DNA from: an archaeon
GTDB taxonomy: Archaea > Thermoplasmatota > Thermoplasmata > Methanomassiliicoccales > Methanomethylophilaceae
Direction: 5' to 3'
Length of the DNA stretch: 36,916 nucleotides
Assembly: GCA_024399155.1 (NCBI GenBank)
Contig: JAKSHX010000007.1
Span: 1 to 36,916, forward strand
Below are positions 1-36,916 of this stretch, one piece after another. The translations under genes were made by a program, and so were the position numbers. Numbering within the stretch: position 1 is the first letter of the stretch; every line of letters begins with the position of its first letter. The notes below the pieces were generated by a model. That model was not told where the DNA came from and did not search any database. It saw nothing but the letters and a program-made list of their open reading frames with translations.

Positions 1-1317
1 TCATAGTGTCCCCTCTATCTTTTTTAGGAGTTCTTTTGTTTCATTTTCAACATCAATGACATCATTAGAAATTTCTGTGGCTTCAATTTTTAGACCATAT
101 TCATTCATTATTGCATTTCCACGAACTTTAAGTCGTTTAATGTATAACTTACTACCAATCTCTTCAACTATAGCATCCTCTCCGTGGTTTCTAACGAATT
201 CTATTGCGTTATCGAGGGATATTCCTGTAAATTTTTCGGTATAATCACGATTCATATCCGTTGTTATTGAGCCTGTACCGTCATCAATGACAATTCTTGT
301 TCTAATATCTGGTACAGATTGTGCTGTTTCATGTACCATGCATCTGTCATTGATGGTCACACGGTTACATTGAGAACATCTCTTAATTATGCCGCTTTTT
401 GGTGCTATACCTACAACAGCTCCTCTGACTATAACATCAATGCCACCATTATTTTTTATGAGATCACCAATCATTTTTTCATTCCCTTGGCTGACCTCAT
501 TCTCACCAATTTCCGTATCAGCTTCAGATACACGAGTGTAGTCCCCCATGTTGATTTGCGGAATACCTCTCCACAATTTTATGTACGCGTTGACTATGCG
601 ATACGTTTTACCAATCGATAAGGAAAAGTCATTCCATGCAGAATACTGTATTTCCCCCGTCCCATCGGCGATTGTTCCAGAATAAATAGTTTTTTTACCA
701 TTTACGGTTTCGACTTCTCTTATTTTTAGCGATTGAATACGCCCAACTACAGTAATACGTTTAGAATCATTTTTTATTTCTCCAATACAGAGTTCAGTAG
801 GTGTGGATGAGAAAGAAACATTAGATGTGCTTTCAATTTTTTCTGATGATTCTTCAATAGAACTATTTACACCAGCATTAACTTGAACGGTATCGTTCCA
901 CTTTCTACAGTAACAGTTTTTAAAAAGATAAGTACACCCATTTTGAAGGTCTCTACATGACCAGTCAGTGAAGGATACCGATCCTGTTTCATCGCTGATT
1001 GTACCGGAAGTGACATCTTTTTCTCCACTTCTAACGTTTATTTTTTTATTTTGGCAGAAGACTACTTTGGCAATAATACTGACATTTTGTTCTTCACCAG
1101 TTAAATTCTCAATCTTTTTTATCATATCAGCAGAGGTAACAAATCCTATGTTTGGTCCGCCATATTTTCTGATGATAGCTTTTTTAGCTGATACTACGTC
1201 AGTATGGTACTTGAAAACATAATTCTTGAGCTCACTAAAAAGTGTCTCTTCAGTAACCTTTCCTGCGAGCGCCCGCTTGAGTTCTTCAAAGTGGGGCGCT
1301 AAATCCTGTTCTTGCAT
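1..1317 (-). CDS. Replication protein A-like ssDNA-binding protein (OB-fold)
   Basis: A 438-residue protein with repeated OB-fold-like blocks and a short zinc-finger-like motif (CSQCNRV, then CMVH) in its C-terminal third. This layout is typical of archaeal RPA large subunits, which coat single-stranded DNA in replication, repair and recombination. Repeated phrases of the type 'SGTIADGTGEIQYSAW' and 'SGTISDETGSVSFTDW' mark successive OB folds. The N-terminal helical stretch (ELKRALAGKVTEETLFSEL) is also seen in euryarchaeal RPA. An ATG at 1344 is open in frame, but the ATG at 1317 lies just behind a strong purine-rich site (AGGGGGGTT), so I place the start there. The gene ends at the first base of the window with TGA and seems complete. 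It is divergent from purP; an AT-rich block near 1395-1415 probably holds its promoter. Family call is confident; the number of OB folds (three or four) was judged by eye. Confidence 0.88.
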   Translation of the reverse strand: MQEQDLAPHFEELKRALAGKVTEETLFSELKNYVFKYHTDVVSAKKAIIRKYGGPNIGFVTSADMIKKIENLTGEEQNVSIIAKVVFCQNKKINVRSGEKDVTSGTISDETGSVSFTDWSCRDLQNGCTYLFKNCYCRKWNDTVQVNAGVNSSIEESSEKIESTSNVSFSSTPTELCIGEIKNDSKRITVVGRIQSLKIREVETVNGKKTIYSGTIADGTGEIQYSAWNDFSLSIGKTYRIVNAYIKLWRGIPQINMGDYTRVSEADTEIGENEVSQGNEKMIGDLIKNNGGIDVIVRGAVVGIAPKSGIIKRCSQCNRVTINDRCMVHETAQSVPDIRTRIVIDDGTGSITTDMNRDYTEKFTGISLDNAIEFVRNHGEDAIVEEIGSKLYIKRLKVRGNAIMNEYGLKIEATEISNDVIDVENETKELLKKIEGTL

Positions 1318-1509
1318 CGTTTCAACCCCCCTCGCTGGATACATTTACGCATGAATTCCTGTTCAGTTTTATCAACGCCCAACTTACTATAAACGTCAAT
1401 TTATTTAATTTATTCAACTATCAAATCTACAACAGTGTCAAACTGCATTAAATTGTTGAGTTCGTCCAATCAAAATTTGAAATAAAATGCCAGGCGCGTT
1501 GTCATACAC

Positions 1510-1518
1510 ATTTATAAA
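1510..1518 (+). promoter_or_regulatory. TATA box of purP
   Basis: The sequence ATTTATAAA is centred about 25 bases before the purP ATG at 1539. This is the usual archaeal distance from TATA box to transcription start, so the transcript probably begins at or beside the start codon (leaderless). No Shine-Dalgarno-like sequence precedes the ATG, which agrees. Confidence 0.6.
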
Positions 1519-1538
1519 GAACAAAACTATCAAAGATC

Positions 1539-2612
1539 ATGGTCCCTAAAGAGAGGATCGATAAGATTTTGGACGGATACGACCTAAATAATATCACTAT
1601 AGCGACGCTTTGTTCGCATTCATCCTTACAGATCTTTCATGGCGCCCGCAAAATGGGTTTTAATACGATAGGTATCACTATTTCACACGACACCAAATAT
1701 TACGAAGCATTTCCCCTCGGAAAGCCAGATGAAATTATAAAGTATAAGGACCTCGACGACATGGAGGCAAATGTTGATAAACTCCACGATAAGAACGTTG
1801 TCATCATTCCTCACGGTTCGTTTGTAGAGTATGTGGGTCCCAAAAGATTTGAAGATTATGAGGTTCCCGTCTACTGCAATCGCGAAGTTTTGCGCTGGGA
1901 ATCTAATAGAGATATGGAAAGGCAGTGGTTAACATCTGCAGGGATAATGATGCCTCGTGCTTTTACCGATGCGAGGGAGATCAATGAACCTGTAATGGTG
2001 AAGTACCATGGAGCCAAAGGTGGTCGGGGTTATTTTATCGCCAAAGATTATCCAGATTTTAAAATGTCTGTTGACCAATCCATGCCGTATTCTATACAAG
2101 AATACTGCTTGGGGACCAGATATTATTTACACTTTTTTTATTCGCCATTCAAGAATACTGGTTACAAACTAAAAAGAGGTGGATCATTAGAACTTCTTTC
2201 CATAGACAGGAGAGATGAAAGTAATATCGATGAAATGTACAAACTCGGTTCTATCGAAGATGCGAAACGTCATGGATTGTACCCGTCGTTCGTCGTTACC
2301 GGAAATACGCCCGCCGTACTTAGGGAATCGCTTCTTCCAAAAGCATTCACTATAGCAGAGAATGCCGTCGAAAGATCATACGAGTTATTTAATGGGATGT
2401 GGGGACCATTTTGTCTCGAAACAGTCGTCACAGATAAACTTGAGTTTAAAGTATTTGAAATATCCACCAGAATAGTTGCAGGAACCAATCCATTTATATC
2501 GGGTTCCCCGTACGCCGACCTGATTTATCCAGGCTTGAGTACCGGCGGAAGGATTGCCATGGAGATCAAAGAATCCATTAAGAATGGGCATCTAAAAGAT
2601 CTTATGACTTAA
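1539..2612 (+). CDS. purP: FAICAR synthetase (formate-dependent IMP biosynthesis enzyme)
   Basis: A 357-residue ATP-grasp protein matching archaeal PurP along its whole length. PurP makes 5-formaminoimidazole-4-carboxamide ribotide from AICAR, formate and ATP, replacing the folate-dependent PurH transformylase in many archaea. Recognisable parts are the N-terminal 'ATLCSHSSLQIFHGARKMGF' block, the central 'VMVKYHGAKGGRGYFIA' ATP-grasp loop (about residues 150-165) and the C-terminal 'FEISTRIVAGTNPF' block with the metal-binding glutamate. Length is normal for the family. The start follows the TATA box at leaderless distance. The aminotransferase gene begins 48 bases downstream on the same strand, perhaps on one transcript. 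A formate-dependent PurP is interesting beside a folP gene in the same window, because it means purines here need not use formyl-folate at this step. Confidence 0.93.
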   Translation: MVPKERIDKILDGYDLNNITIATLCSHSSLQIFHGARKMGFNTIGITISHDTKYYEAFPLGKPDEIIKYKDLDDMEANVDKLHDKNVVIIPHGSFVEYVGPKRFEDYEVPVYCNREVLRWESNRDMERQWLTSAGIMMPRAFTDAREINEPVMVKYHGAKGGRGYFIAKDYPDFKMSVDQSMPYSIQEYCLGTRYYLHFFYSPFKNTGYKLKRGGSLELLSIDRRDESNIDEMYKLGSIEDAKRHGLYPSFVVTGNTPAVLRESLLPKAFTIAENAVERSYELFNGMWGPFCLETVVTDKLEFKVFEISTRIVAGTNPFISGSPYADLIYPGLSTGGRIAMEIKESIKNGHLKDLMT

Positions 2613-2660
2613 GCTTTGGGATGATAATGCCATCAAATACAACAATTATACGGTGACGCA

Positions 2661-3812
2661 ATGATTTCTAGAAGGATTCAAGAAGTCCCCCCATCAGGTA
2701 CGGTGGCTATGTCAAATATGGTCGCTGAAATGAGATCAAATGGCATCAAAGACATCATCTCCTTTTCTCTCGGTGAGCCCGATTTTACCACCCCGTGTAA
2801 CATTATAGATGTGGCTGTGAAATCGCTTCATAATGGATTTACACATTATACATCATCGATGGGTATACCAGAATTGAGAAAGGCAATTGCAGAAACTACG
2901 AAGGCAAAAAATAAAATTCCTTGTGAACCGCAAAATGTTCTCGTTACTCCTACGAAACAGGCAATATTCATGTGGGCGTTAGCCTACCTCGATCCAGGCG
3001 ATGAAGTCTTGCTTCCGGACCCATCATGGGTTTCTTATGAAGCGGTTATACGTCTTTCTGGTGCTATCCCAGTGTATGTTCCTACATATTTTGATGAAAG
3101 ATATGTCGTCAATATTGACAACGTGCTTGAGGCAATCACTCCTAAGACGAAAGCTATTGTGATAAATTCGCCGTCTAACCCTACTGGTACTGTACAACCT
3201 GAGAAAACACTCAGGGCCATTGCTGATATCTGCATCGACAATGATTTAATTGTTCTTAGTGACGAAATATACGAGCACATAATTTACGGTGCAAAACACG
3301 TATCAATAGCGTCGATGTCTGGCATGTGGGAGCGTACTCACACAGTCTCAGGAGTTTCAAAAACTTATGCGATGACTGGATGGAGAATTGGATGGGTCAT
3401 CGCTAATGATATCAAACCGATCAATAAGTTACAGTCCCACTCCATAACATGTTGCACGTCTTTTGTGCAACAAGCAGCCGTCGAAGCGTTAACCGGGCCA
3501 CAGGAAAGCAAAAATATAATGATTGAACAATTTAAAAAGCGCAGAGATATTGCACTCGACTTACTTGCTGACATTCATGGACTTGAATGTAACATACCAG
3601 ATGGCGCGTTTTATTTATTTCCTAAGTTTAACTTTGACATAACATCCAATATGTTTGCTGAAAAGTTACTCCAAGAAAAACATGTAGCAATAACGCCAGG
3701 AAGAGCGTTCGGTCCTTGTGGAGAAAGTTCATTCAGAATGTCATATGCAACCAGTGAAAATGACATTAGAGTCGGAATATCTAGAATAAAAGATTTTTGT
3801 TCTAAATTCTGA
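2661..3812 (+). CDS. Class I/II PLP-dependent aminotransferase
   Basis: A 383-residue fold-type I aminotransferase of the aspartate aminotransferase group. It has the N-terminal 'SFSLGEPDFTTP' motif, the 'NSPSNPTGTVQ' substrate/PLP loop, 'VLSDEIYEHIIY', and the Schiff-base lysine at residue 234 in 'SGVSKTYAMTGWRIGW'; 'FRMSYATS' near the end carries the arginine that binds the substrate alpha-carboxylate. Substrate cannot be read from sequence: aspartate, aromatic or other amino acids are possible. The ATG at 2661 has a GGTGA site at good spacing. The gene sits directly upstream of a decayed D-2-hydroxyacid (phosphoglycerate) dehydrogenase relic. The pair may once have worked on the same 2-oxo acid, for instance in serine metabolism, but that is inference from position only. 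Confidence 0.9.
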   Translation: MISRRIQEVPPSGTVAMSNMVAEMRSNGIKDIISFSLGEPDFTTPCNIIDVAVKSLHNGFTHYTSSMGIPELRKAIAETTKAKNKIPCEPQNVLVTPTKQAIFMWALAYLDPGDEVLLPDPSWVSYEAVIRLSGAIPVYVPTYFDERYVVNIDNVLEAITPKTKAIVINSPSNPTGTVQPEKTLRAIADICIDNDLIVLSDEIYEHIIYGAKHVSIASMSGMWERTHTVSGVSKTYAMTGWRIGWVIANDIKPINKLQSHSITCCTSFVQQAAVEALTGPQESKNIMIEQFKKRRDIALDLLADIHGLECNIPDGAFYLFPKFNFDITSNMFAEKLLQEKHVAITPGRAFGPCGESSFRMSYATSENDIRVGISRIKDFCSKF

Positions 3813-3877
3813 GACTAACTTCGAATAACGAAAATAAATCTAATTTCACATACAAAAATCACGACATTTTTACATTA

Positions 3878-4269
3878 ATGGATAATTCTGAAACGGGATA
3901 CATTCTTACAATTCATATGTCTCTGCTCTCAGAAATCAAAGATATGGTGTATCTTTTCCAGTTCAAAAAATGAAGCCGTGTGTGCTTTCATTAATATTAA
4001 GAAAGTTGTCGTTAAAAACGACTGTACACGACACTCAAGGATAAATGAGCATATTGATGCACGAATATTTTGAATAATGATGAAATGAAACTTACTAAAT
4101 CCCTAAATTTCGTCGATATGACACATCTTGGAGCGAGTACTTTTAAAGTGCAAGAAATGTTGTTGTAGATGCAACGAATTCGGCACTAAAGTTTTTTAAA
4201 GATGGAATAATCACCAACGCTATTAACACACCTCACAACGATGATCATGACGCTCAAGCACCCAGCTGA
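3878..4269 (+). pseudogene. Decayed D-2-hydroxyacid / D-3-phosphoglycerate dehydrogenase relic
   Basis: No intact ORF is present, but short stretches in shifting frames read in the correct order as the C-terminal half of a SerA-type dehydrogenase. From 3878, one frame gives 'YILTIHMSLLSEIKDMV', matching the family's 'DYITIHxPLxxETKxMI' block. After a stop at 3971 and a frame change, 'MKPCV' (3970) and 'INIKKVVVKNDC' followed by 'INEHIDARIF' (3990-4070) match 'MKPGxxxINxARGxVVxExxLxxAL..xxIxGAALDVF'. Another shift gives 'MTHLGASTFKVQE' (4118-4156), the hallmark 'TPHLGASTxEAQE'. A last shift gives 'NVVVDATNSALKFF' and 'GIITNAIN' (4156-4233), the family's closing helix and 'AVN' end. The N-terminal half and glycine-rich NAD loop were not found, so the copy is truncated as well as frameshifted. 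No ACT domain follows. Confidence 0.75.
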
Positions 4270-4336
4270 CGCAAATACTGATAAAAAGGTTATAGGTGCA
4301 CACGAATTCGAGAAAGCAAAGCCCATCACACTTTAA
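4247..4336 (+). pseudogene. Possible second hydroxyacid dehydrogenase fragment
   Basis: A 29-codon open stretch starting at ATG 4247 reads 'MTLKHPADANTDK' then 'VIGAHEFEKAKPITL'. It resembles the same block of D-2-hydroxyacid dehydrogenases as the first fragment of the relic just upstream ('TLHxPLxxxTxxxIGxxEFxxMKPxAxL'). It lies after, not before, the C-terminal end of that relic, so if real it is debris of a second, tandem copy or of a rearrangement. It could also be chance similarity over a short span. It ends ten bases before the start codon of the next gene. Confidence 0.35.
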
Positions 4337-4345
4337 GGTAATAGC

Positions 4346-4738
4346 ATGGATAAGAATACAATTATTACAGTTGACGACCTGGCCAAAGCAATCAGAAACA
4401 GCCCCAACAATAGAGGAATGATTGAAGAGGAAGCATACTATCTTGCAAGGCATGTGTTGAATTTTTTCGGTTATTCCGACAGAATAATTGATAATGTTTT
4501 AGAACCAGAGGACCGCGACGCATTTTATATGCTTGAAGATGCCGCGATTCTGACCACTGAAAGAGAAGAGACTACATTATACGATGGAAGAGAGTGGAGA
4601 ATCCATTATTGGCTTTTTAGAAAGGACAGAATACATAATTTGATGGAATGTGTTAATACTCGTGATGAACAGGATATGAGTAATAACAGCGCATACAACG
4701 ATCTTCCATTAGATGTATGGGATCGTAGTTCGAAATAA
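4346..4738 (+). CDS. Conserved small protein of unknown function
   Basis: A 130-residue acidic, helix-rich protein with no signal peptide, membrane span or metal motif. Its N-terminal half ('TVDDLAKAIRNSPNNRGMIE', 'AYYLARHVLNFFGYSDRIID') looks like a small helical domain. The middle ('DRDAFYMLEDAAILTTEREE') and 'DGREWRIHYWLF' look like a dimerisation or wing-like segment. It resembles small uncharacterised Thermoplasmata proteins, possibly those grouped as DUF6015, but I cannot confirm the family. The ATG at 4346 has an AAGGT site seven bases upstream. It follows the dehydrogenase debris and is separated from carS by about 190 bases. Codon use looks like that of its neighbours, so I regard it as a real gene with unassigned function. 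Confidence 0.7.
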   Translation: MDKNTIITVDDLAKAIRNSPNNRGMIEEEAYYLARHVLNFFGYSDRIIDNVLEPEDRDAFYMLEDAAILTTEREETTLYDGREWRIHYWLFRKDRIHNLMECVNTRDEQDMSNNSAYNDLPLDVWDRSSK

Positions 4739-4932
4739 GTTTTGAACATCATGATAACTATTGTAAAACTTCTACGATTGAGAAAATAAAGACAATCGCG
4801 AATGCTAATTAAATTAAAACAGGCCACAATCGTTCACACTAGGATTGCCGCCATTCAAAATTTATATGCATCTAGTTTTTTAATTCATGATAAGTGGTAT
4901 TATTATAGTAAATTCATTTTTATTCAGCTTTT

Positions 4933-5514
4933 ATGACAGACATAATTGATGTGATGATTATCATGATAACTGGCTTTTGGATGTTCTTGCCAGCTATGGT
5001 GTCAAATCCTTTTGCTGCTATTTTCGGAAAGAATAGTAAGGTAAAGATGGATTTTGGAAGATATTGGAGAGGAAAGAGAATATTTGGTGATGGCAAATCT
5101 TGGTTAGGATTTTTCGGAGGAGCAATCAGTGGCATATTATTCGGACTCATCATAATTGGTGTTACTAATGTGTTTGACATAACTGAAAAATATTTGGAAA
5201 AGCCACTTTGGACTAGTCTTGGTATATTATGTACGCTTTCTTTTGGCGCTCTCTTAGGAGATTTATGTGGAGCATTCATCAAACGTAGAGTTGGCCTAAA
5301 AAGGGGACAAAAAGCCCCAATACTGGATCAGTATGATTTTGTTATCGGTTCAATTTTATTAACGATGGTATTCTTCCCAAATTTTATAATAAATAATTAT
5401 ATCAGCGGCTGGCACATTACTGCCCTCATATTTGTATTGTTAATAACGTTTTTTATTCATCGTTGTGTGAATATTATCGGGTACAAACTCGGTATTAAAA
5501 AAGAACCATGGTAA
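4933..5514 (+). CDS. carS: CDP-archaeol synthase
   Basis: A 193-residue integral membrane protein with about five hydrophobic spans. It carries the CarS signature: 'NPFAAIFGK' near the N-terminus, 'GKRIFGDGKSWLGFFGG' in the first loop, and 'GALLGDLCGAFIKRRVGLKRG' with 'PILDQYDF' in the catalytic region. CarS transfers CMP from CTP to digeranylgeranylglyceryl phosphate, giving the activated ether-lipid intermediate for polar head-group attachment. It is an archaeal relative of CdsA. Length is normal. AT-rich TATA-like elements lie around 4858-4870 and 4899-4912; the latter is at leaderless distance from the ATG. It appears to be transcribed alone. The lysine-arginine run before LDQxD is the conserved substrate-phosphate region seen in this family. 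Confidence 0.93.
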   Translation: MTDIIDVMIIMITGFWMFLPAMVSNPFAAIFGKNSKVKMDFGRYWRGKRIFGDGKSWLGFFGGAISGILFGLIIIGVTNVFDITEKYLEKPLWTSLGILCTLSFGALLGDLCGAFIKRRVGLKRGQKAPILDQYDFVIGSILLTMVFFPNFIINNYISGWHITALIFVLLITFFIHRCVNIIGYKLGIKKEPW

Positions 5515-5916
5515 TTTATAAGTGTACACTAGACAAAGATACCTCTGTTTCATTGGTATAAGTGTCAAAATCAAATTTTGTAGAGTCAAAAAAGGCACTA
5601 TGCTTGGTTTGTTAAAGAGAAGTAATGATGCAACCAATTTAATTTCAAGGTTGATAGGAGAAAGCGAATGTATCGTGAAATGGATACTCATACGTGAAAA
5701 CCAAAAAAGAGAGAAAATAATAGCACTAGAAAATAATCACATTAAACAGAACAAAATCATATGATATACGCGTCCCCCTACCGGAAAGTAACCATTATGT
5801 TTGAAAATAAAAACTTAAAATCTAAAACATCTTTTTAATCATCGATCCCTTGGGTGCCCTATCAAGACTAACGCAAAACACACGTCTTTTATAAAATTAA
5901 ACATTCTGGAGGGTCA
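5515..5916 (+). other. Intergenic region with a doubtful 80-codon ORF and the udg promoter
   Basis: The 402 bases between carS and the glycosylase gene contain an open frame from GTG 5522 to 5764 (80 codons) with no Shine-Dalgarno site, an unusual lysine/isoleucine-rich composition and no family I recognise. An internal ATG (near 5600) gives a 55-residue version beginning 'MLGLLKRSNDATNLISRL'. It may be gene debris or chance. Near the right end, TTTATAAAA (5886-5894) is a good TATA box for the glycosylase gene, and GGAGGGT just before 5917 is its ribosome binding site. Confidence 0.35.
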
Positions 5917-6450
5917 ATGATTCATCCCCCATCGGATTGTTCGAGATGCGGATTGTGCCAGAATCGTACCAATATAGTGTTACCTACAGGCAATCTAAAT
6001 TCTGAGATTGTTTTTGTAGGGGAAGCTCCTGGAAAAAATGAGGACTTGCAAGGTACACCATTTATAGGTTCAGCCGGTAAAATTCTGGATGATGTCATGA
6101 GGTCGGCAGGTATTTCCAGAAGTGATATCATGATTACCAATACTGTTAAATGTCGTCCATTTAACAATAGGGATCCTACAAAAGAAGAAATGATGGCATG
6201 CCGTCCATATCTTAACAGTGAGATGAAGGGTCGTAAACTTATTGTTGGACTAGGAAAATCATCTATTCGTAATCTGATGGGCTATGAGTGCAGAATGAGT
6301 AAGGTCGTGAACACCATAGTAAAGATAGAAGTTGAGGGAGAATTCATGGATTTCCTTCCGACATACCATCCTATGGCCTGCATCTATATGAGTGAAGCTA
6401 AAAAGCATTTGTTAGAAACAATGAAAATAGTCAAAAGGTTGCTAGGATGA
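5917..6450 (+). CDS. udg: Family 4 uracil-DNA glycosylase (4Fe-4S)
   Basis: A 177-residue protein matching family 4 UDGs, which remove uracil from DNA after cytosine deamination. The four cluster cysteines are in family spacing: C8 and C11 in 'DCSRCGLC', then two cysteines 16 residues apart in 'VKCRPFNNRDP...MACRPYL'. The catalytic/uracil-binding 'GEAPGKNEDLQGTPFIGSAG' block and the closing 'LPTYHPMA' motif are intact. GGAGGGT gives a strong ribosome binding site before ATG 5917, and a TATA box lies about 27 bases upstream. The stop overlaps the start of the following HAD gene by ATGA, so the two are translationally coupled. Slightly shorter than many relatives (about 190-200 residues), with nothing obviously missing. 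Confidence 0.93.
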   Translation: MIHPPSDCSRCGLCQNRTNIVLPTGNLNSEIVFVGEAPGKNEDLQGTPFIGSAGKILDDVMRSAGISRSDIMITNTVKCRPFNNRDPTKEEMMACRPYLNSEMKGRKLIVGLGKSSIRNLMGYECRMSKVVNTIVKIEVEGEFMDFLPTYHPMACIYMSEAKKHLLETMKIVKRLLG

Positions 6451-7217
6451 TCAAGGGTCTTGTAATAGATATGGACGGAACTATCTACAAGGGAATGTAT
6501 GTCATCCCCGGAGCGAAGAAGTTCATTATTGAACTGAAAGAAAGGGGCATACCGTTTGTATTTATTACCAACAATTCTTCAAACAATAGATGGTATTACT
6601 ATGATAAACTCAGAAAATTGGGGTTTGATGTAAACATTGAAAATATACTAACCTCAGGTACTGCCACATTAAAATATATTAAAGAGAACCGTCCAGGGAA
6701 AACAATATATCCACTAGGAACGGAATCCTACATAAAGGAAATAAAGGGATACGGCATCCAGATTAATGATAAGAACCCTGATATCGTATTGCTTTCCTTC
6801 GATAAATCAATCACATACGAAAAAATTAATAATGCTTACCAATTCCTCACCAGCGGTGCTGAATTAATCGCAACACACCCTGATGATCTGTGCCCAACAG
6901 AAAACGGTTATGACGTGGATATCGGGCCATTTATTTCAATGTTTGAACATCTAACAAACGTTAAGGCTACTATCATAGGAAAGCCAAATCGTTTACTTCT
7001 TAATATGGCATCATTACAGATGGGTATTAAGTTAAATGAAATTGCTGTAGTTGGTGATCGTCTGTATACTGATATGAAAATGGCTCAGGATAATGGTATG
7101 CCCTCAATCTTAGTCCTTACAGGTGAAACCGCACTCGATGACTTAAAAGATAACGAAATAGGACCAACTTATATTCTGGAATCAGTCGCGGATATAATTA
7201 AAACAGTATTTCATTAA
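6447..7217 (+). CDS. HAD-IIA family phosphatase (NagD/AraL-like)
   Basis: A 256-residue HAD-superfamily hydrolase with a C2-type cap, as in NagD, AraL and archaeal phosphoglycolate or sugar phosphatases. Motif I is 'IDMDGTIYKG' with nucleophile D8 and acid/base D10. Motif II is 'FITNNSSNN'. The motif III lysine is in 'IGKPNRLLL', and motif IV 'VVGDRLYTDMKMAQDNGM' carries the magnesium-binding aspartates. All catalytic residues are present, so the enzyme should be active; the substrate is not decidable from sequence. Its ATG overlaps the udg stop (ATGA). A house-cleaning role for damaged sugar or nucleotide phosphates would fit the coupling to a repair glycosylase, but that is inference. An A/T-rich run follows the stop (7218-7245) and may end the transcript. 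Confidence 0.88.
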   Translation: MIKGLVIDMDGTIYKGMYVIPGAKKFIIELKERGIPFVFITNNSSNNRWYYYDKLRKLGFDVNIENILTSGTATLKYIKENRPGKTIYPLGTESYIKEIKGYGIQINDKNPDIVLLSFDKSITYEKINNAYQFLTSGAELIATHPDDLCPTENGYDVDIGPFISMFEHLTNVKATIIGKPNRLLLNMASLQMGIKLNEIAVVGDRLYTDMKMAQDNGMPSILVLTGETALDDLKDNEIGPTYILESVADIIKTVFH

Positions 7218-7417
7218 CAAAAATCTTAAAAATTTTCTTGATCAAACCGGTCATACGATTTATTACTCAATGAAAAACTTATGCACCTTCAGATTACATC
7301 CTTGAACACACAAATTTATTCGTTTAGATAAAAATATCTATAATGCCAAATACACGCAAGTGTAGCACACGGCGCAGAATGCTTTTAACTCTGTAAATTT
7401 CGTTGACATCATAGAAA

Positions 7418-7506
7418 GTTTATAAAGAGAAGGCTCTTATTATTTTACCGCCTACGCGCGTATATGGGATGCATAAGGGGAGGCTATATACTCCTGATGC
7501 CCTAAA
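7418..7506 (+). promoter_or_regulatory. smc promoter and leader with a 13-codon upstream ORF
   Basis: GTTTATAAAG at 7418-7427 is a clear TATA box, predicting a transcript start near 7449 and a leader of nearly 60 bases. The leader contains a complete small frame from ATG 7464 to TAA 7505 (MGCIRGGYILLMP). It stops one base before the smc ATG, with a GGGGAGG run inside it and a weak GGAG/CTCC pairing around CTATATA. There is no Shine-Dalgarno site directly before smc, so start by re-initiation after the small frame is possible. The small frame may equally be accidental. Confidence 0.4.
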
Positions 7507-10500
7507 ATGGGGTGTGAAGTGTATTTAAGCAGAGTTGATATGGAGAATTTCAAATCTTTTGAAGGGAAGATTTCAATTCCCATAATGGAAGGATATATAG
7601 CAATTACCGGGCCGAATGGGTCTGGAAAATCTAACATAACCGATGCGATACTATTTGTTTTAGGGCCTAAAAGTTCTAAAATTATAAGGGCAGGTAAACT
7701 CACAGATCTTATTTACAATGGTAATAAATCAGACAGAAAGGCAGATTATACAAAAGTAACATTACATTTTGATAATACTGACAGACTTCTTCCATGGGAC
7801 GCCAATGAGGTACGTTTTACACGTATTGTTAAAGTTTCATCTAATGGTGAAGGGTATAGTTCGTTGTTCTATGTAAACGATCATAGATCATCGATGACAG
7901 AGTTTGACTCACTTCTTATGAGGGCAAGGATGTCTGCTGACAGTTACAACATGATTCAACAGGGTGATGTAATAAACATCACCAAGATGGGGAATATTGA
8001 TAGAAGGCGAGTTATCGATAGTATTTCAGGAATATCAAGTTACGATGCCGATATTTTGAAAGCACAAAACGAGAAAATTGAAGCAGAACAAAATATGATG
8101 ACCATCCAAGTGATTATCAATGAACTTGAGAAGCAACTGGAACAACTTAAAGAGGATATGGAGGTTGCAAAAAAATACATCGAACTCAAGAATAATTTAG
8201 ATACAGCGAACGCTCAATATGTATGTAGACGACTGATAGATGAAGAAGAGAAGCTAAAGTATACCGAAGAAAATATTTCTAAACTTGATAAAGAAATTCA
8301 AATGCTTTTAAAACAAAAGAATGAACTTAACCAACAACTGGTAAAAAACAATGAAGAGATCAAAATAAAAGAGAAAGAAATCGAGGCTAAAATCGGTCCA
8401 GAATACGCTGAAATCAAATCAAATATTGAAAATGCAAAAGTTACCAAAGCGCTTTCTGAAAATTTTATTTCAAGAGAGAAAAACCAGTTAAACGAGAAAA
8501 AGAACGAACTTGAAACTCAAAAAGGGCTTCTCAAAGCTGTTGACACAGAACTTAGCAAGTGTATAAAATCCGTTTCAGATATTCAAACTGAACTGGATAT
8601 AAAACAGCATATGCTGAAAAATGCCAAAAAAGAAAATGACCGCATTAGTGAAGAGTTAAGAGGTGTTGGATGTGAATACAAAGCTCTTCAGGATAAACTT
8701 GTAAAGTTGGAATATGACTTTGAGAAGAATAATGATGAGGAGCATAAGATACGCTCTCAAATTGTCGTTGCAGAAACAGTAAATGATGAATTATCACGAG
8801 CGATAGCTTCATTAGAGGAACAAATTGCAGACTCTGACTTTGAAATAAAAGACGTAGAGTGGAGTATTTCTAAAATCAAAGAAAAAGTAGAATCAGCTAT
8901 TGATATAGACCAGCTTGGAAAAAATATTTTAGAAATGAAAAAACAGGAATCTGATCTAGAGAAGCAAGAGCGAGATATGTCCAATTTTATCAGAAAAATT
9001 AGTCAAGATTATAACGTACTGATTGCTGAAAAAAAAGTTACCGAAAAAATGCGCGTCAACGATGCTGTGCTTGCAATTTTAGAGATGAGAGACAAAGGTA
9101 TTTTCAAAGGAATTCATGGCACCATAGCAGAGCTCGGTTCTGTTAATTCTGAGTATACAATGGCACTTTCAATAGCCGCAGGAGGCAAAATGCAAGCTGT
9201 AGTTGTTGATGATGATGAGGTTGCAACACAAGTAATTGCGGAGCTCAAAAAAAAGGGATATGGTAGGGCCACATTCCTCCCTTTAAATAAAATGGTCGAG
9301 GGTAGACCTAGAGCTAAGGCAATCATGGCAGTAAAAGAATCCTTAGGCTATGCTATCGACTTGATTAGATTCAAACCTGAGTATAGATCTGCGTTTTGGT
9401 ATGTTTTTGCAGATACCATTGTCGTTGATACTATTGCTAATGCAAGGCGCCTCATGGGTGGAATAAGAATTGTAACCAAAACTGGAGAACTGTTTGAATC
9501 ATCTGGCGCTATAACTGGAGGCGTTGCCAAAGCACAGACTATAAAATTCGGTACGAGCTCGCAGTCAAAGCTTGATGAAATAAGCACAGAATTGAGGACA
9601 GCTAATCAGTCATTTGATATAATCAAGTCTAAACTGGACAATATTCGCGTTAAGATACGCACCACAGACGATCAAATAAGAGAGGCTAAAGCGAATAATA
9701 TCGAGTTGCAGGGTGAGATCACCAAGCTTGAAATTAAACTTGCGGAGTTTAGAGATAAAAGAAAACATCTTAAAATCGATTTAGACCAAAAGAAAATCGC
9801 TTACTCGTCGTCAAATAAAACGAAAAGCGATCTAAATGTTTCCATCATGGAACTATCAAAAAAGATAGAAATACTTCAGCAGGAAAGGCAAAAAGCTAGA
9901 ACACGTATTTCTGAAATCGCACCTAGCGAATTACAACAAAGAATGCAAACTGCGATGGACAACGTATACAAAATAACATGTGAGCAGAACGAGCTGATTA
10001 ATAAACAAGCATCGCTCAACAGTGATAAATCGGAATATGAGAATAATAAGAGATATATTGAGAAAGAAATAAAAACATTAGAGAAGGGAATTGAAGAAAA
10101 TATTGCCAATATAGAAAAAGAAAATGAGAAACTTGTAAGGGCAAAAATCAATCTCGAAGCGCTAAGATCCATCGAGAAAAATATGGAAGCAAACATTAAG
10201 GATCTTACTAACTACAAAGACAAACTTATTGAAGATAAATATAAACTAGAAAATTCCAGGGATAGTATTACATCCGGGATAGAAACAAAAAATGGCATCA
10301 AAGCTACAGTTAAAGCAAATCTGATAATCATACAAAAATCCATTGACGATCTAAAAATACAAATTTCTGAAAGCATTGTAAAGTTTGATGGGCCAATTCC
10401 GTCAGAAGAAACTCTCAGACGCACTATAAAAGCATGTGAAAATAGTATCGCCACTTTTGGAAACGTAAATTTGCGCGCTATAGACGATTATGACGTGAAA

Positions 10501-11088
10501 AAACAAAGGTATGACAAACTAACGTCTGATTTAGAAAAATTAAACACTCAGATCACGGGCCTCAATGACCTCATGAACAACCTTGGAAAGAAAAAGAAAG
10601 GACTATTCGTAGAGACATACAATGGGGTAAATAAAAATTTCAAAGCAATATTTTCGGAATTATCTGGAGGTGGGGAAGCTTACATGGTTCTCGAGAACGA
10701 GAATGACCCATTTGAGGGGGGCCTCCTTATAAACGTGAAACCTAAAAATGGGAAGATGTTAAGACTCGACTCACTTTCTGGAGGAGAAAAATCTCTTACA
10801 GCACTGGCATTCATATTTGCCATTCAAGAATATCAACCTTCACCATTCTATGTGTTAGATGAAGTCGATATGTTTCTCGATTCAGTAAATTCAGAGATGG
10901 TTGCACGACGTATTAAAGAATGTTCGAAGAAAACACAATTTATCCAGGTGTCGCTGAGAAAAGTTACACTTTCTTTTGCAGACCATTTAATTGGTGTTAC
11001 AAGACCTCCAAATGGAGTTAGTAAGGTAATAATGCAGCCCGATTTCGCAGACGTTTCCAAATATGATGTCCAACGCAAGATTGGGTAA
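7507..11088 (+). CDS. smc: Chromosome segregation ATPase SMC
   Basis: A full-length 1193-residue SMC protein, the ATPase core of the archaeal condensin that organises and segregates the chromosome. Walker A is 'GPNGSGKS' (residues 35-42). Two long coiled coils (about 165-500 and 690-1030), rich in E, K and Q, flank a hinge at about 530-680 with 'FKGIHGTIAELG' and 'GEL..SSGAITGG'. The C-terminal head has the signature 'LSGGEKSLTALAF' (from residue 1090) and Walker B 'FYVLDEVDMFLD' (about residue 1116). The start 'MGCEVYLSRVDMENFKSFEG' agrees with other SMCs, which begin a few residues before 'ENFKSF'. It is the first gene of an smc-scpA-scpB operon; scpA follows after 12 bases. Nothing is truncated. 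Confidence 0.97.
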   Translation: MGCEVYLSRVDMENFKSFEGKISIPIMEGYIAITGPNGSGKSNITDAILFVLGPKSSKIIRAGKLTDLIYNGNKSDRKADYTKVTLHFDNTDRLLPWDANEVRFTRIVKVSSNGEGYSSLFYVNDHRSSMTEFDSLLMRARMSADSYNMIQQGDVINITKMGNIDRRRVIDSISGISSYDADILKAQNEKIEAEQNMMTIQVIINELEKQLEQLKEDMEVAKKYIELKNNLDTANAQYVCRRLIDEEEKLKYTEENISKLDKEIQMLLKQKNELNQQLVKNNEEIKIKEKEIEAKIGPEYAEIKSNIENAKVTKALSENFISREKNQLNEKKNELETQKGLLKAVDTELSKCIKSVSDIQTELDIKQHMLKNAKKENDRISEELRGVGCEYKALQDKLVKLEYDFEKNNDEEHKIRSQIVVAETVNDELSRAIASLEEQIADSDFEIKDVEWSISKIKEKVESAIDIDQLGKNILEMKKQESDLEKQERDMSNFIRKISQDYNVLIAEKKVTEKMRVNDAVLAILEMRDKGIFKGIHGTIAELGSVNSEYTMALSIAAGGKMQAVVVDDDEVATQVIAELKKKGYGRATFLPLNKMVEGRPRAKAIMAVKESLGYAIDLIRFKPEYRSAFWYVFADTIVVDTIANARRLMGGIRIVTKTGELFESSGAITGGVAKAQTIKFGTSSQSKLDEISTELRTANQSFDIIKSKLDNIRVKIRTTDDQIREAKANNIELQGEITKLEIKLAEFRDKRKHLKIDLDQKKIAYSSSNKTKSDLNVSIMELSKKIEILQQERQKARTRISEIAPSELQQRMQTAMDNVYKITCEQNELINKQASLNSDKSEYENNKRYIEKEIKTLEKGIEENIANIEKENEKLVRAKINLEALRSIEKNMEANIKDLTNYKDKLIEDKYKLENSRDSITSGIETKNGIKATVKANLIIIQKSIDDLKIQISESIVKFDGPIPSEETLRRTIKACENSIATFGNVNLRAIDDYDVKKQRYDKLTSDLEKLNTQITGLNDLMNNLGKKKKGLFVETYNGVNKNFKAIFSELSGGGEAYMVLENENDPFEGGLLINVKPKNGKMLRLDSLSGGEKSLTALAFIFAIQEYQPSPFYVLDEVDMFLDSVNSEMVARRIKECSKKTQFIQVSLRKVTLSFADHLIGVTRPPNGVSKVIMQPDFADVSKYDVQRKIG

Positions 11089-11100
11089 GTAAAAAGTAGG

Positions 11101-11988
11101 ATGGGAAATACGAACATGGAAACTACAAATGAAATATTAAAACAGCACCTATTGTTTCATAAGGCATTAATTGACGACAATATTGAGATCGAGAGAATTA
11201 ACAAATATCTCAGAATACTGAGCGAAGAGCCAGATTGCGAGAGAATGCAGGATCCAGTAGATGAATCTATAAGAACAATTTTTCGTTTGGTGTTGAAGGA
11301 AAATTTTGATCCTTGGTTTATAGATTTAAGGGAATTTGTTAAAATTTATTCTGAAAAAATTATATCGACTACGAGTACAAATATTATAGTTGCCGGAAAA
11401 TTAATTCTTATGGCATGGAAGATCCTAAAGATGCAAACTGAAGCAACACGACAAAAGTTTGACACAAACAAATCAGATGAATCAATTTGCCTGTTTGAAG
11501 AGCCAGAACTTGAATGTGATTCAACGTTGTACGTCCCAAATATTTCTCTTAAGGAGACATACGCACGTACTCCTCAAAGACCTGTCACTATGATGGAACT
11601 TTTGGATGCATTTGATGAAGCTAGATTGGACATCATTGCAGCAGATGAAAGAGAAAAAGTCAGGCAACAATTGATGAAGACCAAGAAATCAAATATATTT
11701 GATAACAAAGCTCATACAGAAATCAGCGAGAACGATGTGGAAACGGTGTGGCAAAAGATCCAGGGAGTCGGTAACAGTACATTCTCGCTTTCAAACCTGT
11801 TACTACCAAACATTGACGATAATATCACAGTTTTTCTGTCTGTTTTGCAACTAGTTAGGGACGGTAAGCTCCTAATATGGCAAAATAAACTTCCTTATGA
11901 CGATATTATGATAAAAGTTAATATTGACGCGCTTGATGAAATTAAGGAAGTAAAAGTTCCGACGAAAATACTTGAGGCGGCGGTTTGA
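11101..11988 (+). CDS. scpA: Segregation and condensation protein A (kleisin)
   Basis: A 295-residue kleisin that bridges the two SMC heads and binds ScpB. The N-terminal domain has the ScpA pattern 'DPWFIDLREFVKIYSEKI' followed by 'IVAGKLILMAWKILKMQTEA' (about residues 65-115), which contacts the SMC neck. A variable acidic linker follows, then 'PVTMMELLDAFDEA', and a C-terminal winged-helix region ending 'DEIKEVKVPTKILEAAV'. It is longer than many bacterial ScpA proteins because of the linker, which is usual in archaea. ATG 11116 is a possible alternative start (MET...). The spacing to smc (12 bases) and the nearly abutting scpB start show one operon encoding the whole condensin complex. 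Confidence 0.9.
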   Translation: MGNTNMETTNEILKQHLLFHKALIDDNIEIERINKYLRILSEEPDCERMQDPVDESIRTIFRLVLKENFDPWFIDLREFVKIYSEKIISTTSTNIIVAGKLILMAWKILKMQTEATRQKFDTNKSDESICLFEEPELECDSTLYVPNISLKETYARTPQRPVTMMELLDAFDEARLDIIAADEREKVRQQLMKTKKSNIFDNKAHTEISENDVETVWQKIQGVGNSTFSLSNLLLPNIDDNITVFLSVLQLVRDGKLLIWQNKLPYDDIMIKVNIDALDEIKEVKVPTKILEAAV

Positions 11989-11989
11989 T

Positions 11990-12505
11990 TTGAATATAAA
12001 AAGTGCAGTTGAGGCCGCTCTCTTTTCTTCCTCAAAATCAGTTTGTCTCGTTGACATTGCGACGAAAATTAACGCTCCTACAAAAGAAGTGAGACACGCT
12101 ATAAAAGACCTCATTGCAGACTATGAAGAAAGGGATTCAGCTATTACAATAGTTAAAATTGGGTCTGGGTATCGGATGAAACTTCGCGATGAATATACTG
12201 ATTTTGCCGGAAAATTCGCGAAATTAGAGATGACTAAAAGTATGATGAAGACTGCCGCCACTATAGCATATAATCAACCAGTAATGCAAGCAAATCTTTA
12301 CAAAAATCTTGGTTCTAGAGTATATGATGATGTTCGTGCATTGATTGATCTTAAATTAATTTCTGGAAAATCATCAGGTCAGACTCTTGAACTTACAACT
12401 ACCAAAAAGTTTTCTGAGTACTTCGGAATAAACAGTACAAAAAAAGAAGCCATTCGCAAATGGATTGAAGAAAACGAGAGAAAAAATTACGCCGACCAGG
12501 GATGA
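11990..12505 (+). CDS. scpB: Segregation and condensation protein B
   Basis: About 171 residues forming two winged-helix domains, matching ScpB, which dimerises and binds the middle of ScpA in the condensin complex. The family pattern is visible in 'SAVEAALFSSSKSV', 'EVRHAIKDLIADYEERDSAI', 'GSGYRMKLRDEY', 'AATIAYNQPVMQANL' and 'VRALIDLKLI'. The frame is open from TTG 11972, inside scpA. I prefer the TTG at 11990 because a GAGGCGGCGG run sits about eight bases before it and it follows the scpA stop by one base; either start is non-ATG. The C-terminus ends in a charged helix (KKEAIRKWIEENERKNY). A hairpin 60 bases after the stop closes the operon. Confidence 0.88.
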   Translation: MNIKSAVEAALFSSSKSVCLVDIATKINAPTKEVRHAIKDLIADYEERDSAITIVKIGSGYRMKLRDEYTDFAGKFAKLEMTKSMMKTAATIAYNQPVMQANLYKNLGSRVYDDVRALIDLKLISGKSSGQTLELTTTKKFSEYFGINSTKKEAIRKWIEENERKNYADQG

Positions 12506-12564
12506 AAAGTTAATATTACGGATAGATAAAACCTTTTAAAAATGACAATTGACAGGCACTCTCG

Positions 12565-12585
12565 ACACTCAAGCAAATTGAGTGT
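12565..12585. terminator. Hairpin between convergent scpB and speB
   Basis: ACACTCAA-gcaaa-TTGAGTGT is a perfect 8-bp inverted repeat with a 5-base loop, lying between the ends of two convergent genes. It is followed by only a short T run on the plus strand. A bidirectional transcription end or mRNA 3'-end stabiliser is the natural reading. Confidence 0.55.
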
Positions 12586-12629
12586 TTCTGAATCTACGGA
12601 TATAACCGCAACCATACCGCGTGGTAATG

Positions 12630-13493
12630 TTATCTCTTAAAATTCTTACCATACACCGCTATAACTTCTTTTATATATCTCGCCGCCAAAATAGGGGTAA
12701 CACCAGTGGGATCTGCGGGAGGACACACTTCCATTATATCAAATCCTACGAGACGGTCCCCCACCATGTTTATGAGTTTTTTAACATCTAAGGGGTGAAG
12801 TCCAAAAGGCTCTGGAGTGCCAGTACCAGGCGCAAATGCCGGATCTATGCCGTCTATGTCTACGGTAATATAAATTCTCTCATTTTTTACTGTGTCCATC
12901 GCCTGTTTAACGGCCCATTCCATCCCGTTATCATGGATTTGGTAAGCGTCAATGTAAGGTACCTGATCTTTTGCCCCTAACTCTTCTTGAGAGATGGAAC
13001 GAACACCCAATACGAACACATTGTCTATACCGAGATACTCTGATGCACGCCTAGTAACACATGCATGACTATTTTTAACCCCCATATACGTATCTCTGGA
13101 GTCTAAATGTGCATCAACAGAGATCATGGCAACGTCTTTGTTTTTAAAACATTGGATGATCGGTATATTTCCAGAATGATCACCACCTATGGCAATGGTG
13201 AATTTTTTATCTTCAATAGCTGGACTCATGACGAATTTTACTTCGTTAATCATATCTTCTGGAAGAATGAAATCATCACAATCACCATAATCAAACACAT
13301 TTAATCTCGATTGATTCAAACCGTGTTCAAAGTGTGTTTGCTCAAAATTATAAGAGCAATGTCTTATAGCGGCGGGGCCCTCCCTCGCACCGGCCCTGAA
13401 ACATGCGGTATGGTCATACGGTATTCCGTAGATGCAAACATCCGCGTCGTTATAGTCGGATTCGGCGTCTGCGAATGAAAGTCCAGGAACCAT
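12630..13493 (-). CDS. speB: Agmatinase / arginase-family ureohydrolase
   Basis: A 287-residue ureohydrolase with all three manganese-binding motifs: 'IGGDHSGNIP', 'SVDAHLDSRDTY' and 'VDIDGIDPAFAPGTGTPEP'. The 'GIPYDHTACFRAGAREGPAAI' block is typical of archaeal agmatinases, which convert agmatine to putrescine and urea. The frame is open further upstream to 13568, but that would overlap most of the end of the aIF5A gene. ATG 13493, eight bases after the aIF5A stop and behind AGGATCAGTT, gives an N-terminus 'MVPGLSFADAESDYNDADV' that fits the family. Co-transcription with aIF5A fits a polyamine role, since deoxyhypusine on aIF5A is made from spermidine or agmatine. Assignment as agmatinase rather than guanidinobutyrase or another relative is by context and overall likeness. 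Confidence 0.87.
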   Translation of the reverse strand: MVPGLSFADAESDYNDADVCIYGIPYDHTACFRAGAREGPAAIRHCSYNFEQTHFEHGLNQSRLNVFDYGDCDDFILPEDMINEVKFVMSPAIEDKKFTIAIGGDHSGNIPIIQCFKNKDVAMISVDAHLDSRDTYMGVKNSHACVTRRASEYLGIDNVFVLGVRSISQEELGAKDQVPYIDAYQIHDNGMEWAVKQAMDTVKNERIYITVDIDGIDPAFAPGTGTPEPFGLHPLDVKKLINMVGDRLVGFDIMEVCPPADPTGVTPILAARYIKEVIAVYGKNFKR

Positions 13494-13501
13494 AACTGAT
13501 C

Positions 13502-13885
13502 CTATAAAAGCTTCATTCTGTCCATCGCGACGATATAAAGAATTTCCGCGCCAGGCTCGAGAGAACATTCATGGTCAGAGTTAATCTCCATTGTAACTGT
13601 CTCATTGGTCTCGATATCAAGGAGCGTGATCTCGTTATCATGTGTGTAAAGGACCTGCCCTTTCCTCTTGTCGATAACCGGAACTTGACATTTTGTACTG
13701 ACGGGACCAACCAGAGATTTCTTTGCACCTGTAAAAATGCTAGTCGCTACAATATTTGCTTTTGCAGACCCATGTTTTCCAGGTTTCGATGTGTCAATCG
13801 AAATAATTTTACAAGGCTCGTCATCGATGTTGACATATCTCCCAACTTTTAACTCTCTGATCTCTTTGGTTTCCCATTCTGCCAT
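13502..13885 (-). CDS. eif5A: Translation initiation factor 5A (hypusine-containing)
   Basis: A 127-residue aIF5A that helps ribosomes through difficult peptide bonds and in termination. The hypusination loop 'DTSKPGKHGSAKANIV' is present, with the modified lysine at K37. The N-terminal SH3-like barrel and C-terminal OB-fold ('VPVIDKRKGQVL' to 'LEPGAEILYIVAMDR') are complete. GAGGAATTGGT gives a good ribosome binding site before ATG 13885. A TATA-like element lies around 13940-13950 on the minus strand. The next gene, agmatinase, starts eight bases after this stop, so a polyamine-producing enzyme and the protein that needs a polyamine-derived side chain are transcribed together. Confidence 0.96.
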   Translation of the reverse strand: MAEWETKEIRELKVGRYVNIDDEPCKIISIDTSKPGKHGSAKANIVATSIFTGAKKSLVGPVSTKCQVPVIDKRKGQVLYTHDNEITLLDIETNETVTMEINSDHECSLEPGAEILYIVAMDRMKLL

Positions 13886-14010
13886 ACCAATTCCTCTGTT
13901 CTAGCACGTACCCGTTCATTTCAATGAAACATGTCGCTTATGAATATTCAGTACGGAACATGCACTCGTGGCGGTGATGTGTTCTTTGATTATTTAATAG
14001 ATAGGATATC

Positions 14011-14613
14011 CTACATTTTCATCAGTTTTTCTACATCAAATTTAGAGAACTTTTTAACACGTCCAGCTAATATCTGAAGGTGCGCCTGGAACTCTAGTTC
14101 TTCCATGCGATTGTAGGCTTCTTCCATGTTTTTTCCTTGTGTAAGTGCGCCATGACGTTTCATAATCATTGCTTTACTGCTCGAATGAGACATCACTGCG
14201 TCGACTAATTCATCAGATCCAGGCACGAAATAATCTATCATTGGAATGTTTCCAAGAAGGAAGACTCCTTCGGGCGTACTGTTTATAATTCTCTTCCCTT
14301 TCACTGCCAATGTTGTACAATATATAGGATGACAGTGAATCACGGCATTGACTTCATTATTTTTATTGTAAAGAGCTAAATGAAATTTGTTCTCCATCGA
14401 TGGTATGCCGTCTCCAATAATTTTTCCGTCCATAGACATTTTCACGATATTTTCTGGAAAAAGAAATCCTTTATTTTTTCCAGATGGTGTTATAAGTATT
14501 TCGTTGTCATTAAGACGAAGACTTATGTTGCCTCCAGTTGACACGGTGAGATTACGATCATACAATCTAACACACGTGTCTACAAGCAGCTCTCTGGCGA
14601 AAGTTTCATTCAT
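14011..14613 (-). CDS. Class II aldolase family protein (methylthioribulose/deoxyribulose/fuculose phosphate type)
   Basis: A 200-residue zinc-dependent class II aldolase/adducin-fold enzyme. Visible are 'NISLRLNDNEILITPSGKNKGFL' at the phosphate-binding end (broken here as in FucA-like enzymes), the zinc histidines in 'VIHCHPIY', and a third histidine in 'MKRHGALTQG'. The start overlaps the mtnA stop (ATGA), so its substrate should be the MtnA product: methylthioribulose 1-phosphate or 5-deoxyribulose 1-phosphate. The family includes both a dehydratase (MtnB) and true aldolases. Without other methionine-salvage genes nearby (no mtnC/D), aldol cleavage to DHAP plus (methylthio)acetaldehyde or lactaldehyde seems more likely. 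The family is certain; the reaction is inferred. Confidence 0.85.
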   Translation of the reverse strand: MNETFARELLVDTCVRLYDRNLTVSTGGNISLRLNDNEILITPSGKNKGFLFPENIVKMSMDGKIIGDGIPSMENKFHLALYNKNNEVNAVIHCHPIYCTTLAVKGKRIINSTPEGVFLLGNIPMIDYFVPGSDELVDAVMSHSSSKAMIMKRHGALTQGKNMEEAYNRMEELEFQAHLQILAGRVKKFSKFDVEKLMKM

Positions 14614-15608
14614 TTAATTACCTTTCTTATTTCATTCGGCTTTAAAATTCCTTTATCGGTAATGAAGCCTGTGACATATCTGGCGGGAGTCACATCAAAG
14701 GACGGATTAAGTACTTTGCACCCTACTGGCGCGACCATCACACCATCCACGGTGGTAACTTCCTCTCCCTCACGGTTTTCGATCACAATGTTCTCTCCAA
14801 TTTTTGTATTAAAGTCGAATGTGGATGTTGGTGCAGCTACATAAAACGGTACACCGAATTCTTTAGATAATACAGCCTTTTCGAGCGTCCCAATTTTATT
14901 GGCAAAGTCTCCGTTTGCAGCAATTCTGTCAGCACCGACGATGACAATATCCACTCCTTTTTTTATGAAATATCCTGATGAATTATCTGTGATAATAGCA
15001 TGGTCTATCCCTTCCTGTAAAAGTTCCCATGCTGTAAGTTTCATGCCTTGGAGCCTGGGCCGCGTTTCTGAAACATATACAAAGAATCTTTTTCCGTCTT
15101 TCCAAGCCTGTCTCATTGGTGCAATAGCTGTACCAACATCAACAGTTGCAAGAGCACCTGCGTTGCAGTGTGTCATTATTTTATAGTGATCTTTAATCAG
15201 TTCAGCACCATATTTTCCGATGGCAATGCATTTGTTAATTATGGATTGTGCGTAACTTTCTGCAGCTTTAATTGGATTCTTTCCCTCAGAAAGACAGACC
15301 ATCATATAATCAACAGCATAGAACAGATCGTTCGCTGTCGGCCTCATTTCTTTTATTTCCTTGGATGCTTTGATAAGGTCACACTTCTTCAACGCAGCCA
15401 AACACATTGCATATGCAGCAGCGGCGCCGATACTGGGGGCACCTCGAATCGTCATATTTTTAATCGCTTTTGCAACGTCTATATAATCATCAAACGAAAC
15501 AATGACAACTTTTTTAGGTAAATGTCTTTGATCAATCATCATAACTTTATCGTTTTCAAACCAAACTGCACGCGTATCACGTACTTTTCCGTCAATAAAT
15601 ATTTTCAT
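14610..15608 (-). CDS. mtnA: Methylthioribose-1-phosphate isomerase (aIF2B-related)
   Basis: A 332-residue MtnA of the eIF2B-alpha/MtnA superfamily, converting methylthioribose 1-phosphate (and often 5-deoxyribose 1-phosphate) to the ribulose form. The diagnostic blocks are 'TIRGAPSIGAAAAYA', 'THCNAGALATVDVGTA' with the catalytic cysteine, 'SETRPRLQGMKLTAWEL' and 'GADRIAANGDFANKIGT' with the catalytic aspartate. These separate it from ribose-1,5-bisphosphate isomerase and eIF2B subunits. AGGAATTAAA precedes ATG 15608. It is the first gene of a two-gene unit with the aldolase, a pairing that points to disposal or recycling of the by-products of S-adenosylmethionine use (methylthioadenosine and 5'-deoxyadenosine). 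Confidence 0.92.
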   Translation of the reverse strand: MKIFIDGKVRDTRAVWFENDKVMMIDQRHLPKKVVIVSFDDYIDVAKAIKNMTIRGAPSIGAAAAYAMCLAALKKCDLIKASKEIKEMRPTANDLFYAVDYMMVCLSEGKNPIKAAESYAQSIINKCIAIGKYGAELIKDHYKIMTHCNAGALATVDVGTAIAPMRQAWKDGKRFFVYVSETRPRLQGMKLTAWELLQEGIDHAIITDNSSGYFIKKGVDIVIVGADRIAANGDFANKIGTLEKAVLSKEFGVPFYVAAPTSTFDFNTKIGENIVIENREGEEVTTVDGVMVAPVGCKVLNPSFDVTPARYVTGFITDKGILKPNEIRKVIK

Positions 15609-16225
15609 TTTAATTCCTATTACGGCGTTATTTTCATTCTAGATATAACCATTAACGAATCTTTCACTCCTATTAAAAATTGGTCATAACAATACCTCAT
15701 AGGATGCTCCGGACTTCAATTTATAAAATTGGCAATTCAGTGTAACTATTTGTACTATTTATTACGTTATTATATCAAAAATAAATAGAGTAATTGGAAA
15801 TCAATATTTACCTTACCGTGACTTTGAAATAGCGCCTGTAGGTTTTGGCTGTCCTATTAATTCTATTTTATAAATCTGCATTGAATTGATGTTTGTAGTT
15901 AAAATTTAAGATTTTATAAGCAATAGTGCCCTGTCAATTTCCAAAATATTACAAAAAATTTAATTAAGCCAGGTGCGCGAACAATAACAAAATTTTTTCA
16001 TAGTAATACGGTACGTTTTATAAAGTCTGTCAGAATATCCGACACTAAGGTCAATAATCGGCTTCAAGGGTTTACAAAAAATAATTTTGAATATACACCT
16101 TATTTACAACATAATTAATCAAAACAACTATAATTTGCATACAAACCGGATTAATTCATACGCTCGAAAATTATAGTTGAAGATATTGGCTGAATATAAT
16201 CGTTATAAGTTTACTGAAGCGTAAA
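15609..16225. other. 617-bp intergenic region without a recognised gene
   Basis: AT-rich DNA between mtnA (whose promoter must lie at its left side) and the end of arfC. I found no ORF with family resemblance, no tRNA and no rRNA. Its only clear structure is a 12-bp perfect inverted repeat at 16125-16179, listed separately. A small RNA cannot be excluded. Confidence 0.5.
16125..16179. repeat. 12-bp perfect inverted repeat, 31-base spacer
   Basis: CAACTATAATTT at 16125-16136 is repeated in reverse complement (AAATTATAGTTG) at 16168-16179. It lies about 50 bases beyond the arfC stop on the minus strand. No T run follows on that strand, so it is not a classical terminator. The transcript could form a stem with a 31-base loop; a short inverted-repeat element or a regulatory RNA are other readings. 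Confidence 0.6.
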
Positions 16226-16852
16226 TTAAAATTTCGGCTCGTATGTAAGAAGAACCCCATCCCCCAATACTTCTAAATTTTTTAAATCTAATTTTATGCC
16301 ACCTTCTAAGATCCAGCCAGGGCCATCAACAGGAGTAGGTGCCGTCCTACCACCTATTATCATGCTTCCTACGAACACAGTGAATTTATCAACAAGTTTT
16401 TCTCTAAAAAATGATGCAATAGTTTCTCCCCCTCCTTCTACAAGAATACTTTTTACTCCAATTTTCATTAAATGATCCATGGCCTTCATGAGATCTATAG
16501 GGGTGCCCGACCTAAAACATACCGCATTATGCCAGGTCTTTACGCAATCATCATCTGTGATTATTAATGTGGGCGCTTCATTGTTTAAAATTAATGCATC
16601 ATCAGGAGTTTTGCCGTGCGAGTCAATGACTATCCTTAAAGGATTTTCCATATAAGATAACCCACTAACTGTAAGGTGTGGGTCATCCGATATTACTGTT
16701 TTTACACCCACAAGTACAGAATCATATTGTTTTTTAAGGTTTGTTACCCTATTTTTATCCTCAAGTGATGAAATCTTAACCTGTTTTTTGTCCACTCCCG
16801 CTATCTTACCGTCTGCAGACATGGCACAATTAATATGGATAAAAGGTCTCAT
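16226..16852 (-). CDS. arfC: Diaminohydroxyphosphoribosylaminopyrimidine reductase (riboflavin/F420 pathway, RibD C-terminal type)
   Basis: A 208-residue stand-alone RibD C-terminal reductase domain, DHFR-like, as in archaeal 2,5-diamino-6-ribosylamino-pyrimidinone 5'-phosphate reductase (yeast Rib7 type). It reduces the ribosyl side chain with NADPH early in riboflavin synthesis. Motifs are 'HINCAMSADGKIAG' at the N-terminus, 'YDSVLVGVKTVISDDPHLTV', 'SILVEGGGETIASFF' and 'IIGGRTAPTPVDGPG' near the C-terminus. The length fits the single-domain archaeal form; no deaminase domain is fused. The start overlaps the rtcA stop by ATGA, so it is translated from the rtcA message. The two enzymes share no known pathway, so the pairing is probably one of convenience. 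Confidence 0.9.
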   Translation of the reverse strand: MRPFIHINCAMSADGKIAGVDKKQVKISSLEDKNRVTNLKKQYDSVLVGVKTVISDDPHLTVSGLSYMENPLRIVIDSHGKTPDDALILNNEAPTLIITDDDCVKTWHNAVCFRSGTPIDLMKAMDHLMKIGVKSILVEGGGETIASFFREKLVDKFTVFVGSMIIGGRTAPTPVDGPGWILEGGIKLDLKNLEVLGDGVLLTYEPKF

Positions 16853-17880
16853 TGTCCTTCCCCAGGAATGACCGTAAAAAAGTACAGACTCCCCTTTTTT
16901 TCGACGTTAAACTTGACATTTAAAAAAGTTTCTAGAATATTCATTTGACTTAGAAGATGTCTACTTATTTTTGATATGGAAAACATACTAATGCCGTTAG
17001 CCATAGCCATATACGGGAGAAGCTGATCTGCGGTGTGTACATCAAGTGTGGAACTAGACTTTATTATATGAAGTAAGTCAGTGGCTACATCTACCCCTGA
17101 TTGTATGGCAGAACGCCCTCTTATTGTTATGGTATTACTTCCGAGAAATCCATTTTCGTATTCCGCAACGAGTGAAATGCATGCCCCCTTAGAATCACCA
17201 TGTGGAAAACAATTTTCAATCTCTACATTACAAAATTCGCCTAAGACAGAATAGCAACCTTCAGCCATCTGTTCCCCAATCTTAGTGGGGAGATGTTGTA
17301 CACAGAATACTCCAGAGATTTTTTTTAGTTTTCCAAGAGTTGTGAGTATTAAAGGTCGGATATTTCTCACAGGTTCAAAGATAGCTCTAACTTGACCGCC
17401 ACCGTCTGGGAAAAATCCTCTTTTAATAATTTCTACGGATGCTTTTATTCCCATTTTAGACATTAGAGGATAAAGAACCTGCTGATAAGAGTCGATAGGA
17501 GGCGTCCACATAATATTAGTCCCGCCAGTTACGTTAACCTCAAGCGTATGATCAAAAGTACTAGCGGCGAGTTGCACCGCTTGAAGAACAAGACTAATAC
17601 TCTCAGCGTTTCTGAAGTCTATCGTGGCGTCATATACATGTTTTTTTCCTGGTTTTATTATAAGCTCTCTTGAACCCACATAGTTTCCTATTATCTCAGA
17701 TCCCGTGATTGTAGATACTGCATCGACCGTACTGCAATGTTGTCTAGATAGGCCACTAGTGGGACGATTTTCACGTATTTTGGTAAGGTATACTTCTTCA
17801 TCGATAACCGTGCTCATCGCCACTGATGTACGGACGCTCTGTCCACCACCTTCACTTTTTGAGCAGTCAATCCTCAGCAT
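16849..17880 (-). CDS. rtcA: RNA 3'-terminal phosphate cyclase
   Basis: A 343-residue RtcA, which converts an RNA 3'-phosphate to a 2',3'-cyclic phosphate using ATP through a covalent enzyme-AMP. Family motifs are 'EGGGQSVRTSVAMS' at the N-terminus, 'TGGTNIMWTPPIDSYQQVL', 'RGFFPDGGGQVRA', and the active-site histidine region 'VHTADQLLPYMAMA' near the C-terminus. Length is normal. A TATA-like AATTTATAAATT around 17906-17918 sits at leaderless distance from ATG 17880, so it has its own promoter despite lying 76 bases downstream of tRNA-Gly on the same strand. The neighbouring RNA gene invites a tRNA-end-processing idea, but no RtcB or RtcR is present to support it. Confidence 0.94.
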   Translation of the reverse strand: MLRIDCSKSEGGGQSVRTSVAMSTVIDEEVYLTKIRENRPTSGLSRQHCSTVDAVSTITGSEIIGNYVGSRELIIKPGKKHVYDATIDFRNAESISLVLQAVQLAASTFDHTLEVNVTGGTNIMWTPPIDSYQQVLYPLMSKMGIKASVEIIKRGFFPDGGGQVRAIFEPVRNIRPLILTTLGKLKKISGVFCVQHLPTKIGEQMAEGCYSVLGEFCNVEIENCFPHGDSKGACISLVAEYENGFLGSNTITIRGRSAIQSGVDVATDLLHIIKSSSTLDVHTADQLLPYMAMANGISMFSISKISRHLLSQMNILETFLNVKFNVEKKGSLYFFTVIPGEGQ

Positions 17881-17956
17881 ACGCCAATAAAAGTCATATT
17901 AATTCAATTTATAAATTTTCCACGGTTTAACTAGGTAGTTATCAAATAAATGCAAA

Positions 17957-18031
17957 TGGTGCGAATGCCGGGAATTGAACCCGGATCAGATGCTTGGGAA
18001 GCACCCGTCCTAGCCATTAGACTACATTCGC
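17957..18031 (-). tRNA. tRNA-Gly (anticodon CCC)
   Basis: Reading the minus strand, GCGAATG at the 5' end pairs with CATTCGC at the 3' end. The anticodon stem GGTGC/GCATC holds the loop TTCCCAA, giving anticodon CCC. The T arm is CCGGG-TTCAATT-CCCGG. Discriminator A is followed by an encoded CCA (17957-17959). It decodes GGG. Confidence 0.96.
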
Positions 18032-18055
18032 AACGGACAGGATACTCCGTTATTC

Positions 18056-18069
18056 ATATTATTAATTTT
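18056..18069 (-). promoter_or_regulatory. TATA box of tRNA-Gly
   Basis: On the minus strand AAAATTAATAATAT lies about 30 bases before the 5' end of tRNA-Gly. It is the only AT-rich element in the 92-base space shared with the divergent tRNA-Val that fits this direction and distance. Confidence 0.5.
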
Positions 18070-18090
18070 ACGCCATCAGAAGTTCAATAT

Positions 18091-18099
18091 TTTTATATT
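18091..18099 (+). promoter_or_regulatory. TATA box of tRNA-Val
   Basis: TTTTATATT lies within the palindrome CAATATTTTTATATTG, about 29 bases before the tRNA-Val 5' end at 18124, the expected distance for an archaeal tRNA promoter. Confidence 0.6.
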
Positions 18100-18123
18100 G
18101 AGTTTGTTATCAGTGAACGTATT

Positions 18124-18199
18124 AGGCCTGTGGTCTAGCGGTTATGACGTCGCCTTTACGAGGCGAAGACCGCCGGTTCGATCCCGGCCAGGCCTACCA
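18124..18199 (+). tRNA. tRNA-Val (anticodon UAC)
   Basis: AGGCCTG pairs with CAGGCCT in the acceptor stem. The D stem is GTC/GAC. The anticodon stem TCGCC/GGCGA encloses TTTACGA, giving anticodon TAC. The T arm is GCCGG-TTCGATC-CCGGC. Discriminator A is followed by an encoded CCA (18197-18199). It is convergent with the lysine operon. Confidence 0.96.
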
Positions 18200-18240
18200 T
18201 TTCAGCTGTAAATTCGTTACACAACTTTTAAGTTTCTTAT

Positions 18241-18253
18241 TTAAAAAATAAAA
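18241..18253 (-). terminator. T-rich end of the lysine operon
   Basis: Directly after the dapL stop codon the minus strand reads TTTTATTTTTTAA. Oligo-T tracts without a strong hairpin are common archaeal terminators. tRNA-Val arrives from the other side 42 bases away. Confidence 0.45.
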
Positions 18254-19414
18254 CTAAAGTTTAAGATCCTTCATCCTATCAAGAGCCTCTTTAATTCTTG
18301 AAATCGGTTGCGTGACAGTCATTCTCACATAACCATCTGCAGATTCACCAAATCCGGAACCGGGGGTAACAACAATGCCGAGGTCTAACATTCTCTCTGT
18401 AAATTCGATAGATGTTTTACATTTGGAATTGAACCATATATAGAATGTTCCCTTAGGCATTTTTACATCGAACCCAAGTGCATTCAGACCATTCACGAGA
18501 ACCCTTCTTCTTTCAGAATATTCTTTCATATTATTTTGTACATCAGTAGGCGCAGAGCCATCATTATTGTACATTTCTAATGCCTTAATAGCAGCTTTTT
18601 GGATAAATATTGGTGCCCCAGAATCAATTTGTCCTTTACATTTTTTCAGTCCGGCTATTAGATCTGAATTGCCAACAGCATAACCGAGTCTGAAACCGGT
18701 CATGTTGAATGTTTTAGAAAATGACCCAAATTCTATCGCATCAGGTCCCGCTTCGAGAACAGATGGTGCTCGATATCCATCATAAGTCATTTCGCAGTAT
18801 GCATTATCATAACACAAAATTGTGTCGTTTACCTGACACCAGTCATAGACTTTTTTCAGATACGTTAAGTCGCACGTCGCACCCGTAGGATTGTTTGGAT
18901 AATTTAGATACAGCATTCTTGCTCGATTAGGGCAGTCATTCACATCTAAAAGCCATTCTTTTTCTACCCTTAATGGAACCTTTACACATTTTGCACCGTT
19001 AAAAAGAGTGGACGCTCCAGAATATACAGGATACCCAGGACTCGGCGCAATGATCGTATCACCAGGATTCACAAACGCTTGTGCGATGTTAAAAATAGCC
19101 TCTTTTGAACCTATAGTCACACAAACTTGTGTGTCAGGATCTACATCCACACGGTACCTCTTTTTGTACCATTTTGATACAGCTATTCTGAGATCTTTTT
19201 CACCTGCCGATAATGAATATTTTTGATTGCTGTTGATTTCTGCTTGTTTTTGCATTTCTTTAACTATTGCATCGGGAGCAGGAAGATCTGGATCACCAAT
19301 ACCAAAATCAATGATATCAATCCCTTGTGCCCTTTTTTTAGCGGTCATTTCTTCCAGTTTAACGAACAAGTATGGGGGGAGTTTTTTAAGTCTTTCTGCG
19401 AATTCATATTTCAT
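18254..19414 (-). CDS. dapL: LL-diaminopimelate aminotransferase
   Basis: A 386-residue class I aminotransferase that turns tetrahydrodipicolinate into LL-diaminopimelate in one step, using glutamate as donor. The N-terminal 'DIIDFGIGDPDLPAPD', 'NYPNNPTGATCDL', and the PLP lysine K234 in 'GSFSKTFNMTGFRLGYAVGN' agree with DapL-type enzymes of methanogens and clostridia rather than aspartate aminotransferase. Context settles it: it is the last gene of an operon with dapA, dapB, lysC, lysA and dapF, and no dapD, dapC or dapE is present. The start overlaps the dapF stop by four bases. It is the final gene before an oligo-T stretch. Some relatives have broader substrate range, so extra transaminase activity is possible. 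Confidence 0.92.
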   Translation of the reverse strand: MKYEFAERLKKLPPYLFVKLEEMTAKKRAQGIDIIDFGIGDPDLPAPDAIVKEMQKQAEINSNQKYSLSAGEKDLRIAVSKWYKKRYRVDVDPDTQVCVTIGSKEAIFNIAQAFVNPGDTIIAPSPGYPVYSGASTLFNGAKCVKVPLRVEKEWLLDVNDCPNRARMLYLNYPNNPTGATCDLTYLKKVYDWCQVNDTILCYDNAYCEMTYDGYRAPSVLEAGPDAIEFGSFSKTFNMTGFRLGYAVGNSDLIAGLKKCKGQIDSGAPIFIQKAAIKALEMYNNDGSAPTDVQNNMKEYSERRRVLVNGLNALGFDVKMPKGTFYIWFNSKCKTSIEFTERMLDLGIVVTPGSGFGESADGYVRMTVTQPISRIKEALDRMKDLKL

Positions 19415-20259
19415 TGTGTTGTTTCTCCAGTATAATCGCCACAGTAAATGTACTTAGAAGGACCTGACATCATAACATATTTAAGGTCTTTGTCAACGGT
19501 TACCTCAAGCCTCCCTCCCGGAAGGCATACGCATACTGGCTTATTAAACGGAACAAGTTTATTTAAGGCAGCCGCTGTAGCCGTCGCACAAGCACCTGTA
19601 CCACATGCTAGTGTCCATCCCGCACCCCTTTCGTATACACGTACGTATATTTTCCCATCTTTTACTTCAGCGAATTCTATATTTGCTTTTTGTGGGAATA
19701 TTGAATGGCACTCGAGTAAAGGACCAAGTCTGTTTATAACTTCATTATCCAATTTATCAAATGTGACGAAGTGCGGATTACCCATAGACACCGCCGTACC
19801 AGTAATAGTCATGCCACCTACATCTATAGGCTCGGAAATCATATTTTTATAGAAATTAACAGGCACTTCCTCTCTGTTAAGTATGGGTGATCCCATATCC
19901 ACCATTACACTTTTTACCTTTCCAAAATCGTCCAATAAAACTTCAGATGTAATATTTCTTTTCACGGTTCCGATGGTAAATTTCTTTTTTTCTACCATGC
20001 CAAAATCAAATGCATGTTTGGCAACACACCTGATTCCATTGCCACACATTTCTGCCTCGGATCCATCAGCATTAATGATCCTCATAACAATATCAGAATT
20101 GTTATTTCCCGGCAGAATGTACAAAACCCCATCGGCACCTATACCAAAATGGCGATCGCACATTATTTTGCAAAGATTTTTGTCGACTTCAACAGGATTA
20201 CTGAGACCATCAATGACGATAAAATCATTTCCGATTCCTTCATACTTCCAAAACTTCAT
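19411..20259 (-). CDS. dapF: Diaminopimelate epimerase
   Basis: A 282-residue cofactor-independent racemase that turns LL- into meso-diaminopimelate. Both catalytic cysteines are in their motifs: 'AEMCGNGIRCVAKHAF' and 'GAGWTLACGTGACATATAA'. The N-terminal 'KFWKYEGIGNDFIVID' and the 'VSMGNPHFVTF' block are standard. The frame runs back to 20295, but ATG 20259 overlaps the lysA stop as ATGA, has GAAAGGTTG in front, and gives the usual family N-terminus, so it is the start. It works directly after DapL and before LysA, the order in which the genes are needed though not the order in which they lie. Confidence 0.95.
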   Translation of the reverse strand: MKFWKYEGIGNDFIVIDGLSNPVEVDKNLCKIMCDRHFGIGADGVLYILPGNNNSDIVMRIINADGSEAEMCGNGIRCVAKHAFDFGMVEKKKFTIGTVKRNITSEVLLDDFGKVKSVMVDMGSPILNREEVPVNFYKNMISEPIDVGGMTITGTAVSMGNPHFVTFDKLDNEVINRLGPLLECHSIFPQKANIEFAEVKDGKIYVRVYERGAGWTLACGTGACATATAAALNKLVPFNKPVCVCLPGGRLEVTVDKDLKYVMMSGPSKYIYCGDYTGETTQ

Positions 20260-21530
20260 TTTTTCAACCTTTCGGGGACAATTTGACAAGCCCACAAATC
20301 TTCTATAGTTTCACTCTTACGAATTAGTTCAGATCTTCCATTGTTGACAAGAACTTCTCCACAGAGAGGCCTAGAATTGTAATTACTAGACATAGAGAAC
20401 CCATACGCCCCGGCACAGTAAATTGCGACAATGTCCCCTTCATGTGGGTCCGGTAGAATCCTGTCGTATGCTATACAATCCCCTGTTTCACATATTGGTC
20501 CGACGACATCATATTTTGTCGTACACGCCTTATTAAATTTGTTAGCAAGGACAACATGATGATATGAACCATAAAATGCCGGTCTAATGAGGGTGTTGAA
20601 TCCAGCATCTATTCCAACATATTTCTTTGTACCAGTATCTTTTACGTCAGTACATTTTGCTAGTAAAATCGTGGAGTCACACACAATGTATCTTCCAGGT
20701 TCAAGACAGATTTTCTTTACGTTGGTGTTTTCAAGAATCATATCTGTAATTTCCGTTGCTATGCCTTCGATGTCACATTCTTCTTCCTGCAGTTTATAGG
20801 GGACTCCGAATCCTCCACCAAAATCGATAAACTCGAGGTCGATCCCAACCTCATTTTTAATTTTGTTTGTTAATTTTATTAACACATCCACAACATCAAA
20901 GAAAGGTTCAATGCTATGGCCTCCTGAACCAGTATGTGCATGGATTCCTTTGACATCAAATCCCAGTTTTTTTGCTCTAGTATATACTGGTATAACTCTA
21001 TCCAGTGGAATCCCAAATTTTGATCCTTTTCCTCCTGTCATGACCTTTGTATTACACCCAGATATTACTTCAGGAGTGATTCTAAAAGATATGGGAAATC
21101 CCTCAACATCGTTTCCTAAAATTTCTGCGAGTCTTTCAAGCTCACTTTCAGAATCAATATTCATTTTACATTTTACACTAATTAATGATCGCAATTCATC
21201 ATTACTAACGTTTACGCCGGTGTACATTATTCGGTCCGGACAGAACCCAGCTTTTATACATGTTAACACCTCACCTACAGAGACGGCATCAATATGACTG
21301 CCCTCCTGTCTGAGAATGTTTAGTATAGCAAGATTGGTGTTTGCCTTGCATGCATAATGCACTTCCGTACTCATATGCTTGGAAAATGCATTGTACACTC
21401 TACGGTAGTTTTCTCTGACAATTTGTTCATCAGTGACGTATATAGGAGTGCCATATTCGCTAGCGAGTTCAACAGTAGATATGCCACCAATCATCATGAT
21501 TCCATTTTTTGAGTCAAAATCTCTCATCAT
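20256..21530 (-). CDS. lysA: Diaminopimelate decarboxylase
   Basis: A 424-residue fold-type III PLP enzyme that releases CO2 from meso-diaminopimelate to give L-lysine, the last step. The PLP lysine is K62 in 'HYACKANTNLAIL'. 'GIHAHTGSGGHSIEPF', 'FIDFGGGFGVPY' and 'EPGRYIVCDS' bind PLP phosphate and substrate, and 'GPICETGDCIAYDR' holds the catalytic cysteine from the partner subunit. Two adjacent ATG codons (21530 and 21527) could start it; the first overlaps the lysC stop. Length is normal for archaeal LysA. No inserted domain or frameshift is seen. Confidence 0.95.
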   Translation of the reverse strand: MMRDFDSKNGIMMIGGISTVELASEYGTPIYVTDEQIVRENYRRVYNAFSKHMSTEVHYACKANTNLAILNILRQEGSHIDAVSVGEVLTCIKAGFCPDRIMYTGVNVSNDELRSLISVKCKMNIDSESELERLAEILGNDVEGFPISFRITPEVISGCNTKVMTGGKGSKFGIPLDRVIPVYTRAKKLGFDVKGIHAHTGSGGHSIEPFFDVVDVLIKLTNKIKNEVGIDLEFIDFGGGFGVPYKLQEEECDIEGIATEITDMILENTNVKKICLEPGRYIVCDSTILLAKCTDVKDTGTKKYVGIDAGFNTLIRPAFYGSYHHVVLANKFNKACTTKYDVVGPICETGDCIAYDRILPDPHEGDIVAIYCAGAYGFSMSSNYNSRPLCGEVLVNNGRSELIRKSETIEDLWACQIVPERLKK

Positions 21531-22894
21531 ACTAAGGCACCTTTACTGATAAATTTCTCATGAATCATTTTTATTATTTTTGTGGCGTAATCCTTAGATA
21601 CAACAAAATTCAGTGTAACATTTGACGCTCCCTTAGAAATCATTTCCACGTTTGTACCTGCATTCCTTATAGTATTGAATATGTCACCACAGAACTCGCA
21701 TCTATCGAGTAAGTTATCTCCAACAGTGCAGATGAGTGTCATATTATTTTTTACGTTAACTTTTTCAATACTTTTGTCGCTTGATACATTGAGAAGTGTC
21801 AAACACTTTTCTAAATCGATGTTACGTACTAAAAGTGCAATACTGAACAATGATGTGGATACCCCGTAAATACATATGTCTGCTTCTGACAGTTTCTCAA
21901 GAACTTTTGCAAAAAACATAGGCTTATGAAGCATTTCTTTAACTGTAAGTGTTAATATCGACAAATCTAACTTAATAGCCACGCTTCTGATCGGTTCATA
22001 TCTTTCTTCGTTGACACAATGAATTAGTGTACCAGGATTTTCCGGTCTATATGAATTTTTAATCCACAAAGGTATACATTTTAATTTTGCCGGCTCTATG
22101 GCCATTGGATGAAGAACCTTTGCACCAAAATGTGTCAATTCGGCAGCTTCATCGAAGCTCATTTCAGCAAGAGTCACTGCATTTTTAACAAGTCTAGGAT
22201 CAGCAGACATGAAACCATCCACATCTGTCCAGATTTGAATACTGCTAGCGTTAACTGCATTACCTATGGCAGATGCTGTATAATCCGAACCGCCCCTCCC
22301 AAATGTTAATGGCTTTCCATCTTTGTTGATACCGTAGAATCCTGTTATTATTGGAATGATATTATTCTCCAAAAGAGGAACAACACTGGTCTTCAGGCCA
22401 ACTTCCGTTTTTTTGAAGTCACATAGGCCAGACATAGTTTTTCCCATAGCATATATGCCTGCCATTTCCGATGTCAGCGCAACAGACTCGTACCCTTTGC
22501 TCTTGATGAGGTACGACAAAATCAAACTCGAGAACCTTTCTCCTTGCGACAACACGTTATCATTGTAATATGGATCTCTTTTCTCTTCATCACTAAACAT
22601 TACGTTTTTAAACTGGGAAAACCGAACTTCAAAGTCATTCAGAAACTCATCGTAAAGTTTTTTGGAAAGCAGACATCGTGCTATATTGAGATGTTTATCA
22701 CGAAATATTTTTATGGCGTCATCCATAACCACTTCATTATTTTCTATTGCAGAAGCAAGAAAATCTGTTATCCCTGATATGGCCGAAATGACAATAATTT
22801 TTTTGCCTTTTTCGTTGATTATTATATCAGCTACTCTATTGAACGCTTCGACAGATCCGACGCTTGTACCACCGAATTTCATTACGGTGATCAT
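21527..22894 (-). CDS. lysC: Aspartate kinase
   Basis: A 455-residue aspartokinase that phosphorylates aspartate as the committed step for lysine, threonine and methionine. The N-terminal 'VMKFGGTSVGSVEAFNRVA' and central 'PLTFGRGGSDYTASAIGNAV' with 'QIWTDVDGFMSADPRLV' are the catalytic signatures. After about residue 300, two ACT-like segments follow ('ILTLTVKEMLHKPMFFAKVL' and 'MTLICTVGDNLLDR'), so feedback control by an end product is likely. Placement inside a lysine operon suggests a lysine-dedicated isozyme. It overlaps dapB upstream by ATGA and lysA downstream. The next enzyme, aspartate-semialdehyde dehydrogenase, is not in this window. Confidence 0.95.
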   Translation of the reverse strand: MITVMKFGGTSVGSVEAFNRVADIIINEKGKKIIVISAISGITDFLASAIENNEVVMDDAIKIFRDKHLNIARCLLSKKLYDEFLNDFEVRFSQFKNVMFSDEEKRDPYYNDNVLSQGERFSSLILSYLIKSKGYESVALTSEMAGIYAMGKTMSGLCDFKKTEVGLKTSVVPLLENNIIPIITGFYGINKDGKPLTFGRGGSDYTASAIGNAVNASSIQIWTDVDGFMSADPRLVKNAVTLAEMSFDEAAELTHFGAKVLHPMAIEPAKLKCIPLWIKNSYRPENPGTLIHCVNEERYEPIRSVAIKLDLSILTLTVKEMLHKPMFFAKVLEKLSEADICIYGVSTSLFSIALLVRNIDLEKCLTLLNVSSDKSIEKVNVKNNMTLICTVGDNLLDRCEFCGDIFNTIRNAGTNVEMISKGASNVTLNFVVSKDYATKIIKMIHEKFISKGALV

Positions 22895-23670
22895 AGGTCA
22901 AATACCTCGTTCATTGTATGCAATTTGCCGTCTTTTTTACCTGATATCCACCTTACAGTTTCTAAGCACCCTTGTGCAAGAGCCTCGCGAGATATTGACC
23001 TGTGTTTAAGCTCCAACATTTCCATACTGCCTGCAAATATAGTGGTATGGTCTCCGAAAATATCACCCGCTCTGATTGAGTGTATCCCTATCTCGCGATT
23101 TCTGGATCCAACGATTCCTTGTCTTCCAAACGTCAATTTATCGATTCCAGTGACAGATTGCATTCTTTTGACTGCCTCCATCGCAGTACCAGATGGAGAG
23201 TCTTTTTTGAAATGATGGTGCGCTTCGAGAACTTCAATATCATAACCCTTAAGAAGTGATGCCATCGTCTCGCACATCTTCCAAAATACATTTACACCCC
23301 TGGCAAAATTTGCAGATACAACTCCTGATGTTTTGTTATTTTCAATGTTTCTGCACATTATTTCAATTGACCTCTTATCAACAGATGTGGTACCAACAAC
23401 AATATTCGTTCCAGTTGACGGAACGTCCATAACTACTTTCGATGCTGCCATCGGTGTTGTAAGATCCACATAGACGTCCGCGTTATCAAGCAATTTTTTG
23501 AGGATATCCGATGAACTGGCATATACGCCAGGAACTATTTCTGTACCTATATTTCCACCATTATTAGATGCAGTGCCACCCGTTATCTCTATGTCCTTAG
23601 TTGTTGTAGCCATGGAGCAGACGACCCTTCCCAACTTGCCTGTGGCCCCACCTACAACTAACTTAATCAT
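22891..23670 (-). CDS. dapB: 4-hydroxy-tetrahydrodipicolinate reductase
   Basis: A 259-residue NAD(P)H-dependent reductase forming tetrahydrodipicolinate. The N-terminal Rossmann motif is 'VVGGATGKLGRVV'. The substrate motif 'EAHHHFKKDSPSGTAMEAV' carries the catalytic histidine and lysine. 'GIHSIRAGDIFGDHT' and 'FAGSMEMLELKHRSISREAL' are the usual C-terminal blocks. GAGGGTGT precedes ATG 23670. It starts 11 bases after the dapA stop, the widest gap inside the operon. The family call is firm. Confidence 0.95.
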   Translation of the reverse strand: MIKLVVGGATGKLGRVVCSMATTTKDIEITGGTASNNGGNIGTEIVPGVYASSSDILKKLLDNADVYVDLTTPMAASKVVMDVPSTGTNIVVGTTSVDKRSIEIMCRNIENNKTSGVVSANFARGVNVFWKMCETMASLLKGYDIEVLEAHHHFKKDSPSGTAMEAVKRMQSVTGIDKLTFGRQGIVGSRNREIGIHSIRAGDIFGDHTTIFAGSMEMLELKHRSISREALAQGCLETVRWISGKKDGKLHTMNEVFDL

Positions 23671-23680
23671 CTATACACCC

Positions 23681-24553
23681 TCAAATCAACTCAAGCGCGG
23701 CAATATCTGCATCAAGCACGGGATGAAATTTTGGAGACAAATCCGTAAGCGGAAGTCTAAGTTTTCCATTTCCATATCCCAATTTATTCATAACGTATTT
23801 GATCGGTATTGGGTTCGATTCTACGAATAAGTCTTTGAATAATGGAAGTAACTTGAAGTGTACTGGTCTTGCGTCAACATATTTTTCTTTTAAGCAGAAG
23901 TCAACCATTTGGCTTACCAAATTGGGGCAACAGTTAGATGCAACAGATATAACACCGGTGCATCCCATGGTAAGCATAGCAAACGTAAGGATATCGTCTC
24001 CTGACATTACCTCAAAAAATTTGGGTTTTTTTGCAAGAATATCTCCCACTTGAGAGATATTGCCACTTGCCTCTTTGATTCCAATAATACCAGGATGTTC
24101 CGCCAATTTGAGAGTCGTCTCCGCTGTTATATTAGAACCGGTTCTTCCAGGCACATTATACACAACGACTGGGATATCCACTGACTCCGCAATAGACACA
24201 TAGTGTTGATATATTCCCTCTTGAGTAGGTTTGATGTAATACGGTGAAATTGACAATATACCATCAACGCCCAGGTCTTCAGCAGCCTTACTAAGTAGTA
24301 CAGCTTCAGAAGTACTATTACTTCCCGCACCTGCCAAAATTTTTGCACTTTTAGCCTGATCTCTTACAATATTAACAACCTTAATGTGTTCTTCATGACT
24401 CAGTGTTGCCGATTCTCCAGTAGATCCACATGGCACAAGTGTTGAGACACCATTTTCTTCCTGAAAACTAACAAGCCTCCTGAGTCCTTCTTCATCCAAC
24501 GAGCCATCTTTTTTAAATGGCGTAATAAGCGCTGTTGCTGTTCCCTCAAACAT
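23681..24553 (-). CDS. dapA: 4-hydroxy-tetrahydrodipicolinate synthase
   Basis: A 290-residue TIM-barrel class I aldolase condensing pyruvate with aspartate semialdehyde. 'FEGTATALITPFKKDGSLD' starts the protein. 'PCGSTGESATLSHEEH' binds pyruvate, 'VVYNVPGRTGSNI' holds the proton-relay tyrosine, and 'IIGIKEASGNISQV' has the Schiff-base lysine. The frame extends five codons upstream, but GGAGGT eight bases before ATG 24553 fixes the start. That site lies inside the last codons of lrp, so regulator and first enzyme are tightly coupled. The N-acetylneuraminate lyase and KDG aldolase branches are excluded by the operon. Confidence 0.94.
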   Translation of the reverse strand: MFEGTATALITPFKKDGSLDEEGLRRLVSFQEENGVSTLVPCGSTGESATLSHEEHIKVVNIVRDQAKSAKILAGAGSNSTSEAVLLSKAAEDLGVDGILSISPYYIKPTQEGIYQHYVSIAESVDIPVVVYNVPGRTGSNITAETTLKLAEHPGIIGIKEASGNISQVGDILAKKPKFFEVMSGDDILTFAMLTMGCTGVISVASNCCPNLVSQMVDFCLKEKYVDARPVHFKLLPLFKDLFVESNPIPIKYVMNKLGYGNGKLRLPLTDLSPKFHPVLDADIAALELI

Positions 24554-24554
24554 G

Positions 24555-24977
24555 TCAAAAACCTCCAAGATGTTCCTTTAATATAAGGCGTGTGCGCGTG
24601 CTAATCACGTTATCGTAGTGTCTCATTTTTTCCACTATTTCGTTTAAACGGGCGGCTGATTCGACATCCACCATAGCGATAATATCCTGGTCTCCAGTAA
24701 CTTCGAATACTTCTGTCACACCATCATACGTTGCAAGTTCCTTCGCAATTTCTTCAGTATCCACGTTAATATCGATGCGAACCTCGACCAAGGCCTTTAC
24801 ATTCTTAGAACCGATCTTGATCGTGAATTCTTTAATTATGCCCTCATCAATCATTTTACGAACTCTAGATCTAACGGTACCCTCTGATACACCAACTTCA
24901 TCTGCTACCTTTACGAATGGGCATCTGGAGTCTTTTTTAAGAATACTCAGTATACGCTTATCAAGTCCACTAATCAT
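24555..24977 (-). CDS. Lrp/AsnC-family transcriptional regulator of the lysine operon
   Basis: A 140-residue feast/famine regulator. An N-terminal helix-turn-helix ('CPFVKVADEVGVSEGTVRSR', about residues 17-40) is followed by an RAM ligand-binding domain ('ALVEVRIDINVDTEEIAKEL', 'FEVTGDQDIIAMVDVES'). The frame is open to 25052, but that stretch contains the TATA box at 25021-25034, so translation must start lower down; ATG 24977 gives the usual N-terminus 'SGLDKRILSILKKDSR'. Being first gene of the lysine operon, it probably controls it in response to lysine or another amino acid, as described for LysM in Sulfolobus. A palindrome overlapping the predicted transcript start suggests autoregulation. 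Confidence 0.88.
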   Translation of the reverse strand: MISGLDKRILSILKKDSRCPFVKVADEVGVSEGTVRSRVRKMIDEGIIKEFTIKIGSKNVKALVEVRIDINVDTEEIAKELATYDGVTEVFEVTGDQDIIAMVDVESAARLNEIVEKMRHYDNVISTRTRLILKEHLGGF

Positions 24978-24998
24978 CAGCCATTCCAATCTCTTAGT

Positions 24999-25014
24999 AT
25001 TGTCCTTGGATAAT
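24999..25014 (-). promoter_or_regulatory. Candidate Lrp-type operator
   Basis: ATTATCCAAGGACAAT (minus strand) has the symmetry ATTnTCCnnGGAnAAT. It lies just downstream of the TATA box, over the predicted transcript start of lrp-dapA. Binding there would block RNA polymerase, as in autoregulated archaeal Lrp genes. Only one copy was noticed. Confidence 0.4.
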
Positions 25015-25020
25015 GTGATA

Positions 25021-25034
25021 TCATATATAAATAA
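25021..25034 (-). promoter_or_regulatory. TATA box of the lysine operon
   Basis: Minus-strand ATTATTTATATATG is a strong TATA element about 50 bases before the lrp ATG at 24977. It predicts a transcript start near 25000. This rules out the longer upstream reading of lrp. Confidence 0.6.
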
Positions 25035-25106
25035 TAGGAAATCACGAGTCAATTATTTCGAATTCCAGTATTAAACGTGTATAATTGACAAAAAATCGTA
25101 ATATTA

Positions 25107-26645
25107 TTACGAATATTTTTCATGCCCCGTGATATAGACATCCAGTTTATTGTAAGGAATTTCAATCCCCGATGCGCGCAGATTCTTGTATACGCTTTCA
25201 TTTAGCTCATCAGCTACGCTGATATTGTCTCTAAAATCTGCAATATAAACAGCAAGGCAATATTCTATAGCAGAGTCCTTAAAACTTGTCAAGCTGACAT
25301 CAGGTGGAGAATATGAGCCGTCGATAATGACTTTTGGATGGTTACATGCTGACTCCATCAATATTTGCCTGACTTTTTTTAAGTCAGAATCGTATGATAC
25401 GGTATAATGAAGAAATATACGGTATGCCCTCGTTTCTTCGGTTATATTCACTACGAAATTCGAAAAAACAGTGCTATTAGGAATAATAACACGCTCTAGG
25501 TTAGTCCAATTCTTAAATCTGCAATTCATTAATCCAATTTCTTCTACTTCATAGATGTCGTTGTCTGTTCCAATTTTTACCATATCTCCACGTTTGAACA
25601 AACGAGTAGTTCTAAGGTTAATACCGCTAAAAAATTCGGTAAATATATTCTGTGCACCCAGGGATATGGCCATTCCAGCAATCCCTGCACCAGTGATGAT
25701 CGCCATAAGATCATACCCAAAGGCTTTCAATATCGCAGATATGGCACAGACAGAAATGATAATTTTACCTATTATGTTAAATAACGGAATCAAAGAAGTA
25801 TCAGCATCGATAATTTTATTCTGCAATTTCATCTTATAGAATATTGCCGACACCGCGTTTGCGTAAATGCCCCATACGATAAACGCAATTATTGGAATGT
25901 AGAAAAATGAGGATGCACGCAGTAACCACGTAACCGTCATCTTTTCTGCGCCATATACGGCAAGGGCATTAGCAAAACCATACATTACCACAGGAACAGT
26001 GAGTAGCACACCAGCTCTTCTAGATATTTTGCTGGAGAATTTGGCGTTATTTATAGCCTTACATGTGACAAAATGAAGTGTCTTGTACGTCACAAGTGAT
26101 ATACCCATCCAAATAATGATTGTTATTGCGGATGTTATACTGACAGTGTTTAGAGGTTCAGAGAGGGGGTTGAACACTCCAAGGATTTTATTATATGGGT
26201 CATTTGAAAAATATGCGGGTGTAAGTTTGACGTTATACGTACAAATTTTGATGCAATGTTCGGTCGAGTCGCAATCTAATTTCTTCACAATGACGTCCGT
26301 TGTGTATGTTCCATACTTGGATGTTCTATCCACGTCGAATGTCAAGGTTATATATTCATCCTTATGCGGGCCAATAATGAACGATCGCTTGTCAACATTT
26401 CCACGTATAGGGCTTCCGTCCTGCGGTGATATCGATAGACAAACAGTCGCCCCATCATCGGTGTTATTTATAAAGCATAGTTTATCAGTACTGGTATCAG
26501 ATAGATCAATAGTCTTTGTGAATAATACCTCGACACCACCACACTCTACGATGTCGTGATCATTTGTTTTAGCCGTCACATTTCCAGATACAGAGACAAA
26601 CAATATTGTGACCATTAGAAAAGTGATAACATATTTACGATCCAC
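25107..26645 (-). CDS. MscS-family mechanosensitive channel with exported N-terminal domain (copy 2)
   Basis: About 512 residues. A signal-like segment ('YVITFLMVTILFVSVSG') is followed by an extracytoplasmic beta-rich domain of about 120 residues ('LDCDSTEHCIKICTYNVKL' at its end), then several membrane spans (about 165-340). The MscS pore helix and cytoplasmic start read 'MAIITGAGIAGMAISLGAQN' and 'IFTEFFSGINLRTTRLFKRGD', followed by the beta domain ('RVIIPNSTVFSNFVVN') and the alpha/beta vestibule. MscS channels open on membrane tension and release solutes in osmotic downshock. Two GTG codons could start it; GTG 26645 has AGGGGGTG at the better distance. It overlaps the end of the upstream paralogue, so the two are co-translated. 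Confidence 0.87.
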   Translation of the reverse strand: MDRKYVITFLMVTILFVSVSGNVTAKTNDHDIVECGGVEVLFTKTIDLSDTSTDKLCFINNTDDGATVCLSISPQDGSPIRGNVDKRSFIIGPHKDEYITLTFDVDRTSKYGTYTTDVIVKKLDCDSTEHCIKICTYNVKLTPAYFSNDPYNKILGVFNPLSEPLNTVSITSAITIIIWMGISLVTYKTLHFVTCKAINNAKFSSKISRRAGVLLTVPVVMYGFANALAVYGAEKMTVTWLLRASSFFYIPIIAFIVWGIYANAVSAIFYKMKLQNKIIDADTSLIPLFNIIGKIIISVCAISAILKAFGYDLMAIITGAGIAGMAISLGAQNIFTEFFSGINLRTTRLFKRGDMVKIGTDNDIYEVEEIGLMNCRFKNWTNLERVIIPNSTVFSNFVVNITEETRAYRIFLHYTVSYDSDLKKVRQILMESACNHPKVIIDGSYSPPDVSLTSFKDSAIEYCLAVYIADFRDNISVADELNESVYKNLRASGIEIPYNKLDVYITGHEKYS

Positions 26646-28173
26646 CGGGAGCACCCCCTTCGAATATCGTGGCAGTCATTTTATTGTATGGAATTTTGAC
26701 ACCAACATCTTCAAATTTTTTAAGTAATAATTCACGAATCTGTCCGCAGATAGTCCCATCGATTTCATAGTTATCAATGTAGAATATGAGGGTCATCACT
26801 ACGGTATCACCACTACATGCAGTAAAGAATGTAGTAGGCTTTGGAACTGAACCATCTTTGATCACATTCGGATGGTTATTTGCTACATCTTCCATTATTT
26901 TTCTAACAGATGTGAAATTAGATGTGAACGGTACTTTGACAGATACTGAAGTACGATATTTTTTAGAGCCATTCGTTAAATTAGTGAGTTTCGATCGTGA
27001 TATAACGCTGTTGGGTATTGTCAATAACTCAGATTTGTAATTTGTCTTGAACTTAGTTCTGAGTATACCAAATTCGGTTACTTTCATGGCTTCGATATCT
27101 CCAACGGAGACGTAATCGCCGATTTTGAATGGGTGCGTTATAAGTACGATTAAACCTGAGAACAATTCACTGATAACCGGCTTGATTCCAAACGATAGTC
27201 CTAAACCAACAAGCCCAACACTGGCAACCAGCGTAATTAAACTCACGTTGAAAAGTGAGAAAACGATGGCTAAACTAACTAGTACGATTACAATTTTACC
27301 GATGGCTTTGAACGGGGGAATCAGTGAAGAATCTACACTGTCAGTTTTTTCTATTTTCAAGAGAGCGCTGGTTACAAGTACTTTATACACGTCCCATATG
27401 ATGAACGCTAACAAGAATACGTATGCGATATTTGAGAGTTTAAAGACTTCATCAGCAATTTTTTCATTGATCCATGCGATATGAATGCAATTATTAATTC
27501 CCGCAAGTATGACACATAGAAATATACTAACAGGAGCACCCCACCCCAGCGCGGTAGATTTTTTGTTTATAACTGTGAGTAAAAAATTCACGGATTTCAA
27601 TAAAAAATATGTCGTGAAAATACCGATGCCAATCCACGCAATCATTGTTATAACCGTAGTAATGATGACGGTGTCAAATGGTTTGTCGAAACCATTATCA
27701 ATAAACCCAAAAAATTTGTTAAAGTACTTTCCGAACGAGTGATTTGATACAATATCAACGATAATATCATGTGTAAAATCTAATTCTGTTCCTACAATTG
27801 AAATATTTATTTTAAGTGGGTAATTGCCAGGTGATGTGTAACGGTCAGCAGAGAGAGCTACAGAAACTTCTTTAAGTTCTCCTTTTTCTAAATGTATACA
27901 TGGTGTGTCAACAGAAATGTTGAATGCAGGATTCTCACTAGAAATCGTTACTGTCACATCTTTTGTGTCCCTATTACCGAGACAAAATCTTAGTATGTAC
28001 TCATCAGCGGCGCTCATTTTGATCTTTTTTTCAGAGCAAATAAAGATATCTTTGTAATCAGTAACAAGATCGTCTTCTGCTATATCCTCCCCATTAGATG
28101 ATTCGTGCATCACAGAAAATACTGCAAGCAGTGCTATCGCCACTGAAAGTAGTATTCCTAGCTTAGGAGGCAT
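26635..28173 (-). CDS. MscS-family mechanosensitive channel with exported N-terminal domain (copy 1)
   Basis: About 512 residues, a paralogue of the next gene with the same layout. A signal-like helix ('LGILLSVAIALLAVF') is followed by an exported Ig-like domain ('ISSENPAFNISVDTPCIHLE', 'YTSPGNYPLKINISIVG'), membrane spans at about 165-345, then 'LVASVGLVGLGLSFGIKPV' and 'SELFSGLIVLITHPFKIGDY' at the pore and cytoplasmic junction. 'LLTIPNSVISRSKLTN' marks the beta domain. ATG 28173 lies 26 bases from a TATA box, so the message may be leaderless; GTG 28182 is the alternative. The Cys pairs in the exported domains could form disulfides. Overlap with the downstream copy shows a recent or maintained tandem pair, although sequence identity between them is modest. 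Confidence 0.87.
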   Translation of the reverse strand: MPPKLGILLSVAIALLAVFSVMHESSNGEDIAEDDLVTDYKDIFICSEKKIKMSAADEYILRFCLGNRDTKDVTVTISSENPAFNISVDTPCIHLEKGELKEVSVALSADRYTSPGNYPLKINISIVGTELDFTHDIIVDIVSNHSFGKYFNKFFGFIDNGFDKPFDTVIITTVITMIAWIGIGIFTTYFLLKSVNFLLTVINKKSTALGWGAPVSIFLCVILAGINNCIHIAWINEKIADEVFKLSNIAYVFLLAFIIWDVYKVLVTSALLKIEKTDSVDSSLIPPFKAIGKIVIVLVSLAIVFSLFNVSLITLVASVGLVGLGLSFGIKPVISELFSGLIVLITHPFKIGDYVSVGDIEAMKVTEFGILRTKFKTNYKSELLTIPNSVISRSKLTNLTNGSKKYRTSVSVKVPFTSNFTSVRKIMEDVANNHPNVIKDGSVPKPTTFFTACSGDTVVMTLIFYIDNYEIDGTICGQIRELLLKKFEDVGVKIPYNKMTATIFEGGAPGGS

Positions 28174-28194
28174 GTTGTACACATGGGTGCGCTG

Positions 28195-28205
28195 TTATAA
28201 AAAAA
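28195..28205 (-). promoter_or_regulatory. TATA box of the MscS pair
   Basis: Minus-strand TTTTTTATAA is centred about 26 bases before ATG 28173, the distance expected for a leaderless archaeal transcript. No Shine-Dalgarno site is seen at that start. Confidence 0.5.
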
Positions 28206-28462
28206 CTCGATTGATGTAACAAAAAGAAATACAGGCTAATTGCAAATCACTTTGGCAACGTAACGTCAACCCGTGATTGACGATTTAAATTTCTTGCACG
28301 AACATTGATAAAAACATAAAATTTTGTGTCATCAAAATTCCGTAAAGAGTAAAAAATGACATTCAAAGATGATAATTATAGAAGGCAGTTAGAACGAATT
28401 GATAATAACACATGCGCGAAATAGGTTAAATAAAGACGCTCTAATAACGCGCGCAGGTATTC

Positions 28463-29707
28463 ATGAATATTGACATCGGGTATGGTAAAAAAGACATCCA
28501 GAAAATTGACATCCCCGATGAGAATCTTATCGGAGTAGTTTATCCGAGAGATGTAGAATGTGAGGTGCCCGATAAGATCATCGACACGTCAATAGAATCA
28601 CCTATAGAGAGTGACTCGTTTGAGCGGTTTCTCGAAGGAGGTAAAGACATAGTATTCATTGTCAATGATGGGACCAGGCCTACACCCACATCAAAGGTTT
28701 TAGATGTGCTTTCCAAAAGGATGGACCTCAAAAAAGCGAGGTATCTGATTGCAACTGGAAATCACAGGAATATGACTCCTGAGGAGTACGATTTTGTATT
28801 TGGGAAGCATTACGTAGAATTAAAGAATAGAATATACTGTCATGATTCTAAACAGTCAGAAGTTATTTTTCTTGGGACATCAAAAAATGGTACGCCTATA
28901 GAGCTTAACAAAATTGCTGTGAACGCTGACAGATTAATTGTCATAACAAGTGTGGAACCCCACTATTTTGCCGGATATACCGGCGGAAGAAAATCATTTC
29001 TTCCCGGGATTGCATCATTTAATGCCATTGAAGCGAATCACAAATTAGCGATGAAACGGGAAGCTCAAGTGCTAGTATTGGAAGGAAATCCCGTTCATGA
29101 GGATATGATGGATGCTCTCGAGCATATTAGTGAAAAAAAAATATTTTCTATTCAAATTGTCATGGACAGGCACCAGAATATCTATAAATGCGCATCAGGA
29201 GACATTAACTCCTGTTTCAAGCAGGCAGTTACGTGGGCAGAGGACGTGTTCTGCGTACCTATCCCTGAAAAGGCTGATATTGTTATATCTGTGGCGCCGT
29301 ATCCAATGGATGTCGATCTTTATCAATCACAGAAAGCCCTCGACAATGGTAAATGGGCTCTGAAAAATGGTGGAAAAATTATTATGGTCTCTAAGTGCAG
29401 GAATGGGATCGGACATACGACATTTCTTCAACAATTGTCATCTTCTAAAAATCCCAAAGCGGTTCTAGAGAATCTCAACAGAGAATATAGACTAGGATAT
29501 CACAAGGCTGCAAAAATGGTAGAAATTGCTGTTTGGGCGGATATTTGGGCGGTGACCAGTCTTGATCCCAAAATTATTAGTTCTGCCAATATGACGCCAT
29601 TTCGGGATGTAAAAACAGCTGTAAAGGAAGCTTTGAAGGAGAATCCAAAGGCAAAATTCATAGTTATAATGGACGGCAGCATTACCGTACCAAAGGTGAA
29701 ACAATGA
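28463..29707 (+). CDS. larA: Nickel-dependent lactate racemase family protein
   Basis: A 414-residue LarA-family protein. LarA interconverts D- and L-lactate with a nickel-pincer nucleotide bound to a lysine. The nickel-site residues of Lactiplantibacillus LarA (H108, H174, K184, H200) have counterparts here at H101 ('ATGNHRN'), H167, K177 ('EPHYFAGYTGGRKSFLPG') and H193 ('EANHKLA') with identical spacing of 66, 10 and 16 residues. The 'NDGTRPTP' motif (D69, R72) is also intact. The family includes racemases and epimerases of other 2-hydroxy acids, so lactate is the default, not proven. AGGT precedes ATG 28463, and a TATA-like GGTTAAATAAAG lies near 28425. Its stop overlaps the HdrD-like gene. 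No larB, larC or larE for cofactor synthesis is in the window. Confidence 0.92.
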   Translation: MNIDIGYGKKDIQKIDIPDENLIGVVYPRDVECEVPDKIIDTSIESPIESDSFERFLEGGKDIVFIVNDGTRPTPTSKVLDVLSKRMDLKKARYLIATGNHRNMTPEEYDFVFGKHYVELKNRIYCHDSKQSEVIFLGTSKNGTPIELNKIAVNADRLIVITSVEPHYFAGYTGGRKSFLPGIASFNAIEANHKLAMKREAQVLVLEGNPVHEDMMDALEHISEKKIFSIQIVMDRHQNIYKCASGDINSCFKQAVTWAEDVFCVPIPEKADIVISVAPYPMDVDLYQSQKALDNGKWALKNGGKIIMVSKCRNGIGHTTFLQQLSSSKNPKAVLENLNREYRLGYHKAAKMVEIAVWADIWAVTSLDPKIISSANMTPFRDVKTAVKEALKENPKAKFIVIMDGSITVPKVKQ

Positions 29708-30801
29708 CATTTGAGACACGTAGGATGGAAGAGATAAAGGATGCAATCAACATTTGCACTATGTGTGGATTTTGTAAAAGTGTATGTCCTTCGTTCAAGG
29801 TAATTGGGTGGGACTCAGCTCTTTCTAGGGGGCGCATAATTCTTTCATACGGTCTTATTAACGGGGAGATTTCTGCGGATGACTCGGTCATAGAGAGCAT
29901 GTACACTTGTACAACATGTGAAGACTGCGTCAGGCGTTGTCCTTCTAAAGTTAAAATTGTAGATATCATCGAGAGTTGTCGTGCAGACTTAGTGAAGAAT
30001 GGACACATTTTAACAAAACACAAGACTATTTGTAAAAATATTCTGGATACCAACAATCCATATGGTGAGAGAAAATCAGTTGTTGATACGTTAAAAATAG
30101 CTCCAAAGGAGGCCGATATTGGCTATTTTGCTGGATGTACCGCAGTATATAAAAACAAAGGCATCTCCCAAGCAGCAATCTCCATTCTAAAAAAACTTGA
30201 TGTAGAGTTCACCATAGTTGACGAGGTATGTTGTGGATCCGTTATGCAAAGAATTGGGTGGCCAATTGAAGACACAAAAAAGTACATACAAAAAAATGTC
30301 AACAATATCAAAAGTATGGGTATCAAAACTTTGTTATTTTCTTGTGCTGGGTGTTATAGAACGTTTAAAAACGAGTATCCTAAATATATAGATGTTCCGT
30401 TCAAGGTCCTTCATATAACGGAATTTCTTGCGAAACAGGATCTAAAATTGAAAAGAATGGACGATACTGTGACGTATCATGATCCGTGTCATCTAGGGAG
30501 ACATACTGGGGTATATGATGCTCCGAGAGATATTATTAAAAAAATCCCAGGTATAAAATTCAGAGAAATGGAGTTTAATAGAGAGTTTAGTCATTGTTGT
30601 GGAGGTGGTGGAGGGATGAGATCTGCGTACCCCAATGAATCCAAAAAAATTGCATGTGCCAGAATAGATGAAGCAACAAAAATAGGTGCTAACACTGTCA
30701 TTACAGCGTGTCCATTTTGTGTGAATAATTTGATGCTCGGTTGTAATGATAAAAATGTTAAGGTTGTTGACCTGACAGAAGTTGTTGATTGTCTCTTATG
30801 A
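29704..30801 (+). CDS. HdrD/GlpC-like iron-sulfur oxidoreductase with two CCG domains
   Basis: A 365-residue protein of the heterodisulfide reductase D / glycolate oxidase iron-sulfur subunit group. Two 4Fe-4S motifs open it ('CTMCGFCKSVCPS' and 'CTTCEDCVRRCPS'). Two cysteine-rich CCG domains follow: 'AGCTAVYKNKG'...'CCGSVMQRIG'...'SCAGCYRTF', and 'PCHLGRHTGV'...'SHCCGGGGGMRS'...'ACPFCVNNL'. No membrane span is present, so it is soluble or docks on a partner. In methanogens such proteins handle the CoM-S-S-CoB heterodisulfide or pair with an FAD-linked hydroxyacid dehydrogenase. Translational coupling to larA favours 2-hydroxyacid oxidation here, but no FAD subunit is adjacent. All cluster cysteines look intact. 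Confidence 0.9.
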   Translation: MTFETRRMEEIKDAINICTMCGFCKSVCPSFKVIGWDSALSRGRIILSYGLINGEISADDSVIESMYTCTTCEDCVRRCPSKVKIVDIIESCRADLVKNGHILTKHKTICKNILDTNNPYGERKSVVDTLKIAPKEADIGYFAGCTAVYKNKGISQAAISILKKLDVEFTIVDEVCCGSVMQRIGWPIEDTKKYIQKNVNNIKSMGIKTLLFSCAGCYRTFKNEYPKYIDVPFKVLHITEFLAKQDLKLKRMDDTVTYHDPCHLGRHTGVYDAPRDIIKKIPGIKFREMEFNREFSHCCGGGGGMRSAYPNESKKIACARIDEATKIGANTVITACPFCVNNLMLGCNDKNVKVVDLTEVVDCLL

Positions 30802-31601
30802 ATCTCAGAAATAATCGGGACCTAATATCCAATAGGCCAGTAATAATGGGTATATTGAACATCACCCCAGACTCTTTCTCTGATGGTGGGTCTTACTTTA
30901 AAGGTGGAGGTGTAGTACACGCTTTACAGATGATAGATGACGGTGCCGATATAATTGATATAGGCGGAGAATCAACTCGTCCAGGTTCCGATCCTGTCTC
31001 TACTGAAGAAGAGATAAGAAGAATAATACCAGTCATAAGAGAACTATCCTCTGTAACAGATGTACCGATAGCAGTCGATACCATGAAGCCTAAAGTTGCT
31101 GAGGTTGCACTGGATGCCGGTGCAGATATTGTCAACGATGTAAACGGGTTAAGATCAAAGGGTATGTTAGATGTTTTATCAACGGGAGTACCGGTTGTCA
31201 TTATGCATATGAATGGAGAGCCAAAGACAATGCAGATTGGGTTGACAGAAGGGCCAATTACGGAATCAATTACCAATTTCCTTAGAGAAAGAATATCAGT
31301 TGCTCAAGACTACGGTATAAAGGATATAATTGTCGATCCAGGAATAGGATTCGGAAAGACTGTAAAACAGAATATAGAGATAATTGACAACATATCGCAG
31401 TTTTCATTAGGGTATCCCGTGTTAGTTGGTTTATCAAGGAAGCAATTTCTATCAAAACTATATCCCGAAACAGATAGAGACGATGCTACAGTGAAAATGT
31501 CGATGCGTGCGATACAGAATGGTGCAGATATCGTGCGCGTGCATAATGTAAAGGCTATTGCAAGCGCTCTTAGAACATCACTATACAAAAACAAGAATTA
31601 A
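30798..31601 (+). CDS. folP: Dihydropteroate synthase
   Basis: A 267-residue TIM-barrel pterin-binding enzyme with every DHPS signature: 'IMGILNITPDSFSDGGSYF', 'DIIDIGGESTRPGSDPVS', 'VDTMKPKVAEVALDAGADIVNDVNG', 'VVIMHMNGEPKTMQ', 'IIVDPGIGFGKTVKQNI', 'LVGLSRKQF' and the closing 'GADIVRVHNVKAI'. It joins a pterin to p-aminobenzoate in folate synthesis. Pterin-binding methyltransferases such as MtrH and AcsE share the barrel but lack several of these motifs. The frame opens at TTG 30789; I prefer ATG 30798, which overlaps the preceding stop as ATGA. It suggests that this archaeon makes a folate-type cofactor. The link to larA and the HdrD-like gene has no obvious biochemical reason. Confidence 0.92.
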   Translation: MNLRNNRDLISNRPVIMGILNITPDSFSDGGSYFKGGGVVHALQMIDDGADIIDIGGESTRPGSDPVSTEEEIRRIIPVIRELSSVTDVPIAVDTMKPKVAEVALDAGADIVNDVNGLRSKGMLDVLSTGVPVVIMHMNGEPKTMQIGLTEGPITESITNFLRERISVAQDYGIKDIIVDPGIGFGKTVKQNIEIIDNISQFSLGYPVLVGLSRKQFLSKLYPETDRDDATVKMSMRAIQNGADIVRVHNVKAIASALRTSLYKNKN

Positions 31602-31640
31602 AACAATAATATTTTTATAAGGTGATATCCCACCTCTCAC
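31602..31640 (+). terminator. T-rich end and weak hairpin after folP
   Basis: After the folP stop comes AATATTTTTATAA, then an imperfect repeat, GGTGATATCCCACCTCTCACC. The position between convergent genes makes a transcript end likely, but the structure is weak. Confidence 0.3.
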
Positions 31641-31800
31641 CGTAACTACTGCTCATCAAAAATGTTCAACGGAACTGTTTTTCTACTGCGCTACACTACG
31701 ATTTTATGTGAATACATAACCAAACGAAATCCTCTTTACTTTTAAAAACACCTTAACAATAGGTAGTCAGCGACAAATAAAGAAGTAATCGAAAAAACAC

Positions 31801-32850
31801 TCACGCGGCTGTAGCATTTACATCTGCATCGGTTTCGCATTTTTTCCTCTGTCTCATCATCTTGCCAACCTTTTTCAAAAGGTTTCTTTCATGAATAATT
31901 CTCATATACATCGCGTCATGCTCAAGGAGCGACGATGATGAAATTATAGTGATATCAGGCTTGACCTCGACCAAGCACTCTGCCAAAGTTTCAAATTTTA
32001 GATCTCCTCTTTTAATGGGGGTGAGTCTAAACTCATTGTCGTCACAGTACTCAACACCAGCAAACAAAGAATGTATCGCACCGCCACAGTACGGTTCTAT
32101 CTGCTCAAAAACATATTTGAAATCTTCAACTTCGAGAAGTTCACCATTTGTTCTCGAATAATGATTAGACCAGTTTACAACCGGTATAAGGCCATCAATT
32201 TGGTCACATATATCCAGAACCTGTTCCAAAGATCCGAACACATTCTGTTGTCCGGTAATTTCGATACCAAGTTTTGGTTTCAGGTCGTTGTCTTTCCACC
32301 AATCCATGATATCTATGACGTTTTTGTAAATGTTATCAGTCGCATCATCTATACTCATACCATTTGCATAAAGGCCAAGGTTGGTAGTGATAAGACGTCC
32401 ACCAAGTGCATCTGCAAGGATTGCAGCATGTCTGATGCCATCCATGCAGATACCAGTAAATGCGTTGTTAGAACTAAGGTCCATATAATAGGGGGTATGT
32501 ATAGACACACCAACATCGAGCCTCCTAGCCAAGTCGTTTATCTCATACAATTCGTTAAAATTCTTGGTAATGCCCGAACTCATACATATAAGAACATCGT
32601 CCTTCTCGATGCATTCGTTTACGTCTGTAATTATCTCGTCATTTCTATCGATTTCAACCACAAGTCTGTCTTCAATATCTTTTATTGTGAGCCCAATTTC
32701 CTCTTCTTCAGGATAGAACTCCCTAGTTTCCGTTCTAATCATCTGAACTTCTATCGCTGTAAGGCCAAGCGAATGAACATCCTCAACCCCGTCCCTCAAT
32801 GTACGGCCCTTGCACGATAATGGAATGCCTGCTGGACCGAATCTAATCAT
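31801..32850 (-). CDS. Divergent endonuclease IV-like TIM-barrel protein
   Basis: A 349-residue protein of the AP endonuclease 2 / xylose isomerase-like barrel family. It begins 'IRFGPAGIPLSCKGRTLRDG', and 'SLGLTAIEVQMIR' is the usual second strand. Endonuclease IV ligands can be traced: H in 'VSIHTPYYMDLSS' is kept, the glutamate of 'LGIEITGQQNVFGS' is kept, and the H of 'VNWSNHYSRTNG' is kept while the paired aspartate is N. The 'VHPG' histidine is replaced ('ITTNLGLYANG'), and the final 'LET' glutamate block reads 'IISSSSLLEHD'. The C-terminus is basic then acidic. GGTGG lies before ATG 32850, with a TATA-like ATTAAATATAAG near 32885. It may still be a repair nuclease with altered metals, or another barrel enzyme. 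Confidence 0.72.
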   Translation of the reverse strand: MIRFGPAGIPLSCKGRTLRDGVEDVHSLGLTAIEVQMIRTETREFYPEEEEIGLTIKDIEDRLVVEIDRNDEIITDVNECIEKDDVLICMSSGITKNFNELYEINDLARRLDVGVSIHTPYYMDLSSNNAFTGICMDGIRHAAILADALGGRLITTNLGLYANGMSIDDATDNIYKNVIDIMDWWKDNDLKPKLGIEITGQQNVFGSLEQVLDICDQIDGLIPVVNWSNHYSRTNGELLEVEDFKYVFEQIEPYCGGAIHSLFAGVEYCDDNEFRLTPIKRGDLKFETLAECLVEVKPDITIISSSSLLEHDAMYMRIIHERNLLKKVGKMMRQRKKCETDADVNATAA

Positions 32851-33080
32851 CTCTAACCACCGTAAAAACTCGTTATTGTTTTCTTATATTTAATCGCGTT
32901 GCAATTTCCACATCGACTGATGCAGAAGCAGTCATTCGAACCAATCAATAAAGATCGTAATCCAACACGCCCACTTTGACATTACAATATTTATAACTTA
33001 CTTTCAAACGTCTCTAAAAATTTCATTACCCAATGACAGATACGCAATTTTTATATCTATCACGCGTAGCAAAAAGTAAC

Positions 33081-33100
33081 CTTTATTAATAAATTATTTA
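33081..33100 (+). promoter_or_regulatory. Promoter of the L18e-L13-S9-rpoN operon
   Basis: CTTTATTAATAAATTATTTA is the only strong TATA-like stretch before the ribosomal operon. It predicts a transcript start around 33116 and a leader of about 20 bases containing GGGAG for the L18e ATG. Confidence 0.5.
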
Positions 33101-33135
33101 TTAGAACTCTGCCCAATGTCGGGAGAGTCAGAAAA

Positions 33136-33504
33136 ATGAAAAGTCAAAGGTTTAATAAAACAGACCCTGGGCTCATTTTGCTTATTAGTAACTTAAAAGC
33201 AAAAGAGAGAGAAAGTGGTGCTGCGATCTGGCGAGACATTGCCAAAAGACTTGAAAAACCCAGAAAGAACTGGGCCGAAGTCAATCTCAGTAGACTTGAC
33301 AGATATGCTAAAGATGGGGAAACAATAATTGTTCCCGGAAAAGTTTTGGCAGCAGGTAACATCAGCAAGAAAGTGACAGTAGCAGCATGGAAGTTTTCAA
33401 AAGATGCGCAGGAAGCCATTGTGTCGGCAGGCGGGAAGATCACTAAGATCACAGATATTATGATAGAAAATCCCAAAGGATCCGGCATTAGGATAATGAG
33501 ATGA
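33136..33504 (+). CDS. rpl18e: 50S ribosomal protein L18e
   Basis: A 122-residue archaeal/eukaryotic-type large-subunit protein (uL15-related fold). 'KSQRFNKTDPGLILLISNLK', 'WRDIAKRLEKPRKNWAEVNL' and 'VPGKVLAAGNISKKVTVAAW' match L18e, ending 'PKGSGIRIMR'. Bacteria have no L18e gene, which supports the archaeal origin. GGGAG about 13 bases upstream is the likely ribosome binding site. It is the first gene of the conserved L18e-L13-S9-rpoN cluster, and L13 follows after five bases. Confidence 0.97.
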   Translation: MKSQRFNKTDPGLILLISNLKAKERESGAAIWRDIAKRLEKPRKNWAEVNLSRLDRYAKDGETIIVPGKVLAAGNISKKVTVAAWKFSKDAQEAIVSAGGKITKITDIMIENPKGSGIRIMR

Positions 33505-33509
33505 TATAA

Positions 33510-33935
33510 ATGGTCACGATCATTGATGGAAAAAATGCCGTTCTCGGAAGGCTCGGGAGCATTGTGGCACAAAGAATTATGAACGGCGAAAAGATTGTCG
33601 TCGTCAACGCAGAGAGCATAATCGTCACGGGTAAAAAAGACACAATCTTTGCAGACTACAAAGCGAGAGTAGACCGTGGAGACACTACCAAAAGAAAAGG
33701 ACCGTTTTACCCCCGCAGAGCAGATCTTCTTTTTAAGAGAAGTGTAAGAGGAATGATTCCCTGGACGTCTACATCTGGAAGAGATGCTTACAAAAGACTC
33801 CACGTGTGCGTTGAAACTCCAAAGCAGTTTGCAAATATGAAGATAGAAAAGGCAGATTGTGCAACCAAAAAAATTAGTGGCAAGTATACGACTCTTGGAG
33901 CTATTTCCAAATTTTTGGGTTCAAATATCAGGTGA
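33510..33935 (+). CDS. rpl13: 50S ribosomal protein L13
   Basis: A 141-residue uL13. 'VIDG' is replaced by 'IIDGKNAVLGRLGSIVAQRI', then 'VVVNAESIIVTGKKDTIFAD', 'GPFYPRRADLLFKRSVRGMI' and the closing 'YTTLGAISKFLGSNIR' match archaeal L13. It sits between L18e and S9, and its stop lies just before the S9 start, inside the S9 ribosome binding site. Length is normal. Confidence 0.97.
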   Translation: MVTIIDGKNAVLGRLGSIVAQRIMNGEKIVVVNAESIIVTGKKDTIFADYKARVDRGDTTKRKGPFYPRRADLLFKRSVRGMIPWTSTSGRDAYKRLHVCVETPKQFANMKIEKADCATKKISGKYTTLGAISKFLGSNIR

Positions 33936-33940
33936 TTTTC

Positions 33941-34339
33941 ATGGAATGCGTTAATACAAGCGGAAAGAGAAAGACAGCAATCGCGAGGGCTGTCGTTAAG
34001 GAGGGTACTGGGAAAGTTACTGTCAACAAGGTACCCATCGCATTGTACATGCCAGAACTCGCTAGACTCAAGATTCAGGAACCTTTAGGTCTTGCTGGCG
34101 ATAAGGCTAATAAAGTCGATATTGCAGTCGCAGTCAACGGTGGTGGAGTCATGGGACAGGCTGCGGCAGTTAGAACAGCAATTGCAAGAGGCTTGTGCGA
34201 ATTTTTTAATGATAAGGAACTGGAATCAGCATATAGGGCATACGACAGAGGACTCATTATTAATGACGATAGAATAAAGCTCCCCAAAAATCCCCTTGGA
34301 CCTGGCGCACGTGCTAAGAAGCAGAAGTCTTACAGGTGA
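33941..34339 (+). CDS. rps9: 30S ribosomal protein S9
   Basis: A 132-residue uS9 that contacts the P-site tRNA through its C-terminal tail, here 'KNPLGPGARAKKQKSYR'. 'SGKRKTAIARAVVKEGTGKV' and 'NGGGVMGQAAAVRTAIARGL' are the family blocks. The frame also opens at GTG 33932, but AGGTGA at the L13 stop sits at good distance from ATG 33941, which gives the usual short N-terminus. It is coupled to L13 and followed by rpoN after nine bases. Confidence 0.97.
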   Translation: MECVNTSGKRKTAIARAVVKEGTGKVTVNKVPIALYMPELARLKIQEPLGLAGDKANKVDIAVAVNGGGVMGQAAAVRTAIARGLCEFFNDKELESAYRAYDRGLIINDDRIKLPKNPLGPGARAKKQKSYR

Positions 34340-34348
34340 TGTGATAAA

Positions 34349-34540
34349 GTGATTATTCCAGTAAGATGTTTCACGTGCGGTAAAGTCATCGGATCCGTTT
34401 ATTCGGAATATGTCCGACGCGTTAAAATGGGGGATAATCCCCAGAAAGTTCTTGATGATCTAGGCCTTGAGAGATATTGTTGTCGCAGAATGATAATATC
34501 ACATACAAACCTCATCAAAGAAATCTTACCTCTTGGATAA
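34349..34540 (+). CDS. rpoN: DNA-directed RNA polymerase subunit N (Rpb10)
   Basis: A 63-residue zinc-binding polymerase subunit, the archaeal Rpb10. '[20 protein letters not shown]' gives C7 and C10; the paired C44 and C45 lie in '[10 protein letters not shown]'. These four bind zinc. The start codon is GTG, with AGGTGAT upstream. It is the fourth gene of the conserved ribosomal cluster. In many archaea rpoK, enolase and S2 follow; here the cluster ends and a gene-poor stretch begins. Confidence 0.97.
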
Positions 34541-34546
34541 TCGATA

Positions 34547-34575
34547 TCAAACATTTTACATTTTCAAACATTTTA
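34547..34575 (+). terminator. Tandem 12-bp repeat with T runs after rpoN
   Basis: TCAAACATTTTA occurs twice exactly, at 34547-34558 and 34564-34575, with CATTT between them, starting seven bases after the rpoN stop. Each copy has an oligo-T run. A two-step archaeal terminator is the simplest reading. Confidence 0.4.
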
Positions 34576-35059
34576 TTAGTCAATGAGGTACCCGCCCACT
34601 TTTAAAATGGTAAAACACAATTTTTGATCGAATACTGGAAAGTTGTCGATCTGTGTCGATTCGAAATCGTAAAACACATTGTGATGTCGAGGAAATTTTC
34701 TATACCACAGTATTACTCTCGCTCATCTCAACAGATGCCACTACATTTACTACGATTTAATGGAGTATAAAAACATAAAACAAATGCAGCACTAATTAAA
34801 TACATGAACAATACTGAATTGAACAAATTTGCATCGTACCGTCTGTTCGATGAATGCCTATAATTTCTTTTGTATCAGTGTCTAACATTTAAGTCTATGA
34901 AGACAACATTGCAACATATAGCATATTAATGACCTGTCGATCTATAGTCCGACTTAACATTTATGAAGAATGCATATTTACGCAATTCTTTCATACATGA
35001 ATAATAAAAGCCCTTACACAACAGTTAGATTATAATATAGCGCAGTTTTTTACAGAGCG
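34576..35059. other. Intergenic region without a recognised gene
   Basis: About 480 AT-rich bases. I see no ORF with family resemblance, no tRNA and no clear gene debris. A 19-codon frame from ATG 34804 (MNNTELNKFASYRLFDECL) is probably chance. TTATAATAT at 35030-35038 is a good TATA box for the MetE-like gene, 26 bases before its ATG. Confidence 0.45.
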
Positions 35060-36073
35060 ATGGATTGGAACTTTGCTACTACTCTTGTTGGTTCACAGCC
35101 ATATACTAATTCCGTTGAAGCGGTTGATAAAATTTTAGATGGGAGGATCGCCTGTCCATCGTGGCCTCAATTACCAACTAGAGGATATAAAGAAGATATG
35201 TTTGTTCAGACTGGGGTACATCTTCCCGGGGTGCATCACGACACTGGAAAATTAGTCGTTGATCTCGATAATTACGATCCAACAGAAATAGATACAGCGA
35301 TTCTTGAAGAAGAAATTGATTATTTTGTATACCCATCGGATTTTTATGCCGGATTATTTGAATTTCTTGAAAGGGATACCTCAAAATTTCAGGCAATTAA
35401 AGGACAGATTACGGGGCTAATAAGCGAGGGACTTCAAGTATATGATGCGGCGGGTCATCCTGTCATTTATGACGAATCATACAGAAGAATACTGAAGAAA
35501 ACTATCAACATGAGTGCTAAATGGCAGGCCAAAAGACTTTCTAAAAAAAACTCACACGTCATTATTTTTTTTGATGAGCCATTATTTGCCTTATTGGAAA
35601 CCTCACCCACATCCATTTCTCCTAACGACGTTTTTAATTGGATAAACGAAGTTATAGACGGTGTAGACTGTTACAGGGGAATACATTGTTGTGATAATGC
35701 AAATTGGTCCCTTTTTCTTAAATCAAATATTGACATCCTAAGCATTGACGCTTACTCTTACGCAGACAATCTTCTTATGTTCCCTGACGAACTTACTGAA
35801 TTTTATGGCAAGGGTGGAGTAATCGCCTGGGGTATCGTACCTTCTAACAATAATTTACTGAATACAGAAGATGTCAATTCTCTTATTCAAAAAATGGAGA
35901 AAATCTTTGATAAACTTGAAGAGAAAGGCGTTAATAGACAAAAAGCAGCAACTCAGTCGTTGATCACACCTCAATGCGGGCTCAATAACGTGGGCATAGA
36001 CAATATAGATAAAGTTTTTGACATGCTCGACAAAGTTTCAAAAACATTAAAGGAAGAGTATGACCTGCCGTGA
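35060..36073 (+). CDS. MetE-like (UROD/MetE superfamily) methyltransferase
   Basis: A 337-residue stand-alone barrel related to the C-terminal half of cobalamin-independent methionine synthase. 'TTLVGSQPYTNSVEAVDKIL' and 'PSWPQLPTRGYKEDMFVQ' begin it; the second block is typical of short archaeal and anaerobic UROD/MetE-like proteins. Zinc ligands of MetE have likely counterparts: H209 and C211 in 'GIHCCDNANW' (HxC) and C306 in 'LITPQCGLNN', so a zinc-thiolate methyl transfer is likely. There is no N-terminal folate-binding domain. Probable roles are methionine synthesis from a methyl-corrinoid donor, as for methanogen MesA, or another thiol methylation. It follows a TATA box at leaderless distance and has no Shine-Dalgarno site. 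Neighbours give no further clue. Confidence 0.82.
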   Translation: MDWNFATTLVGSQPYTNSVEAVDKILDGRIACPSWPQLPTRGYKEDMFVQTGVHLPGVHHDTGKLVVDLDNYDPTEIDTAILEEEIDYFVYPSDFYAGLFEFLERDTSKFQAIKGQITGLISEGLQVYDAAGHPVIYDESYRRILKKTINMSAKWQAKRLSKKNSHVIIFFDEPLFALLETSPTSISPNDVFNWINEVIDGVDCYRGIHCCDNANWSLFLKSNIDILSIDAYSYADNLLMFPDELTEFYGKGGVIAWGIVPSNNNLLNTEDVNSLIQKMEKIFDKLEEKGVNRQKAATQSLITPQCGLNNVGIDNIDKVFDMLDKVSKTLKEEYDLP

Positions 36074-36827
36074 TTAACATGTCTGTTGTTAAGAACACAA
36101 TTGAAAAACAATTTACATAACCCATAAGATTTTTTCAAGAAAGAAGTCGTACTTGTAATCGATACCGATAAAATCAATCCGTTGATTATAGAAGGACTTG
36201 AAAGTGAGAAGTGTTACTTTTATCAATATATCTGAACACCGTTTTATAAAGCCGGTTTTCGATTAAGTTATCAACAGCGAAGTCGGTATTGAAAGGCAAT
36301 CACGCTGTATACCTCAAAAACCTTAGTTTTTTTATACAATTCGTCCCTACAAAGGCATCTTTTCATTTCATATATCGACGCTGTTAGTGACTTTAAAAAG
36401 TACAGAAATAACAGATGGCACGATATCAATCGATCTAGGTTAATGATCTAAATTTCGAGACCGCCATATTTAAAATATTTTATTATTCCTCCATTCAAAA
36501 AGTGCATTCAACCGGAATACACATTGGACGATAAAATGAAACACATTACGTATTTTGTAGATGTTTGAATATTTTTCAACCCAGCGTAGATTCTTCGTAA
36601 AAATTGTTTGCGGACAAAATCCTTTCTCAGTCAGTCAAAATTACTTCACCATAGCATCATTGTCAACGTAGGCATTTCTGTTTTTATATAGTCTGTATTG
36701 CGTACAGCTTAATCTTTATGCTACTAAAAAATAATATACTATCCAACTCACGCTTATATTTTTAAATATTACATGAAGACACCGGGACCGATAGGTTTTA
36801 AGAAGGATTGGTTATTTCCGCACTGTT
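36074..36827. other. Gene-poor region with possible coding debris
   Basis: About 750 bases without an intact gene. Just after the MetE-like stop, ATG 36079 opens 'MSVVKNTIEKQFT', then a frame change leads to 36128-36232, reading 'FFKKEVVLVIDTDKINPLII' and 'EGLESEKCYFYQYI'. This looks like protein-coding sequence (hydrophobic strand followed by an acidic turn and helix) and may be a relic. Family not recognised. Further right only short open stretches occur. A TATA-like TTTTTAAATATT near 36760 probably serves tRNA-Leu or an upstream leader. Confidence 0.35.
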
Positions 36828-36911
36828 GCGGGAGTAGCCGAGTCGGTCAAAGGCGCAGGACTTAAGATCCTGTCTCGCAGGAGTTCAAGGGTTCGAATCC
36901 CCTCTCCCGCA
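36828..36911 (+). tRNA. tRNA-Leu (anticodon UAA)
   Basis: GCGGGAG pairs with CTCCCGC. The anticodon stem CAGGA/TCCTG encloses CTTAAGA, giving anticodon TAA. A long variable arm (about CTCGCAGGAGTTC) marks a class II tRNA, and TTCGAAT is the T loop. The T stem has one A-C mismatch (AAGGG/CCCCT). Discriminator A is followed by CTG, so CCA is not encoded. Confidence 0.96.
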
Positions 36912-36916
36912 CTGGT

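Follow-up and report, generated by a model that had tools for sequence, protein, structure and literature searches.

Order-wide pairing of a malate-racemase-like LarA homolog with a CCG-domain iron–sulfur protein in Methanomassiliicoccales

Among 110 loci drawn from two collections, between which species are partly repeated, the gene for a LarA homolog of the nickel-pincer nucleotide (NPN) superfamily adjoins a gene for an iron–sulfur (FeS) protein in all 109 that are readable across the joint, and all of these belong to Methanomassiliicoccales. The two genes form a single continuous reading frame in 11 loci, and the median gap between them is 1 base in the 98 unfused loci. This adjacency is not due to chance. 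Because the linkage is order-wide and includes fusions, we consider it very probable that LarA and the FeS protein act as one functional unit, in keeping with the initial annotation, which had held that a racemase and an electron-transfer protein belong together here. Residue comparisons suggest malate as the substrate, and a role for the unit in malate dehydrogenation is proposed.

Locus structure and conservation

The window is the whole 36,916-nucleotide stretch analysed (contig JAKSHX010000007.1), which comes from a 1.29 Mb draft genome (G000; 96.6% complete, 176 contigs) and was compared with relatives from the Methanomassiliicoccales. The features of the locus are as follows.

28463..29707, + strand: larA homolog, 414 aa; predicted 2-hydroxy-acid racemase of the nickel-pincer nucleotide superfamily, with a malate-racemase-like signature (Y168, Q290, G345-x-H347-K348)
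29704..30801, + strand: FeS protein gene, 365 aa; two [4Fe-4S] and two complete CCG motifs; predicted GlcF/TfrB-type electron-transfer subunit, not the HdrD of the order
30798..31601, + strand: folP, dihydropteroate synthase, 267 aa; TIGR01496 above cut-off; operon neighbour, outside the racemase/electron unit
29704..29707, + strand: ATGA stop/start overlap of larA and the FeS gene, read from the sequence
30798..30801, + strand: ATGA stop/start overlap of the FeS gene and folP, read from the sequence

Both joints agree with the earlier description of larA, the FeS gene and folP as coupled by ATGA overlaps: larA ends in AAA CAA TGA (29707) and the FeS gene begins with ATG ACA (29704), and the FeS gene ends in CTC TTA TGA (30801) and folP begins with ATG AAT (30798), giving a 4-base overlap each time. 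The TTG at 30789, taken as the folP start in the ORF listing, is less likely than the ATG at 30798, which gives the ATGA joint. Profile searches placed Lar_N and LarA_C domains in LarA and a Fer4 dicluster with two CCG domains in the FeS protein, and FolP scored 292.8 bits against TIGR01496 (cut-off 162.6). As sequence-based predictions, the family assignments are firm for LarA (at superfamily level), the FeS/CCG protein and dihydropteroate synthase. Elsewhere in the window (35060-36073), a 337-aa ORF without a Pfam or NCBIfam match bears a by-eye resemblance to MetE/UroD-type methyltransferases.

We found larA in 37 of the 41 genomes searched, and in 30 of the 31 of good quality; one of the four larA-less genomes (G033) was dismissed as a true absence, since its contig stops where larA is expected. 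With folP lying within 60 bases downstream in 80 of 96 loci, conservation of the trio is order-wide, so the possibility raised at the outset that it is unique to this strain does not hold. A literature search found no paper linking Methanomassiliicoccales with lactate racemase. COG0247 and COG0277 genes have already been recorded in the neighbourhood of several LarA groups (PMC7583248), which, as here, lie near FeS and FAD oxidoreductase genes, hence this kind of neighbourhood is not new in itself. The present case differs from those groups in its order-wide fixed pair, its 11 fusions, folP as the third gene and the usual lack of larC in the genome.

Two relatives lack the pair altogether. At the same locus in G002, dap genes and a ThiL-like gene are followed about 150 bases on by folP; larA and the FeS gene are missing from this stretch, which contains no N. 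G003 also keeps folP without larA and the FeS gene, but its contig ends soon after folP, which makes the evidence for an empty site weaker than in G002. These genomes are sisters, each 79% complete, and the losses, partly limited by completeness, represent at most one independent event.

Cofactor site and cofactor genes

Residues D69, R72, H101, H167, K177, H193 and K291 of the window's LarA correspond to D72, R75, H108, H174, K184, H200 and K298 of the reference LarA (positions as in PMC7583248). These seven NPN-binding and catalytic residues (R, K and H; D, H, H and K) are invariant across an alignment of 111 LarA orthologs, which upholds the earlier view that the nickel site is intact, and the GHK motif is kept in 110 of the 111. 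The cofactor genes are less uniform: larB and larE score above cut-off in 36 of 41 genomes, mostly near each other, and larC in 13 of 41 only, such that larC is missing from most genomes that carry larB and larE though LarA is intact. The larC-poor genomes raise the matter of how nickel is inserted into the cofactor, and a larC-free route would be directly testable.

In the window's own genome, larB (searched by family and by protein), larE (by family) and larC were not found above cut-off. Lack of these genes, which the initial annotation had named as counting against its reading, therefore applies to the window's genome and not to the 36 relatives. G008 and G020 carry hisD, ppk, ppx, larE, larB and Nre as a cluster; on contig C101 of the window's genome (L176:10046-10899), hisD is followed by Nre about 850 bases on with no N, an apparent loss of ppk-ppx-larE-larB. 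An assembly gap was dismissed as the cause at this usual site, since hisD and Nre are contiguous on one contig; in G001 and G011 the contigs end at the larB/larE site, so a gap may explain the absence there. Compared with the G001 proteins, LarA and the FeS protein of the window's genome are more distant from relatives by ~4-12 identity points. The two genomes differ by ~1-2 points in fumarase alpha and Nre when the closest references are used and by up to 5 with distant ones, and in fumarase beta the difference varied from 1 to 13 points. The faster divergence of LarA and the FeS protein is a weak hint of relaxed constraint.

In the window's organism, the LarA–FeS unit may thus lack its cofactor and decay, or use salvaged cofactor. 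The former possibility, with larB, larE and larC lost, faster evolution of LarA and the FeS protein, and a full loss of the type seen in G002 and G003 as the next step, would be compatible with the malate scheme proposed below, and we place it just short of an even chance. It accords with the cofactor genes not found, the shortened hisD–Nre interval, the quicker divergence, and the absence of larA and the FeS gene beside a retained folP in these two genus mates. However, the reading frames are open, the ATGA overlaps are intact and all cofactor and catalytic residues are retained; salvage of NPN or a precursor is possible, and the pattern is clear in one genome only.

Probable substrate of LarA

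The closest solved structure to the window's LarA is the malate racemase Mar2 (6d6z), and its best family match is the malate racemase LarAH6, at 367.1 bits under a curated cut-off of 500; the lactate racemase model scored lower, at 289 bits. Of the four Mar2 substrate positions, three are shared (Y172, Q293 and K351 corresponding to Y168, Q290 and K348), and K173 is replaced by F169. The lactate-racemase positions F175, F176, V297 and W358 correspond to Y168, F169, Q290 and K348. Beyond the Y/Q/K substrate positions, the protein shares with Mar2 and LarAH6 (6d6z, 7s91; NF052593) the GHK motif and every NPN and catalytic residue, and differs in the loop residue (K173 to F169), in its score below the curated cut-off and in being constantly linked or fused to an FeS subunit. 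We lean towards malate as the substrate, which appears more likely than lactate, and a related 2-hydroxy acid is possible because the LarAH6 score is under the cut-off and one Mar2 substrate residue differs. The earlier proposal that both isomers of a 2-hydroxy acid are used accordingly keeps its racemase–FeS pair, with the residue signature and best matches favouring malate over lactate as the acid concerned.

The same architecture would be plausible for lactate. In a lactate version of the reading first envisaged, LarA would racemize lactate, and a GlcD-type flavoprotein with the FeS protein would act as a D-lactate dehydrogenase yielding pyruvate and electrons, such that both lactate isomers of the gut are used. 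D-lactate is among the D-2-hydroxy acids that GlcD-type FAD proteins act on, and no NAD-type lactate dehydrogenase was found in the order either (PF00056 and PF02615 above cut-off in 0 of 41 genomes). The recorded COG0247 and COG0277 neighbours of several LarA groups (PMC7583248) fit this reading too. Nonetheless, the match at three of four substrate positions to malate racemase rather than to F175, F176, V297 and W358, together with 289 bits for the lactate racemase model versus 367 for LarAH6, makes lactate an unlikely substrate. Equally improbable, in our estimation, is another anionic 2-hydroxy acid (2-hydroxyglutarate, sulfolactate or tartrate) processed by the same racemase–flavoprotein–FeS logic. 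Here K348 and Q290 are suggestive of an additional acidic group, yet F169 differs from Mar2 K173; the score under the LarAH6 cut-off and the tartrate side activity of malate racemases (PMC11770544) would also fit, but both the signature and the best matches point to malate racemases. A sulfolactate/CoM route, prompted by the acidic-side-chain signature, was set aside, since CoM synthesis in Methanomassiliicoccales is reported to proceed via cysteate, not sulfolactate (PMC4153887).

Electron transfer, a putative malate route and folP

The FeS protein carries [4Fe-4S] motifs at C18/21/24/28 and C69/72/75/79 and CCG motifs at C145..C176C177..C214xxC217 and C262..C298C299..C336xxC339, and these 18 Cys (8 in the two [4Fe-4S] motifs, 10 in the two CCG motifs) are invariant in 106 sequences. 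It matches positions 127-485 of the 488 in the TfrB profile NF004898 with 234 bits (cut-off 385). In common with TfrB of the CoM/CoB thiol:fumarate reductase it has two [4Fe-4S] motifs and CCG domains; unlike TfrB it lacks the N-terminal domain, scores below the cut-off and has a probable flavoprotein partner of GlcD type. The TfrB top match was rejected as proof of thiol chemistry because it is non-discriminating, a GlcD-adjacent FeS protein of the order having the same top match.

Within the window's family, almost every genome contains exactly two matches to the FeS protein, namely itself and a 36-40% paralog of HdrD type. In small trees with some forks unresolved, the LarA-linked FeS clade joined the GlcD-paired FeS subunits at 100/100, with HdrD apart in its own clade (100/100), and the unpaired GlcD joined the paired GlcD at 100/100, with a 540-aa FAD type apart. 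By these sequence comparisons the FeS protein is distinct from the HdrD of the order, and the label 'HdrD-like' in the initial annotation is not supported, given a separate HdrD in the order and the grouping of the window's protein with GlcD-paired subunits. An HdrD docking on an Fpo-like complex, which would place the operon in core energy conservation, might be read from the two matches per genome and from the earliest comparative genomic study of the order, which lists two hdrD genes in two of three genomes (PMC4153887), but is highly improbable given the separate clades and the HdrD-type paralog retained even in G002 and G003, where the LarA-linked protein is missing. In energy-conservation models, one of the genes counted as 'hdrD' probably encodes a partner of GlcD.

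Because the branching is mirrored in the FeS and FAD trees, the unpaired GlcD is a likely partner of the LarA-linked FeS protein. No FeS gene adjoins the unpaired glcD, which in the window's genome is on contig 155, away from the larA–FeS locus and not adjacent to the window's FeS gene; the check for an FAD-linked dehydrogenase suggested earlier thus yielded a flavoprotein of the right type. G002 and G003, which have lost larA and the FeS gene, also have no strong GlcD match and no larB or larE, a joint absence in keeping with the proposed unit. In G001 (84% complete) larA is present and GlcD of the unpaired type was not detected. The 540-aa FAD protein was ruled out as the partner, being on a distant branch and also present in G002 and G003. 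The proposed combination of FAD protein and CCG-containing FeS subunit is that of GlcD-type dehydrogenases (glycolate oxidase GlcDEF and relatives), and the order also contains paralogous two-gene GlcD–FeS pairs (L114, L115, L143), whereas here the FeS gene sits with larA, and glcD alone elsewhere. As separate observations, the unpaired glcD of the one-contig genome G017 (C1:298834-299567) is split over two frames, through a sequencing error or a broken gene, and a doubled FAD-binding protein with two FAD_binding_4 domains (L132:6492-9203 in G006, with similar ~910-aa frames elsewhere) is a single protein of ~540 aa in other genomes.

NAD(P)-type malate/lactate dehydrogenases of PF00056 and PF02615 were above cut-off in 0 of 41 genomes, with positive control genomes; this result covers these two families, and malic enzyme, other FAD malate dehydrogenases, other malate enzymes and TfrA lie outside it. 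Class I fumarase occurs in 37 of 41 genomes, with no TCA partner genes found in the fumarase neighbourhoods. The potentials of oxaloacetate/malate (~-170 mV) and CoM-S-S-CoB (~-140 mV) are near enough for reversible exchange. Because the NAD(P)-type families are missing, fumarase is present and the potentials are close, we propose a racemase-assisted malate dehydrogenase. In the presumed direction of flux, class I fumarase would convert fumarate to L-malate, LarA with its nickel-pincer nucleotide would interconvert L- and D-malate by hydride transfer, and the unlinked GlcD-type FAD dehydrogenase would interconvert D-malate and oxaloacetate. Electrons would pass from GlcD to the cubane clusters of the FeS protein and on to its two CCG-motif clusters, which would most likely exchange them with CoM-SH + CoB-SH / CoM-S-S-CoB, as in thiol:fumarate reductase; the LarA–FeS–GlcD unit would thereby take the place of the NAD(P)-dependent malate dehydrogenase that is missing.

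As a whole, this scheme is at best evenly balanced between right and wrong. G002 keeps fumarase without the unit, and malate would therefore be handled another way there. More tentative still, and on balance doubtful, is the generalization that the order runs its malate/oxaloacetate step without an NAD(P)-type malate dehydrogenase, using a racemase-coupled D-malate dehydrogenase and CoM/CoB thiols, with NPN made mostly without LarC. If the proposed scheme is right, it would fill a gap in the central metabolism of Methanomassiliicoccales, which are important gut and rumen methanogens, and place a nickel-pincer racemase in core metabolism.

Retention of folP in G002 and G003, where larA and the FeS gene are lost, shows that folP is separable from the pair, and a functional tie is not supported, consistent with the earlier remark that the folate gene had no obvious tie. 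That the trio is one pathway, with the racemase and FeS protein serving folate or pterin synthesis, is very unlikely despite the position of folP directly next in most loci, since folP persists in these genomes without the other two genes and no folate step is known to require a 2-hydroxy-acid racemase. The accompanying caution that folate synthesis is not expected in all methanogens needs adjusting for this order, where folate use would be expected because an H4F methyl branch has been reported (PMC10804542); folP would be an operon neighbour for H4F synthesis. Downstream of folP, many relatives carry ThiF/E1-like (PF00899) and ubiquitin-conjugating E2-like (PF00179, 3.2e-13) genes and a third small conserved gene (examples at L060:9361-10128, L042:4488-4973 and L165:1106-2598), none of which is at this site in the window. 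In families outside that of the window, FolP often has ~110 additional residues at its N-terminus (L089:8349-9503, L104:8330-9373, L137:9050-10219).
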